A stretch of DNA of 64,000 nt, taken from contig LN483070.1 of assembly GCA_900016675.1 (NCBI GenBank), forward strand, positions 1,612,001-1,676,000. Direction: 5' to 3'. Shown in pieces: positions 1-64,000 of the stretch (the first letter of the stretch is position 1; the number at the start of each line of letters is the position of its first letter). Both the position numbers and the translations under genes were made by a program. The stretch comes from Arthrobacter saudimassiliensis. Its GTDB lineage: Bacteria; Actinomycetota; Actinomycetes; Actinomycetales; Micrococcaceae. Below the pieces are notes generated by a model. It did no database searches, was not told the DNA's origin, and was given only the letters and a program-made list of their open reading frames with translations.

Positions 1-176
1 CCCTCGGCCTGGGCCTCGGCGCCGTCATGCCCGCCGCCGCGCCGTTCGCCCTGGAACCCGCGCCGATCGCCGTCGCCACCGCCCTGACCATCGGGCTGGG
101 CCTGATCGGCGCCGCCCTCGCCATCATCCGGATTTCCCGGGTCGATCCGCTTTCAGCACTCGGAGGACAGCGATGA
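1..176 (+). CDS. FtsX-like ABC transporter permease, C-terminal fragment
   Basis: The open frame enters from the left edge and stops at a TGA overlapping the next gene's ATG. The visible 57 or so residues are one long hydrophobic segment followed by a short tail containing RISRVDPLSALGGQR. This is the usual end of MacB/FtsX-family permeases, where an R-x-x-P-x-x-A-L motif sits just after the last membrane helix. With the ATPase encoded immediately downstream it would form an ABC exporter or lipoprotein/peptide transporter. The substrate cannot be read from this fragment, and the N-terminus lies outside the window. Confidence 0.85.
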   Translation, partial: LGLGLGAVMPAAAPFALEPAPIAVATALTIGLGLIGAALAIIRISRVDPLSALGGQR

Positions 177-862
177 GCACCGCCGCATCCACGACCGTCG
201 CCACCGGGCTGGCCATCAGCCACGCCCACCTCACCCTGGGCGACGGCGAAAACACCGTCAAGCCGCTGGACGACGTGAGCCTCAGCGTCTCCGCCGGCGA
301 ACTGGTCGCCGTCGTCGGCCCCTCGGGGGCAGGCAAGTCGAGCCTGCTGGCCGTGGCCGGAGCCCTGACCACTCCCGACGCCGGCACGGTCACCGTCAAC
401 GGCACCGACCTGAACGCTCTCGGCCGCTCGGCCGCCGCCCGGTTCCGGCTGGAGAACATCGGCTTCGTCTTCCAGTCGGGCAACCTGATCCCGTCGCTGA
501 AGGCCGCCGAACAGCTGGTCCTGATGCACCGGATGGCCGGCGGCGACGGCGGTTTCGACCCGCTGCCGCTGCTGGCCGCCGTCGGCATGGACCACAAGGC
601 CGGCAGCCGGCCCGACCAGCTCTCCGGCGGCGAACGCCAGCGCGTGGGCATCGCCCGCGCACTGGTGAACCGGCCCAAGCTGCTGCTGGTCGACGAGCCG
701 ACCGCCGCGCTGGACCGCCGGCGCAGCCAGGAGGTCGTCGAGCTGCTGGCCCGCGAGACCCACGAGATGGGCGTTGCTACAGTAATGGTGACCCATGATC
801 ATGACGTCCTGCACCACTGCGACCGGGTCGTGGAGATGGTGGACGGACGCCTGACGAGCTAG
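173..862 (+). CDS. ABC transporter ATP-binding protein (LolD/MacB type)
   Basis: The 229-residue protein is a complete single nucleotide-binding domain. Walker A GPSGAGKS lies at residues 49-56, the LSGGE signature at about 150-154, Walker B LLLVDEP at about 170-176, and the H-loop histidine in VTHDHD near the C-terminus. Small ATPases of this type pair with FtsX-like permeases to power lipoprotein release, peptide export or cell-wall processes. The ATG overlaps the upstream permease stop by 4 bp (ATGA), so the two are translationally coupled. A TetR gene follows after 23 nt and may regulate the transporter. The substrate is unknown. Confidence 0.93.
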   Translation: MSTAASTTVATGLAISHAHLTLGDGENTVKPLDDVSLSVSAGELVAVVGPSGAGKSSLLAVAGALTTPDAGTVTVNGTDLNALGRSAAARFRLENIGFVFQSGNLIPSLKAAEQLVLMHRMAGGDGGFDPLPLLAAVGMDHKAGSRPDQLSGGERQRVGIARALVNRPKLLLVDEPTAALDRRRSQEVVELLARETHEMGVATVMVTHDHDVLHHCDRVVEMVDGRLTS

Positions 863-885
863 ATCCGCAGTGAAGAGGAGGGCCC

Positions 886-1500
886 GTGCCCCGCATTACC
901 GCCCCTACCGTGGCAGAACACAGGGCGGCGCAGCAACGGGCCCTCCTCGACGCCGCACGCACGCTGCTGGCCCAGACGGGCGCCGCACCGAGCATGGCCG
1001 ACGTCGCGGCCCTGGCCGGGCTGGCCCGGCCCAGCGCCTACCAGTACTACAAGTCGCGGCAGGACCTCCTCCACGCCCTGGTGATGGACACCTTCCCGCG
1101 CTGGACGCAGCGGGTCCGTGCCGCCATGGACGCCTGCAGCCATCCGGCGGACCGCATCCTCGCCTACGTGCTCACCAACGTGGACCTGGTCGATGAGGGC
1201 GAGCACGCCGTCGCGACCGCCCTGGTCAACGTCGCGCCCAGCGAGGAGCTGAACGCCGAGAGCGCCAAGATGCACCATCAGCTGCTCACGCCCCTGGTGG
1301 AGACGCTGGCGGAGCTGGAGGTCCCGGACCCGGCGATGACCGCCGAACTGATCAACACCATCGTGCACTCCGCCACCCGCCTGCTCGACGGCGGGGCCCC
1401 GCACGGCGAGGTCAGCGCCCGGCTCACCGAACTGCTTGGTCCGTTCGTCGAGGATCTCAAGGCCCGCGGGGCCGCTGACGGAAAGACTGCAAGCCCATGA
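886..1500 (+). CDS. TetR family transcriptional regulator
   Basis: This 204-residue protein starts at GTG, preceded by a GAGGAGG Shine-Dalgarno sequence. The N-terminal helix-turn-helix (about residues 20-60) reads MADVAALAGLARPSAYQYYKS, typical of TetR DNA-binding domains. The remaining roughly 140 residues are the variable helical ligand domain. It follows the ABC transporter genes and overlaps the next gene by 4 bp, so it probably belongs to the same transcript and may control that transporter in response to an exported compound. That role is inferred from position only; the ligand is unknown. Confidence 0.88.
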   Translation: MPRITAPTVAEHRAAQQRALLDAARTLLAQTGAAPSMADVAALAGLARPSAYQYYKSRQDLLHALVMDTFPRWTQRVRAAMDACSHPADRILAYVLTNVDLVDEGEHAVATALVNVAPSEELNAESAKMHHQLLTPLVETLAELEVPDPAMTAELINTIVHSATRLLDGGAPHGEVSARLTELLGPFVEDLKARGAADGKTASP

Positions 1501-1946
1501 CCTCTCCCCTTCCCGACCGCGGCGCACGGTACTGGCCCGCCGCCGCAGCCGCCGATGCCGCCCTAATCCTCCTCTTCGCCGGCCTCGGCCGTGACGCGCA
1601 CGCCCGCGGCCTCGACGTCGGCGGGCTGCTCGGCACGGCGTGGCCGTTCCTGGCCGCGGCGGCCGTGGCCTGGGCGGCCCTGCGGCTCCGGCGCCGCCCG
1701 CTGCGCCTCTGGCCGCAGGCGGTGGCGCTGTGGCTGGTGACCAGCCTGCTCGGCATGGGCCTGCGCTGGCTCAGCGGCGGCGGGACGGCCCTGAGCTTCC
1801 AGCTGGTCACCCTGGCCGTGCTGGGCGCCTTCCTGCTGGGCTGGCGGCTGCTCGCCGCCGCCGTCATCCGTGGGCGCGCCCGGCGGGGTTCGGATAGGCT
1901 CTCAGGCAGGACTTCGGCCCGCAGCTCTTCGAAAGGCACGCCATGA
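1497..1946 (+). CDS. DUF3054 family membrane protein
   Basis: The 149-residue hydrophobic protein has about four predicted membrane helices and matches the actinobacterial DUF3054 family by layout: an AAADAALILLFAGLGRDAH-like first helix, a W-P-F motif and a central G-x-G-L-R-W loop. The function of the family is not known. Its ATG overlaps the TetR stop (ATGA), and its own stop overlaps the start of the Lrp-like gene, so all three are coupled. The last 25 residues or so are Arg/Ser-rich and cytoplasmic-looking. Confidence 0.75.
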   Translation: MTSPLPDRGARYWPAAAAADAALILLFAGLGRDAHARGLDVGGLLGTAWPFLAAAAVAWAALRLRRRPLRLWPQAVALWLVTSLLGMGLRWLSGGGTALSFQLVTLAVLGAFLLGWRLLAAAVIRGRARRGSDRLSGRTSARSSSKGTP

Positions 1947-2224
1947 TCACCGCGTTCGTACTCATCCAGACCGATTCCGCCCGCATTCCCGAATGCGCCG
2001 AGGAGATCTCCGAACTGCAGGGCATCAGCGAGGTGTACTCGGTGACCGGAGAATGGGACCTGATCGCCGTCGCCCGGGTACGCCGCCACGAAGACCTGGC
2101 GGAGACGATCGCGAACCGGCTGTCCAAGGTGGAGGGTGTCATCGGCACCACCACCCAGATCGCGTTCCGCGCCTATTCCAAGCACGACCTCGACGCCGCG
2201 TTCTCCCTCGGCTTCGACGAGTAG
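1943..2224 (+). CDS. Stand-alone Lrp/AsnC ligand-binding (RAM) domain protein
   Basis: The 93-residue protein consists only of the Lrp/AsnC effector domain: MITAFVLIQ opens the first beta strand, followed by the SVTGEWDLIAVARV core. There is no helix-turn-helix. Such stand-alone RAM domains oligomerise and bind amino acids or other small molecules, and in some bacteria they modulate full-length Lrp proteins. It is coupled by a 4-bp overlap to the DUF3054 gene and ends at a strong bidirectional terminator before the convergent trpD. Whether it senses an amino acid linked to trpD is an open inference. Confidence 0.85.
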   Translation: MITAFVLIQTDSARIPECAEEISELQGISEVYSVTGEWDLIAVARVRRHEDLAETIANRLSKVEGVIGTTTQIAFRAYSKHDLDAAFSLGFDE

Positions 2225-2232
2225 TCCGCTCC

Positions 2233-2280
2233 ACACGGAAGAAGGAGGCGGCCCGTCCGGGCCGCCTCCTTCTTCCGTGT
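2233..2280. terminator. Bidirectional terminator between the Lrp-like gene and trpD
   Basis: A perfect inverted repeat with 22-bp arms (2233-2254 and 2259-2280) and a 4-nt loop. It is GC-rich at the loop side and purine/pyrimidine-rich at the base. It lies between two convergent genes and would fold identically on either transcript. Confidence 0.85.
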
Positions 2281-2300
2281 CCGGTGCAGTACCTGGCGGC

Positions 2301-3347
2301 CTACTGCGTAACGGCCACCCAGCGGGCCAGGGCGGCCGCTGCGGCGCCGCCGTCGATGGCAGCCGCCGCCCGGTCGATTGCGGCCGCCAGACGGGCTTCC
2401 AGGGGCCCTTCCGCGTCCGGATCCAGGGCTACGAGCCCGGCGGCGGCGTTCAGGACGACGGCGTCGCGCACCGGCCCGGCCTGCCCGGCCAGGACATCGC
2501 GCACGACGGCGGCGTTCGCCTCGGCATCGCCGCCGCGCAGGTCCTCAAGCTCCGCCCTGGGAATGCCCAGGTCCAGCGGATCCACGGTGCTGCGCCGAAC
2601 CTCGCCGCCGCGCACCTCCCACACGTCGGAGGGGCCCGTCGTCGTCATTTCATCCAGCCCGTCCCCGCCGCGGAAGACCAGGGCCCGGACGCCGCGGGCG
2701 GCCAGCACGCCGGCCATCAGCGGGGCCAGCCGGGCGTCGGCGACGCCGATGGCGGAGGCAGCGGGGCGGGCGGGGTTGGTCAGCGGACCCATGAAGTTGA
2801 AGGCCGTAGCCACACCCATCTCGCGGCGCGGCACGGCTGCGTAGCGCATGGACGGGTGGAACACCTGGGCGAAGCAGAACGTAATGCCGGCCTCCACCGC
2901 CGCGCGGGCCACCCGCTCGACCGGTAGGTCCAGCCGGACACCCAGGGCCTCGATCACGTCCGCGGATCCGGAGGACGACGACGCCGCGCGGTTCCCGTGC
3001 TTGACCACCTTGGCGCCGGCCCCCGCGCAGACCATGGCCGCCATCGACGAGATGTTCACGGTGTTGTGCCGGTCGCCGCCGGTGCCCACGATGTCGAGGC
3101 AGTCCCCGGGAACGTCGATCGGCCTCGCGTTCTCCAGCATGGCCTCGACCAGCCCGGTGAGCTCGCCCACCGTCTCGCCCTTCGCCCGGAGGGCCACGAG
3201 GAAGCCCGCGATCTGGGCGTCCGTGGCCTCCCCGGCCATGATCGTGTTCATGGCCCACCTGGTCTGCTCGGCCCCCAGGTCCTCGCCCGCAATCAGGGCG
3301 GAAAGCAGCTGCGGCCAGGTGTACTTCGGGCTCTGGATCGTAGTCAC
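2301..3347 (-). CDS. trpD: Anthranilate phosphoribosyltransferase
   Basis: TrpD transfers the phosphoribosyl group from PRPP to anthranilate, the second committed step of tryptophan biosynthesis. The 348-residue length is normal. The PRPP-binding motif DIVGTGGD and the [16 protein letters not shown] loop are intact, as is the downstream GPLTNPARP segment. The GTG start has a purine stretch (AGGGGG) directly upstream and a TAACCT box 7 nt away, so initiation may be leaderless. It stands alone rather than in a trp operon, divergent from ctaE, as is common in Micrococcaceae. Confidence 0.96.
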
Positions 3348-3354
3348 GCCCCCT

Positions 3355-3375
3355 AGGTTATCTACGTTTGGTAGA
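3355..3375 (-). promoter_or_regulatory. Candidate trpD promoter with adjacent dyad
   Basis: On the - strand TAACCT (3355-3360) lies 7 nt before the trpD GTG, the spacing expected of a leaderless actinobacterial promoter. Immediately upstream is the small dyad TCTAC-GTTTG-GTAGA (3361-3375), which would sit in the promoter spacer and could be an operator. The call rests on motif and spacing only. Confidence 0.35.
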
Positions 3376-3469
3376 AAAAGCGGATTTGTTTCCGGTGGCG
3401 CACTTCCGCGCCGTTACTGGGATCCGCGGCCGTGGTCGGTGGTCCGGACGCGCCGTTGTCGCTCAGCTG

Positions 3470-3500
3470 TTGGTGAACCTGCCTGATTTACCGGCATAAT
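3470..3500 (+). promoter_or_regulatory. Candidate ctaE promoter (leaderless)
   Basis: CATAAT (3495-3500) lies 6 nt before the GTG of ctaE, with TTGGTG (3470-3475) 19 bp further upstream as a weak -35. There is no Shine-Dalgarno sequence before the GTG, which fits a transcript beginning at the start codon. Confidence 0.5.
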
Positions 3501-3506
3501 GACTCT

Positions 3507-4145
3507 GTGACAACAGCGACCCATGCCCCCAGTACCCCGGCTCACCCTGCGCTGAACCGGCCGAACATGGTTTCCGTCGGAACCGTGGTCTGGCTGTCCA
3601 GCGAACTGATGTTCTTCGCCGCCCTCTTCGCCATGTACTTCACCCTCCGGTCGACTTCCGGCGACCTCTGGGCCATGGAGACGGAGAAGCTGAACGTCCC
3701 GTTCGCGTTCGTCAACACGGTGATCCTTGTTTCCAGTTCCTTCACCTGCCAGTTCGGCGTCTTTGCCGCCGAGCGCCTCCAGCCCCGCCGCACCGGCGGC
3801 ATCTTCCAGATCTCCCGCTGGGGAATGGTGGAGTGGTTCTACCTGACGTTCCTCCTGGGTGCGATCTTCGTTGCCGTCCAGGGCTACGAGTACGCAGTGC
3901 TCGTGTCGGAGGGAGTCTCGCTCTCCTCCAACGCCTACGGCTCCGCGTTCTACATCACCACCGGCTTCCACGGCCTGCACGTGGCAGGCGGACTGATCGC
4001 CTTCCTCCTCATCATCGGCCGCGCCTACGCCGCGAAGCGTTTCGGCCACTTCGAGGCGACCTCGGCGATCGTCACGTCCTACTACTGGCACTTCGTCGAT
4101 GTGGTGTGGATCGGCCTGTTCGTCGTCATCTACTTCCTGAAGTAG
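3507..4145 (+). CDS. ctaE: Cytochrome c oxidase subunit III
   Basis: The 212-residue heme-copper oxidase subunit III has five hydrophobic segments, the short actinobacterial form. Recognisable family segments are [12 protein letters not shown] in the first helix, FHGLHVAGG, and the terminal [11 protein letters not shown] stretch. It is part of the aa3 oxidase that accepts electrons from the bcc complex and reduces oxygen. The GTG start follows a -10-like box by 6 nt. It is the first gene of a + strand block with qcrC-qcrA-qcrB, the conserved actinobacterial arrangement; subunits I, II and IV are encoded in the opposing ctaC-D-F block. Confidence 0.97.
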
Positions 4146-4223
4146 ACCTGCCGGCCGGCAGGACCCCCAGAACCGCCAGTGGTACGCGTACCCCTGAAGA
4201 CCCCATAAGTTAGGAACCACCAA

Positions 4224-5015
4224 GTGAAGGCACTATCGCAAAAGCGACGTCATCCCATGGCAGTGCTGGCGCTGCTGCTGATGGCCCTGCTCGTTACCGG
4301 TGGCCTCTACGCAGTTGCAAACGGCGCAAACGAGGCCAAGGCTGAAACCCCCACCTACACGGCTGAGGACGTCACCGAGGGCGAGAAGCTGTTCATCTCC
4401 AACTGCGCCTCCTGCCACGGCATGGATGCCTCCGGCACGGAGAACGCCCCCTCGCTGATCGGCGTCGGCGCCGCGTCCGTCGACTTCCAGGTCGGCACCG
4501 GCCGCATGCCGATGCAGATGCAGGGTCCGCAGGCCCAGCAGAAGCCGGTCCAGTTCAACGATGAGCAGACCGCGCAGCTGGCCGCCTACGTTGCCAGCCT
4601 GGGCGCCGGCCCCACCGTCCCGGACTCCGAGTACCTCGACGCCTCCGCCGGCGACCCGGCCGAGGGCGGCGAGCTGTTCCGCGTGAACTGCGCCATGTGC
4701 CACAACGCGGCCGCCGCCGGCGGTGCGCTGACCCGCGGCAAGTTCGCCCCGAGCCTGGACGGCGTCAGCGAGAAGCACATCTACGAGGCCATGATCACCG
4801 GCCCGCAGAACATGCCTGTCTTCAACGATGCGAACATCTCCCCCGAGGACAAGCAGAACATCATCTCGTTCCTCAAGAACATCGAAGCCAACGGTTCCCC
4901 CGGTGGAGCGCAGCTGGGCTCGCTGGGTCCCGTGTCCGAGGGCCTGTTCGTCTGGACCGCCGGTCTGGGCATGATCATCGCTTTCACCATCTGGCTGACC
5001 TCCCGGTCATCCTAG
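4224..5015 (+). CDS. qcrC: Menaquinol:cytochrome c reductase diheme cytochrome c subunit
   Basis: This 263-residue diheme cytochrome c carries electrons inside the bcc-aa3 supercomplex, replacing soluble cytochrome c. Two heme attachment motifs are present: CASCH at residues 61-65 and CAMCH at 156-160. An N-terminal signal or anchor helix lies at about 12-32, and a C-terminal membrane helix (EGLFVWTAGLGMIIAFTIWL) anchors the protein with its heme domains outside. Translation starts at GTG after GGAACCACCAA. It lies 78 bp after ctaE and 87 bp before qcrA. Confidence 0.97.
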   Translation: MKALSQKRRHPMAVLALLLMALLVTGGLYAVANGANEAKAETPTYTAEDVTEGEKLFISNCASCHGMDASGTENAPSLIGVGAASVDFQVGTGRMPMQMQGPQAQQKPVQFNDEQTAQLAAYVASLGAGPTVPDSEYLDASAGDPAEGGELFRVNCAMCHNAAAAGGALTRGKFAPSLDGVSEKHIYEAMITGPQNMPVFNDANISPEDKQNIISFLKNIEANGSPGGAQLGSLGPVSEGLFVWTAGLGMIIAFTIWLTSRSS

Positions 5016-5102
5016 TCACCGCACTCACTTCACCCTCCCGGGTGACTCACAGTTACACATAGGTCTATTCAATGCAGTTTCAACGTAAGGATGAGGGGGA
5101 TC

Positions 5103-6134
5103 ATGGGCGACCATAGTCACGGCAGTCCGAACACCTCGGGCACCGTAGCTACGGCTGGCCAGGGCAGCGAGGAGAAGTTCCCGGATCCGGGGCTTCCCCC
5201 GCACCGCCCTCGCCTGGCTGACACGGATCCCCGGGCCGAAAAGCGTTCCGAGCGGCAGGTGGCGATCCTTTTCACCATCTCCATCATCGGGACCCTGCTG
5301 TTTTTCTTCGGCTACTTCGGGATCAAGCTCGAAGGTGAACACACCATTGCGGATATCCGCCTGCAGAACCTCCTGCTGGGCCTGGGTACCGCGTTCGCCA
5401 TGCTCGGCATCGGCGTGGGCATCGTCCACTGGGCGAAGACCCTGATGCCGGACCACGAGATCGTCGAGGAGCGGCATGAGATCCGCTCCGAGGAGAGCCG
5501 CGCCGTCGCCGAGAAGATGGTCGGCGACATCGTGGAGGAGACGGGCATCAAGCGCCGTCCCCTGATCCGCAACACCCTGCTGGGTGCTGTGGCCCTGGCT
5601 CCCCTGCCCGCAATTGCGATCTTCCGCGACCTGGGCCCGCTGCCCGGCGACGTCCTGCGCCACACCATGTGGGACGCCGGCGTCCGCCTGACCCGCGACC
5701 CCAGCGGCACCCCGATCAAGGCGTCCGACGTGACCCTCGGTTCGGCGTTCCACGTCATCCCGGAAGGCCTGAACGAGTCCGAGCACAAGCTGGAGGAGAA
5801 GGCCAAGGCCGTCGTCCTGCTGATGCGCCTGGATCCGGAAGAGCTGCAGGTCTCCCCCGGCCGCGAGGACTGGTCCGTGGACGGCATCGTTGCCTACTCC
5901 AAGATCTGCACCCACGTCGGCTGCCCGGTGGCCCTGTACGAACAGCACACCCACCACCTGCTGTGCCCGTGCCACCAGTCGACGTTCGATGTGACCCAGG
6001 AATGCAAGGTCATTTTCGGTCCGGCCGTGCACCCGCTTCCGCAGCTGCCGATTGCGGTGGACGATGAGGGTTACCTGATCGCCACCAGCGATTTCCACGA
6101 ACCTGTCGGACCTAGCTACTGGGAGCGTGGCTGA
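5103..6134 (+). CDS. qcrA: Menaquinol:cytochrome c reductase Rieske iron-sulfur subunit
   Basis: The Rieske [2Fe-2S] protein of the bcc complex passes electrons from menaquinol to QcrC. The cluster ligands are in CTHVGCP (about residues 269-275) and CPCHQS (about 288-293). Three N-terminal hydrophobic segments give the actinobacterial three-helix anchor. I chose the ATG at 5103 (343 aa, MGDHSHG...) because a GAGGGGG ribosome-binding site precedes it; an ATG 12 nt upstream would give 347 aa but would bury that site. The stop is 2 nt before the qcrB ATG. Confidence 0.95.
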   Translation: MGDHSHGSPNTSGTVATAGQGSEEKFPDPGLPPHRPRLADTDPRAEKRSERQVAILFTISIIGTLLFFFGYFGIKLEGEHTIADIRLQNLLLGLGTAFAMLGIGVGIVHWAKTLMPDHEIVEERHEIRSEESRAVAEKMVGDIVEETGIKRRPLIRNTLLGAVALAPLPAIAIFRDLGPLPGDVLRHTMWDAGVRLTRDPSGTPIKASDVTLGSAFHVIPEGLNESEHKLEEKAKAVVLLMRLDPEELQVSPGREDWSVDGIVAYSKICTHVGCPVALYEQHTHHLLCPCHQSTFDVTQECKVIFGPAVHPLPQLPIAVDDEGYLIATSDFHEPVGPSYWERG

Positions 6135-6136
6135 TT

Positions 6137-7819
6137 ATGTCTACCGCTACCGAGCAGTTCCAGCCCAAGACGCGGCTGGGACGCATCACCAACTACGTGG
6201 ACAGCCGGGTCAACGGGTCCGCCGCGGTCAAGGAGTTCGGCCGCAAGGTCTTCCCCGACCACTGGTCCTTCATGTTCGGCGAGGTGGCGCTGTACACCTT
6301 CGTCATCCTGCTGCTCTCGGGCACCTTCCTGACCTTCTTCTTCGATCCGTCCATGGCGGAGACGCACTACGAAGGTTCGTACGCCCCGCTGAAGGGCGTG
6401 GAGATGTCCGTGGCCTACGCTTCGTCGCTGGATATTTCCTTCGACGTGCGCGGCGGCCTGTTCATGCGCCAGGTGCACCACTGGTCGGCGCTGCTGTTCG
6501 TGGCCTCGGTCTCGATCCACATGCTGCGCGTGTTCTTCACCGGCGCGTTCCGCAAGCCGCGCGAGCTGAACTGGGTCGTCGGCGGCGTGCTGCTGATCCT
6601 GGCCCTGGCCGCCGGCTTCACCGGCTACTCGCTGCCGGATGACCTGCTCTCGGGCAACGGCCTGCGCATCATCGACGGCGTCATCAAGGCCGTTCCGGTC
6701 GTCGGCACCTACATCAGCTTCTTCCTGTTCGGGGGCGAGTTCCCCGGCACCGTGATCATCGGCCGCCTGTACGTTCTGCACATCCTGCTCGTGCCGGCCC
6801 TGATCCTGCTGATGATCGCCCTCCACCTGTTCATGGTCGTGCTCCACAAGCACACGCAGTTCCGCGGCCCCGGCCGTACCGAGAACAACGTGGTCGGCTA
6901 CCCGGTCGGTCCGGTCTACGCGGCGAAGGCCGGCGGGTTCTTCTTCATCGTGTTCGGCATCGTGGCCTTCATGGCGGCGGCCTTCACGATCAACCCGATC
7001 TGGAACTACGGCCCGTACGACCCCTCCCCCGTGTCCGCAGGCACCCAGCCTGACTGGTACATCGGCTGGGTCGACGGCGCGCTCCGACTGATGCCGGGCT
7101 GGCTGTTCGGCTTCCCCTTCGAATGGGTCATCCCGTTCCCGTGGGGCGACAACACGCTCTCGCTGAACGTGCTGCTGCCCGCGCTGGGCCCGGCCGGCCT
7201 CGTGTTCACCCTGCTGTTCACGTGGCCCTGGATCGAAGCCTGGATCACCAAGGACAAGCGGTCCCACAACCTGCTCGACCGTCCGCGCAACGCTCCGTTC
7301 CGCACCGCGGTCGGCGCCGCCGGCGTCGTGTTCTACTGCGTCATGTGGGCCGCGGCCTCCTCCGACCTCATCGCCACGCACTTCGATGTGTCGCTGAACG
7401 ATGTGACCTACTGGCTGCGCTTCCTGTTCTTCTTCGGTCCGGTCATCGCCTTCATGGTGACCCGCCGCATCGCCCTCGGCCTGCAGCGCAAGGATCGGGA
7501 GATCGTCCTCCACGGCGTGGAGAGCGGCCGGATCGTCCGCCTGCCGCACGGTGAGTACATCGAGGTGCACCAGCCCCTCGACGAGTACAAGCGCTACCGC
7601 ATGGTGGACTTCGAATCCCCCGAGTACATTCCGGCCCAGCCGAATGCACGCGGCAAGATCACCGGCTCGGAGAAGCGCCGCGGAGCACTGTCCCGGTTCT
7701 TCTTCGAAGATCGGGTGGCTCCGGTCACTCCGGCCGAGCTCGAGGAAGCACATCACCACGAGTCCCCGGCTGAAGTCGAAGCCGAGCGCACGGACCAGGC
7801 CTCCATCGTCGAGCGCTGA
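6137..7819 (+). CDS. qcrB: Menaquinol:cytochrome c reductase cytochrome b subunit
   Basis: The 560-residue cytochrome b is the quinol-oxidising membrane core of the bcc complex. Paired heme histidines are visible in the RQVHHWSALLFVASVSIHM helix and in the helix containing IALHLFMVVLHKHTQF. The protein is the long actinobacterial type, with a soluble C-terminal extension of about 120 residues (from around 430) ending in an acidic His-rich tail. It starts 2 nt after qcrA, so the two are coupled, and ends the block at a strong terminator. QcrB is the family target of imidazopyridine-type inhibitors in mycobacteria. Confidence 0.97.
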   Translation: MSTATEQFQPKTRLGRITNYVDSRVNGSAAVKEFGRKVFPDHWSFMFGEVALYTFVILLLSGTFLTFFFDPSMAETHYEGSYAPLKGVEMSVAYASSLDISFDVRGGLFMRQVHHWSALLFVASVSIHMLRVFFTGAFRKPRELNWVVGGVLLILALAAGFTGYSLPDDLLSGNGLRIIDGVIKAVPVVGTYISFFLFGGEFPGTVIIGRLYVLHILLVPALILLMIALHLFMVVLHKHTQFRGPGRTENNVVGYPVGPVYAAKAGGFFFIVFGIVAFMAAAFTINPIWNYGPYDPSPVSAGTQPDWYIGWVDGALRLMPGWLFGFPFEWVIPFPWGDNTLSLNVLLPALGPAGLVFTLLFTWPWIEAWITKDKRSHNLLDRPRNAPFRTAVGAAGVVFYCVMWAAASSDLIATHFDVSLNDVTYWLRFLFFFGPVIAFMVTRRIALGLQRKDREIVLHGVESGRIVRLPHGEYIEVHQPLDEYKRYRMVDFESPEYIPAQPNARGKITGSEKRRGALSRFFFEDRVAPVTPAELEEAHHHESPAEVEAERTDQASIVER

Positions 7820-7833
7820 TCCTGCAGGACGGG

Positions 7834-7878
7834 AAAGGAAGGGCCCCACCGGCATCATGCCGGTGGGGCCCTTCCTTT
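7834..7878. terminator. Terminator after qcrB (convergent with the GntR gene)
   Basis: Perfect inverted repeat with 21-bp arms (7834-7854 and 7858-7878), a 3-nt TCA loop, an A-run on the left and a T-run on the right. It can terminate transcription from both directions. Confidence 0.88.
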
Positions 7879-7940
7879 TCCGTCTGGGCCGGCCCGCCGC
7901 CGGGTCCCCCTCCCCCGCAGCAGGCCCGTTCCCCGGCCGT

Positions 7941-8738
7941 CTAAGCGCCTGGCTGCGGTCGGGGGTGATAGGAGCGCGGCCCCCGTGCCCCGGGCCGCTG
8001 GAGGGGCACCCAGAGCTTGTAGCGGTCGGCACGGTAGTACGAGACGGAATAGTCCACCATGGACCGCGACACATAGGCATGGCGCTGGATCTTCAGCACC
8101 GGGGCCCCCAGCTCGACGTTCAGCAGGCGGGCAATGGAAGCGGAGGCGGCCGTCGCCTCGATGGTGTCCTCCCCCCATTCCATGACCAGGCCGTATCGCT
8201 CGCTCAGCACCCGGTACAGCGACGTCGGCGGTTCCTCGTCCAGGAAGCCCGGGACGTAGTGGGCCGGAATGAAGTTCTCGTCCACGCTCATCGGCTCACC
8301 GTCCGCGAGCAGCTGCCGCCGGAACCGGATCACCGGCTGGCCCGGGTCGATCTGCAGCTCCCGTGCCACCAGCTGGGACGCGCCGATCTGTTCGAAGCTC
8401 AGGACATGGGCGTCCGGGACCATGCCGCGGCGGTGCATTTCCTCGCTGTAGGAGGTCAGCTTCACCTGGAGGTCCATTTTCTGGCGGGCCACGAAGGTGC
8501 CCAGTCCCACCACGCGTTCCAGCGTGCCGTCATCGACCAGGGCGTCGATGGCTTGGCGGACGGTCATCCGTGCCACGTTGAAGTGTTCGGCCAGCTCCCG
8601 CTCGGAGGGTATGCATGTCCCGGCGGGGGCATGCTGCTCCACGAAACGCCGGAGGATCTCCTGCAGCTGGACGTACTTGGCCTTTCCGGGGATCTTCTCG
8701 ATCCGCTCCGGATAGGCGCGCAGTGCCCTGCTGATCAT
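7941..8738 (-). CDS. GntR family regulator with UTRA domain
   Basis: The 265-residue protein is a HutC-subfamily GntR regulator. A winged helix lies at about residues 20-85 (IPSERELAEHFNVARMTVRQ), followed by a UTRA ligand domain at about 100-245 that begins LTSYSEEM and ends SVSYYRADRYKLWV. UTRA domains bind sugars, amino sugars or histidine intermediates; DasR and NagR are relatives. No obvious target operon is next door, since it sits alone between the two respiratory blocks. The target and effector are unknown. The ATG at 8738 has little ribosome-binding sequence, so a slightly later start is possible. Confidence 0.88.
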   Translation of the reverse strand: MISRALRAYPERIEKIPGKAKYVQLQEILRRFVEQHAPAGTCIPSERELAEHFNVARMTVRQAIDALVDDGTLERVVGLGTFVARQKMDLQVKLTSYSEEMHRRGMVPDAHVLSFEQIGASQLVARELQIDPGQPVIRFRRQLLADGEPMSVDENFIPAHYVPGFLDEEPPTSLYRVLSERYGLVMEWGEDTIEATAASASIARLLNVELGAPVLKIQRHAYVSRSMVDYSVSYYRADRYKLWVPLQRPGARGPRSYHPRPQPGA

Positions 8739-8930
8739 GGCCGGCCTCCGCGGGCCGGGGTGGGGGCAGGGGTACGCACGGGATGGGCACCTTTCGGGGT
8801 CGGTCCACGCCGCCGGGCAGCGGCAGCGGCAGGCTGCCTCTCCAGATTACTGCCGTGCCTGCCGGCATGCCCCTCCCCTGGGCGCGTGCCGCCCCCTGCT
8901 GATGCCCGCGTCCACGTGCCCGGTACGCCG

Positions 8931-8976
8931 AAAGGCAGGGGCCCTGCAGACTCTCGTCTGCAGGGCCCCTGCCTTT
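8931..8976 (-). terminator. Terminator after ctaF
   Basis: Perfect inverted repeat with 21-bp arms (8931-8951 and 8956-8976), a 4-nt loop, an A-run on the left and a T-run on the right. It lies 19 nt past the ctaF stop, so on the - strand it ends the ctaC-D-F transcript. Confidence 0.88.
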
Positions 8977-8995
8977 GAAAAGCGGCTGCTCTGCC

Positions 8996-9397
8996 TTAGT
9001 GGGCGTGCGCTCCGCGGCTGTATTCGTACACCCAGCCGATCAGGGCGACGACGGCGAGGCCGACGGAGATGAACAGGACCCACCAGCCGACCGCGAGGCC
9101 CAGGAAAGCGCCTGCGCAGGCGGTGGCCAGGACCAGCGGCCACCAGCTCCAGGGGCTGAAGAAGCCCTGCTCGCCGGAGCCCTCGTGGATTTCGCCGTCC
9201 AGGCGGTCCTCCGGGCGGGGCCCGATGCGGCGTCCGGTGAAGCCGAAGTAGAAGCCGACCATCAGCGACATGCCGGCGGTGAGGAACAGCGCCAGGTAGC
9301 CGACCGGTTCAGTCCATTCGACGAGCCATCCGTACACCACGCCCACGACCGCGAAGAACGGGGCCATGTACATGAAGAGCTTTGTCTCTACCTTCAC
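8996..9397 (-). CDS. ctaF: Cytochrome c oxidase subunit IV (actinobacterial CtaF)
   Basis: The 133-residue protein has four hydrophobic segments and the actinobacterial CtaF signature regions: MKVETKLF at the N-terminus, [17 protein letters not shown] in the central loop, and [10 protein letters not shown] before the last helix pair. CtaF is a small structural subunit of the aa3 oxidase in the bcc-aa3 supercomplex. Its ATG overlaps the ctaD stop by 4 bp, and the operon ends at the hairpin just downstream. Confidence 0.95.
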
Positions 9398-11121
9398 TTG
9401 ACCTTTTCCTTCCGGTCGCCGGGGCCGAAGACCTTCGCAGGGGCCGATTCATCGGTGACCGTCTGCTGGAGCTCCGGGTGGTGCAGGTCCAGCGCGGGGC
9501 GCTCGGACCGGATGCGCGGCAGCGAGGTGAAGTTGTGCCGCGGCGGCGGGCAGGAGGTTGCCCACTCCAGGGAGGCACCGAAGCCCCAGGGATCGTCAAC
9601 CTCGACCTTCTTGCCGCGGCGCCAGGTGATGTACACGTTCCAGAAGAACGGAATCAGGGACGCGCCGAGGACGAAGGAGGCGATGGTGGAGAACTGGTTC
9701 ATCGCGGTGAAGTTGTCCTCCACCAGGTAGTCCGCGTAGCGGCGGGGCATGCCCATGACGCCGAGCCAGTGCTGGACCATGAAGGTGCCGTGGAAGCCCA
9801 CGAACAGGAGCCAGAAGTGGATCTTGCCCAGCCGCTCGTTGAGCATCTTGCCCGTCCACTTCGGCCACCAGAAGTAGAATCCGGCGAACATCGCGAACAC
9901 CACGGTGCCGAAGACCACGTAGTGGAAGTGCGCAACCACGAAGTAGGTGTCGGAGACGTGGAAGTCCAGCGGCGGGGCGGACAGGATGATGCCGGTCAGG
10001 CCGCCGAACAGGAAGGTGATCAGGAAGCCGATGCTCCACAGCATGGGCGTCTCGAAGGTGATCGAGCCGCGCCACATGGTGCCGATCCAGTTGAAGAACT
10101 TCACGCCGGTGGGCACAGCGATCAGCATGGTCATGAAGGCGAAGAACGGCAGCATGACCGCACCGGTGACGTACATGTGGTGTGCCCACACGGTCACCGA
10201 GAGGGCGGCGATGGCGATGGTCGCGTAGACCAGGCCCTTGTAGCCGAAGATCGGCTTGCGGCTGAACACCGGGATGATCTCGGAAACGATGCCGAAGAAC
10301 GGCAGCGCGATGATGTACACCTCGGGGTGGCCGAAGAACCAGAACAGGTGCTGCCACAGGATGGCGCCGCCGTTGTCCGGGTTGAAGATGTGCGCTCCGA
10401 AGCGCCGGTCGGCGCCGAGGGCGAACAGCGCGGCGGCCAGGGGCGGGAACGCCATCAGGACCAGGATGCCGGTGACCAGGGTGTTCCAGGTGAAGATCGG
10501 CATGCGCCACATGGTCATGCCCGGGGCACGCATGCAGACGATGGTGGTGATGAAGTTGACCGCGCCCAGGATGGTGCCGAAGCCGGACAGCGCCAGGCCG
10601 AAGACCCAGAGGTCACCGCCGACGCCGGGCGAGAAGGTCGTGTTCGACAGCGGCGCGTAGGCGAACCAGCCGAAGGAGGCGGCACCCTGCGGGGTGATGA
10701 AGCCTGCCACCGCGATGGTGGAGCCCAGCAGGAAGAACCAGAACGCGAGGGCGTTCAGGCGCGGGAACGCCACGTCGGGGGCGCCGATCTGCAGCGGCAT
10801 CATCACGTTGGCGAAGCCGGCGAACAGCGGGGTGGCGAACATCAGCAGCATCACCGTGCCGTGCATGGTGAACAGCTGGTTGTACTGCTCCTTGGTCTGC
10901 AGGATCTGCATACCGGGTTCAAACAGCTCGGCACGGATGACCAGGGCCATCACGCCGCCGAGGCAGAAGAAGATGAAGCTGGAGATCAGGTACATGTACC
11001 CGATCTTCTTGTGGTCGGTGGAAGTGATCCAGTCGACGACGATGCGTCCCTTGGATACCGGTGTTACTCGAGGCGCGACCCGGGTTTCGAGATCGTCCGA
11101 AGTGTATTCGAGAGTAGTCAC
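9394..11121 (-). CDS. ctaD: Cytochrome c oxidase subunit I
   Basis: The 575-residue catalytic subunit carries heme a and the heme a3-CuB oxygen reduction site. Visible ligands include the heme a histidine in TMHGTV (H87), the cross-linked His-Tyr pair in GHPEVY (H265, Y269), the CuB histidines in WAHHMY (H314, H315), the K-channel lysine in PTGVKFF (about 341), and the HFHYV segment for the heme irons. All are intact, so an active proton-pumping oxidase is expected. It is coupled to ctaF by a 4-bp overlap and lies 22 bp after ctaC. Confidence 0.98.
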
Positions 11122-11143
11122 GGTGCTCTTCCTGCCTCCTTAC

Positions 11144-12007
11144 TTACTCGTCGATCGATTCGGGTCGGGCTTCGTTGTAGCTGTAGCTGCGGTCGTACTC
11201 GTCACCGAGCTGGCCGTCAGGCAGGGTCGCGACGTAGTCGTTGTACTCACGCTCGGAAACGACCTTGACGTTGAACAGCATCTCGGAGTGGTACTCGCCG
11301 CAGAGCTCGGCGCACTTGCCGTCGTAGGTGCCCTCAACCTGCGGGGTGAGGGTGATGTAGTTGGTGCGGCCCGGGTAGAGGTCCATCTTCTGCAGGAAGG
11401 CGGGAACCCAGAAGGAGTGCTGCACGTCGCGGGTGTTCAGCTGCAGCTCGACGGTCCGGTTGACCGGCAGGTACAGCGTGGGGAACTCGTCCTCGGTCTT
11501 CTCGGTGCCGTCCAGGTTGACCTGGGTTCCCGAGAAGTACTTGTCCTCGTTCACGTAGTTGAAGTCCCAGGACCACTGCTTGCCGCGGACGTCGACGATG
11601 ACATCCGGGTTCTCGTCGCGCTCTTCGATCGCGCGGATGTCCTGCTCCGTGAAGAAGAAGAGGACGAGCACCATGAACAGCGGGATCACGGTGTAGAAGA
11701 TTTCCAGGGGAAGGTTGTAGCTGAGCTGGCGCGGGTAGCCGGTCTCGTTCTTCCGGCGCCGGTAGGCGACGATGCACCAGATGACCAGGCCCCAGGTCAG
11801 GATGCCCACGGCCAGCGCGGCAATCCATGAGTTGACCCACAGGTCCATGATGCGGCCGGTGTGGTTGGTCATGTCCCGTTCAGTGGGCAGCCAGCCCTTC
11901 TGGACCTCTTCTGAACAACCCGATAAAAACAGCGCGCCGGCCGACGAAACGGCTGAGATCTTGACGATCCTGGCGCGTCGGCTGCTGGTTCGTTCCTGCG
12001 AACTCAC
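11144..12007 (-). CDS. ctaC: Cytochrome c oxidase subunit II
   Basis: The 287-residue subunit II receives electrons from QcrC at its CuA centre. The N-terminus is a lipoprotein signal with lipobox LSGC (C31). Two membrane helices follow at about 55-82 and 98-120. The CuA ligands are complete: H197, C232, E234, C236, H240 and M243 (KCAELCGEYHSEM). The start is GTG. This is the first gene of the ctaC-D-F block. The roughly 185 bp upstream contain an AT-rich stretch near 12075-12100 that probably holds the promoter. Confidence 0.97.
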   Translation of the reverse strand: MSSQERTSSRRARIVKISAVSSAGALFLSGCSEEVQKGWLPTERDMTNHTGRIMDLWVNSWIAALAVGILTWGLVIWCIVAYRRRKNETGYPRQLSYNLPLEIFYTVIPLFMVLVLFFFTEQDIRAIEERDENPDVIVDVRGKQWSWDFNYVNEDKYFSGTQVNLDGTEKTEDEFPTLYLPVNRTVELQLNTRDVQHSFWVPAFLQKMDLYPGRTNYITLTPQVEGTYDGKCAELCGEYHSEMLFNVKVVSEREYNDYVATLPDGQLGDEYDRSYSYNEARPESIDE

Positions 12008-12192
12008 AGACGGCCCTTCCTCTTGTTACGTGCAAGTGCTGCGCAGCAGAAAAGCATCCCCCGCTGCGCACCTAATAGTTTTACTACTACCTGTAGAGCT
12101 TACCCGTACGCGGAGCGGTCCAGTGACAGACCGCACCGCGTCGGGCGTTATTCAGCTTTGATGTTACGTGCCGGGCCGAGCCGCGGCGCCCG

Positions 12193-12570
12193 TCAGTGGA
12201 ACGAGTCGCCGCAGGCGCAGGATCCGCCGGCGTTCGGGTTGTCGATGGTGAAACCCTGCTTCGAGATGGTGTCCTCGAAGTCGATGGACGCGCCGCTCAG
12301 GTACGGGACGCTCATCTTGTCCACGATCACCTCGACACCGTCGAAGTCGCGGACCGCGTCGCCGTCCAGCACCCGCTCGTCGAAGTAGAGCTGGTAGATC
12401 AGGCCCGAGCAGCCGCCGGGCTGCACGGCCACGCGCAGGCGCAGATCGGTGCGGCCTTCCTGCTCCAGCAGGCTCCGCACCTTGTCGGCGGCGACGTCGC
12501 TGAGCAGGACCTCGTGGGTGGGCAGCTCGTTTTCGGTTTCGGTGACGGACGCTTCGCTGGAAATGCTCAT
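12193..12570 (-). CDS. erpA: Iron-sulfur cluster insertion protein (IscA/ErpA family)
   Basis: This A-type Fe-S carrier protein delivers [2Fe-2S] or [4Fe-4S] clusters to apo-proteins. The three conserved cysteines are present: one in PGGCSG and two in the C-terminal CACGDSF. I chose the ATG at 12570 (125 aa, MSISSEAS...) because an AGAGAAG ribosome-binding site precedes it; an upstream in-frame start would add 13 low-complexity residues. In actinobacteria this gene commonly lies near the cytochrome oxidase genes, which need Fe-S and heme maturation. It appears to be monocistronic. Confidence 0.9.
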   Translation of the reverse strand: MSISSEASVTETENELPTHEVLLSDVAADKVRSLLEQEGRTDLRLRVAVQPGGCSGLIYQLYFDERVLDGDAVRDFDGVEVIVDKMSVPYLSGASIDFEDTISKQGFTIDNPNAGGSCACGDSFH

Positions 12571-12715
12571 TGGCTTCTCTCTTTCCTGGTGTGCTTCGCC
12601 CCGGCGCACAAGCCGCCGGGGCTAAGTCCCCTCCATGGTACGCCGGGGGGTACCCGCGGGTATAACCGTTCGGCGCGTCCTTTCATTTCCGTCGGCGGCA
12701 CCGCCGGGACCGTCC

Positions 12716-14095
12716 CTACAGGGAGGCCAGCAGCAGCGCCTCGGCGAGGACGGCGTTGCGGAAATCACCCAGATGCAGCGACTCGTTGGCGCTGTGGGCC
12801 CGGGAATCGGGGTCCTCCACGCCGGTGATCAGGATCTGCGCCTGCGGGAACACCTCGGTCAGGTCGGCAATGAACGGGATGGACCCGCCCATCCCGGCTT
12901 CCACCGGCTCCGTGCCCCACGCCGTGCGGAAGGCCTCCAGCGCGGCCTGCGCGGCGGGGGCGGTGGTGTCGGCGGCGAAGGCGTTGCCCTGCTCCCCCGG
13001 CAGCAGCCGCACCCGGGCGCCGAAGGGGGCGTGGGCGGCGAGGTGGCGCTCGACGGCGGCCATGGCGTCGGCGGGATCCTGCCCCGGCGCCAGGCGCAGG
13101 CTGAACTTGGCGCGGGCCGAGGGCTGGATGGTGTTGGAGGACATCGCCACCGACGGCACGTCGATGCCGATGATGGACAGCGCCGGCTTGGTCCACAGCC
13201 GTGAGGCAATCGAGCCCGTGCCGGCCAGCCGGACGCCGTCAAGCACGGACGCGTCGGCCCGGAAGTCCGCCTCGGGGTAGTCCACCTCGGCGTCGTCGTA
13301 CGCGACCAGCCCGTCAATGGCGACGTTGCCCTGGTCGTCGTGCAGGGTGGCGATCAGGCGCGCGAGGAGCGTGGGAGCGTCCAGCACCGGTCCGCCGAAC
13401 ATCCCGGAGTGGACGGCGTGGTCCAGTACCCGCAGTTCGATGGTGCCGTCCACCAGCCCGCGCAGGCTGGTGGTCAGGGCCGGGACTCCGACCTTCCAGT
13501 TGGAGGAGTCGGCGACGACGATCACGTCGGAGGCCAGCAGGTCTCGGTGGGTTTCGAGGAAGGTACGGAAGGTCGGGGATCCGGCCTCCTCCTCCCCCTC
13601 GATGAACAGGGTGACGCCGACGTCGGTCCCGGCCTCGGCCAGGGCCCGCAGCGCGGCGACATGCACCATGATGCCCGCCTTGTCGTCGGCGGCGCCGCGG
13701 CCGTAGAGCCGGCCGTCCCGCTCGACGGCCTTGAACGGCTCGGTTTCCCACAGGTCGGGGTCACCGGGCGGCTGGACGTCGTGGTGGGCATAGAGCAGGA
13801 CGGTGGGCCTGCCGGGCGCGGCGGGGCGGCGCGCGACCACGGCGGGTCCCCCGGGGCGGCCGTCGTTGTCCACGCGCAGGATGCGGACGTCGTCCAGGCC
13901 AAGGCCGCGGACCAGATCGGCGACGGCGGCGGCGCTCTCATCAAGCCGGGCCGGGTCGAAGGAGTCCCAGGCGATCCCGGGAATGGCCACCAGGGCCTTC
14001 AGCTCCTCCACCGTACGGGGGAAATCAGCGTCGATCCGGGCGCGGAGGGTATCCGCGTCACGACGCACGGGGTGTTCTTCGGCGTGTGAAGTCAT
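12716..14095 (-). CDS. M20 family dipeptidase
   Basis: The 459-residue zinc-dependent M20 peptidase is of the carnosinase/dipeptidase type. Metal-binding and catalytic elements are visible: YAHHDVQPPGDPDLW (first metal histidine and the D that activates it), GRGAADDKAG (bridging Asp), EGEEEAGS (catalytic and metal Glu), and the late LHLGDF region with the final His. A lid/dimerisation domain of about 180 residues lies in the middle. The ATG has no ribosome-binding site, but TAGGGT lies 6 nt upstream, consistent with a leaderless transcript from a promoter interlocked with that of the divergent DUF3043 gene. Confidence 0.93.
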   Translation of the reverse strand: MTSHAEEHPVRRDADTLRARIDADFPRTVEELKALVAIPGIAWDSFDPARLDESAAAVADLVRGLGLDDVRILRVDNDGRPGGPAVVARRPAAPGRPTVLLYAHHDVQPPGDPDLWETEPFKAVERDGRLYGRGAADDKAGIMVHVAALRALAEAGTDVGVTLFIEGEEEAGSPTFRTFLETHRDLLASDVIVVADSSNWKVGVPALTTSLRGLVDGTIELRVLDHAVHSGMFGGPVLDAPTLLARLIATLHDDQGNVAIDGLVAYDDAEVDYPEADFRADASVLDGVRLAGTGSIASRLWTKPALSIIGIDVPSVAMSSNTIQPSARAKFSLRLAPGQDPADAMAAVERHLAAHAPFGARVRLLPGEQGNAFAADTTAPAAQAALEAFRTAWGTEPVEAGMGGSIPFIADLTEVFPQAQILITGVEDPDSRAHSANESLHLGDFRNAVLAEALLLASL

Positions 14096-14101
14096 AGCAG
14101 C

Positions 14102-14119
14102 ACCCTACTCGGGTATTCT
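14102..14119. promoter_or_regulatory. Interlocked divergent leaderless promoters
   Basis: On the - strand TAGGGT (14102-14107) lies 6 nt before the M20 dipeptidase ATG. On the + strand TATTCT (14114-14119) lies 6 nt before the DUF3043 GTG. The two coding regions are only 30 bp apart, so the -10 boxes are 6 bp apart and each -35 region must lie inside the other gene's first codons. Confidence 0.55.
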
Positions 14120-14125
14120 TGATGG

Positions 14126-14722
14126 GTGTTCGGACGAAACAAGGAAGCGCCCAGCGCGCAGGAAACCGTAGACCAGCGAGCTGCCGAGCCGGAGCCGGCG
14201 GCAGGCAGGGCCGCGGGCAAGGGAGCCCCGACGCCGCGCCGGAAGGACCAGGTTGCCGCCCGGAAGCGCCCGCTGGTTCCCAATGACCGCAAGGCGGCCA
14301 GGGACGCCTCCCGCGAGGCCATGCGCCAGGAACGGCTGAAGACCCGCCAGGCCCTGGAGACCGGCGACGAGCGCTACCTTCCGCTGCGTGACAAGGGGCC
14401 CAAGCGCCGGTTCGTCCGGGATGTGGTGGACGCCCGCTGGAACGTGGGCGAGTTCCTCATGATCGCGGCCCTGCTCTTCGTGGTCCTCACCTTCATTCCG
14501 AACCTCACCCTGCAGAGCCTGGTCATGATGGTTTTCTGGGTGCTGCTGCTGGTGGTCATCGCCGACAGCCTGCTGCTGCGCCGGAGCCTGCGCCGCCGGC
14601 TGACCGACAAGTTCGGCGGCCCGGACCGGGGCGATGTCTGGTACGGCGTCTCGCGGGCCCTGCAGATGCGCCGCCTGCGCCTGCCCAAGCCGCAGGTCCG
14701 CCGGGGCCAGTACCCGAACTGA
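14126..14722 (+). CDS. DUF3043 family membrane protein
   Basis: The 198-residue protein has a charged, Ala/Arg/Lys-rich N-terminal half (about residues 1-100), then two membrane helices (about 110-130 and 133-153), and a basic C-terminal tail ending RRGQYPN. This matches the actinobacterial DUF3043 family, whose function is not established. The conserved core is VRDVVDARWNVGEF just before the first helix. The GTG start lies 6 nt after TATTCT without a ribosome-binding site, so it is probably leaderless. The gene ends at a strong terminator shared with the convergent pyrD. Confidence 0.85.
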   Translation: MFGRNKEAPSAQETVDQRAAEPEPAAGRAAGKGAPTPRRKDQVAARKRPLVPNDRKAARDASREAMRQERLKTRQALETGDERYLPLRDKGPKRRFVRDVVDARWNVGEFLMIAALLFVVLTFIPNLTLQSLVMMVFWVLLLVVIADSLLLRRSLRRRLTDKFGGPDRGDVWYGVSRALQMRRLRLPKPQVRRGQYPN

Positions 14723-14745
14723 GCGGACACCTCCGCCTGAAGCCC

Positions 14746-14793
14746 GATACACAGAGAAGGGGACGCCGTACGGCGTCCCCTTCTCTGTGTATC
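14746..14793. terminator. Bidirectional terminator between the DUF3043 gene and pyrD
   Basis: Perfect inverted repeat with 22-bp arms (14746-14767 and 14772-14793) and a 4-nt GTAC loop. The right arm ends 1 nt from the pyrD stop codon, so pyrD transcripts end almost at the coding end. Confidence 0.85.
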
Positions 14794-14794
14794 T

Positions 14795-15862
14795 CTAGCG
14801 GCTCCGGGCCAGGCCGCGGTTGATCCGCGCCGCCCAGAAGGGCCCTTCGTAGAGGAAGGCCGTGTAGCCCTGCACCAGCTTGGCGCCGGCTGCCAGCCGC
14901 TCGCGTACGTCGTCCGCGGATTCCACCCCGCCGACGGAGATGATGTCTGGTCCGTCCTCCCCCAGCGCCGTGCGCAGCCGCCGAAGCACCTCAAGGGAGC
15001 GCTGCTTCAACGGGGCGCCGCTGAGCCCGCCGACCCCGCAGGCCATGACCTGCTCCGGGTCCGAGGCGAGGCCCTGGCGCGTAATCGTCGTGTTGGTGGC
15101 GATGACGCCGTCGAGCCCGAGATCCAGGGCCAGCTGCGCCACGGCGTCGACGTCTTCGTCGGCCAGGTCCGGGGCGATCTTCACGCAGAGCGGCACGCGG
15201 CGCCCCGCGGCTTCGTCGGCGGCGGCACGCACGGCGGTCAGCAGCGGGCGCAGCGCCTCCACGTCCTGCAGCAGCCTCAGGCCCGGAGTGTTCGGCGAGC
15301 TGACGTTGACCACCAGGTAGTCGGCCTGGGGCGCGAGCAGCCGGGCGCTGATTTCATAGTCCGCCACGGCATCGGCCAGGTCGACGGCCTTGGTCTTGCC
15401 GATGTTGGCGCCCACGACGGGCCGCGGACGGCCGCCCCGGCGGGCAAGCACGGCCCGGGCCTTGGCCAGGCGGGGCGCGACGGCGGCGGCGCCGTCGTTG
15501 TTGAAGCCCATCCGGTTGATCACCGCCCGGTCCTCCACGAGGCGGAAGAGCCGCGGCCTGGGGTTGCCGGGCTGCGCGCGGCCGGTCACGGTGCCGACCT
15601 CGACGTGCCCGAACCCGAGGTTGGCCAGGGCGGCGACGCCGGAGCCTTCCTTGTCGAAACCGGCGGCCAGTCCGAAGGGCGAGGGGAACTCGAGCCCCAG
15701 GGCCTGCGTCTTCAGGGAACGCGAGGGGCGGGTCAGCCGCCGCAGCGCGGGTCCGGCCGGCGTCAGCGCCGTCGCCCGGATGGCGGCGAAGCCGATCCGG
15801 TGGGCCAGTTCGGGGTCCATCCCGGAGAAGACGAGGCGGAAGAAAGCGGGATAAACGCGCAT
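14795..15862 (-). CDS. pyrD: Dihydroorotate dehydrogenase (quinone), class 2
   Basis: PyrD oxidises dihydroorotate to orotate with FMN and passes electrons to the membrane quinone, the fourth step of pyrimidine synthesis. The 355-residue length and the N-terminal membrane-association segment (VYPAFFRLVFSGMDPELAH) mark class 2. Conserved regions include GLAAGFDKEG, VNVSSPNTPGLR (with the catalytic Ser), KIAPDL, TNTT and the GGV phosphate loop. Other pyrimidine genes (pyrF, carB) lie far away at 61-64 kb, so it is transcribed separately. Confidence 0.97.
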   Translation of the reverse strand: MRVYPAFFRLVFSGMDPELAHRIGFAAIRATALTPAGPALRRLTRPSRSLKTQALGLEFPSPFGLAAGFDKEGSGVAALANLGFGHVEVGTVTGRAQPGNPRPRLFRLVEDRAVINRMGFNNDGAAAVAPRLAKARAVLARRGGRPRPVVGANIGKTKAVDLADAVADYEISARLLAPQADYLVVNVSSPNTPGLRLLQDVEALRPLLTAVRAAADEAAGRRVPLCVKIAPDLADEDVDAVAQLALDLGLDGVIATNTTITRQGLASDPEQVMACGVGGLSGAPLKQRSLEVLRRLRTALGEDGPDIISVGGVESADDVRERLAAGAKLVQGYTAFLYEGPFWAARINRGLARSR

Positions 15863-15933
15863 GGTTTAAACGATTCCACGCCCCCGGTCCGGGGCCAAAT
15901 CCACCGCGTCACCGAGGTCGGATATTGGTCGGA

Positions 15934-15939
15934 TATGCT
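15934..15939 (+). promoter_or_regulatory. Candidate -10 box for the alpha/beta hydrolase
   Basis: TATGCT lies 7 nt before the ATG at 15947, the spacing of leaderless actinobacterial transcripts. There is no convincing -35 and no ribosome-binding site. Confidence 0.4.
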
Positions 15940-15946
15940 CGGTGAC

Positions 15947-16996
15947 ATGGGTCTGAACTGGGAGCCCGACATCCTTGGCGAGGGCTACCGCTGCCTGACG
16001 CTGGACCTCGGCGAAGACGACGAGGGGCCGCTGGCGGCCACGCTGGTGGGCTTCACGCCGGACCCGGTGGCCGAGCGCCCGGGCGAACGGCTCCGCCGGA
16101 CCCTCCGCGGCCTCCTGCCCGGGACCCGCCGGGATCCCGAGCCGGTGCATGCCGTCATCTACGTCCACGGATGGGCGGACTACTTTTTCCACACGGAGCT
16201 TGCGGAGTTCTTTGCCGGGCACGGCATGTCCTTTTACGCCCTGGACCTGCGCAAGTACGGCCGTTCGCTGCGCGAGGGGCAGACCGAGGGCTTCGTGAAC
16301 GACCTGTCCGAGTACGACGCCGACCTCGAAGCGGCGATGGCCGCCGTCCGGCTGGACCTGCGGAATCGGCTGGGCCCGCAGGTGCCGGTGCGGATCAGCC
16401 TCATGGCGCACTCCACCGGCGGCCTGGTGGCCAGCCTGTGGGCGCACCGGAATCCCGGGCGGATCGAGGCGCTGATCCTCAACAGCCCGTGGCTGGAGCT
16501 GCGGGGAAGCTCGATGGTCCGCGGTGCCGCCGCCGGGCTGCTGGAGCCGCTGGCGAGGATGCGGCCCAAGGCCCGCCTGGTGCTGCCGGAGCTGGACTTC
16601 TACTGGCGCAGCATCAGCAGGGAGGCCGACGGCGAATGGGATCCGCATCCGGTGTGGAAGCCGCGGATGAGTTTTCCGGTGCGGGCGGGCTGGATCACCG
16701 CGGTCCTGGCCGGGCATGCCCAGGTGGCCAAGGGCCTGGACATCCAGGTGCCGATCCTGCTGCTGGCCTCCGCCCGCTCCACCATCGCCGCGAAGTGGAC
16801 TCCGGACATGACCGAGACTGACTCCGTCCTCGACGTATCCGCGATGGTCCAGCGCGGGCTGCTGCTGGGCCCCGAAGTCACGGTGTTCCGCTTCGACGGG
16901 GCGCTGCACGATGTGCTCCTGTCCGCTCGGCCCGTGCGTGAGCTCGTCTACACCCGGATGGGCCGGTGGCTGGACGGGTTCATTCCCCGACCCTGA
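15947..16996 (+). CDS. Alpha/beta hydrolase (serine hydrolase, lysophospholipase-like)
   Basis: The 349-residue alpha/beta hydrolase fold protein carries an AVIYVHGWADYFF oxyanion-region motif and the nucleophile elbow MAHSTGG, where the Ser sits in the H-S-T-G-G variant of GxSxG. A late Asp and the FDGALHDVLLS region supply the acid and His of the triad. It resembles monoacylglycerol lipase/lysophospholipase-like hydrolases, but the substrate is unknown. The frame stays open far upstream. I chose the ATG at 15947 because of the TATGCT box 7 nt before it; the ATG at 15935 is an alternative. Confidence 0.85.
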   Translation: MGLNWEPDILGEGYRCLTLDLGEDDEGPLAATLVGFTPDPVAERPGERLRRTLRGLLPGTRRDPEPVHAVIYVHGWADYFFHTELAEFFAGHGMSFYALDLRKYGRSLREGQTEGFVNDLSEYDADLEAAMAAVRLDLRNRLGPQVPVRISLMAHSTGGLVASLWAHRNPGRIEALILNSPWLELRGSSMVRGAAAGLLEPLARMRPKARLVLPELDFYWRSISREADGEWDPHPVWKPRMSFPVRAGWITAVLAGHAQVAKGLDIQVPILLLASARSTIAAKWTPDMTETDSVLDVSAMVQRGLLLGPEVTVFRFDGALHDVLLSARPVRELVYTRMGRWLDGFIPRP

Positions 16997-17000
16997 GCAA

Positions 17001-17035
17001 CGGCGGCGGAGCGCACGGATCCGCTTCCGCCGCCG
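17001..17035. terminator. GC-rich hairpin between the hydrolase and uppS
   Basis: A 13-bp stem (17001-17013 with 17022-17035, one bulged base) in the 47-bp gap between convergent genes. There is no U-run, so termination function is uncertain. Confidence 0.45.
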
Positions 17036-17043
17036 CGGCCGGG

Positions 17044-17838
17044 TCAGGCCGAAGCCGCCTTGTCCACCGCTCCCCCGTACCGCCGGTCCCGGCGGGCGTA
17101 GATCTCCACGGCTTCCCAGAGGGTGCGCCGGTCGACGTCGGGCCAGAGGGTGTCCATGAACACCATTTCCGCGTAGGCCGACTGCCAGAGCATGAAGTTG
17201 GAGAAGCGCTGCTCGCCGGAGGTGCGCAGGAAAAGGTCGACGTCAGGCAGGTCCGGCTCATCGAGGTAGCGCTGGATCGTCTTTTCGCTGATCGAACCGG
17301 CGCGCAGCCTGCCGCGCTGCACGTCGGCGGCGATGGCCGCTGCGGCGTCGGCGATCTCCGCCCGCCCACCGTAGTTCACGCACATGTTCAGGGTGCAGGT
17401 GGTGTTCTCCCGGGTCTGCTCCTCGGCGATCTCCAGTTCCTTCACCACCGACTGCCAGAGCCGGGGACGGCGGCCCGACCAGCGGATCCGCACCCCCCAC
17501 TCGTCGAGCTGGTCACGCTGGCGCCGCAGCACATCCCGGCTGAAGCCCATCAGGAAGCGCACCTCCTCCGGGGAGCGCTTCCAGTTCTCCGTGGAGAAGG
17601 CGTACACGGACACGTGCCGGATGCCGATCTCCACGGCGCCGGCCATCACATCGAGCAGGGCGGCTTCGCCGGCCCGGTGGCCCTCGGTGCGGGGCAGGCC
17701 GCGCTGGTTGGCCCAGCGGCCGTTGCCGTCCATGACGATCGCCACGTGGTTCGGCACCAGGGCGGGCGGCACCGACGGGGGGACGGCGCCCGAGGGATGG
17801 GGCCAGGGGCGGACCGGGGCGGTTTTCTTCGGGTGCAC
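17044..17838 (-). CDS. uppS: Isoprenyl transferase (undecaprenyl/decaprenyl diphosphate synthase)
   Basis: This cis-prenyltransferase builds the lipid carrier for cell-wall synthesis. The signature [11 protein letters not shown] (catalytic Asp and phosphate-binding loop), [20 protein letters not shown] and the C-terminal [14 protein letters not shown] region are intact. I chose the GTG at 17838 (264 aa, start VHPKKTAP): GGAG lies 10 nt upstream, and this start sits just after the recO stop. In-frame alternatives at 17847 (GTG) and 17856 (ATG) overlap recO. The gene is paired with recO in an operon, as in many actinobacteria. Confidence 0.94.
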
Positions 17839-17839
17839 G

Positions 17840-18592
17840 CTAGACACGCTCCACATGTTGTAGGGACTTGATGACCCGCTCCAGGTGCCACTGCAGGTAT
17901 GCCGCGACCAGCCCGGCGGACTCGCGCCGCGGCTGGGCGTCCGCCGCGTCCGCGGCCGCCCAGTCGCCCGTGAGCAGGGCCGCCAGCAGCGCCATGGTCT
18001 CCCCCGACGGCGACGCCGCCCCCGGCGGCCGGCACGCCGCACAGACCGCCCCGCCCAGCGCGGGGGCGAAGGCGCTGTGCGGACCGGGCGCGGAGCAGCG
18101 GGCGCAGTCGGTGAAGCTGGGAGCCCAGCCGGCCGTGGCCAGGGCGCGCAGGAGGTAGGAATCCAGGATCAGCTCCGGGGCGTGCGCCCCGCGGCTGAGG
18201 GCCGCCATGGCGCCCAGGACCAGGTGATAGTGCGCGGTGGCCGACTCGCCGTCGACGTCGGTAAGCCGCTCAGCGGTCTCGGCGATGGCCGCCGCCGCGG
18301 TGTAGCGGGCGTAGTCGGCGGCGATCGGCCCCGCGTAGGCCCCGCGGGTCTGGACCTGGGTCACGATGTCCAGTGTCCGGCCATGCGTGAGCTGCAGGTC
18401 CACGGCCATGAACGGTTCCAGGCGGGCACCGAACTTGCTCGAGGTCCGGCGGACCCCCTTGGCCACCGCCCGGACCTGCCCGTGGGCTCGGGTGAGCAGG
18501 ATGACGATGCGGTCCGCCTCACCCAGCTTATGGGTGCGCAGGACCACCGCTTCATCCCGGTAGGTCCGGGAGGCAAAGGATTTGGGGGCCAC
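17840..18592 (-). CDS. recO: DNA repair protein RecO
   Basis: RecO works with RecF and RecR to load RecA on gapped DNA. The 250-residue protein has the N-terminal OB fold ([29 protein letters not shown]) and a C-terminal helical domain with the zinc-type cysteines CARC and CAAC (about residues 160-185). It is transcribed from just downstream of leuA toward uppS, with the recO stop abutting the uppS start. Confidence 0.95.
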
Positions 18593-18602
18593 TCTCGCTA
18601 TT

Positions 18603-20522
<1,920 letters not shown>

Positions 20523-22028
20523 CTAGTAACCAAACGCGCTCTGGCACGTAATCTGGTCGGCGGTCTGGCCGCTGAGGTCTCCCAGCCCGCCGGTTTCGGC
20601 GTCGGCAAGCCGGTCTCCTTCTGTGAAGTCCTGGCCCACCTGGACTAGCACGCCGGTGAAGCCGGTCCCGGCTGCGACCTGCACGGCGGGCAGGTTCAGG
20701 GCGGCCGCGACCTCGGCGGCCGCCTCCTCCCAGCCGGGGCTGAAGAAGATCTGCGTTGCCGGGTTGGCCAGGGCGGCCTGGCCGCCGGCCACGGCCTGGG
20801 TGAACCCTTCGCCGAGGAGGAACTCGGCCAGCTCGGCGTCGCGGTTGCCGACGGCGGAGGCGTCAAGCAGCGAGACGGGGACGGCGGCGCGGTCGACGGC
20901 GGGCGCCTCCTCGGTGGGAGCGGCGGTCGCCGTGTCCTCCGGTTCCGGTTCGGCGCCGGCGGTGATGTCCTCATCGTTGACGAGGGCGTCGAAAAGTTCC
21001 TGCGAGGCGGGTTCGTCGAGCACCAGGCGGTTGTTGTCGAGCTCGTAGGGCACGACCGGGGCGGTCACGAAGGCCACGCGGCCCAGGTCCACGTCCTTCA
21101 GCCTGCCGGCCAGGCCGACCAGGGTGGGGATGTCGGTGAGCTGTTCGTCGACGGTGAGGTTGCGCGTGATCGTCTCGGCAATCGAGTACAGCTTCGGCAG
21201 GTTGTTCAGTGTGTCCTCGGACTGGATCTTCCGGGCCATCGAGGACAGGAAACTCTGCTGGGCGCGGATGCGCCCCTCATCGCCGCCGTTGCCGAACCCG
21301 TGCCGGGTGCGGAGGAAGGCAAGGGCCTGCTCGCCCTGTACGGTGCTGACGCCGGCGGGAATGTTCAGCCCGGACAGCGGGTCGTCCACGGCCTGGTTCA
21401 CGCAGACCTCGACGCCGCCGAGGGTGTTGGACAGCTCCTCGACCGCGTTGAAGTCGGCCATCATGAAGTGGTCGATGCTCAGTCCGGTGAGCTCATTGAT
21501 CGCCGCGACGGTGCAGCCGGGACCGCCGTTGCCCAGGGCTCCGTTCAGCTGGCCCAGCTCCATGGCCGGGTACACGGTCTGGGTGTCCGGATCGGTGCAG
21601 GCCGGCAGCGGAACGAGCAGGTCGCGGGGGAAGCTGACGACGGTGACGTGCTCCCGGTTGGCGCCCAGGTGCACGAGCATCATGACGTCGGAGTTGTTGG
21701 ACTCCTGGCCTTCGCGGTTGTCCGTGCCCAGGACGAGGATCTGCAGCGGATCGGTGGCGGCGGCGGCCGGCGCGGCGTTGTCGTTGCCGCTGAGGTCCAG
21801 GGGCCGGGTGTCGAAGTTGTTCTGCAGGCGGATCAGCTGGATTCCCACGAAGGCCAGTCCGGCGACGAGCACCAGGGACAGCGCAGCGGCAACGGCCTTC
21901 AGCGCGGGATGGCCGGAACCGCCGCCGCGGCCAAGGTGGCGGCCGCCGGATACGCGGGTCCGGCGGGCTGTTGGCTGCGCGGACCGTGTGGAGGAACCGG
22001 CTGCCGATGAGGCACGGCGCGAGGACAT
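20523..22028 (-). CDS. LCP family cell-wall glycopolymer ligase (LytR-CpsA-Psr)
   Basis: LCP proteins attach teichoic-acid-like or arabinogalactan polymers to peptidoglycan. The 501-residue protein has a basic cytoplasmic N-terminus, one membrane helix (about 45-65), and the extracellular LCP domain (about 95-290) with LVLGTDNR, NSDVMMLVH and FPRDLLVP motifs and the RTRHGFGNGGDEGR region. A C-terminal LytR_C domain (about 385-490) follows an acidic Thr/Ala/Glu-rich linker. I chose the ATG at 22028 because AAGGG precedes it; a GTG 15 nt upstream is in frame. It lies upstream of leuA but is separately transcribed, given the leuA leader promoter. Confidence 0.92.
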   Translation of the reverse strand: MSSRRASSAAGSSTRSAQPTARRTRVSGGRHLGRGGGSGHPALKAVAAALSLVLVAGLAFVGIQLIRLQNNFDTRPLDLSGNDNAAPAAAATDPLQILVLGTDNREGQESNNSDVMMLVHLGANREHVTVVSFPRDLLVPLPACTDPDTQTVYPAMELGQLNGALGNGGPGCTVAAINELTGLSIDHFMMADFNAVEELSNTLGGVEVCVNQAVDDPLSGLNIPAGVSTVQGEQALAFLRTRHGFGNGGDEGRIRAQQSFLSSMARKIQSEDTLNNLPKLYSIAETITRNLTVDEQLTDIPTLVGLAGRLKDVDLGRVAFVTAPVVPYELDNNRLVLDEPASQELFDALVNDEDITAGAEPEPEDTATAAPTEEAPAVDRAAVPVSLLDASAVGNRDAELAEFLLGEGFTQAVAGGQAALANPATQIFFSPGWEEAAAEVAAALNLPAVQVAAGTGFTGVLVQVGQDFTEGDRLADAETGGLGDLSGQTADQITCQSAFGY

Positions 22029-22121
22029 GGCCGATCCCTTCACTCGGAGAAACTAATGCTGGACGGAGGACAGTGTACGGCGCGAATCTGGGAGAACGTT
22101 CGGAACCACGCCCGCGGAAGT

Positions 22122-22146
22122 CCGCCGCCGGTGGAACCGGCGGCGG
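22122..22146 (-). terminator. Hairpin after era
   Basis: Perfect 11-bp inverted repeat (22122-22132 and 22136-22146) with a 3-nt loop, 34 nt past the era stop. It is very GC-rich and lacks a U-run; it probably ends the phoH-era operon. Confidence 0.55.
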
Positions 22147-22179
22147 TCATCTGTGTCGCAGATCTCGGCGGGCGGGAGG

Positions 22180-23101
22180 TCAGAACCCCAGTTTGACGAG
22201 CTGCTTGGGGTCCCGCTGCCAGTCCTTGGCCACCTTGACGTGCAGGTCGAGGTAGATGCGGGTGCCCAGCAGGGCCTCGATGCTGCGCCGTGCGTTGCTG
22301 CCCACCTCGCGCAGGCGGGAGCCGCCGCGGCCGATGATGATGGCTTTCTGCGAGGGCCGCTCGACGTAGAGGTTCACCCGCACGTCGAGGAGCGGGTTGT
22401 CCTCGGGTCGGCCTTCGCGCGGAACGATTTCCTCGACCACGACGGCGAGGGAATGGGGCAGCTCGTCGCGGACGCCTTCCAGCGCCGCCTCGCGGACCAG
22501 TTCGGCGACCATGACGGCTTCGGGCTCGTCGGTGAGTTCACCGTCGGGATAGAGCGGCGGGGACTCGGGCATGTGCGAGACCAGCACGTCCGAGACCGTG
22601 TCGACCTGGAAGCCGTCGGCGGCCGACACCGGAACGACGTCCGCCCAGCCGCCCTCCCCCAGCACCTCGGTGCCGAGCGCGGTGACCGCCATGAGCTGCT
22701 TGGCCAGGGCCGCCCGGTCAACCAGGTCCGCCTTGGTCACCACGGCGACCACGGGCCTGCCCCGCAGCGCGGCCAGCTGGTTCGCGATGAACCGGTCGCC
22801 TGGGCCCACCGGTTCGTTCGCCGGCAGGCAGAACCCGATCGCGTCCACCTCGGACAGCGTGTCGGCGACCAGGTCGTTCAGCCGCTGGCCGAGCAGCGTG
22901 CGGGGACGGTGCAGGCCCGGCGTGTCGACCAGGATCAGCTGGGCGTCGGGCCGGTGCACGATGCCGCGGATGGTGTGCCGGGTGGTCTGCGGCTTGGCGG
23001 AGGTGATGGCGACCTTCTGCCCCACCAGGGCGTTGGTCAGGGTCGATTTGCCCGCGTTGGGCCTGCCCACCAGGGAGACGAATCCGGCTCGGTGCTTCTG
23101 C

Positions 23102-23109
<8 letters not shown>
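22180..23109 (-). CDS. era: GTPase Era
   Basis: Era is an essential GTPase that binds 16S rRNA during 30S assembly. The 309-residue protein has G1 GRPNAGKS (residues 15-22), G3 DTPG, G4 TKAD, and a C-terminal KH RNA-binding domain with IIGRGGSRLREVG. The ATG at 23109 overlaps the upstream CBS-protein stop by 8 bp (ATGACTGA), coupling the two. The frame is open further upstream but that stretch lies inside the preceding gene. It is the last gene of the phoH-ybeY-CBS-era operon. Confidence 0.97.
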
Positions 23110-24438
<1,329 letters not shown>

Positions 24439-24442
<4 letters not shown>

Positions 24443-24912
24443 CTTCGGGTCTCCCGGGGTGCCTCGGTGCCCAGGTAGTCTCCGAGCAGCCGCCGCTGGA
24501 GGGCGAACATCTCCCGTTCCTCCTCCGGCTCCGCATGGTCGTAGCCGAGCAGGTGCAGCAGTCCGTGCGTGGTCAGCAGCAGCAGCTCCTCGCGCAGCCC
24601 GTGGCCGGCGGCCTTCGCCTGTTCGGCCGCGACCTGCGGGCAGAGCACGATGTCGCCGAGCATCCCGGCGGCGGCGGGCCGTCCCGGGGTGCCGGGGCGC
24701 AGTTCGTCCATGGGGAAGGACATCACGTCGGTGGGCCCGGGCAGGTCCATCCATTCCAGGTGCAGCCGCTCCATGGCGGGCTCATCGACCAGGATGATGG
24801 ACAGTTCCGCTTCCGGGTGGACGTACAGCGCTTCCAGGAGGTACCGGCCCAGCCGGGCGAGCTCCTCCTCGTCGGCGGGAACCGCGGACTCGTTGTTGAC
24901 CTCGATGCTCAT
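24439..24912 (-). CDS. ybeY: Endoribonuclease YbeY (16S rRNA maturation)
   Basis: YbeY is a zinc-dependent single-strand endoribonuclease required for 16S rRNA 3' maturation and late 70S quality control. The 157-residue protein contains the metal motif H-G-x-L-H-x-x-G-Y-D-H ([11 protein letters not shown], about residues 117-127) and the upstream MSFPMDE region. It overlaps phoH by 4 bp at its start and the CBS protein by 4 bp at its end, giving one coupled translation unit. Confidence 0.96.
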
Positions 24913-25982
24913 CGAAGCTCCCTGCCATCGCGCGGCACGGAGCGGCGGTCGCGTCCGCTGCGCGGCGCGGCGGCTTCCTGCCGTGCCCGGCGGTTCTCCT
25001 CGTCCCAGGTCCCGTAGGCGGTGACGATGTCGCTGACCAGGCGGTGGCGGACGACGTCGGCGGCGCTCAGCTGGGGGAACGCGACGTCGTCGACGCCCTC
25101 CAGGATCTGCTGCACCACGCGCAGCCCGGAGACCGTGTTCCCGGGCAGGTCCACCTGGGTCACGTCTCCGGTCACCACCATCTTCGAGCCGAAGCCGAGG
25201 CGGGTCAGGAACATCTTCATCTGCTCGGGCGTGGTGTTCTGCGCCTCGTCAAGGATGATGAACGCGTCGTTGAGGGTGCGGCCGCGCATGTACGCCAGCG
25301 GGGCGACCTCGATGGTGCCGGCCGCCATCAGGCGCGGAATCGACTCCGGGTCCATCATGTCGTGCAGGGCGTCGTAGAGGGGACGCAGGTAGGGATCGAT
25401 CTTGTCGCTCAGCGTGCCCGGCAGGAAGCCGAGACGTTCCCCGGCCTCCACCGCGGGGCGGGTGAGGATGATCCGGTTCACTTCCTTCTGCTGCAGCGCC
25501 TGGACCGCCTTGGCCATGGCCAGGTAGGTCTTGCCCGTGCCGGCCGGTCCGATGCCGAAGACGACCGTGTTGCGGTCGATCGCGTCGACATAGTTCTTCT
25601 GGTTCAGCGTCTTGGGCCGGATCGTCCTGCCGCGGGTGGAGAGGATGTTCTGGGTCAGCACCTCGGCCGGCCGGTCGGCGCTCTGTTCCCGCAGCATGAT
25701 GATCAGCTGCTCGAGGACCTGCGGGCTGACGCGGGTTCCGCTGCGCGCGAGCACGCGGATCTCATTGACCAGGCGGTCGGCCTGGACAACGTCGGCGGCG
25801 GGGCCGGTAAGGGAGAGCTCGTTCCCGCGCACATGCAGGCTCATCTGCGGGAAGGCGCCCTCGATCGATTTCAGCGCCTCGTCGTTGGCGCCCAGAGACT
25901 GGACCATCTGTTCGGTGGAGTCAAAGACAATGGTGCGGGTTTCCGTACCAGGAATTCGCGTTCCAGCTGAAGATTCGGTCAT
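24909..25982 (-). CDS. PhoH family ATPase
   Basis: The 357-residue PhoH/YbeZ-type protein has an N-terminal KH-like region (about 20-110), Walker A GPAGTGKT (about 140-147) and Walker B FIILDEAQ followed by NTTPEQM (about 240). YbeZ proteins associate with YbeY in RNA metabolism, which fits the 4-bp overlap with ybeY. It is the first gene of the phoH-ybeY-CBS-era operon. The upstream intergenic region is shared with the divergent GerMN lipoprotein gene. Confidence 0.94.
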
Positions 25983-26297
25983 AAATGCGGCCCGGGAAGG
26001 CCTTTCATCGCCCCTTAGGAAGTATGGATGCCGGTTGCTTCCGGCGTGGTCGGCGTCCGGCGCCGGAAGGGCGGCGAAGCGTCGTGGTTAATGTTACTGG
26101 ATATGCCAACGGAGCGCCCCTCCCCCTGCTGCCGCAGGTCTCGCCCCGGCATCGGCTCTGTCTCAATCGTGTTGCAGTCCGGACGCAGGGGGATAAATCC
26201 CGGCTCCCGGCGCCCCGGCCCGTGCGAAGCTGTAAGGCGTGCCCGGTCCCGGGCCAAGCAGGAAGCACGAGGGAACGCTGGATCCGTGAGGAGGACG
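25983..26297. other. 315-bp divergent intergenic region (phoH / lipoprotein)
   Basis: No ORF or RNA gene was recognised. It holds the inverted repeat at 26038-26069, an AT-richer island at about 26086-26106 that could contain promoter elements, and AGTATG at 26021-26026 (CATACT on the - strand) as a possible phoH -10. A GAGGAGG ribosome-binding site for the + strand gene ends the region. Confidence 0.5.
26038..26069. repeat. Inverted repeat upstream of phoH and the lipoprotein gene
   Basis: Perfect 9-bp arms CTTCCGGCG (26038-26046) and CGCCGGAAG (26061-26069) separated by 14 nt. It could be an operator or an mRNA hairpin in the phoH leader. Confidence 0.5.
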
Positions 26298-27227
26298 ATG
26301 GGCGCCCACCGCGGAGGAACCGCCGGCCGGCGGCTGCGCGCAGCAGCAGCCGCAGCTGCCCTGTCCGCCCTCTGTTCCTGCGGAGTGGTGGCCGAGAACG
26401 CCACCACCTCCATGCCGACCTCCTTCAGCACCGCGGCGGCGCAGGATTCGACGATGGCGGTCACCGCCCCCGCCGACGACAGCCGCACCCGCCACCTGAA
26501 CCCCGTGTACTGGCTGGGCCGCAACGGATCCGACATCCAGCTGTACCGGGAGTTCCTCCCGTCGGAGCATTCCGCGGATCCGATCGGCGAGGCCGTGGCG
26601 GCCATGACGCGCCAGGTTCCGCTGGACAGCGACTACTTCACCCCCTGGCAGCCGGCGGAGAAGGTCAGCGCCTCCATTTCGGGCCGCAACGTGATCACCG
26701 TGGACATCTCCTCGGATGCCTTCAAGGCCCCGCTGGACGCCGGCGTCGCCCACCGTGCGGTCCAGCAGCTGGTGTACACCGCCACGGCCGCCGCCCACAA
26801 CGCGGGCCTGACCACCTACGGGCAGGAATCCAGCGTGGTGGTGCTCGTGGACGGCAAGGCCGGCTATCTCGCGTTCGGGCACGAGCGGCTGGACGGCGCC
26901 CTCACCCGCGACCCGAGCCTGACGGCACCCATCTGGATCATCGAGCCCCGGCACGGGGACACCTTCAGCGGCACCGTCAAGGTCAGCGGTACCGCCGTGT
27001 CCCACGGCGGACCGCTCGCCTGGCGGGTGGACCGGTTGGGTGCCGACGGCAAGCCGGACACGAAGCCCGCCGCCGAGGGCTTTGCCGACCTGGACGCCGA
27101 GACCGGCGACACCGGCAGCTTCAGCTTCGACGTGGACCTGCCCCCGGGCGACTACGAGCTGCGGGTCCACCACGGCGACGACGGCACCAACGAGGATTCC
27201 AAGCTTCTCCGCGTTGAGGACGGGTAA
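26298..27227 (+). CDS. Secreted GerMN/Gmad2-domain protein, probable lipoprotein
   Basis: The 309-residue protein has an N-terminal export signal ending in an ALCSCG lipobox-like sequence (about residues 25-30). A GerMN domain follows at about 60-195 (Arg-rich start, VYWLGRNG, then VDISSDAF and QQLVYTAT). A Gmad2 immunoglobulin-like domain lies at about 210-305 (IWIIEPRHGDTFSG...VSGTA, ending YELRVHHGDDG). These domains occur in sporulation and cell-envelope proteins; the role here is unknown. The ATG at 26298 has a GAGGAGG site 5 nt upstream. It is the only + strand gene between two conserved - strand housekeeping clusters. Confidence 0.85.
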   Translation: MGAHRGGTAGRRLRAAAAAAALSALCSCGVVAENATTSMPTSFSTAAAQDSTMAVTAPADDSRTRHLNPVYWLGRNGSDIQLYREFLPSEHSADPIGEAVAAMTRQVPLDSDYFTPWQPAEKVSASISGRNVITVDISSDAFKAPLDAGVAHRAVQQLVYTATAAAHNAGLTTYGQESSVVVLVDGKAGYLAFGHERLDGALTRDPSLTAPIWIIEPRHGDTFSGTVKVSGTAVSHGGPLAWRVDRLGADGKPDTKPAAEGFADLDAETGDTGSFSFDVDLPPGDYELRVHHGDDGTNEDSKLLRVEDG

Positions 27228-27272
27228 GGCGCGGGGAAACAGCCTGCCGCCGGGCCGGGCGGCCAGACCGGC

Positions 27273-28034
27273 TCAGGCGTCCCAGCGGCCCAGTTCGTAG
27301 GCCAGGACCGCCAGGGCAGCGGGGCCCGCGGTCGAGGACCGCAGCACGTGCGGGCCGAGGCGCACGACGACGGCCCCCGCCTCCCGCAGCGTCTGGAGCT
27401 CCGCGGGCGAGATGCCGCCCTCCGGGCCCACCACGACGGCGATCCCGCGGCCGTACCGCTCGGCGGCGGCCGCCAGTACCGTGGCCAGCGGCGCGTCCGC
27501 CTCCTCGTGCAGCACCAGGACCAGGCCGATACCGGCCAGCCGCCCGGGCAGGGTGCGCGAGGCCGCGACCTCGGCGACCTCCGGAATCCGTGCCCGCCTC
27601 GACTGCTTGGCGGCGGCCGCGGCAAGGCCCTGCCACTTGGCCCGGGCCTTCGCGGCCTTGTCGGCGTTCCAGCGGACGATGCTGCGGTCCGCCTGCCACG
27701 GGATGACCTCGTCCACGCCCAGTTCGACGGCGGATTCCACCGCCTGCAGGTCGCGGTCCCCCTTGGCCAGGGCCTGCACGAGGATGAACCGGCCCGCCGG
27801 TTCCGGCTCGTCGACCTTCCCGAGGACCTCGACCTCCAGGCGCGCCGGCGCGGCGGCGAGCACCCGTCCGATGAGCCTCAGGCCCGCTCCGTCCGAGATG
27901 TCGACGTCCTCGCCCGGTGCCAGCCGCTTCACCGAGACCGCGTGCCGGGCCTCGGGTCCCTCAAGGACGAAGGTCGCCCCCGGGACCGCGGCGGCGACGG
28001 CGGCGGGCTCACCGTAGAAGATCGGGCTGGTCAT
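27273..28034 (-). CDS. rsmE: 16S rRNA (uracil-1498-N3)-methyltransferase
   Basis: RsmE is a SPOUT-class methyltransferase acting on U1498 of 16S rRNA in assembled 30S subunits. The 253-residue protein has the N-terminal PUA-like domain and the C-terminal trefoil-knot SAM site: VVVGPEGGISPAEL and LGPHVLRSSTA, where many relatives have LGPRILRTETA. It lies 3 nt after dnaJ and forms the last gene of the hrcA-dnaJ-rsmE group; a + strand gene converges on it. Confidence 0.95.
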   Translation of the reverse strand: MTSPIFYGEPAAVAAAVPGATFVLEGPEARHAVSVKRLAPGEDVDISDGAGLRLIGRVLAAAPARLEVEVLGKVDEPEPAGRFILVQALAKGDRDLQAVESAVELGVDEVIPWQADRSIVRWNADKAAKARAKWQGLAAAAAKQSRRARIPEVAEVAASRTLPGRLAGIGLVLVLHEEADAPLATVLAAAAERYGRGIAVVVGPEGGISPAELQTLREAGAVVVRLGPHVLRSSTAGPAALAVLAYELGRWDA

Positions 28035-28037
28035 GGG

Positions 28038-29171
28038 TCAGTGGTTGCCGAGGCGGTCGCGCAGCTTGGCGAAGACCCCGGATCCGGAGGTCGAGAGCCG
28101 GCCTTCGGCGTACTGCTCGCCGCGCAGCTCGGCCAGCCGGCGCAGCAGCTCCTCCTGCTCGGCGTCGACCTTGGTGGGGGTCTCCACCTGCAGGTGCACG
28201 TGCAGGTCTCCCCGGCCGGCTCCGCGCAGGTGGGTCACGCCCAGTCCGCGCAGCACGGTGACCTCGCCGGACTGGGTGCCGGGCTTGACGGTGACCTCCC
28301 GGTCGCCGTCGAACGTCGCCAGCGTGACGGTGGTGCCCAGCGCGGCGGCGGTCATCGGGACGGTCAGGGTGGCGTGCAGGTCGTCGCCGTCGCGGGTGAA
28401 GGTGGGGTCCGGGCTGACCCGGATCTCCACGTACAGGTCTCCCTGCGGGCCGCCGGCGGTGCCGGCCTCGCCCTGGCCGGAGAGCTGGATGCGGGTGCCG
28501 GTGGCCACGCCCGCGGGCACCCGGATGGTCAGCGTGCGGCGGCTGCGTACCCGCCCCTCCCCCGCGCATTCGTGGCAGGGATCGGGAATGACGGTGCCGT
28601 AGCCCTGGCAGGTGCCGCAGGGCGCGGTGGTCATGACCTGGCCCAGGATGGAGCGCACCGAGCGCTGCACCTGGCCGGTGCCGTGGCAGATGTCGCAGGT
28701 GCGCGGCGAGGTCCCGGGCTGGCAGCAGCTGCCGTCACAGGTGGGGCAGACGACGGCCGTTTCGACGTCGATCTTCTTGTCGGTGCCGAAGACCGCGTCC
28801 TTGAGGTCGATGCGGACGTTGATCAGCGCGTCCTGGCCGCGGCGGGTGCGCGATGCCGGGCCGCGGCCGCCGCCGCCGGCGCCGCCGAAGAAGGTGTCGA
28901 AGATGTCCTGGAACCCGAAGCCCTGGCCGCCGAACCCTCCGCCGAAGCCGTTGTCGGTGCCGTTCTCGTTGCCGGTGGTGTCGTAGATCCGGCGCTTCTC
29001 GGGGTCGGAGAGGACCTCATAGGCGTGGGTGACGGCCTTGAACTCGTCGGCGGCGCCGGGCGCGGTGTTCACGTCCGGGTGCAGCTTGCGGGCCAGTTTC
29101 CGGTAGGCCTTCTTGATTTCTTCTCCGGTGGCGTCCCGGGACACCCCGAGGACCTGGTAGTGGTCGCTCAC
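28038..29171 (-). CDS. dnaJ: Chaperone DnaJ (DnaJ2 type)
   Basis: DnaJ stimulates DnaK ATPase and delivers unfolded proteins. The 377-residue type I protein has a J domain with HPD at 31-33, a Gly/Phe-rich linker (about 72-105), a zinc region with CPTC (142-145), CDIC, CGTC and CHEC pairs, and C-terminal substrate domains. The first zinc repeat reads CPTCDGSC instead of CxxCxGxG, a variant common in actinobacterial DnaJ2. It lies 120 bp after hrcA, so it is probably in the HrcA/CIRCE regulon. Confidence 0.96.
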
Positions 29172-29291
29172 TCGTTACATCGCTTCCTGTATAGCCCGCG
29201 TCCATGCGGCGCGGCTGCCGGCACCCGCACGTCGGCTGGGTGGTGCTGACCGGTCTCCATGGTGTGCACGGACGCTGTGATTGTTCAAAAC

Positions 29292-30302
29292 CTAGTTGTT
29301 CAGGATCCTGGACAGATAGCGGGCGACGGCGCGTACCGCCGCCATGGTGTTGGGGTAGTCCATCCGGGTGGGGCCGAGCACACCCACCTTGGCCGAGGCG
29401 TCCGGCGTGTAGCCGGTTGCCACGACGGAGGCCTCCGCCAGGCTCCCATGCTCATTCTCGCTGCCGATGCGGACCGACACGCCGCGGGCGTCCTGCTGCA
29501 TTTCCGACAGCAGCCGCAGCATGACCACCTGTTCCTCGAGCGCCTCGAGGATCGGACCGATGCTGAGCGGGAAGTCCACGGTGGAGCGGGCCAGGTTGGC
29601 GGTGCCGGCCATGACGATCCGGTCCTCGCGGTTGTTGCCGGCCAGCTGCTCCAGGCAGCGGGCCAGGGCGGCGGCGGTCCGGCGCAGCCGCTCGGGCACC
29701 CCGGGCAGGCATTCGCCCAGCGGAGCCGCGAGGCTGTTCAGCGGCGCCCCGGCGAGGGCGGTGAGGAAGTGGCGCCGCAGGTCCAGCAGGTCCGGTTCGG
29801 CGGTCTCCGGCACCGTCAGCACCCGCTGCTCCACCCGGCCGGTGGTCGAGATGAGCACCACGAGCACCTGTGCCGGGGCCAGCAGCACGAATTCGATGTG
29901 CCGGACCTTGGCGTCGCCCAGGTGCGGATACTGCACGACGGCGACCTGGCTGGTGAGCTGGGCGAGCAGCCGAACGGTGCGGTCCATGACGTCGTCGAGG
30001 TCGGTGGCGCCTTCGAGCAGCGTCTGGATGGCCCGGCGCTCGGCTCCCGAGAGGGGTTTGACGTCGGAGATCCGGTCGACGAAGAGCCGGTAGCCCTTGT
30101 CGGTGGGGATCCGTCCGGCGGAGGTGTGGGGGGCGACGATCAGCCCGTCCTCCTCGAGGGCGGCCATGTCGTTGCGGATGGTGGCGGACGAAACGCCGAG
30201 GTGGTGGCGCTCGACGAGAGCCTTGGAACCGACGGGCTCCCGCGAATGGACGTAGTCCTCGACGATGGCCCGGAGCACCTCGAGCCGGCGCGGCTCGCTC
30301 AT
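29292..30302 (-). CDS. hrcA: Heat-inducible transcription repressor HrcA
   Basis: HrcA binds CIRCE operators and represses heat-shock chaperone genes. The 336-residue protein has the N-terminal winged helix ([31 protein letters not shown]), the GYRLFVD motif and the GAF-like dimerisation domain ending in a conserved [15 protein letters not shown] stretch. A strong AAGGAGGT site precedes the ATG. A CIRCE element lies 58 bp upstream, so it autoregulates itself and probably dnaJ-rsmE. Confidence 0.97.
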
Positions 30303-30359
30303 GTCTTACCTCCTTCGTCCGCTCAGGCAGGCGGGGCCGTGGGCCGGCCGCCGGCTGCT

Positions 30360-30386
30360 TTAGCACTCGCAGTCTTCAAGTGCTAA
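30360..30386. promoter_or_regulatory. CIRCE operator (HrcA binding site)
   Basis: TTAGCACTC (30360-30368), 9 nt spacer, AAGTGCTAA (30378-30386). This matches the CIRCE consensus except that the first base of the second arm is A rather than G. It lies between hrcA and the divergent DUF3097 gene. Confidence 0.92.
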
Positions 30387-30494
30387 GTCTAATATGAATC
30401 GGCCCCGTTGCTAGCATTGAACCGCCCCGCCCGGAAGGGCCCGGAAGCGACTGCGCCGGCAGGCTCCGTGAACCGCTGCGACCGAAGGACGCCC

Positions 30495-31349
30495 GTGCCC
30501 GACTACTCCCAATGGGGACCCCAGGACCTTGCCGCCCCGGCCCGCCGGAAGCTGCCCCAGGAGCAGGCCGTTCCCGGCCTGGTCCTCGAGGACGTGCAGA
30601 CCGGGTGGGTGGGCGCCGTCGTGCGGGTGGAGAAATCCGGCGGCATGCACCTGGTGGTGCTGGAGGACCGGCATGGGAAGCGCCGCTCGTTCGAACTCGG
30701 GTTCGGCTTCCTGGTGGACGGGCAGCCGGTGCAGGTGGTGCCGCCGGTCCAGGCCCAGGCCCCCGCCGGGCCGGCCCGGACCGCCTCCGGCTCCGTGAAG
30801 GTCGAGGGGCTGCGCGCCCGCACCGCGCGGGCCAGCCGCATCTGGGTCGAAGGCAAGCACGACGCCGAGCTGGTGGAGAAGGTGTGGGGCGACGACCTGC
30901 GGGTCGAAGGCATCGTCGTCGAGCCCCTGCACGGCATCGACGACCTGGCCGGCGCGGTCCGCGACTTCCAGCCCGGCCCGCAGCGCCGCCTGGGCGTGCT
31001 GGTGGACCATCTGGTCCCCGGCTCCAAGGAGTCCCGCATCGCCGCGGAGGTGATGGCGTCCAAGGGGGCCGCCGGCAACGTGCTGATCGTCGGGCACCCC
31101 TACGTGGACGTGTGGCAGGCGGTGAAGCCGGCCGCGCTCGGCCTGGCCGCCTGGCCGGCGGTCCCCCGCGGGCAGGACTGGAAGACCGGCATCCTGCGCG
31201 GCCTGGGCTGGCCGCACGCCAACTATGCCGACGTCGCGGCGGGCTGGAAGCGGATCCTGGGCGGCGTGCGGTCCTATGCCGACCTGGAGCCGTCGCTGCT
31301 GGGCCGGGTGGAGGAGGTCATCGACTTCCTCACCGCCCCGGGTGCGTGA
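30495..31349 (+). CDS. DUF3097 family protein
   Basis: The 284-residue soluble protein belongs to actinobacterial DUF3097, whose function is not established. Visible features are the N-terminal WGPQDLAAPA, GLVLEDVQTGWVGAVVR, then a central ARASRIWVEGKHDAELVEKVWGDD-like region (split here by position about 115-140) with the look of a Toprim-type E-G-K-x-D motif, and later VLVDHLVPGSKE. The GTG start has AAGGA 7 nt upstream; earlier in-frame codons lack support. It is divergent from hrcA and could be affected by the CIRCE site between them. Confidence 0.85.
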   Translation: MPDYSQWGPQDLAAPARRKLPQEQAVPGLVLEDVQTGWVGAVVRVEKSGGMHLVVLEDRHGKRRSFELGFGFLVDGQPVQVVPPVQAQAPAGPARTASGSVKVEGLRARTARASRIWVEGKHDAELVEKVWGDDLRVEGIVVEPLHGIDDLAGAVRDFQPGPQRRLGVLVDHLVPGSKESRIAAEVMASKGAAGNVLIVGHPYVDVWQAVKPAALGLAAWPAVPRGQDWKTGILRGLGWPHANYADVAAGWKRILGGVRSYADLEPSLLGRVEEVIDFLTAPGA

Positions 31350-31436
31350 GCCGGCCGGCCGGCAGCCAGTACCCTTGTAAGATCAGAACCAGCGTGCACT
31401 GAACCAAGGCGTCACGAGCTCGGAGGAATGCAGACC

Positions 31437-31868
31437 GTGTCCAACACACGCCCCAACCACCCGCCCCGGCAGCCCGATGAACGGGGCGCGGGCACACGGC
31501 CGGAGTACCAGGGCGCGCCCGCGAACGCTCTGCCGCTCACCGCCTCGGAGGACCGCCAGTGGGCGACCCTGGCCCATTTCGGCGGCATCCTGGGCTTCGT
31601 CCCCTCGCTGGTCATCTATCTGGTCTTCCGCGACCGGGGCCCGTTCACGGCCCAGGAGTCCAAGGAGGCACTGAACTTCACCCTCCCGCCGACCATCCTG
31701 GCGCTGGCGGCCTGGCTGCTTGCGTTCCTGCCGGCAGTGGGCGGACTGTTCGCCGTGCTGAATGCGGCCATCTGGATCTTCGTGGCCGTCGCCTCGGTCC
31801 GCGCCGGCATTGAAGTCAACCGCGGCCGGCCCCACCGTTACCGCTGGAACCTGCGCCGCATCCGCTGA
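31437..31868 (+). CDS. DUF4870 domain membrane protein
   Basis: The 143-residue protein has a Pro/Arg-rich N-terminus of about 30 residues, then three hydrophobic segments in the DUF4870 arrangement: DRQWATLAHFGGILGFVPSL, a QESKEALNF loop, and AVLNAAIWIFVAVAS. The function is unknown. I chose the GTG at 31437 because GGAGG lies 10 nt upstream; the ATG at 31428 abuts that site and would leave no spacing. Confidence 0.82.
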   Translation: MSNTRPNHPPRQPDERGAGTRPEYQGAPANALPLTASEDRQWATLAHFGGILGFVPSLVIYLVFRDRGPFTAQESKEALNFTLPPTILALAAWLLAFLPAVGGLFAVLNAAIWIFVAVASVRAGIEVNRGRPHRYRWNLRRIR

Positions 31869-31871
31869 CGG

Positions 31872-31905
31872 CCCGACGCCTGGCCGGGCCCTCCTGCGCG
31901 TCGGG
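31872..31905. terminator. Weak hairpin between the DUF4870 gene and hemW
   Basis: An 8-bp inverted repeat, CCCGACGC (31872-31879) and GCGTCGGG (31898-31905), in the short gap between convergent genes. There is no U-run. Confidence 0.35.
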
Positions 31906-31909
31906 ATGC

Positions 31910-33142
31910 CTAGTCCGGCAGCAGCCTGCGGACCACTGCGTCGGCGAGCAGCCGCCCGCGCAGGGTGAGCCGCAGGGTGCCCGCGAAGGCCGCGGCGGGC
32001 TCCACCAGCCCGTCGGCGATGAGCCCGGCCACGGCCTGCCGCCCGGAGGCGTGCAGCGCAGACGCGGGCAGCCCTTCGGCCAGCCGGGCGCGGAGCATGA
32101 CGTCCTCGAGGTAGCGGGTGTCCGCATCCAGGGTTTCCCGCCCCGCCGCCGGGGACTGCCCGGACTGCAGGCGCGCCGCGTAGGCCGCGGGATGCTTCAC
32201 GTTCCACCAGCGCACCCCGCCCACGTGTGAGTGGGCTCCGGGACCGATGCCCCACCAGTCGTCGCTGCGCCAGTAGGCCAGGTTGTGCCGGCACTCGTCG
32301 GCCGACGTGCGGGCCCAGTTGCTCACCTCGTACCAGTGCAGGCCGGCGGCGGACATCAGTTCATCGGCCAGCTGGTACTTGTCCGCGTGGTCGTCGTCGT
32401 CCACTTCCGGCACCTCGCCGCGGCGGATCTGCCGGGCCAGCCGTGTGCCGTCCTCCACGATCAGCGCGTAGGCGGAGATGTGGTCGGGTTCGTAGCTGAG
32501 CGCCTCCTCCACCGAGCGGCGCCAGTCCGCCATCGACTCCCCCGGCGTCCCGTAGATCAGGTCGACGCTGACGTTCAGGCCGGCGTCGCGGGCCCAGCGG
32601 ACCGCGTCGGGAACCCGGGCCGGGTTGTGGGTGCGGTCCAGGACCTTCAGCACGTGCGGCACGGCGGACTGCATGCCGAAGGAGACCCGGGTGAAGCCGG
32701 CGTCGGCGAGCAGGCGCAGCGATTCCGGGGTCACGGAGTCGGGGTTGGCCTCGGTGGTGACCTCGGCGCCGGGGGCCAGGCCCCACTCGGCCACCGCAGC
32801 CCCGAGGATGTCCGCGAGGTCGCGGGCGGGCAGCAGGGTGGGCGTGCCGCCGCCGAAGAACACCGTTCCAAGCTGCCGGTCGGGCACGCCGGAGCCGCGC
32901 AGCGCGCGGGCCGCGAAGGCCACTTCCTGCTGCGCGGTGCCGCCGTATTCATCCTGCGACGCCCCGCCGCCTAGCTCGCGGGCGGTGTAGGTGTTGAAGT
33001 CGCAGTAACCGCAGCGCACCGCGCAGAACGGAATGTGGACGTAGAGGCCGAACCCGCGTTCCGCGGCGCCGTCGGCCGCCTGCGCGGGAAGCAGGCCGTC
33101 CGACGGCGCCGGGTCGCCCAGGGGAAGAGCGCTGGGTGTCAC
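31910..33142 (-). CDS. hemW: Radical SAM family heme chaperone HemW
   Basis: HemW (formerly called oxygen-independent coproporphyrinogen oxidase-like) binds heme and a [4Fe-4S] cluster and delivers heme to respiratory enzymes. The 410-residue protein has the radical SAM motif CAVRCGYC (CxxxCxxC), the [11 protein letters not shown] motif and the C-terminal HemN domain. The GTG start overlaps the lepA stop by 4 bp (GTGA), the conserved lepA-hemW pairing of actinobacteria. Confidence 0.94.
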
Positions 33143-34998
33143 TTCTTGGCTTTGTCCTTCGGGGCTGATTCGTCTGAGGACAGGGCGGCCACGAAGGCCT
33201 CCTGGGGCACCTCCACGCGGCCGACCATCTTCATCCGCTTCTTGCCTTCCTTCTGCTTCTCCAGCAGCTTGCGCTTACGGGAGATGTCGCCGCCGTAGCA
33301 CTTGGCCAGCACGTCCTTGCGGATGGCGCGGATGGACTCGCGGGCAATGATGCGCGAGCCGATGGCGGCCTGGATGGGGACCTCGAACTGCTGCCGCGGG
33401 ATCAGTTCGCGCAGCTTGCCGGTCATCATCACGCCGTAGCTGTAGGCCTTGTCCTTGTGCGTGATGGCGCTGAAGGCGTCCACCTGCTCGCCCTGGAGCA
33501 GGATGTCGACCTTGACCAGGTCGGCCACCTGCTCGCCGTCGGCCTTCCAGTCCAGCGAGGCGTAGCCGCGGGTCTTGGACTTGAGCACGTCGAAGAAGTC
33601 GAACACGATCTCGGCCAGCGGCAGGCGGTACCGGATTTCCACCCGGTCCTCGGAGAGGTAATCCATGCCGCCCAGGACGCCGCGGCGGGACTGGCACAGC
33701 TCCATGATGGCGCCGACGAACTCGCTCGGCGCCAGGATCGTGGCCGAGACCATCGGCTCGCGGACCTCTTTGATCTTGCCCGAGGGGTACTCGCTGGGGT
33801 TGGTCACCGTGACCACCTTGTTGTCCTCCAGCGTCACCTCGTACTCCACGTTGGGGGCGGTGGAGATCAGGTCCAGGTTGTACTCGCGCTCCAGGCGTTC
33901 GCGGGTGATTTCCAGGTGCAGCAGGCCCAGGAAGCCCACCCGGAAGCCGAAGCCCAGCGCCGCCGAGGTTTCCGGCTCGTACACCAGCGCGGCATCGTTG
34001 AGCATCAGCTTTTCCAGGGCGTCGCGCAGCACCGGGTAGTCGGCGCCGTCGATCGGGTACAGGCCGGAAAAGACCATCGGCTTGGCATCGGCGTAACCCG
34101 GCAGGGACTGCGCCGCCGGCTTGGCCTGGTTGGTGACGGTGTCACCGACCTTGGAGAGCCGGACGTCCTTCACGCCGGTGATGAGGTAGCCGACCTCGCC
34201 GACGCCGAGGCCCTTGGACGGGGTCGGTTCGGGCGAGCTGACGCCGATCTCCAGGAGTTCGTGGCTGGCGCGGGTGGACATCATCTGCACGCGTTCGCGC
34301 GGCGAGAGCTTGCCGTCCACCACGCGGACGTAGGTGACCACGCCGCGGTAGGTGTCATAGACGGAGTCGAAGATCATGGCCCGGGCCGGAGCGTCGGCGT
34401 CACCGACGGGCGCGGGGATTTCGGCGACGATCTTGTCCAGCAGGGCCTCGACGCCCATGCCGGTCTTGCCGGAGACCTTCAGCACATCCGCCGGGTCGCC
34501 GCCGATGAGGTTCGCCAGCTCTTCGGCGTACTTCTCCGGCTGGGCGGCCGGCAGGTCGATCTTGTTCAGCACCGGGATGATGGTCAGGTCGTTCTCCATG
34601 GCCAGGTACAGGTTGGCCAGCGTCTGCGCCTCGATGCCCTGGGCGGCGTCGACCAGCAGGATCGCGCCCTCGCAGGCGGCCAGGGAACGGGACACCTCGT
34701 AGGTGAAGTCCACGTGGCCCGGGGTGTCGATCATGTTCAGCGCGTACGACCGGCCGTCGAGTTCCCACGGCATGCGCACGGCCTGGGACTTGATCGTGAT
34801 GCCGCGCTCACGCTCGATGTCCATGCGGTCCAGGTACTGGGCCTTCATGTCCCGGGGCTGAACGACGCCGGTCAGCTGGAGCATGCGGTCGGCCAGGGTG
34901 GACTTGCCGTGGTCGATGTGGGCGATGATGCAGAAGTTGCGAATGATCGCCGGATCCGTCGCGGCAGGCACCGGTGAGAAGCGGGCCAGAGGTGACAC
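33139..34998 (-). CDS. lepA: Elongation factor 4 (LepA)
   Basis: LepA is a ribosomal GTPase related to EF-G. The 619-residue protein has G1 AHIDHGKS, G3 DTPGHVDF, G4 NKID, and the LepA-specific C-terminal domain with [18 protein letters not shown]-like basic residues near the end. The GTG start lies 9 nt after AAAGGAA. It is coupled to hemW by a 4-bp overlap. The roughly 270 bp upstream contain only weak promoter-like sequence near 35094-35120. Confidence 0.97.
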
Positions 34999-35254
34999 TG
35001 GGCGGTTCCTTTACTGTGTTGACGCCGGGCGGGCCGGAGGACCGGCGACGGGCGCAACGGGCTTGGTGTCCGGATCCACCCGGCAGGGGGTCGACCCTAT
35101 GGTGGGCATACTGAATTAACAGTGTCCCACGTTTGGGGCCCGGGGCAGGAACCCGGCAGGCCCGCCGCCGTCGCCCGCCGCCGACGCTGCCGCCGAGGTG
35201 CCGAGCCGCTGCCGGGCGGGCGTCCACCCGCCGTCCATCCGGCGCTGCAGCCGC

Positions 35255-35260
35255 TAGCGT
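35255..35260 (+). promoter_or_regulatory. Candidate -10 box for the PemK-like gene
   Basis: TAGCGT lies 6 nt before the ATG at 35267, with no ribosome-binding site, matching the leaderless pattern seen elsewhere in this window. Confidence 0.45.
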
Positions 35261-35266
35261 GGACCC

Positions 35267-35872
35267 ATGCGCTTCACTGCCCGCTCACTGCTTTCCCTTG
35301 CCCGGTCCGCTGTCCGCCTGCTCGGCTCTCCTCCGCAGGAGGCACCTCCGAGGACCACCTCCCGCAAAGGTGCGGGTGCACGCCCGCCCGTGGGATCCGC
35401 CGGCCCGCGGCCCGCTCCCCCGCGGGCAGGCTCCCGCACCGCCGGTCCCGGTTCCGGTGCCGGGGCCGCGGACACCACCCGCTACCCCGGCGACTACGAG
35501 GGAGCGGTCCGTCCGGTCTACAGCCCGCACCCGGACGGAGTTCCCGATCCCGGCGAGGTGGTCTGGACCTGGGTGCCCTACGAAGAGGACCCCACGCAGG
35601 GCAAGGACCGTCCCGTCCTGCTGATCGGGCGCAGCGGGGAGTATCTGCTGGCCCTGATGATGACCACGCGGGACCGCAGCAATGCCGGACGCACCGACCC
35701 GGACTACGTCGACGTCGGCTCGGGCGCCTGGGACCGGCAGGGCAGGCCCAGCGAGGTGAAGGTGGACCGGGTGCTGCGGATCCGCCCCGCGGACATCCGC
35801 CGCGACGGCGCAGTGCTGGAGGAAGCCATGTTTTCCCGTGTCGCCGACGCGCTGGCGCGCAGGCGCCGTTAG
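35267..35872 (+). CDS. PemK/MazF-like protein without a partner antitoxin
   Basis: The 201-residue protein has a basic, Pro/Arg/Gly-rich N-terminal region of about 75 residues, then a C-terminal PemK/MazF-like fold with a GEVVWTWVPYEEDPTQGKDRPV-type start (split at about residues 95-118), LLIGRSG and MMTTRDRSN. MazF/PemK proteins are mRNA endonucleases, but this family between lepA and rpsT appears as a single gene with no antitoxin on either side. Whether it is toxic is unknown; the long N-terminus could be self-inhibitory or membrane-associated. It is probably leaderless. Confidence 0.75.
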   Translation: MRFTARSLLSLARSAVRLLGSPPQEAPPRTTSRKGAGARPPVGSAGPRPAPPRAGSRTAGPGSGAGAADTTRYPGDYEGAVRPVYSPHPDGVPDPGEVVWTWVPYEEDPTQGKDRPVLLIGRSGEYLLALMMTTRDRSNAGRTDPDYVDVGSGAWDRQGRPSEVKVDRVLRIRPADIRRDGAVLEEAMFSRVADALARRRR

Positions 35873-35936
35873 CCCTGGCGGTTCCCCCGGGCGCACGACC
35901 CGCCCCGGCGCCGGTGGCGCACCACGGCGCGGACTC

Positions 35937-35945
35937 TGCTAATAT
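35937..35945 (+). promoter_or_regulatory. Candidate rpsT promoter (extended -10)
   Basis: TGCTAATAT is an extended -10 in an otherwise GC-rich 206-bp gap. The predicted transcript would have a leader of about 130 nt before rpsT. No good -35 is seen. Confidence 0.5.
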
Positions 35946-36078
35946 TTACTGCTGTGTGTCCGCGCAGGTCGACGGGCACTTCAGGACGGGCGCCATTCGG
36001 TATCCCCACGCCGCTCAGTCAATGCCCGGACTGAACTTCCCTCACCGACCATGTCCGCATTACAAAGAAAGACTCTAA

Positions 36079-36339
36079 GTGGCAAATATCAAGTCCCAGA
36101 AGAAGCGCATTCTCACCAACGAGAAGGCTCGCCAGCGCAACAACTCGGTCAAGTCCGAGCTGAAGACTGCGATCCGCTCCGTCGAGGGCGCTCTCAAGGC
36201 GAACGACAAGGATGCCGCCACCGAAGCGCTGCGGACCGCCAGCCGCAAGCTGGACAAGGCCGTCAGCAAGGGCGTTATCCACAAGAACAACGCTGCCAAC
36301 CGCAAGTCGGCCATCTCCAAGAAGGTCAACGCGCTCTAA
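36079..36339 (+). CDS. rpsT: 30S ribosomal protein S20
   Basis: The 86-residue, Lys/Arg/Ala-rich helical protein has the S20 pattern: [20 protein letters not shown] at the start and a Lys-rich C-terminal helix ending KKVNAL. It binds 16S rRNA near the 5' domain of the 30S subunit. The start is GTG, preceded by AAAGAAAGA. It is monocistronic, with its own leader and terminator, as in most bacteria. Confidence 0.97.
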
Positions 36340-36366
36340 GCAGCAGCGAAGCAAGGCTTTACCGTC

Positions 36367-36396
36367 AGGAGCCGGTCCCCTCGGGGGCCGGCTCCT
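36367..36396 (+). terminator. Terminator after rpsT
   Basis: Stem-loop with arms at 36367-36380 and 36384-36396, one unpaired base and a 3-nt TCG loop, followed by TTTCGTTT. A good intrinsic terminator. Confidence 0.85.
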
Positions 36397-36427
36397 TTCG
36401 TTTGCCCGGCCGCAGGGCCGGGCTGGT

Positions 36428-36520
36428 CCGTGTCTTGGCCGCACCGTGTCTTGCCAGCGTCCGGGTCTTGCCGGCGTCCGGGTCTTGCCGCGTCCGGGTG
36501 TTGCCGCGTCCGTGTGCGGA
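36428..36520. repeat. Imperfect 16-17-bp tandem repeat
   Basis: About five and a half degenerate copies of a unit resembling CCGGGTCTTGCCGCGT: 36428-36443, 36444-36460, 36461-36477, 36478-36493, 36494-36509, and a partial copy to 36520. It lies between the rpsT terminator and the holA stop. The units vary in length and sequence, so it is neither a coding repeat nor CRISPR. Confidence 0.7.
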
Positions 36521-36527
36521 CGCCGGC

Positions 36528-37544
36528 TCAGCCGCGGCCGCCGAGGGCGATGACGGTGACGGCGCGTTCGACCGCATAGACGGGATCCCGGCCGGCGCCC
36601 TTGACCTGGGCATCGGCTTCGGCGAGGACCTTCACGGCGCGGATCAGGCCCTCGGCGTCCCAGCGCTGGGCCTCGCGGCGCGCCTGGTCGACCTGCCAGG
36701 GTGCCATGCCGAACTCCTTCGCCAGCGCGGCGGCGGAGCCCTGCCGGCCGGCCACGCGCGCCACGGACCGAAGCTTCATGGCCAGGGCCGCCACGAGGGG
36801 AACCGGGTCGACACCGGTGTCGAGGGCGTGCCGGAGCATGGTCAGGGCCTGCGCCCCGCGGCCGGCCAGGGCGGCGTCGGCCACCTTGAAGGCCGTGGCC
36901 TCCACCCTGCCGCCGTAGTAGCGCTCCACCAGTTCCTCGGTGACTTCGCCGCTGGAGTCGCTGATGAGCTGGCTGCAGGCCGCGGCCAGATCGGCCAGCT
37001 TGGAGCCGACGGCGTTCACCAGGGCCGTTGCGGCGGCCGGGTCGATCCTGCGGCGGGCGGCCTTGAACTCGCCCCGGACGAAGTCCAGCTTGTCGCTGTC
37101 CTTCTTGAACGGCTGGCAGTCGACCACGGGGGCACCCGACGCCTTGACGGCGTCCAGCAGCTTCTTGCCGCGGTTTCCTCCGCCGTGATGCAGGACCACC
37201 GTGGTGTCCTCGGCGGTGTCACCCAGATACGCCAGCATGTCCTTCAGGAAGTCCTCGTTCATCTGGGCCAGGTTCTGCACCTCGATGAGCTTGGCCTCGC
37301 CGAACAGGGAGGGGCTGGCCAGCAGTGTCAGCTCGCCGGCGCCGTAGGCGGCTGCGTCCACCCGGACGGTTTCGGTTTCCGGGCGTTCCTGCCGCAGCGC
37401 GAGCCGGATGCGTTCCATGGCCCGCCCGGCGAGGTAGTCCTCGGGGCCGGTGAGCAGCACGATCGGGGCCGGCTCAACCTCACGCCAGGAAAGGCCGGCG
37501 GGCTTGGCGGCGGGGCGTCGTTTGGAGGGGGCTGCCGGGCTCAC
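36528..37544 (-). CDS. holA: DNA polymerase III subunit delta
   Basis: HolA is the clamp-loader delta subunit that opens the beta sliding clamp. The 338-residue protein has a VLLTGPEDYLAGRA start to its AAA-like domain and the conserved helical C-terminal domain, including PWQVDQARREAQRW. The GTG start has AGGAG about 10 nt upstream. It follows comEC on the same strand; holA next to comEA-comEC is a conserved bacterial arrangement. Confidence 0.94.
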   Translation of the reverse strand: MSPAAPSKRRPAAKPAGLSWREVEPAPIVLLTGPEDYLAGRAMERIRLALRQERPETETVRVDAAAYGAGELTLLASPSLFGEAKLIEVQNLAQMNEDFLKDMLAYLGDTAEDTTVVLHHGGGNRGKKLLDAVKASGAPVVDCQPFKKDSDKLDFVRGEFKAARRRIDPAAATALVNAVGSKLADLAAACSQLISDSSGEVTEELVERYYGGRVEATAFKVADAALAGRGAQALTMLRHALDTGVDPVPLVAALAMKLRSVARVAGRQGSAAALAKEFGMAPWQVDQARREAQRWDAEGLIRAVKVLAEADAQVKGAGRDPVYAVERAVTVIALGGRG

Positions 37545-37613
37545 GAGGTAATCGCTCCTGGGTCTTGCTTTGAAGGCGGACGCCTGGCCGGGCGGGTGCC
37601 GGTCCCTCCAAGC

Positions 37614-40355
37614 TTAACCGGAGTCCAGCGCCAGCACCCGAAGCGCCGGGCCCGGTTCCGTTCCGCCGCCGGGGGCGAGGACCACCGTTCCAAGCTGATC
37701 GGTGCGCGCCACCCGGGTTCCGGCGCGGGCCAGCCCGGCGAGGATTTCGGGGGCGGGATGCCCGTAGGTGTTGTCGGCCCCGACCGACACCAGCGCCAGG
37801 GCGGGGTCCACGGCGTCGATGGTCGCCGTGCCGCCGTTGCGTGCGCCGTGGTGGGCGACTTTGAGGATGTCGACGCCGTCGGCCAGGCCCTGGTGCCGGG
37901 CCAGCATCCGGCGGGCGGCCTCTTCTTCCAGGTCTCCGGTCAGCAGGATCGAGATGCGCCGGCCGGAGCCGGCGTCCAGTTCCGCCAGCAGGACCAGGCT
38001 GGCGTCGTTCTCCTGCGGCCCGCCCTGCCCGTCCGGCGGCCAGAGAACCTGCCAGCGCACGCTCCCTGCCGCGCCCTGCTCCCCCGCCGCCGTCGGCGAC
38101 CCGGCCAGCTCGGGCGGAGCCGCCCGGCCGGCGCCCGTGCCCGGTGGCGAGCCGTCGGCGGAGGACCAGAGGATGCGCTGTACCGGCCGCCCGTCCAGGA
38201 CTCCGTCCAGGCCGCCGTAATGGTCCGCGTGCGCGTGCGTCAGCACCAGCAGGTCGAGCCGGCGGATACCGAGGCGCTCCAGGCACCGGTCGACGGGTTC
38301 CGGTTCAGGTCCGGTGTCGACCAGCACGGCGGCATCGGGGCCGCTGCGCAGAACGACCGCATCACCCTGGCCGACGTCGCAGGCCGCGGCCACCCAGTTC
38401 CCGGGTACGGCGCCTGCCGGGGCCGTCGGCCATGGAGCGGGCAGGGCCGCGGCGAGGATTCCCGCCAGCAGGACGGCACCGACCTGCAGGAGGCTCCGAA
38501 GCCGGCTGCGGGGAGCGTGTCGAACGGCCCGGCCGGGTGCGTCCCCCTGCGGCGCGCCCCCCGCCGCCGCGCGTCGACTGCGGAGCAGGAGGGTGACGGC
38601 GCCCGCGCAGGCGGCCGCCATGAGCAGCGCGCCCGGAGCTCCGCCCGGCCACGGCAGGAGCGCGCCGGGCGCGGCGGCCAACACCCCGGCCACCGCCGCG
38701 ACCCACGCGGCCGCGGCGGCGGCGACGCCCAGCAGCAGGTCGGGCAGCATGGGCAGGGGATCCAGGACGAGGCCGGCCATGCCGGCCAAGGTGACCACCG
38801 GTACAGCCGGCCCTGCCAGCAGGTTGGCGGCCACCGAGTAGACCGGCACCTCGGGCTGCAGCAGGACCAGGACGGGGGAGCAGCCGAGCTGCGCAGCCAG
38901 CGGCACCGAGAGGACCACGGCCGCCGGATAGGGCAGGTGGGCGGCCAGCGACCGGGCTAGCCCGGGGCCCAGCAGGATCAGCGATGCGGTGGCTGTGACG
39001 GACAGGATGAAGCCGTAGTCCTCCCCCAGCCAGGGATCCGCGACGAGCAGGACGGTGACGGCGAGGCAGAGCAGGGAGAGCACCGCCCTGCCCCGCCCCG
39101 CGAGCAGTGCCAGCGCGCCGAGGGCTCCCATGACGGCCGCACGCAGCACACTGGGGTCCGGGCCGACGACCACGGTGAAGGCGGCCAGCAGCGCCAGGGC
39201 GGCGGCTGTCGCCAGCGCGCGCGGCCAGCGGGCCAGCCGGGCCAGCAGGTAGCCTGCGGCGAGGACGTATCCGCAGTTGCTTCCGGACACCGCTGTGAGG
39301 TGCGTCAGGCCGGTGTCCTTCATCTGCTGTTCCAGTGCCGTATCGAGGCTGCTGCGGTCCCCCAGCACCATCCCGGGCAGCAGGCCAGCGGCGCGTTCGC
39401 CAAAGGGCGCCTGGCCGGTGGCCCGGGCGTGGAAACGGGACCGCACCTCGGCGGCCCGGTCGGCGGCGCCCTCCGCTGCTCCTCCCCCGGCGCGTGGCAT
39501 CGGGCTCTCCCCCGCGCGGGCGGGCGGGCCGGGCGGAGCATCCAGTTCCAGGACAAAGGCCTCCCGCGCACCGGCGGAGCCCGGCCGGAGCTGCCCGACG
39601 GCCCGCACCCGCTGGCCCTCGCGCAGGCCCGCCAGTTCCTCTCCGCCGGCGACCAGCAGCGGAACCTGCGCCTCGAGGACCTCACCGGCAACGATGATCC
39701 GCTCGGCCCGCGCTTCGAGCAGCCAGCGCGGCTCATCCGAAAACCGGTCCTTCCCGGCGGGCCTGGGTTCGGAGCCGATGCTCAGTTCCGTCACGGCGCT
39801 CACCGGACCGTCCGCCGACCGCAGCTGTTCCGGCGCCCTGGCTGCGGCCCCCGCCGAGGCAGCGGCGAAGACGGCGGCCGCCAGCCCCAGCGGGACAGCC
39901 ACCGAGACCAGCAGGCGCGCCGGAGCAGCGCTGCGTCCGGCCGCAGGTGTCCTGCTCCTGCGTGCAAGGACCAGCCCCACGGCAAGGCATCCGGCGGCGA
40001 GCCCGAGCAGGAACCAGGCAGCGGCGGCACCTTCGGGCGGCTCGGCCCGGACGGCCGCCCACGACGCGGCCCATGCTGCAGCGGCCACCGGAACCAGGCG
40101 CAGCTCAGTGATGGCCTGGGGAACGGCGGGCACTGCGTCCGCGCCCAGCAGGCCCCGCACAACCGGGCGCAACCGTTCAACCGCCCGCCGTGCTCCGGCC
40201 CGGCGGCCGTGCAGCCCCGCGGGTTGTCTTGGATCCGGCGGGCGGGGCCGTCCCGGCGGGTCCGCTCCACCAGGGTCGCCCCCACTGCTGAGGCGAAGGG
40301 GAGCGTTCCGCCGGGCGGCCTCCGCGTAGGTGCTCCATGCCGGCCGGCGGGGCAC
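37614..40355 (-). CDS. comEC: ComEC/Rec2 family DNA-uptake channel protein
   Basis: The 913-residue protein has N-terminal hydrophobic helices, an OB-like DUF4131 region, the Competence membrane domain (about 300-580, including AVSGSNCGYVLAAGYLLARL), and a C-terminal metallo-beta-lactamase domain with LTHAHADHYGGLDG. ComEC forms the inner membrane channel for single-stranded DNA in natural transformation. It starts at GTG 3 nt after comEA. All the domains look intact, but no type IV pilus genes are in this window. Confidence 0.93.
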   Translation of the reverse strand: MPRRPAWSTYAEAARRNAPLRLSSGGDPGGADPPGRPRPPDPRQPAGLHGRRAGARRAVERLRPVVRGLLGADAVPAVPQAITELRLVPVAAAAWAASWAAVRAEPPEGAAAAWFLLGLAAGCLAVGLVLARRSRTPAAGRSAAPARLLVSVAVPLGLAAAVFAAASAGAAARAPEQLRSADGPVSAVTELSIGSEPRPAGKDRFSDEPRWLLEARAERIIVAGEVLEAQVPLLVAGGEELAGLREGQRVRAVGQLRPGSAGAREAFVLELDAPPGPPARAGESPMPRAGGGAAEGAADRAAEVRSRFHARATGQAPFGERAAGLLPGMVLGDRSSLDTALEQQMKDTGLTHLTAVSGSNCGYVLAAGYLLARLARWPRALATAAALALLAAFTVVVGPDPSVLRAAVMGALGALALLAGRGRAVLSLLCLAVTVLLVADPWLGEDYGFILSVTATASLILLGPGLARSLAAHLPYPAAVVLSVPLAAQLGCSPVLVLLQPEVPVYSVAANLLAGPAVPVVTLAGMAGLVLDPLPMLPDLLLGVAAAAAAWVAAVAGVLAAAPGALLPWPGGAPGALLMAAACAGAVTLLLRSRRAAAGGAPQGDAPGRAVRHAPRSRLRSLLQVGAVLLAGILAAALPAPWPTAPAGAVPGNWVAAACDVGQGDAVVLRSGPDAAVLVDTGPEPEPVDRCLERLGIRRLDLLVLTHAHADHYGGLDGVLDGRPVQRILWSSADGSPPGTGAGRAAPPELAGSPTAAGEQGAAGSVRWQVLWPPDGQGGPQENDASLVLLAELDAGSGRRISILLTGDLEEEAARRMLARHQGLADGVDILKVAHHGARNGGTATIDAVDPALALVSVGADNTYGHPAPEILAGLARAGTRVARTDQLGTVVLAPGGGTEPGPALRVLALDSG

Positions 40356-40358
40356 GGC

Positions 40359-41486
40359 CTACACCGTCACCAGCGGGCGCAGGGCCGCCATCATGGCTTC
40401 GCCGATTCCGGGGACGGCGTCCAGGTCCTCCACCGAGGCGAAACCGCCGTGCTCGGTGCGCCACTGGAGGATTCGTTCGGCCAGCACCGGCCCTACCCGG
40501 GGAAGGTCCTGCAGACGCGCTGCGTCCGCGGTATTCAGGTTGACCGGTTCGCCGGCGGCACCGTCGGGCGCCGCCTCCGGGCTTCCGGAGTCGGCCGGCT
40601 GGGTCCCTGCGGCCGGCGCGGGCTGGGCCGGGGATCCGGGCGGCTGGTCCTTGGTCGGCACGAGGAGCATCATGCCGTCGTGCAGCGGGGCAGCCAGGTT
40701 CACCCCCGCGGGATGTGCGTCGGCGGTCAGTCCGCCGGCTGCGGCCACGGCGTCGGCCGCCCGGGCGCCGGTGGGGACCCGCACCACGCCGGGATGCGCG
40801 ACGGCTCCGGCAACGTGCACGACGTAGCCCTCGACGGCGGCTCCGTCTTTGCGGTTCGGCCCGGCGTCGCCGCGTTCGCCGCTGTTCGGAGCGGCTGCTG
40901 CCCCCGGTGCCGGGCCGGCTGCCGCCGTGCCCGCAGCCGAGGCCGCTGCCGTCCCGGGTGCCTCCGCCTGCCCTGTGGCGTCCGGACGTCCCGGGGCGGG
41001 TGCGGCGTCGGCCGACAGCTCCACCGAGGCAACCTCCCGTGCGCCCGGGTTGACCAGCAGGCTGCGCCCGAGCACAAAGCCTGCGGCCAGGATCAGGGCC
41101 AGGACGGCGGCACGCAGCGGCATGCCCCAGCGCCGCCGGGGCGCCTCCGTCTCCGTCGGCCAGCGATGTGTCGCCCGGCCTGCCCGCCCGGCATCCGCGG
41201 CCGCCCCGGCCGATCCGCCCGCCCCGCCTGCTGACTCGGTCAGGTTCCCGGCCTCCGAGACGATGCCGGTATCAGGCTCGGCCTCCGACACGGTGCCGGC
41301 CTTGGGCGCGGTTCCAATCCCGGTCGCGGGGACGGCATCGGCACTTTCCCCGCGGCGGACCGCCCGCTGCTCCGTCTCCCCTGCCCGCAGCGGTCCGGAG
41401 GCCCGGCGGCGTGGCGTCGCGGACCGGGACCGGGAAGACAGCGGGGGCAGCGGTGGATCCAAGGGCGTCCGGGGCGGCTCGTACAT
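40359..41486 (-). CDS. comEA: ComEA-like DNA-binding protein (SLBB + helix-hairpin-helix)
   Basis: The protein (about 375 residues) has a Pro/Arg/Gly-rich cytoplasmic N-terminus, one membrane helix (about 130-152), a long Ala/Gly/Pro linker, an SLBB domain (YVVHVAGAVAHPGVVRVP), and a C-terminal helix-hairpin-helix domain (VNLNTADAARLQDLPRVGP, with a second half ending ALRPLVTV). It binds incoming double-stranded DNA outside the membrane. I chose the ATG at 41486, 7 nt after TATCGT; a GTG at 41510 is possible. Just upstream of comEC. Confidence 0.88.
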   Translation of the reverse strand: MYEPPRTPLDPPLPPLSSRSRSATPRRRASGPLRAGETEQRAVRRGESADAVPATGIGTAPKAGTVSEAEPDTGIVSEAGNLTESAGGAGGSAGAAADAGRAGRATHRWPTETEAPRRRWGMPLRAAVLALILAAGFVLGRSLLVNPGAREVASVELSADAAPAPGRPDATGQAEAPGTAAASAAGTAAAGPAPGAAAAPNSGERGDAGPNRKDGAAVEGYVVHVAGAVAHPGVVRVPTGARAADAVAAAGGLTADAHPAGVNLAAPLHDGMMLLVPTKDQPPGSPAQPAPAAGTQPADSGSPEAAPDGAAGEPVNLNTADAARLQDLPRVGPVLAERILQWRTEHGGFASVEDLDAVPGIGEAMMAALRPLVTV

Positions 41487-41493
41487 GAACGCG

Positions 41494-41499
41494 ACGATA
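41494..41499 (-). promoter_or_regulatory. Candidate -10 box for comEA
   Basis: TATCGT on the - strand lies 7 nt before the ATG at 41486, matching the leaderless pattern. It would give comEA-comEC a promoter separate from degV. Confidence 0.35.
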
Positions 41500-41594
41500 G
41501 GCCGGGGCACGGCAGCGTCCGCAGCCGGGTGTCCCCGCTGTGGGCTCCGGGCAGGCTGCCGGGCCTGTCCGACCGCTGTGGAGGAGAGGCTTCG

Positions 41595-42584
41595 CTAAGG
41601 TGCGCCGGCGCCGGCAGCGGCACCGGGCGCGTTTCGGCCGGACGGGCCTGTCCCGCCCGGCACCCCGCCGGCCACGACGACGGCGAGGACGCCGAGCCCC
41701 GCGTGTGCGGCCAGCACGGCCGGCAGCCGGGACGAGAGCACCTCGGTGCCCGGAGCGGCGGCGCGCAGGGCCGCCGCCAGCCGGTCCGCCTCCGGCTCGT
41801 TCCCGAAGTGGTGGACGGCCGCCTGGACCCGGCCGGAACGGCCGCGGATATCGGCCACGACGAGTTCCTGCAGCCGGGCCAGGGCCCGGGGCGCGGTGCG
41901 GATGCGTTCCAGCGGCACCACGGCGCCGTCGCGGATGGTCAGGATCGGCTTGACCGCGAGGAGCGTGCCGAGCCAGCCGGCGGCCGCGCCGATCCGCCCG
42001 CCGCGGCGCAGCTGTTCGAGGCTGGGGACGTAGAACAGGATGCGGCAGGTGCCGGCCGTCATGCCGGCGGTTTCCGCGATGTCCTCGGCGGTACCGCCGG
42101 CCGCTGCGTTCAGGGCCGCTTCACGGACGGCGAAGCCGAGGCCCATGGCCACGCTGCCGGTATCGACGACGGTGACGGGGATGTCCACCAGCCGCGCCGC
42201 CAGCCGCGCGGCGTCGGCGGTTCCGGACAGCCGCGCCGAGAGGTGCAGTGAGACCACCGCGTCGAAGCCTTCATCGGCCAGCTGCCGATAGGCGGCTTCG
42301 AACCGCCCCGGCGCGGGCCGGGAGGTCTGCACGGGCGAGCCCTGCGCGAGGGCCAGCGCGAGGGCCGGCGTCGCGTCGTCGGTGCCCTCGGAGAGCACCT
42401 GCTCGCCGATGGTCACCGGCATCGGCACGACCCGTACCAGCCGGGCAATGGCCGGGGTCGGCGCCCACCCGTCCGGCAGCGCGCAGGATGAATCGGTCAC
42501 GACGGCGACGCGGGGCGCCGGAACTGCTCCGGCGCCCCGCGCACGGGACCTTCGCGGGAAGGTCAGCCGTTCGCGCCAGTCCAT
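41595..42584 (-). CDS. DegV family fatty-acid-binding protein
   Basis: The 329-residue DegV protein has VAVVTDSSCALP near the start and the conserved S-x-T/P-S region (GSPVQTSRPAPG), then SLHLSARLSGT and a C-terminal GFAVREA / GAVVPLERIR region. DegV-type FakB proteins bind fatty acids so FakA can phosphorylate them. Whether a fakA partner exists is not visible here. It starts 10 nt after the leuS stop and is followed by comEA. Confidence 0.92.
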   Translation of the reverse strand: MDWRERLTFPRRSRARGAGAVPAPRVAVVTDSSCALPDGWAPTPAIARLVRVVPMPVTIGEQVLSEGTDDATPALALALAQGSPVQTSRPAPGRFEAAYRQLADEGFDAVVSLHLSARLSGTADAARLAARLVDIPVTVVDTGSVAMGLGFAVREAALNAAAGGTAEDIAETAGMTAGTCRILFYVPSLEQLRRGGRIGAAAGWLGTLLAVKPILTIRDGAVVPLERIRTAPRALARLQELVVADIRGRSGRVQAAVHHFGNEPEADRLAAALRAAAPGTEVLSSRLPAVLAAHAGLGVLAVVVAGGVPGGTGPSGRNAPGAAAGAGAP

Positions 42585-42594
42585 GGTCGGTGGA

Positions 42595-45093
<2,499 letters not shown>

Positions 45094-45188
45094 TGTTGCT
45101 TCGCCCTTGTCCTCTATGAAAATCCTCAGGTACCGCTGCTGCGTCGGCAGCGCCCTCGCGGGGCCCTGCCGGTTCTCCCCAGACACAC

Positions 45189-45214
45189 AAAAGCCCCTCG
45201 ACTCAGCAAGGGGC
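45189..45214 (-). terminator. Attenuator terminator in the leuS leader
   Basis: On the - strand an 8-bp stem (GCCCCUUG with CGAGGGGC, one G-U pair) has a 6-nt loop (45193-45214) and is followed by UUUU (45189-45192). It lies about 95 nt before the leuS start and downstream of the leader ORF, the usual place for a transcription attenuator. Confidence 0.8.
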
Positions 45215-45215
45215 G

Positions 45216-45238
45216 GCCGCGCACGGAACGTGCGCGGC
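45216..45238 (-). promoter_or_regulatory. Leader hairpin between the leader ORF and the attenuator
   Basis: Perfect 10-bp stem (GCCGCGCACG with CGTGCGCGGC) and a 3-nt loop, starting at the last base of the leader stop codon. It is probably the pause hairpin or part of the antitermination switch; the competing structure is not clear by eye. Confidence 0.7.
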
Positions 45239-45264
45239 TAGCTAAGGAGAAGCAGTGCGGTCAT
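45238..45264 (-). CDS. leuS leader peptide with four consecutive Leu codons
   Basis: An 8-codon ORF encoding MTALLLLS, ATG start and TAG stop, with Leu codons CTG, CTT, CTC, CTT. It overlaps the last codons and stop of the upstream SDR gene in another frame. Its ATG lies 6 nt after a TACAGT box. It is far too short for routine gene calling, but the Leu run right before a terminator upstream of leuS makes chance unlikely. Confidence 0.8.
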   Translation of the reverse strand: MTALLLLS

Positions 45265-46261
45265 CTTTCCACTGTACCGCAGGCGCGGCGGCAGCGGGCG
45301 GGGATGACCGGCGGGCGTCGCGGAAGGCCAGGAAGGCCTCGCGGGACGTGTAGCGGGGAACGTAGCCGAACTGTTCCTTGAGCGCGGTGTTGTCCAGGAC
45401 CGGCCGCCAGCGCAGGAACCGCACCTGCTCGGGCCCGTGGACGGTCAGGCCGAGCCGGCGCCCGATCCGCAGCGCCGCGCCGAGCAGGGCCGGCGGGACC
45501 GTGACGGTGCGTTTGCCCAGCAGCCGGGCCAGCTCGTCGACGCCGAGCCAGCCGTCGCCGGCCACGTTGTAGGTGCCGCTGATGCCTTCGACGGCGGCGC
45601 GCACCATGCACGCGGCGACGTCTTCGTCCCAGATGAAGACGAAGGGCGAGTCACTGCCGGCGACCTTCAGCAGCCGCGGCGCGTCGAACAGGGCGGTGAT
45701 CTGGTTCCGCACGCCGGTGCCCAGGATGGTGCCGATCCGGAAGACGGTCTGCTCCAGCTCGGGGTGCGCCGCGCGGTACCGGGCAAGCTCCTCCTCGACC
45801 AGGCGCTTGTGCCGGCTGTAGGCGAATTCGTCGTTGCCGCGCAGCGGGTCCGACTCGCGCAGCGGCACCGGGTTGTCCGGATGGTAGCCGTAGGCCGCGC
45901 CGGAGGAGGAGACGATGATCCGTCCGACGCCGGCCGCGACGCACCCGGCGAGGACGTTGCCGGTACCGCCGACGTCGACCCGGTACTCCTGTTCACGGCT
46001 GGTGTTTTTGCCGGGGTTGACGATGGCCGCCAGATGGACGACCGTGTCGATCCGGTGCTCGGCGAGGACGGCCCCGACCGCCGGGTCGCAGACGTCGGCG
46101 GCGGCGTAGGCGACGCCGTCCAGGCGCCGCCCATCCGCCGGCGGGCGCAGGTCCAGGCTGAGGATGTGGTCGACGCCGGCGGAGTGCGCCAGCCGGGCGA
46201 TCACGGCGCTGCCGAGGAACCCGTTGCCCCCGGTGACGCAGATCCGGCGTCCGTTGCTCAT
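45242..46261 (-). CDS. NAD-dependent epimerase/dehydratase family (SDR) protein
   Basis: The 339-residue extended SDR has the NAD-binding motif TGGNGFLG (residues about 10-17), the SSSGAAYGY serine region and the catalytic YxxxK as YSRHK. Relatives include nucleotide-sugar epimerases and 3-beta-hydroxysteroid dehydrogenases; the substrate is unknown. The ATG overlaps the BASS stop by 4 bp. A longer open frame extends upstream but is inside the transporter gene. The 3' end overlaps the leuS leader peptide. It is the last gene of the FMO-BASS-SDR operon. Confidence 0.88.
   Translation of the reverse strand: MSNGRRICVTGGNGFLGSAVIARLAHSAGVDHILSLDLRPPADGRRLDGVAYAAADVCDPAVGAVLAEHRIDTVVHLAAIVNPGKNTSREQEYRVDVGGTGNVLAGCVAAGVGRIIVSSSGAAYGYHPDNPVPLRESDPLRGNDEFAYSRHKRLVEEELARYRAAHPELEQTVFRIGTILGTGVRNQITALFDAPRLLKVAGSDSPFVFIWDEDVAACMVRAAVEGISGTYNVAGDGWLGVDELARLLGKRTVTVPPALLGAALRIGRRLGLTVHGPEQVRFLRWRPVLDNTALKEQFGYVPRYTSREAFLAFRDARRSSPPAAAAPAVQWKDDRTASP
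45271..45276 (-). promoter_or_regulatory. Candidate -10 box for the leuS leader
   Basis: TACAGT lies 6 nt before the leader ATG at 45264, the same spacing as in the leuA leader. It sits inside the SDR coding region. There is no clear -35. Confidence 0.55.
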
Positions 46262-47235
46262 TGTGTGGTCTCCCCCGTGGTGTCGGTGCTGCCGGTGCGG
46301 CCGGCCGTGCCTGCGGCGTGCTCCGCCGGTTGCGCCCGTCCGGCGGGCGGGCGCCGCCGCCAGAGCGAGGCGAGCACGAGGCCGGCGATGATGTCCCAGA
46401 TCCCCCACCAGGCGGTGACCATGGCCATGCCGCCCAGCCCGGCGAAGAACGTCAGGGTCAGGCCCAGCCCGAGCCCGGTGTTGCGGGCCCCCACTTCGAA
46501 GGTGACCGCGCGGCGGCTGTCCTCGGGCAGCCGCACCAGGGCGGCGGCGAAGTAGCCGACGGCGAGGGCGATGGCGTCGTGCAGCAGGACGACCAGGAAG
46601 ATGATGCCGAAGTGGTCCTTGAGGGCGCCCAGGTTCGAGGCGGTACCGGCGATGATGAAGGCCAGCAGCGCGAGCATGCCGATCCGCTGCACCCAGGGGC
46701 GCAGGCGGACCACGAGGCCGGGGAATCGGCGTGCCAGCGGCATGCCCAGCGCGAAGGGCAGCCCGATGATCAGCAGCACCTGGAGCAGCAGCTCCCACCG
46801 GTCGAGTTCGAAGTCGCGGAGCAGGGCCGCCGTGCCGGGCAGCAGGTTCGCCCACAGCGCGACGTTCAGGGGCATCACGGCGATGGCGACCAGGTTCGAG
46901 ACCGCCGTCATCGACGCGGAGAGCGCAACGTTGCCGCCGGCCCGGTAGGTCAGGACGTTCGAGATGCCGCCGGGCGGGCAGCAGGCCACCAGGATCATGC
47001 CCAGCGCCACCGAGTCCGGCGGGCGCAGCAGCAGCGCCAGGCCGACGGTCGCGGCGGGAAGCAGCAGGTACTGGGCGCAGACGCCGAGCACCATCGCCCG
47101 CGGCTGCCGGGCCACCTGGCGGAAATCCTCCGCCTTCACCTCCAGGGCGATGCCCAGGATGATGATGCCCAGGACGACGTTCAGCACCACCAGTGACAGC
47201 GGGCTGAAGCTGAGGACGACCGAATCAATGGGCAT
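46258..47235 (-). CDS. Bile acid:sodium symporter (BASS) family transporter
   Basis: The 325-residue membrane protein has about nine or ten hydrophobic segments with BASS family features: LACCPPGGISN-like motif (here VACCPPGGISNVLTYRAGG), and FEVGARNTGLGL in the second half. BASS transporters move bile acids, pantoate, pyruvate or other organic anions. The substrate cannot be told. The protein has a Pro/Ala/Thr-rich hydrophilic C-terminal tail of about 35 residues. It overlaps the FMO gene at its start and the SDR gene at its end. Confidence 0.9.
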   Translation of the reverse strand: MPIDSVVLSFSPLSLVVLNVVLGIIILGIALEVKAEDFRQVARQPRAMVLGVCAQYLLLPAATVGLALLLRPPDSVALGMILVACCPPGGISNVLTYRAGGNVALSASMTAVSNLVAIAVMPLNVALWANLLPGTAALLRDFELDRWELLLQVLLIIGLPFALGMPLARRFPGLVVRLRPWVQRIGMLALLAFIIAGTASNLGALKDHFGIIFLVVLLHDAIALAVGYFAAALVRLPEDSRRAVTFEVGARNTGLGLGLTLTFFAGLGGMAMVTAWWGIWDIIAGLVLASLWRRRPPAGRAQPAEHAAGTAGRTGSTDTTGETTQ

Positions 47236-48556
47236 CGGCGTGCTCCCGGGGCTCGTCCAGGAGGCCCTGGTGCCGGGCCAGCTCGGCGCGGTAGGCGTCC
47301 TTGTTCACGTAGTAGCTCATGCGGTCCAGGCCCAGGTAGCGGTAGCCGCCGGTAACGTCGGGGCTCGGTCCGGCGAGGCGGCGGCTGAAGTCGGCGGCGG
47401 CGGCCGGCTCGCCGTCCTGCGCGGCGAGGTAGGCCGCCACCAGGTCCGCCTGCGCGGCCCGTCCCTGCCACCCCAGCCCGGAGGCCTCGACCATGCCGAC
47501 CACGAACAGGCCCGGCGCGGAGCGGCTGAAGATGTTCAGGTACAGCTGCGGTGAGGCGCCCCGCCAGTCCAGCAGGGCGGAGTCCAGGTACGGATAGTGC
47601 AGCCGGTAGCCGGTGGCGCAGAGGATCAGGTCGTAGTCGCCGCTGCCGCCGTCGGTGAAGTGCACCGTGGTTCCGTCCAGGCGTTCGACGTCGGCGCGCA
47701 CCCGCAGGTCGCCCTGGCCCAGGTGCTGGAGGATCAGCGAGTTGACCACCGGGTGGGATTCGTAGATGCGGTAGTCCGGCTTGGGGAAGCCGAACCGGGC
47801 GGGGTCGCCGGTGAAGAGGCGCAGCAGCCGTTTGTCGAGGAACTGCTTGAGCGGGCGGGGCAGCGGGCGGCCCTGGTTGAGGGTGTCGGTGGGCCGGCCG
47901 AAGACGTACTTGGGCACGAAGTAGTAGCCGCGCCGGACGCTGATGTCCACGGCGGCGGCGTGGTGGACCGCGTCGACGGCGATGTCGCAGCCGCTGTTGC
48001 CGGCCCCGACGATCAGCACGCGCCTGCCGGCCAGTTCGGTGCCGGACCGGTACCGCGCGGCGTGCCGGATCTCGCCGTCGAAACTGCCGGCGAAGGCGGG
48101 CAGCGCCGGTTCGTGCAGGGTGCCGGAGGCGGCGACGACGGCGCGGAAACGCTCGGTGTGCTCCCCGCCCCTGTCGCGCCAGGTCAGCTGCCAGCCGCCG
48201 TCGGCGGCCGGGACCGCGGAGAGCACTTCGGCCGAGAAGCGGATCCGCTCCCGAAGCCGGAAGTTATCAGCGTAGCTGTGGAAGTAGCGGTGCAGATGGC
48301 GGTGCCCGGGGTAATCGGGCGTGCCGTCCGGCATCGGGAACTCCGTGAACTCGGTGGTGGTGCGTGAGGAGATCAGATGCGCGGATTCGTAGACGGTGCT
48401 CGCCGGGTTCCCGATGTTCCACAGGCCGCCGACGTCGGTGTGCTTTTCGAAGCCCGTGAAGGACAGGCCGCGCCGGTCCAGGCTGCGCATGGCGGCCAGG
48501 CCGGACGGACCGGCGCCGATGACGGCCACCGGCAGGGATGCAGTTGGGAGGTGCAC
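47225..48556 (-). CDS. Flavin-containing monooxygenase (FMO family)
   Basis: The 443-residue flavoprotein has the FAD motif GAGPSG (about residues 14-19), a second dinucleotide site LIVGAGNSGCD for NADPH, and between them the FMO fingerprint F-x-G-x-x-x-H (FDGEIRHAARY). Class B monooxygenases of this type oxidise nitrogen, sulfur or, as Baeyer-Villiger enzymes, ketones. The GTG start at 48556 follows GTGGAAC. It overlaps the BASS gene by 11 bp. It is the first gene of the three-gene operon, with possible operators just upstream. Confidence 0.9.
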   Translation of the reverse strand: MHLPTASLPVAVIGAGPSGLAAMRSLDRRGLSFTGFEKHTDVGGLWNIGNPASTVYESAHLISSRTTTEFTEFPMPDGTPDYPGHRHLHRYFHSYADNFRLRERIRFSAEVLSAVPAADGGWQLTWRDRGGEHTERFRAVVAASGTLHEPALPAFAGSFDGEIRHAARYRSGTELAGRRVLIVGAGNSGCDIAVDAVHHAAAVDISVRRGYYFVPKYVFGRPTDTLNQGRPLPRPLKQFLDKRLLRLFTGDPARFGFPKPDYRIYESHPVVNSLILQHLGQGDLRVRADVERLDGTTVHFTDGGSGDYDLILCATGYRLHYPYLDSALLDWRGASPQLYLNIFSRSAPGLFVVGMVEASGLGWQGRAAQADLVAAYLAAQDGEPAAAADFSRRLAGPSPDVTGGYRYLGLDRMSYYVNKDAYRAELARHQGLLDEPREHADAH

Positions 48557-48569
48557 GTGGTTCCACTTC

Positions 48570-48593
48570 TGTGATGCGCGTCACCGTTGACGC
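48570..48593. promoter_or_regulatory. Candidate operators upstream of the FMO operon
   Basis: TGTGA-N6-TCACC (48570-48585) resembles a CRP/GlxR-type site with one mismatch. Overlapping it is the dyad GCGTCA-CCGT-TGACGC (48578-48593), typical in size of a TetR- or MarR-type operator. Both are 14-37 nt upstream of the FMO start. Confidence 0.4.
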
Positions 48594-48684
48594 TGCGCAG
48601 ACGCTACCGGCACTCCGCGAACCGGGTCAAGGAACGCGCCGCAGCGGCGCGAACATGACGCCGGCGGGCCGGGGCGAAACGCAG

Positions 48685-48714
48685 CGGGCCCCGGCGGAAA
48701 CCCGCCGGGGCCCG
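48685..48714 (-). terminator. Hairpin after glpK
   Basis: Perfect 13-bp arms (48685-48697 and 48702-48714) with a 4-nt loop, 22 nt past the glpK stop. GC-rich, without a U-run. Confidence 0.6.
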
Positions 48715-48735
48715 GCCGCATGGCGCGGCTGCTGC

Positions 48736-50262
48736 CTACTTCACGTCGTCATCGACCCAGTCGAAGGTCTTGGTGACGGCCTTCTTCCACTGCCGCATCT
48801 GCCGGTCCTGCTCGGCCTGGTCCATCTGCGGCGTCCACCGCTTGTCTTCGTTCCAGTTGCGGCCGAGCTCATCGGTGTCGTTCCAGTAGCCGACGGCAAG
48901 TCCCGCGGCGTAGGCCGCGCCGAGGGACGTGGTCTCGATGACCTCGGGGCGCACCACGTCGACCCCGAGGATGTCGGCCTGGAACTGCATGAGCGCGTCG
49001 TTGGCAACCATGCCGCCGTCGACCCGCAGCTCCGTGAGCGGAACGCCGGAGTCCGCGTTGACGGCGTCGAGCACCTCACGGGTCTGGAACGCGGTGGCCT
49101 CGAGGGCGGCGCGGGCGATGTGGTTCCTGTTGACGAACCGGGTGAGGCCGACGATCGCGCCGCGGGCGTCGGAGCGCCAGTAGGGGGCGAAGAGGCCGGA
49201 GAACGCGGGGACGATGTACACGCCGCCGTTGTCCTCCACCTTTTCGGCCAGCTGCTCGATCTCGGGGGCGCTGTTGATCATGCCGAGGTTGTCGCGCAGC
49301 CACTGCACCAGCGAGCCGGTCACGGCGATGGAGCCTTCGAGCGCGTAGACCGGGGCGGCGTCGCCCAGCTTGTAGGCAACGGTGGTGATCAGCCCGTTCT
49401 CGGACTTCACGATCTCCTCACCGGTGTTGAAGATCAGGAAGCAGCCGGTGCCGTAGGTGTTCTTGGCCGCGCCCTTGCCGAACGCCGCCTGGCCGAAGGT
49501 GGCGGCCTGCTGGTCGCCCAGGATGCCGGCAACCGGCGTCTCGCGCAGCAGCTGCGAGCCGGCGACGGTGCCGTAGACCTCGGAGGAGGACTTGATTTCG
49601 GGCATCATCGACCGCGGCACGCCGAAGATCCCGAGGATCTCGTCGTCCCACTGCAGCGTCTCCAGGTCCATGAACAGGGTTCGGGAGGCGTTGGTGACGT
49701 CGGTGACGTGCACTCCCCCGTTGGTGCCGCCGGTCAGGTTCCAGATCACCCAGGAGTCGGTGTTGCCGAACAGCAGGTCTCCCCGCTCGGCCTTCTCGCG
49801 GGCGCCCTCGACGTTGTCGAGGATCCACTTGATCTTGGTGCCGGAGAAATAGGTCGCCAGCGGAAGCCCGGTCTTGTCCTTGAACCGGTCCAGGCCGCCC
49901 TCGGCGGCCAGTTCGTTGACGATCGGCTGGGTGCGGGTGTCCTGCCACACGATGGCGTTGTACACCGGCTTGCCGGTGGTCTTGTCCCACACGACGGCGG
50001 TTTCGCGCTGGTTGGTGATGCCGACGGCGGCGATGTCGTGACGGGTGAGGTTCGCCTTGGACAGGGCGGTGCCGACAACTTCGCGGACGTTGGTCCAGAT
50101 CTCCTCCGGGTCGTGCTCGACCCAGCCGGCACGCGGGAAGATCTGCTCGTGCTCAAGCTGGCCCACCGAGACGATGTTGCCGTCGTGGTCGAAGACGATC
50201 GCCCGGCTGCTGGTGGTGCCCTGGTCGATGGCGATGACGTACTGGGGTGTGTTCTCTGACAC
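48736..50262 (-). CDS. glpK: Glycerol kinase
   Basis: GlpK phosphorylates glycerol to sn-glycerol 3-phosphate. The 508-residue FGGY kinase has [11 protein letters not shown] at the start, the glycerol-site region with [19 protein letters not shown], and the C-terminal [18 protein letters not shown]. The ATG is 48 bp after glpF, so the two form an uptake and phosphorylation operon. No GlpR regulator or GlpD dehydrogenase is in this window. Confidence 0.97.
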
Positions 50263-50310
50263 GGTTCTGCTCCTCGAAATGCTGCGGACGGCGGACGGTG
50301 AAGGGGACGG

Positions 50311-51060
50311 CTAGACTTCGGGCAGCGGGATCCAGCCGGCCACGATGGCGCCCAGCGCGCCGCCGATGAGCGGGCCGACGACGGGAACCCACGAGTAGGC
50401 CCAGTCGGAGGCGCCCTTGTTCTTGATCGGCAGCAGGGCGTGCACAATGCGCGGGCCCAGGTCACGTGCCGGGTTGATGGCGTAGCCGGTCGGCCCGCCG
50501 AGGGAGGCGCCGATGCCGACGACCAGCAGGGCCACGGCCAGCGGCCCCAGTCCGGTGACCGTTCCGGCGAAGGCGAAGATGATGAAGACCAGCACGAAGG
50601 TGCCGACGATCTCGGTGACCAGGTTCCAGCCGTAGGAGCGGATGGCCGGTCCGGTGGAGAACACGCCCAGGATGTTGGCCGGGTCGGTCTCGTCGTCGAA
50701 CTGCTTCTTGTACGCGAGCCACACGATGAACGCACCGAGGATCGCGCCAACCATCTGGGCGGCGAAGTACGTCATGACCGCTGCGAAACTCATCGGCACG
50801 CCGGGCGCCAGTTCCTCCGCGCCGGACGCGACGAATCCGATCGTCACCGCCGGGTTGATGTGCGCGCCGGACATGGCCGACGCATAGACACCGGCGAACA
50901 CGCCGATGCCCCAGCCCCAGTTGACCATCAGGAAACCGCCGCCGTTGCCCTTGGTGCGTGCCAGGGCGACGTTCGCGACGACGCCGCAGCCAAGTATGAG
51001 CAGGATGGCGGTTCCCGCCAGCTCACTGACGAAAACCTCTCCTAAAGGCACCGTCTCCAT
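50311..51060 (-). CDS. glpF: Glycerol uptake facilitator (aquaporin family)
   Basis: The 249-residue MIP-family channel has six helices and two NPA boxes: NPA at 69-71 (AHINPAVT) and NPARD at 196-200 (YAINPARDLGPR). The Asp after the second NPA is typical of glycerol facilitators rather than pure water channels. I chose the ATG at 51060 because GGAG precedes it by 7 nt; a longer open frame upstream has no ribosome-binding site. It forms an operon with glpK. Confidence 0.96.
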   Translation of the reverse strand: METVPLGEVFVSELAGTAILLILGCGVVANVALARTKGNGGGFLMVNWGWGIGVFAGVYASAMSGAHINPAVTIGFVASGAEELAPGVPMSFAAVMTYFAAQMVGAILGAFIVWLAYKKQFDDETDPANILGVFSTGPAIRSYGWNLVTEIVGTFVLVFIIFAFAGTVTGLGPLAVALLVVGIGASLGGPTGYAINPARDLGPRIVHALLPIKNKGASDWAYSWVPVVGPLIGGALGAIVAGWIPLPEV

Positions 51061-51123
51061 CGACTTCTCCGATCCGTGGAATCCCAGCCGGCGGCGGGAG
51101 ACTCCCGGACCGGCTCTGACGTG

Positions 51124-51153
51124 TCCTGCGCAGGCCGGCGGGCATGCGCAGGA
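51124..51153. repeat. Inverted repeat upstream of glpF
   Basis: Perfect 9-bp arms TCCTGCGCA (51124-51132) and TGCGCAGGA (51145-51153) with a 12-nt centre, in the 241-bp divergent gap between glpF and the aldo-keto reductase. GTTAAT on the - strand at 51170-51175 could be the glpF -10, which would put the repeat in the leader or at the operator. Confidence 0.55.
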
Positions 51154-51288
51154 ACCATGCAACCAGCAAATTAACAGTTTCGCCATCAGCAATCGGCTGT
51201 GCTAGGGGTTTTGGCAGGTCCGGGCATGGATTGGCCCGCACGGCCCGGGCCGGAGGCGCGGGACGGCCGGCGCCGGACGCCGGTTCGG

Positions 51289-51294
51289 TAGAGT
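51289..51294 (+). promoter_or_regulatory. Candidate -10 box for the aldo-keto reductase operon
   Basis: TAGAGT lies 7 nt before the ATG at 51302, with no ribosome-binding site: leaderless pattern. Confidence 0.45.
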
Positions 51295-51301
51295 CGTAGG
51301 C

Positions 51302-52138
51302 ATGCAACCGGCGCCCAGACTCCTGCTCAACAACGGCGTGCAGATCGACCAGGTCGGCTTCGGCACGTACAAGATCCCGCCCGAAGACACCGAGACCCTG
51401 TGCACCCTGGCCCTCGAAGCGGGCTACCGGCACCTCGACACCGCGTCGCTGTACGGAAACGAGGCGGGCGTCGGGGCCGCGCTCCGGGCGTTCACCGAAT
51501 CCGGCCACGCGGTCCGCGACGACGTGTTCGTCACCACCAAGCTGTGGAACACGGACCAGGGGCGCGACGCCGTCCGGCCGGCCTTCGAAGCCTCGCTGTC
51601 CCGCCTGGGCCTGGAGCAGGTGGACCTGTACCTGATCCACTGGCCCTGCCCGGAACGGGGCCTGTTCATTGAAACGTACCGGGTGCTGGAGGAGCTGTAC
51701 CGCGAGGGTCGGATCCGCGCGATCGGCGTCTCCAATTTCCAGCCGGCGCATCTGGAGCAGCTGCTGGACGCGGTCGACGTGGTTCCCGCCGTCAACCAGG
51801 TGGAGCTGCACCCCTGGCTGCAGCAGCACGAGCTGCGCCGGTTCCATGCCGGGGCCGGGATCCGCACCGCCGCATGGAGCCCGCTGGGCCGCGGCGCCCT
51901 GCTGGAGGACCCGGTGGTGCAGGACATCGCAGTCGATCTGGGGCGCACGGCCGCGCAGGTGGTGCTGCGCTGGCACGTGGAGAACGACGTCGTGGTCCTG
52001 CCCAAGGCCAGCTCCGAGGAACGGATCCGCGACAACCTCGACCTGTACTCGTTCGAACTGGGCGAGGCGCACCGGGAGGCCCTGGCGGCCCTGGATGCGG
52101 GCCGCCGAACCGGATCGCATCCGGACGCGGTGAACTGA
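51302..52138 (+). CDS. Aldo/keto reductase (AKR5-type)
   Basis: This 278-residue NADPH-dependent reductase of the AKR barrel family has the catalytic tetrad: Asp in HLDTASLYGNE (with the Tyr), Lys in VTTKLWN and His in LIHWPCP. The C-terminal VVLPKASSEERIRDN motif binds the cofactor phosphate. Related enzymes reduce methylglyoxal, 2,5-diketogluconate and other carbonyls. It is the first gene of a + strand operon; its stop overlaps the next ATG (TGATG). Confidence 0.93.
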   Translation: MQPAPRLLLNNGVQIDQVGFGTYKIPPEDTETLCTLALEAGYRHLDTASLYGNEAGVGAALRAFTESGHAVRDDVFVTTKLWNTDQGRDAVRPAFEASLSRLGLEQVDLYLIHWPCPERGLFIETYRVLEELYREGRIRAIGVSNFQPAHLEQLLDAVDVVPAVNQVELHPWLQQHELRRFHAGAGIRTAAWSPLGRGALLEDPVVQDIAVDLGRTAAQVVLRWHVENDVVVLPKASSEERIRDNLDLYSFELGEAHREALAALDAGRRTGSHPDAVN

Positions 52139-53091
52139 TGCCCGCTCCCCTGCCCCCCGCGGCTGACGGCCGCGAGGCCTCCGTCCGCACGTTCGAAGTG
52201 CAGGGCACCCTGCAGCGCTGCTGGGACTTCGCACCCCTGGCCACAGCCGCCGACGCCGCCGACGCCGGCCCGGGCGGCCCGGGCGCAGGCCAGGCTTCCG
52301 CGCCGGTCTTCATGGTCCACGGCTTCCGCGGCGACCACCACGGCCTGCTGCGCATTGCCGAGGCCCTGCCGCACCGGCGGGTGCTGATCCCGGACCTGCC
52401 GGGCTTTGGCAGCTCTGAGGCGCTGCCCGGCCGGCACGACGTGGCGGCCTACGCCGACTTTGCCGCCGCGGCCCTGGACGCCCTCGGCCTGGGACCGGAG
52501 ACGGTGCTGCTCGGCCATTCCTTCGGCTCCATCATCGCCTCCGCGCTCACCGCGCGGGATCCCCGCCGGATCAGTGCCCTGATCCTGGTCAACCCGATCT
52601 GCGAGCCGGCGCTGGAGGGGCCGCGCGGCGTTGCCAGCAAGGCGGCCGAGCTGTACTACCGGGCCGGTGCCGCGCTGCCTGAATCCGCCGGCCTGGCGCT
52701 GCTGCGCAACCGGGCGGTGGTCCGCGGCAGCAGCATCATGATGGCCAAGACCCGGGACCGCCGGCTGCGCCGCTGGATCCACGGCCAGCACGACGCATAC
52801 TTCAGTGCCTTCACCAGCCGGCGGGTGGTGCTGGAGGCGTTCCAGGCCTCCATCTCGTCGACCGTGCGCGACGTCGCCCCGCAGCTTGAGCTGCCGGTGC
52901 TGCTGATCGCGGCCGAACGCGACGACCTCGGCTCGGTTCCGGGCCAGCGGAAGCTCGCCGCGGCCATGCCGGACGCCGAGCTGCACGTGCTTCCCGGCGT
53001 CGGGCACCTGGTGCACTACGAGCGGCCCGCCGAAGCCGCCGGACTGATTGAGGCGTTCCTTGCCCGGCGCGGCCCGGGAGCTGCGGCATGA
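52138..53091 (+). CDS. Alpha/beta hydrolase
   Basis: The 317-residue protein has an oxyanion motif VHGFRGDHHG and the nucleophile elbow GHSFGS, then a cap region and a late Asp (ERDDLG) and His (VGHLVHYERP) completing the triad. This resembles epoxide-hydrolase/lipase-like alpha/beta proteins; the substrate is unknown. A longer open frame starts inside the upstream reductase. The ATG at 52138 overlaps that gene's stop, and its own stop overlaps the glycosyltransferase ATG, so all three are coupled. Confidence 0.9.
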   Translation: MPAPLPPAADGREASVRTFEVQGTLQRCWDFAPLATAADAADAGPGGPGAGQASAPVFMVHGFRGDHHGLLRIAEALPHRRVLIPDLPGFGSSEALPGRHDVAAYADFAAAALDALGLGPETVLLGHSFGSIIASALTARDPRRISALILVNPICEPALEGPRGVASKAAELYYRAGAALPESAGLALLRNRAVVRGSSIMMAKTRDRRLRRWIHGQHDAYFSAFTSRRVVLEAFQASISSTVRDVAPQLELPVLLIAAERDDLGSVPGQRKLAAAMPDAELHVLPGVGHLVHYERPAEAAGLIEAFLARRGPGAAA

Positions 53092-54164
53092 GGATCATTT
53101 TCGACGCCCGTTTCACCCGGATCGGCCAGCACGACGGTATCAGCCGGTACGGCGCCAGCCTCATGGAGGCGGTCTCGCGGCACGCCGAGGTGCTCATGCT
53201 CATCAGCGACGACCGCCAGCTGGAGCTGCTGCCGGCCCTGCCGCATGTGCGGATCAACTCGCCCCTGTCCCCCGCCGAGCTGTTCGTGGCGGCCCGGGTC
53301 AACCGGCTGCGCGGCGACGTCGTCGTCTGCCCGATGCAGACGATGGGCAGCTGGGGCCGGAGGTACCCGCTGATCCTGACCCTGCACGACCTGATCTACT
53401 ACCAGAATCCGGAACCGCCGGGCTTCCTGCCGGCGCCGGTGCGCCTGCTCTGGCGGCTGTACCACCTGGCATACTGGCCGCAGCGGGTCCTGCTGAACCG
53501 GGCCGACGTCGTCGCCACCATCAGTGAAACCACCCGCGGGCTGATCCGGGCGCACCGGCTGACCCGGCGGCCGGTGCGGATCGTCGGCAACGCACCGCAG
53601 CCCGGCACGCAGCCGCGCGGTGATGCCGAACCGGAGCGGAGCCTGCTCTACATGGGCTCCTTCATGCCGTATAAGAATGTGGAGACCGCGGTGCGCGGCA
53701 TGCGGGAGCTGCCGGGCTGGACCCTGCACCTGCTGAGCCGGATCACCGATGCCCGCAGGGCCGAACTCGAGGCGCTGGTGCCCGACGGCGGCGGCGTCGT
53801 GTTCCATGACGGGGTCACCGACGAGGAGTATGCGGATCTGCTGTCCCGGGCCACGGCGCTGGTGAGCCTCTCCCGCGCCGAAGGCTACGGTCTGCCGCTG
53901 ATCGAGGCCATGGCCGCGGGGACCCCGGTGATCGCCAGCGACATTCCCATCTTCCGCGAGGTCACGGCCGGGGCAGCGGCGCTCGTCGACCCCGACAGCC
54001 CGGCGGAATTTGCCGCCGCGGTGCAGGAGCTCTCCGCCCCGGAGCAGTGGCGGAAGGCCTCCGAAGCGGGCCGCCGCCGCGCTGCCGAGTACTCCTGGGA
54101 GGACTCGGCGCAGCAGCTGCTTGCCGCCGCGGCCGAAGCGGTCCAGGCGCACCGGAACCGCTGA
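53088..54164 (+). CDS. GT4 family glycosyltransferase
   Basis: The 358-residue GT-B glycosyltransferase has the C-terminal donor motif E-G-Y-G-L-P-L-I-E-A-M-A-A-G-T-P-V-I (around residue 265-285). The N-terminal half contains TLHDLIYY and the acceptor-binding start RIIFDARFTRIG. Family GT4 enzymes transfer mannose, glucose or GlcNAc to lipids, sugars or polymers. The sugar and acceptor are unknown. It is coupled to the hydrolase by ATGA overlap and ends 23 bp from a convergent gene. Confidence 0.9.
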   Translation: MRIIFDARFTRIGQHDGISRYGASLMEAVSRHAEVLMLISDDRQLELLPALPHVRINSPLSPAELFVAARVNRLRGDVVVCPMQTMGSWGRRYPLILTLHDLIYYQNPEPPGFLPAPVRLLWRLYHLAYWPQRVLLNRADVVATISETTRGLIRAHRLTRRPVRIVGNAPQPGTQPRGDAEPERSLLYMGSFMPYKNVETAVRGMRELPGWTLHLLSRITDARRAELEALVPDGGGVVFHDGVTDEEYADLLSRATALVSLSRAEGYGLPLIEAMAAGTPVIASDIPIFREVTAGAAALVDPDSPAEFAAAVQELSAPEQWRKASEAGRRRAAEYSWEDSAQQLLAAAAEAVQAHRNR

Positions 54165-54186
54165 AGCCGGCGGCCCGCGACGCCGG

Positions 54187-55197
54187 TCAGCGCAGGTCGA
54201 CCAGCATCTTTCCGGTGTTCGCCCCGCGCATGAGGTCGATGAAGGCCTGCGGTGCGTTGTCGAGGCCCGTCACCACGGTCTCCTCGAACCGTACGGCGCC
54301 CTCCTGCAGCCATCGGCCCATCAGCTCGGCGAACTCCGCCGCGTACTGGTTGTAGCTGCGGACGATGAAGCCGCGCAGGGTCAGTTCCTTGCCGATGGCC
54401 AGGGCAAGGTTCCGCGGCGCCGGAGACGGTTCGGTTTCGTTGTACTGCGAGATGGCGCCGCAGAGCGCGATGCGGCCGCCGCGGTTCATGGCACCGATCG
54501 CCGCTTCCAGGTGGTCTCCGCCCACGTTGTCGAAGTAGACGTCGATGCCGTCCGGCGCGGCGTCGCGCAGCTGCCGGTGCACCGGGCCGTCGTGGTAGTT
54601 GAACGCCGCGTCGAAGCCGTAGTCGAGCAGCTTGGCGACCTTTTCGGCGCTGCCGGCGCTGCCGATCACCCGGGACGCGCCGAGCGCCTTGGCGATCTGG
54701 CCAACCAGGGAGCCGACGGCCCCCGCGGCGCCGGAAACGAACACGACGTCACCTTCCCGGAACCCCGCCACCTTCGTCAGTCCCGCGTACGCGGTCAGTC
54801 CGGTCAGGCCAAGGGCGCCGAGGTAGGCCGAGGCGGGAGCCGCCGCGGTGTCGACCACGCGGGCCGCCTTGCCGGGCAGCACGGTCCAGTCCCGCCAGCC
54901 CGCATTGTGCAGCACCATGTCGCCGATCTTGTGCCGGTCGGAGCGGGAGGCGACCACTTCGCCGACGGCGCCGCCCTCGAGCGGCTCATCGAGCCGGAAG
55001 GGCGGCACGTAGGACTTCACGTCGTTCATCCGGCCGCGCATGTAGGGGTCCACGGACATGAAGTGGTTGCGCACCAGCACCTCTCCGTCCTCCGGCTCGG
55101 GCAGCGGAACCTCGGTGAAGCGGAAGTTCTCCTGTTCCGGCCAGCCGTCCGGGCGGGAGGCAAGGTGGATCTGGCGGGCGGTGTCCGGACGGGTCAT
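54187..55197 (-). CDS. NADP-dependent medium-chain reductase (prostaglandin reductase-like)
   Basis: The 336-residue zinc-independent MDR protein has the NADPH site GAAGAVGSLVGQIAK and the YFDNVGGDHLEAA region typical of leukotriene B4 dehydrogenase/curA-type reductases. These reduce alpha,beta-unsaturated ketones and aldehydes. An AGGAAGG site precedes the ATG. It sits between the + strand operon and priA, on its own. Confidence 0.9.
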   Translation of the reverse strand: MTRPDTARQIHLASRPDGWPEQENFRFTEVPLPEPEDGEVLVRNHFMSVDPYMRGRMNDVKSYVPPFRLDEPLEGGAVGEVVASRSDRHKIGDMVLHNAGWRDWTVLPGKAARVVDTAAAPASAYLGALGLTGLTAYAGLTKVAGFREGDVVFVSGAAGAVGSLVGQIAKALGASRVIGSAGSAEKVAKLLDYGFDAAFNYHDGPVHRQLRDAAPDGIDVYFDNVGGDHLEAAIGAMNRGGRIALCGAISQYNETEPSPAPRNLALAIGKELTLRGFIVRSYNQYAAEFAELMGRWLQEGAVRFEETVVTGLDNAPQAFIDLMRGANTGKMLVDLR

Positions 55198-55269
55198 GGA
55201 AGGCCTTCCTGCAGCGGATAGTCGTCAGCAGACTGTCTACCATCACCTGCCGCCCCCATGCACGTCCGC

Positions 55270-55290
55270 CCCGGCGGGCACGCCGCCGGG
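55270..55290 (-). terminator. Hairpin after priA
   Basis: An 8-bp inverted repeat, CCCGGCGG (55270-55277) and CCGCCGGG (55283-55290), just past the priA stop. There is no U-run, so support is only moderate. Confidence 0.45.
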
Positions 55291-55295
55291 CCCGC

Positions 55296-57509
55296 CTAGA
55301 GGACGTCCAGGCCGTCCACCCGCACGTACACCGGCTGTCCCGTGCGCCGGGCGGAGAAAGCCGCCCGGGTGGCCCGCAGGGACGCGGTGACGGCCGCCGC
55401 GACCGTGTACGGGAAGAAGACCAGGGTGCGCCAGCTCACCGCCTCGGGCGCCCCGCCGTCGCCGTCCTGCTCCTCCGCCACGGGGGCAGGGCCCACCATG
55501 CGCACGGCGTCGGGCAGTTCGGCGCGGGCGAGGAAGGCCGAGACGGCGTCACGGGTGCCGGTCAGCGAGGCGAAGCGGACCGCCGGCGGCAACCCGAGTT
55601 CCCGGCGCTGCTGCAGTTCCCGGTCCGCTGCGCCCACGGGATCCCAGCGCAGGAGGTGTCCCACGGTGGCCGTGTCTTCGGCGGTGACCACCACCTGTCC
55701 GCCTTCGGCGGCCGGGCGGACCAGCGCCGCGGCGTTGAACCAGCGGCGCAGGGTATCTTCGGCCGCGCGCAGTGATTCCCGGGACAGCATGGCCGTGCCG
55801 TCGAGCAGCAGGGCTGCGGCATAACCGTCCGCGGCGACGGGCTCCGCGCCCGGCGTGGCCACCACCAGCGCCGGATCGGCGGAGACGTGGGTGCGGACGT
55901 GGTCACCGGCGGAGGAGATCACGGGCACCGAGGGAAAGGCCCGTCCGAGCTCTTCGGCGGTCCGTCCGGCGCCGACGGCCGCGGCGCGCAGCCGCCCGCT
56001 TCCGCAGTTGGGGCACTGCCAGCGGGGCTGGGGATGTCCGCACCAGCGGCAGGCGGGCACCGCGTTCCGCCCCGCGGCGGCGAGCGGTCCCCCGCAGTCC
56101 GGGCAGCGTGCCGGTTCCCGGCAGTCCTGGCAGGACAGGGCGGGCGAGAACCCGGTCCGGGCCACCTGCACCAGCACCGGGCCGCGGGCGAGCCCGTCCT
56201 GGGCCGCCTTCCACGCGGCATGCGGTATCCGGGCGCGGGCTGCGAGGGGATCCCGCTCGAGGTTGAAGGAGTCCGCCGTCGCGGTCACCCGCGGGGCCAG
56301 CCGGCGCACCACCGCGCGGTCCGCGCTGATCGACGCGGCCCATCCGGTCTCCACCAGCCGCTGCGCCTCGGGGGTGCGGGTGATGCCGGCGATCAGCAGT
56401 CCGGCTCCTTCCGCCTCCGCGCGCAGCAGCAGCACCTCCCGGGCGTGCTGATACGGCGCGCGGAGCTCGGCGTGCAGTTCGTCGCCGTCGTCCCAGATGC
56501 AGACCAGGCCCAGGTCCGCCACCGGCGCGTAGGCGGCGGACCGGGTGCCGACGGCGACCCGGGCCTCGCCGTGGAGCAGGCGGAGGAAGTTGCGGTAGCG
56601 GGGCGTCGGTCCGTCTTCGGCGCTGAGCCGGACGGCCTGGCCGGGCTCCAGGACCTCGTCGAGGGCCTCCACCACCCGGTCGAGGTCCTTGCGGTCCGGC
56701 ACCACCACGAGGGCGCCGCGGCCCGAACGCACGGTGGCGTGCACCGCCGCAGCGATCTCGCGGGGCCAGTCGGCCGGTCCGAAGCCGCCGAGGGAGGACA
56801 GCACCGCGCGGGGGCTGTCTCCGGCCGCCAGGTGGGACAGGAACGCCGGGCCGCTCGGATATCGGTCCAGGCCCCCCGGAGCGGCCGGGAACGGCTGCGG
56901 GTCGTCCGGATCCGGAGCGGCGCCGGCGGCAGGCTCAGCAGCGGCAGGTTCATCAGCAGCGGCACGTTCATCGGCAGCGGCAGGGGCCTCCGTGTCCGGC
57001 CCCGGCGGCGTGGCCGACGCCGCTGCGTACTCCTTGTCCACCTTCGCCACCCGGGGCGGAATCGCCACGCGAAGCACGTCGTGGACCGTTCCGGCATAGC
57101 GCCGGGCCACGGCCTGGGCCAGGGCCAGGATCTCCGGGCTGAGCACCGGCTGCGGGGAGACCACCTTGCCGAGGTTGATCAGCCGGACGCCGGGCTCCGG
57201 CTCGGCCCGGCGCTCGGTAATGAAGCCGGGCAGCTCCTGGCCGCCGAACCGCACCTTGACCCGCGCGCCTGCCGCTGCGTCGGCATCGAGCTCGGCGGGG
57301 ACCTGGTAGTCGAACGGGCGGTCCAGGTGCGGCAGCGGCGAGTCCAGCAGGACGCGGGCAATCGGCAGCCGCGCGGCCGGCCGGGCCTTGCCCGGCGGGG
57401 CGGCCGGGGCGGCGAACCCGTGCAGCAGGCTCAGCTGGCGGGGCTGCTCAGGGGCGTCTGCAGCACCGTTGCGGGTGCCTGCGGCATCCGGTCCGGGCTG
57501 CGTTCCCAT
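55296..57509 (-). CDS. priA: PriA-like primosomal protein lacking helicase motifs
   Basis: The 737-residue protein has the PriA N-terminal DNA-binding domain (VLLDSPLPHLDRPFDY, RVKVRFGGQELPGFI) and the zinc region with four CxxC pairs (CQDC, CPDC, CRWC, CPNC at about 458-500). The helicase motor is degenerate: no GxGKT-like Walker A occurs around residues 225-265, and the DEEH box is replaced by IWDDGDE (about 333). This is the form known in actinobacteria, annotated there as probably without helicase activity. It starts 8 nt after metK. fmt, its usual downstream neighbour, is absent here. Confidence 0.9.
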   Translation of the reverse strand: MGTQPGPDAAGTRNGAADAPEQPRQLSLLHGFAAPAAPPGKARPAARLPIARVLLDSPLPHLDRPFDYQVPAELDADAAAGARVKVRFGGQELPGFITERRAEPEPGVRLINLGKVVSPQPVLSPEILALAQAVARRYAGTVHDVLRVAIPPRVAKVDKEYAAASATPPGPDTEAPAAADERAAADEPAAAEPAAGAAPDPDDPQPFPAAPGGLDRYPSGPAFLSHLAAGDSPRAVLSSLGGFGPADWPREIAAAVHATVRSGRGALVVVPDRKDLDRVVEALDEVLEPGQAVRLSAEDGPTPRYRNFLRLLHGEARVAVGTRSAAYAPVADLGLVCIWDDGDELHAELRAPYQHAREVLLLRAEAEGAGLLIAGITRTPEAQRLVETGWAASISADRAVVRRLAPRVTATADSFNLERDPLAARARIPHAAWKAAQDGLARGPVLVQVARTGFSPALSCQDCREPARCPDCGGPLAAAGRNAVPACRWCGHPQPRWQCPNCGSGRLRAAAVGAGRTAEELGRAFPSVPVISSAGDHVRTHVSADPALVVATPGAEPVAADGYAAALLLDGTAMLSRESLRAAEDTLRRWFNAAALVRPAAEGGQVVVTAEDTATVGHLLRWDPVGAADRELQQRRELGLPPAVRFASLTGTRDAVSAFLARAELPDAVRMVGPAPVAEEQDGDGGAPEAVSWRTLVFFPYTVAAAVTASLRATRAAFSARRTGQPVYVRVDGLDVL

Positions 57510-57517
57510 TGCCGTGC

Positions 57518-58741
57518 CTAGGCGTTGAACCAGCTGCGCAGGTCCGCCGCCTTGTCGGTGCGCTCCCAGGTGAAGTCCGGATCCTCGCGGCCGAAGTGGC
57601 CGTGGGCTGCGGTCTTCTGGTAGATCGGGCGCTTGAGGTCCAGGGCGTTGATGATGCCCAGCGGCCGCAGGTCGAAGACATCCTCGATGGCGAGGGCGAT
57701 CCTGGCCGGGTCCACCGTCTCGGTGCCGAAGGTCTCCACGTAGATGCCGACCGGGTGGGCCATGCCGATCGCGTAGGCGATCTGGATCTCGGCGCGGCGT
57801 GCCAGGCCGGCGGCGACGACGTTCTTGGCCACCCAGCGCATCGCGTAGGCGGCGGACCGGTCCACCTTCGACGGGTCCTTGCCGCTGAAGGCGCCGCCGC
57901 CGTGGCGGGCGAAGCCGCCGTAGGTGTCGACGATGATCTTGCGGCCGGTCAGGCCCGCGTCTCCGACGGGACCGCCGATGACGAACGGTCCGCCCGGGTT
58001 CAGGATGTGCCGGACGTCGGAGGTGTCGAGTTCGGTGTCCGCCAGCACCGGGTTGATGACGTGCTCGGCGAGGTCGGCGCGCAGCTGCCCCAGGTCGACG
58101 TTGGCGGCGTGCTGGGAGGAGATCACCACGGAGTCGACCGACACCGGGCGGTCGCCGTCGTAGCCGATGGTGACCTGGGTCTTGCCGTCGGGGCGCAGGT
58201 AGGGCAGGGTGCCGTTCTTGCGCACGGTGGACAGCTGCTCGGAGAGCCGGTGCGCCAGCCAGATGGGGGTGGGCATGTAGACGCCCGTCTCGTCGCTGGC
58301 GAAGCCGAACATGATGCCCTGGTCGCCGGCGCCCTGCACGTCGTTGGGGTCCGCCGGGGAACCGGAGCGGTTCTCCACCGAGTTGAACACGCCGGAGGCG
58401 ATTTCCGGGGACTGCTGGCCGATGGACACGGACACGCCGCAGCGGGCGCCGTCGAAACCGTTGGCGGAGGAGTCGTAGCCGATGCCCAGGATGGTGTCGC
58501 GGACGAGCTGGGGAATCTCGACGTACGCTTCGGTGGTCACCTCGCCGGCGACGTGGACGAGTCCGGTGGTCACCAGGGTCTCGACGGCGACGCGGGACTC
58601 GGGGTCGGCCTTCAGCATGCCGTCGAGGATGGCATCGCTGATCTGGTCACAGATTTTGTCCGGGTGGCCTTCCGTGACCGATTCGGACGTGAACAGGCGC
58701 AGCCCGGACCCGGGCGTGGAAACGGGGGAAGTAAGACTCAC
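57518..58741 (-). CDS. metK: S-adenosylmethionine synthetase
   Basis: MetK makes S-adenosylmethionine from methionine and ATP. The 407-residue protein has [16 protein letters not shown] near the start, the [10 protein letters not shown] motif and the [16 protein letters not shown] phosphate loop. The three-domain MetK fold is complete. No SAM riboswitch is visible in the 66 bp between coaBC and metK. It lies between coaBC and priA in the long - strand run. Confidence 0.97.
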
Positions 58742-58807
58742 GGATCCAACTCTACCGGTTGCCCCTGACGTTCCCGACCCGTCCGAAACGCCGTGTGGAC
58801 GCGTGGA

Positions 58808-60073
58808 TCAGCGCAGCGCCGCGGCCACCCGGCCGATGATGCCGGCCGCGATCTCGGCCTTGGTGCCGGCCAGCGTGGGGACCGGGGCGGCGGGGTCCAT
58901 TCCGGGCGTGAGGAACATGACCTCGGTGCTGTCCTGCCCGAAGACCAGGTTCCGGCCCACGCGGTTGAGCACGAGCAGGTCGCAGCCCTTCCGGTCGAGC
59001 TTGTGCCGCCCGTAGGCCAGCACGTCGGAGCCGGCGTCGCCGGTTTCGGCGGCAAAGCCGACAATCAGCGGTCCGGAGTCCGGCAGGGCGCCGTCGGCGC
59101 GGCGCTGTTCATCGCGGCGGACCACCAGCTCGCGCAGGATGTCGGGGTTGCGGACGAGTTCGATGACCGGGTCCTGCCCGTCGTCGCGCTTCTTGATCTT
59201 GGTGTCCGACGCGGCGGCGGGGCGGAAGTCGGCGACGGCGGCGGACATGATCACCACGTCGGCTCCGTCGGCGGCCTTCAGCATGGCGTCGCGCAGTTCC
59301 AGGGCGGTCTCGACGCGGGTGGTCTCCGCGCCGGGGGGCGGGGGAACATCCATGTGCGCCGCGACGAACCGCACCTGGGCGCCGGCGGCGAGGGCCGTTT
59401 CGGCCAGGGCCGCGCCCTGCTTGCCGGAGGACCGGTTGCCCAGGAACCGGACCGGGTCCAGGGGTTCGCGGGTGCCGCCGGCGCTGATCACGACCGTGCG
59501 GCCGGCCAGCGGCCCCGCCGGGCCGGTCTCGGAGGCCGCGGCGGGCTCCTGCCGGGCAGCGGCCAGGGCGGCGGCAAAGATCTCTTCGGGCTCGCGCAGC
59601 CGGCCCGGGCCGGAGTCCGGCCCGGTGAGGCGCCCGACGCCGGGCTCCATCACCACTGCCCCGCGGGAGCGCAGCAGCGCCACGTTCGCCTGGGTGGCGG
59701 GATGGGCCCACATTTCGGTGTGCATGGCCGGAGCGAAGACCACCGGCCCGCGGGCCATCAGCAGGGTGTTGGTCAGCAGGTCCGGGGCCTGGCCCGTGGC
59801 GGCCTTGGCGAGCAGGTCGGCGGTGGCGGGAGCCACCACCACCAGGTCGGCCTCATGGCCGAGGCGGACGTGGTTGACCGTCTCCACGGCATCGAACACC
59901 GTGGTGGTCACCGGGTGGCCGGAGAGGGCCTCCCAGGTCGCCACGCCCACGAACCGCAGCGAGGCCTCGGTCGGCACGACGGTCACGTCGTGGCCGGCCT
60001 CGGTGAACAGGCGCAGCAGAAGCGCGGCCTTGTACGCGGCGATGCCGCCGCCCACCCCCAGAACGATCCGCAC
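58808..60073 (-). CDS. coaBC: Bifunctional phosphopantothenoylcysteine decarboxylase/synthetase
   Basis: CoaBC ligates cysteine to 4'-phosphopantothenate and decarboxylates the product in coenzyme A synthesis. The N-terminal CoaC flavoprotein half (about residues 1-180) has GVGGGIAAYKAA, an active-site His region and the ACPAMHTEMW-type loop as APAMHTEMW. The C-terminal CoaB half (about 190-421) has ISAGGTREPLDPVRFLGNRSSGK. It lies between rpoZ and metK, the normal actinobacterial neighbourhood. Confidence 0.97.
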   Translation of the reverse strand: MRIVLGVGGGIAAYKAALLLRLFTEAGHDVTVVPTEASLRFVGVATWEALSGHPVTTTVFDAVETVNHVRLGHEADLVVVAPATADLLAKAATGQAPDLLTNTLLMARGPVVFAPAMHTEMWAHPATQANVALLRSRGAVVMEPGVGRLTGPDSGPGRLREPEEIFAAALAAARQEPAAASETGPAGPLAGRTVVISAGGTREPLDPVRFLGNRSSGKQGAALAETALAAGAQVRFVAAHMDVPPPPGAETTRVETALELRDAMLKAADGADVVIMSAAVADFRPAAASDTKIKKRDDGQDPVIELVRNPDILRELVVRRDEQRRADGALPDSGPLIVGFAAETGDAGSDVLAYGRHKLDRKGCDLLVLNRVGRNLVFGQDSTEVMFLTPGMDPAAPVPTLAGTKAEIAAGIIGRVAAALR

Positions 60074-60111
60074 CGTGGACCTGCCCCTTCCGCGCCTGCC
60101 GAAACCGGCTG

Positions 60112-60372
60112 CTACTCGGCGGACTCGTTGGCGCGGACGACCAGCTGGCCCTCGTTGATCTCGCGCAGCGCGATCGACAGCGGCTTCTCGTTCAGCTTGG
60201 TCTCCACCAGCGGGCCGACGTACTCGAACAGGCCCTCGTGGAGCTGGGAGTAGTAGGCGTTGATCTGGCGGGCGCGCTTGGCGCCGTAGATGACCAGCGC
60301 GTACTTGGAATCGGCGGCCTGCAGCAGGTCGTCGATCGGCGGGTTGATGATGCCTTCGTTGGAAGTCGTCAA
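60112..60372 (-). CDS. rpoZ: RNA polymerase subunit omega
   Basis: Omega stabilises RNA polymerase assembly. The 86-residue protein starts at TTG ([17 protein letters not shown], with the first residue read from TTG) and has [20 protein letters not shown], the conserved core. GGAG lies 6 nt upstream of the TTG, which decides the start; a longer open frame exists but includes the spacer. It lies between gmk and coaBC. Confidence 0.94.
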
Positions 60373-60409
60373 GGAATTCTCCAAAGCTCTTGGTACGGGA
60401 TGCCGGGTC

Positions 60410-60979
60410 TCAGTGCTGGCGAGGACGGATCCCCATGAGTGAAACAAGCTCAGCCGCAGCCCGCTGCACGTCGTCGTTAATGACGGTGTGATCGAACTCG
60501 GGCTCGGCGGCAAGCTCCAGTTTAGCGGTTTCCAGCCTCCGCTGCTGCTCTTCGGGTGTTTCCGTGCCCCGCCCGACGAGGCGGCGGACCATTTCGTCCC
60601 AGCTCGGCGGGGCGAGGAACACGAAATTCGCCTCCGGCATGGACTCCTTCACCTGCCGTGCACCCTGCAGGTCGATCTCCAGGAGCACCGAGCGGCCTTC
60701 GGCCATGGCCTGCTCCACGGTGCGGCGCAGGGTTCCGTAGCGGTTATGCCCGTGGACCACGGCCCACTCCAGCATCTGCCCGCCGGCCACCAGCTCGTCG
60801 AACTCCTCCGGGCTGACGAAGAAGTAGTGGACTCCGTCCTCCTCCCCCGGCCGCGGCGCCCGGGTGGTGGCGGAAACGGACAGCCACACGTCCGGGTAGT
60901 TGTCACGGATATAGGTGGAGACTGTGCCCTTGCCGACGGCTGTCGGACCTGCCAGTACTGTCAGCCGCGGTTGCGACAC
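60410..60979 (-). CDS. gmk: Guanylate kinase
   Basis: Gmk converts GMP and ATP to GDP and ADP. The 189-residue protein has the P-loop GPTAVGKGT (about residues 11-19), the [22 protein letters not shown]-binding region, and the lid. It starts at GTG, preceded by GCGAGG. It is followed by rpoZ after 37 bp, the common gmk-rpoZ pair. Confidence 0.96.
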
Positions 60980-61034
60980 GTGGACCTCGCTTGCTCTCGT
61001 TGCGGAACCGGCTGCGGCGGTCCCGGCGGGAGCG

Positions 61035-61352
61035 CTAGCTCGATTCCAAAAGTTCTATCAGCGCCTTGCGCTGGTGCACGCCCAGCCCGCGTACGCGGCG
61101 GGTGGGGGCGATACCTACCGTAGCCATTATTCCAGCTGCCCGCCGCTCCCCCACTCCGGGCAGCGCCCGGAGCAGGTCGACGACCTTCAGCCGCCCGATC
61201 GCCTCGTCGGAGGCGTGGGTGACGATGACTTCCTCGACGGTCAGCTCGCCGGATTTGATCCTGGCCTTGATGTCGGCCCGGGCGCTCCTGGCCGCGGTGG
61301 CCTTCTCCCGCGCCCGGCTGCGTTCCTCTTCGGTCAGCGGCTTCAGTTTCAA
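61035..61352 (-). CDS. mihF: Integration host factor, actinobacterial type
   Basis: This 105-residue nucleoid protein (mIHF family) binds and bends DNA. The core is [26 protein letters not shown] followed by [11 protein letters not shown], containing the helix-turn-helix-like DNA-binding part (motif split here over about residues 55-95). I chose the TTG at 61352 because GGGAG lies 7 nt upstream; an ATG at 61382 would add ten residues. The promoter at 61434-61462 drives it. It lies between pyrF and gmk, the conserved position. Confidence 0.92.
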
Positions 61353-61433
61353 GGCAACACTCCCGGCATCGACGACGAGCATCGGGCGGCCGTGTAAGGC
61401 GCCCCCGCATGCGGCTGCTTGGCTTAGGTCTTG

Positions 61434-61462
61434 AACCTAACCGCACCTGCTGCGCAATGCAA
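61434..61462 (-). promoter_or_regulatory. mihF promoter with overlapping dyad
   Basis: TTGCAT (61457-61462), a 17-bp spacer, and TAGGTT (61434-61439) on the - strand. The dyad TTAGGT-N5-ACCTAA (61424-61440) covers the -10 and the likely start point. Confidence 0.6.
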
Positions 61463-61507
61463 TGCGCACCGTTACCCGACCGGGCGCGCCGGCCCGGTTG
61501 CCGCCGG

Positions 61508-62402
61508 TCAGGCGGGCAGCTCCGCCGCCAGCTCGGCTCCCGTGCGCTCCGCCGCGGCCCGCAGGGCCGACGCCGACGGTCCGGCCCGCAGGATGTCGCG
61601 GCTGGAGGTGGCCAGCACGTTGGCTGCTGCGCCGCCGAAGGTGCGCCGCAGGTCCGCCGCGGTGGCTCCCTGGGCGCCGAGCCCCGGGGCCAGCAGCGGC
61701 GCGGCCGCCCCGGCCAGCTCCAGGCCCAGGTCGTCGATGGCGGTGCCCACCGTGGCGCCGACGACCAGGCCGGTGGAGCCCAGGAACGCCTTCCCGGACT
61801 CCCCCGGATACCTGCCGCGTTCGCGGGCGTTCTCGTCGGCCGCCGCCGCCGTGATCCGCTGCGCCACCGAGCCGCCGGAGCCCCGGGACCCGGCGCCGAC
61901 GTGCTGCACGGCCGCCCCCTCGGGGTTCGACGTCAGGGCCAGGACGAAGGTGCCCCGCCCGGTGGCGGCCGCCAGGTCCAGGGCCGGGCGCAGCGACTCG
62001 AAGCCCAGGTAGGGGCTCAGCGTCACCGCGTCTGCGGCCAGGGGCGAGCCGTCCCGCAGCCAGGCGTCGGCATAGGCGGCCATGGTGGAGCCGATGTCCC
62101 CGCGCTTGGCATCGGCGATGCTGAGCACCCCGGCCGCGCGGCAGTCGGCGAGCAGCCGCTCCAGGACCGCCATGCCGGCCGAGCCGTGGCGTTCGAACAG
62201 GGCCACCTGCGGTTTGACCGCCGCGGCCGTGCCGGCGACCGCTTCGAGCACGGTGCGGCTGAACCGCTCCAACCCGGCGGCGTCGTCGTTCAGCTCCCAG
62301 GCGGCCAGCAGGCCCGGGTGCGGGTCGATGCCCACGCACAGGGGGCCGCGGGCGTCCATCGCGGCGCGCAGCCGGGCGCCGAAGGGCGCCCGGCCGGCGT
62401 GC

Positions 62403-62410
<8 letters not shown>
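61508..62410 (-). CDS. pyrF: Orotidine 5'-phosphate decarboxylase
   Basis: PyrF makes UMP from OMP. The 300-residue protein is the long actinobacterial type, with [11 protein letters not shown] at the start and the catalytic [10 protein letters not shown] segment (Lys102). It starts at GTG, overlapping the carB stop by 8 bp, so the two are coupled. Confidence 0.96.

Positions 62411-64000
<1,590 letters not shown>

Follow-up and report, generated by a model that had tools for sequence, protein, structure and literature searches.

The leuS gene of Arthrobacter saudimassiliensis is preceded by a short leader that is very probably an attenuator sensing Leu-tRNA, and on comparison of its sequence with those of other actinobacteria it is a shortened form of a known leuS leader attenuator. 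The original prediction of a leucine leader attenuator in front of leuS is supported by the conservation of the Leu codons, of the two hairpins and of the leaderless spacing.

The window, that is the whole stretch of DNA analysed, comprises 64,000 nucleotides; the coordinates below are those of the window and all features lie on the - strand. Direct reading of the sequence confirmed the predicted layout of TACAGT, 6 nt, an ORF encoding MTALLLLS, a 10-bp hairpin and a terminator stem of 8 bp. The -10-like element TACAGT (45271-45276), of the leaderless promoter type, was assigned from sequence and conservation and reads TAAAGT in the 28 relatives of the same genus; 6 nt separate it from the leader ATG at 45264. 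No promoter was found with a sigma-70 consensus scan of 44900-45700, so the promoter call rests on the -10-like element and its conservation. The leader ORF, ATG ACC GCA CTG CTT CTC CTT AGC TAG (45238-45264), has 8 codons, of which the four consecutive Leu codons CTG CTT CTC CTT (45244-45255) are presumed to be regulatory from the codon bias of the last one. Hairpin 1 (hp1), a perfect 10-bp hairpin at 45216-45238 identified by folding and covariation, has the G of the leader stop codon TAG as its first base. The terminator hairpin GCCCCTTG..CGAGGGGC (45193-45214) has a stem of 8 pairs, 6 of them G-C; it was obtained by folding, covariation and a terminator scan, in which it was the sole terminator-like site between 44900 and 45700. 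Directly 3' of the stem follows TTTTGTGTGT, and the U-rich tract TTTTGTGT seen in the sequence and in the terminator scan occupies 45185-45192. The segment TCTGGGGAG (45175-45183) is complementary to the Leu run and could form a long-range helix with it in the read-through RNA, as suggested by the minimum free energy (MFE) fold and by a comparison of own with swapped segments. The leuS gene (42595-45093) starts with a GTG at 45093, about 100 nt past the terminator stem, and the identity of its product as leucyl-tRNA synthetase is clear from Pfam (LeuRS editing domain PF13603, E 2.8e-61, and the class I catalytic domain). None of 200 dinucleotide shuffles of the leader RNA folded as well as the native sequence (z -2.9). 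Rfam models run over 44000-46500 gave four matches below the gathering score, none of which covered the leader, and neither a T-box nor any other Rfam element was found there.

The leader had also been predicted to overlap the 3' end of an SDR gene. The overlap is present: an open frame with an upstream NAD-dependent epimerase (SDR) gene, recognised by its frame and by Pfam, extends over 45242-46855 and its stop codon TAG (45244-45242) lies inside the leader ORF. As a feature, however, the overlap looks local and incidental. In the two relatives read (L016 and L028) the SDR gene stops some 21 codons upstream of the leader ATG, and the arrangement in the window therefore looks like a local stop-loss. 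The SDR/epimerase frame of the window is some 18 codons longer than in these two relatives and crosses the leuS promoter into the leader ORF (45242-45300).

The conservation of the Leu run and both hairpins upstream of leuS in the Micrococcaceae, which had been suggested as a check of the prediction, is complete within the genus and extends to part of the family. All 28 same-genus genomes carry the -10 element, the 6 nt, the ATG, the Leu run, hp1 and the terminator, one of them (L008) with the run reading LLNL. As judged by eye, there is no conservation upstream of the -10 element or farther than about 15 nt past the U tract. A covariance model was built from eight leaders, seven of the genus including the window and one of another genus (L032). 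It matched 81 of 149 genomes of the family, once in each and in 20 of 32 genera (E 0.1), 72 of 246 genomes of the class, in 37 of 104 genera and twice in two of the genomes (E 0.1), and 14 of 246 genomes of the phylum (E 0.01); these searches used stricter filters, and their draws overlap in genomes and include the source genome. With the same stricter filters, 68 of the 149 family genomes gave no match. The class matches amount to 74 rows, of which 51 were fetched, one was already in the set, one was the window itself and 21 were left out. Of the 120 loci fetched after a model match, 115 encode LeuS downstream (tblastn, E up to 1), and the script pattern recognised a leader in 101 of the 120; degenerate leader forms escape calls of this kind. 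Outside the class, one matched locus (L285) shows, by eye, the leader peptide MAAALLLSPPR upstream of a LeuS start.

Most of the loci outside the genus were found through a model built on the spacing of Micrococcaceae leaders. A search with the LeuS protein and no RNA model gave a leader by script pattern in 27 of 80 named loci, including those of Pseudarthrobacter enclensis, several Arthrobacter, Microlunatus, Nonomuraea, Nocardioides and Marmoricola. The pattern was not recognised in the other 53, among them all six Microbacterium loci of this search; four of the 53 (L177, L181, L194 and L222) have little upstream sequence and are not true absences. The first LeuS search covered 59 genomes, 30 of them of other genera, and of the upstream regions read for 15 of these 30 the leader was absent from six (L033-L036, L041 and L044). 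In 18 of the 28 same-genus genomes of this search the open frame has only 838 aa, so an extension of the frame is not generally kept. Since leuS regions without a leader exist, leuS does not need it.

Two further observations concern the spread of the element. Three loci of one genus (L145, L147 and L149, from genomes G120, G070 and G097) are still matched by the model with leaders reading MVLRLALR, MVLRPVLR and MVLRPALR, in which the Leu run is lost; L145 keeps both hairpins in its fold. This suggests attenuators that are decaying or have been re-targeted. The element is also found upstream of leuS in L127, L130 and L159 (G037, G052 and G040), which belong to families of the same order where the window LeuS is matched only in pieces with 39-51% identity; the element therefore accompanies divergent LeuS proteins too.

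The counts of leaders given below come from loci L001-L164, of which 25 were without a leader by the script pattern and 139 were kept. Removal of duplicates, sequences containing N and six loci with mis-called terminators (L078, L100, L101, L103, L104 and L148) left a set of 121. The shuffle, covariation, swap and recoding tests also left out L097, L099, L158 and near-identical rows.

Attenuators of leuS have been predicted in Streptomyces avermitilis and S. coelicolor by Seliverstov et al. 2005 (PMC1262725), in agreement with a remark to this effect in the original prediction. The S. lividans leader LeuL2, MRAVRLLLSEPR, lies upstream of leuS and is described as transcribed leaderless, with a hairpin and a run of uridines after it (PMC8079986). 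Three of the class genomes (L128, L140 and L142) encode the LeuL2 peptide letter for letter, and since a model made from Micrococcaceae leaders matches these genomes the window element is a member of the LeuL2-type family of leuS leaders. The two have in common a leader ORF with a Leu run directly upstream of leuS, a hairpin and a terminator with a U tract; they differ in length, with 8 codons in the window and 12 in the LeuL2 type. Long leaders commonly end L-L-L-S/T/I-E/G-P-R-stop, whereas the window leader ends one codon past the Leu run. The window reads CTT AGC TAG CCG CGC where L128 reads CTT AGC GAG CCG CGC TGA. From this alignment of codons, a single base change from GAG to TAG is the apparent cause of the shortening relative to the Streptomyces form, and the former Pro-Arg codons apparently survive in the window only as the 5' arm of hp1. 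Leaders of at most 9 codons make up 93 of the 139; nine of these are outside the Micrococcaceae, so the shortening or lengthening of the leader may have happened more than once. Among the short leaders outside the family are L105, L113 and L133, and five Micrococcaceae leaders are longer than 9 codons. A search of the open-access literature found no description of a leuS attenuator in the Micrococcaceae.

Of 127 distinct leaders, 96 have a spacer of 6 nt between the -10 element and the start codon and 31 have one of 7 nt, with a pattern that allowed 5-8 nt. We infer a leaderless start at the leader AUG, which fits the 6-nt spacing. The start site of the leuS leader has been mapped in S. lividans and gives a leaderless transcript (PMC8079986). 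In 107 of the 127 leaders the Leu run closes with CTT and in two with CTG, while the 204 Leu codons of four window genes comprise 4 CTT, 47 CTC and 153 CTG. Both CTT and CTC are decoded by tRNA-Leu(GAG), for which a single gene was present among the tRNA loci examined in the genome (part of the 54 tRNA matches were typed). The bias of the last codon and the single gene are in keeping with stalling of the ribosome on a hungry codon.

Both hairpins are supported by covariation. In an alignment of 99 leaders, 98.2% of the cells are paired and 13 of 15 pairs change on both sides, in an alignment that was fitted to the tested structure and therefore leans towards it. The 99 sequences (the window and 98 loci) were picked from 165 sources as distinct and with a readable leader, a choice that favours well-formed members. 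For hp1, 8 of 9 modelled pairs change on both sides and 97.8% of the cells are paired; the values for the terminator are 5 of 6 and 98.7%. None of 500 shuffles was as good, and sliding the partners by 1-3 columns reduced the paired cells to 40-52%.

In most leaders the two hairpins do not exclude each other. Folding of the whole leader as an ensemble is the proper test of whether they fold jointly, and without a ribosome both have a mean pair probability of at least 0.8 in 109 of the 121 leaders. With a ribosome at the first Leu codon the same holds for 105. The gap between hp1 and the terminator is 0-2 nt in 112 of 119 leaders by whole-leader folding, and in 121 of 121 when only the stretch from the last Leu codon to the terminator is folded, where overlap is excluded by construction. 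The description of the attenuator as canonical is therefore unsupported, as hp1 and the terminator fold together and no conserved antiterminator was found. The prediction reported no unambiguous antiterminator in the window, and none that is conserved could be identified among the 121 distinct leaders. Of the features of a classical three-helix attenuator, the leader has the codons of the regulated amino acid and, apart from the exceptions given below, lacks a mutually exclusive antiterminator that shares bases with the terminator.

What is kept instead is the spacing. In 100 of the 121 leaders exactly 5 nt, and in 115 of them 4-5 nt, separate the last Leu codon from hp1, and hp1 itself spans 19-62 nt while the flanking distances stay nearly fixed. 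In the 27 leaders of the protein-only search the distance from the last Leu codon to hp1 is 4-5 nt in 24 and that from hp1 to the terminator 0-1 nt in 26. The rigid spacing is thus no product of the model, since it recurs in leaders that the protein search alone supplied. When the A site holds the last Leu codon and counting starts at the first base of the P codon, the base of hp1 falls on position 12, near the mRNA entry of the ribosome. Along the unfolded RNA, 26-67 nt (median 36) separate the last Leu codon from the terminator, so that it would take a folded hp1 to carry a stalled ribosome into the repressing range. With the ribosome stalled at the last Leu codon, the distance from the P site to the RNA end is 74.4 +/- 9.9 nt when linear, 44.3 +/- 2.0 nt with hp1 folded and 25.5 +/- 1.2 nt with both hairpins folded (65, 45 and 26 nt in the window); the arithmetic counts each folded hairpin as 3 nt, places the RNA end 8 nt beyond the stem and borrows expressome values from E. 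coli. A stall at the first of the four Leu codons adds 9 nt by the same arithmetic, giving 35 nt in the window.

A possible explanation of this geometry, which we put forward tentatively from the spacing, is a proximity attenuator gated by hp1, in which the amino acid would be sensed without an antiterminator and the terminator excluded sterically. Transcription would start at the leader AUG. With plentiful Leu-tRNA the ribosome would pass CTG-CTT-CTC-CTT to the stop codon, melt hp1 and leave, after which the terminator would fold and leuS would be off. When Leu-tRNA is short, perhaps mainly the GAG isoacceptor that reads CTC and CTT, the ribosome would stall with a Leu codon in the A site and stand just before hp1, which would stay folded. 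With hp1 folded and the polymerase at the U tract, the mRNA between the P site of the ribosome and the active site of the polymerase would be shortened to about 45 nt. If the terminator folded too, this distance would drop in the window to between about 26 nt, for a stall at the last Leu codon, and 35 nt, for one at the first, which is inside the collided range, so that the terminator would be hindered and read-through would turn leuS on. The resulting logic would be on with a stalled ribosome and off with a released or absent one. We infer the direction of regulation and the identity of the isoacceptor in this scheme.

In E. coli, coupled complexes have 46-47 nt, collided expressomes at most 37 nt and a functional collision 28-29 nt (PMC11711091), and collided expressomes have been modelled as incompatible with terminator hairpins (PMC7858274). 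Also in E. coli, the terminator tR2 is repressed if a ribosome is able to halt no farther than about 27 nt from it; termination is maximal beyond about 27-30 nt and strongly dependent on sequence below that (PMC4824070). Termination at pyrL falls from 21.5 to 9.9% with a trailing ribosome (PMC10135430).

Folding with a ribosome placed on the leader bears on this proposal in both directions. A ribosome placed at the first Leu codon leaves hp1 intact (at least 0.8) in 107 of the 121 leaders, and one placed at the stop codon leaves it intact in none. If the ribosome covers 9 nt past the A codon, a stall at the last Leu codon preserves hp1 only by half (mean 0.50, at least 0.8 in 3 of 121, 0.57 in the window), and hp1 would therefore be safe only with an earlier stall in the run or with a shorter footprint. 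The terminator is at 0.8 or above in 119-120 of the 121 leaders at every ribosome position tested, so equilibrium folding alone predicts no switch. The stop codon lies 9-61 nt from the terminator (median 25, at least 20 in 117 of 121, 23 in the window), which is near or under the 27-nt threshold given in PMC4824070, so a lingering ribosome might itself repress termination and the proximity mechanism needs prompt release.

Known attenuators share parts of this arrangement. The pyrBI operon of E. coli resembles it in that a ribosome near the RNA polymerase hinders folding of the terminator (PMC10135430, PMC4824070); as described there, pyrBI senses UTP by pausing of the polymerase and the ribosome draws near by translating, whereas in the leuS leader a hairpin would bring the polymerase closer to a ribosome that has been halted. 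The stop codon of the window leader is, as given above, 23 nt from the terminator. In leaders of the pyrBI type the terminator overlaps or adjoins the leader stop codon within a few nt and the pauses sense pyrimidines. The 'fast attenuator' of ilvBNC in C. glutamicum, likewise an actinobacterium, is alike in that its mRNA begins with the leader start codon, that CUU is among its control codons and that a hairpin adjoins the terminator, but its antiterminator and terminator are reported to share a GCC trinucleotide (PMC11857589), while hp1 and the terminator of the window fold side by side. M. tuberculosis ilvB1 likewise has a leader ORF with amino-acid codons, and a ribosome at the stop codon is described as blocking the antiterminator; it differs in the mutually exclusive hairpins proposed for it, in the gene and in the amino acids (PMC13236596).

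We regard a classical antiterminator as unlikely. It would form in one of two ways: the Leu run would pair with the loop and 3' arm of the terminator and so enclose hp1, or hp1 would overlap the base of the terminator as in ilvBNC. The Streptomyces leuS element is termed classical and listed with an antiterminator hairpin in PMC1262725; among the leaders here a search found no competing hairpin that is conserved. When the terminator is forbidden and no ribosome is present, the best fold of 119 of the 121 leaders joins the Leu run to the loop and 3' arm of the terminator, and the fold of the Leu run with the 3' arm costs only 0.5 kcal/mol in the window; over the 121 leaders the median cost is 6.9 kcal/mol. 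Without a ribosome the pair probability of the terminator is 0.76 in the window and below 0.5 in three of the 121 (L004, L007 and L150). Outside the Micrococcaceae, own partners pair better than swapped ones (5/5000 for the arm, 32/5000 with the loop), whereas in the Micrococcaceae they are no better (1710/5000). Synonymous recoding with the pooled codon usage of the leaders leaves the cost unchanged (native minus recoded -0.13 +/- 0.34 and -0.34 +/- 0.35); with the usage of the window genes the differences are -0.79 +/- 0.48 and -0.91 +/- 0.34. A stalled ribosome would moreover cover the Leu run and, with the usual footprint, so would a ribosome at the leader stop codon. The helix is thus possible only without a ribosome on the Leu run, which is the wrong response for an antiterminator of this kind. 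Pairing of the Leu run with the 3' arm was rejected as the main mechanism, being unselected by the recoding test and having the wrong dependence on the ribosome. The overlap of hp1 with the terminator base was rejected since both fold together in most leaders, that is, there is mostly no competition between them. A further candidate, pairing of the terminator 5' arm before the 3' arm is made, shows a pattern opposite to that needed by a starvation antiterminator: at least 4 bases of the arm are paired in 36 of the 121 leaders without a ribosome, in 13 and 17 with a ribosome at the first and last Leu codon, and in 55 with a ribosome at the stop codon.

Translational or combined control is a rather improbable alternative, in which the Leu run of the read-through RNA would pair with the segment after the terminator or with the leuS Shine-Dalgarno sequence, in the manner of the LEU element of leuA, and a stalled ribosome would free it. 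The LEU element of actinobacterial leuA also has a Leu-codon run able to pair downstream, but it belongs to another gene and is described with a pseudoknot and a base stem that involves the leuA Shine-Dalgarno sequence (PMC1262725); the window leader stands upstream of leuS and has a terminator. The MFE fold of the window leader pairs CUCCUUAG with CUGGGGAG, and the segment after the terminator is conserved within the genus. For the 18 nt after the terminator, own segments beat swapped ones in the Micrococcaceae (7/5000) and in the other families (0/5000), with a null reversed control for that stretch; one reversed control also reached 14/5000, however, and eight stretches were tested in each of the two groups. 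Against dinucleotide shuffles the pairing stands out only weakly (mean z -0.47 over 70, reversed control -0.29). The long-range helix with the leuS Shine-Dalgarno sequence was rejected as weak. The counterpart of the window segment 45175-45183 reads TGTCCGG in several other families.

It is very improbable that the terminator is constitutive, with the leader serving mainly as the source of a short stable RNA or a peptide that acts elsewhere and leuS expressed by basal read-through. A trans-acting trp leader peptide has been described for Sinorhizobium (PMC7298713), but this explanation leaves the Leu codons, the bias to a rare codon and the association with leuS in the fetched loci unexplained. 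A chance arrangement without function, for which no supporting evidence was found, can be dismissed: it is refuted by the conservation and covariation, and a pattern of TANNNT, 5-8 nt, a short ORF with three identical consecutive residues, a stable hairpin and TTTT, run over both strands of the window, matched the leader alone, and it matched nothing in 40 random second-order Markov sequences (64 kb, one strand each).

Leader attenuators of leuS, previously in print for Streptomyces, are thus common to many actinobacterial families, and the leaders come in two lengths with a closely kept geometry. If attenuation by proximity gated by hp1 is true, searches for mutually exclusive hairpins would miss a class of attenuators, and the coupling of ribosome and polymerase in Actinomycetes would be testable in an RNA of 80 nt.
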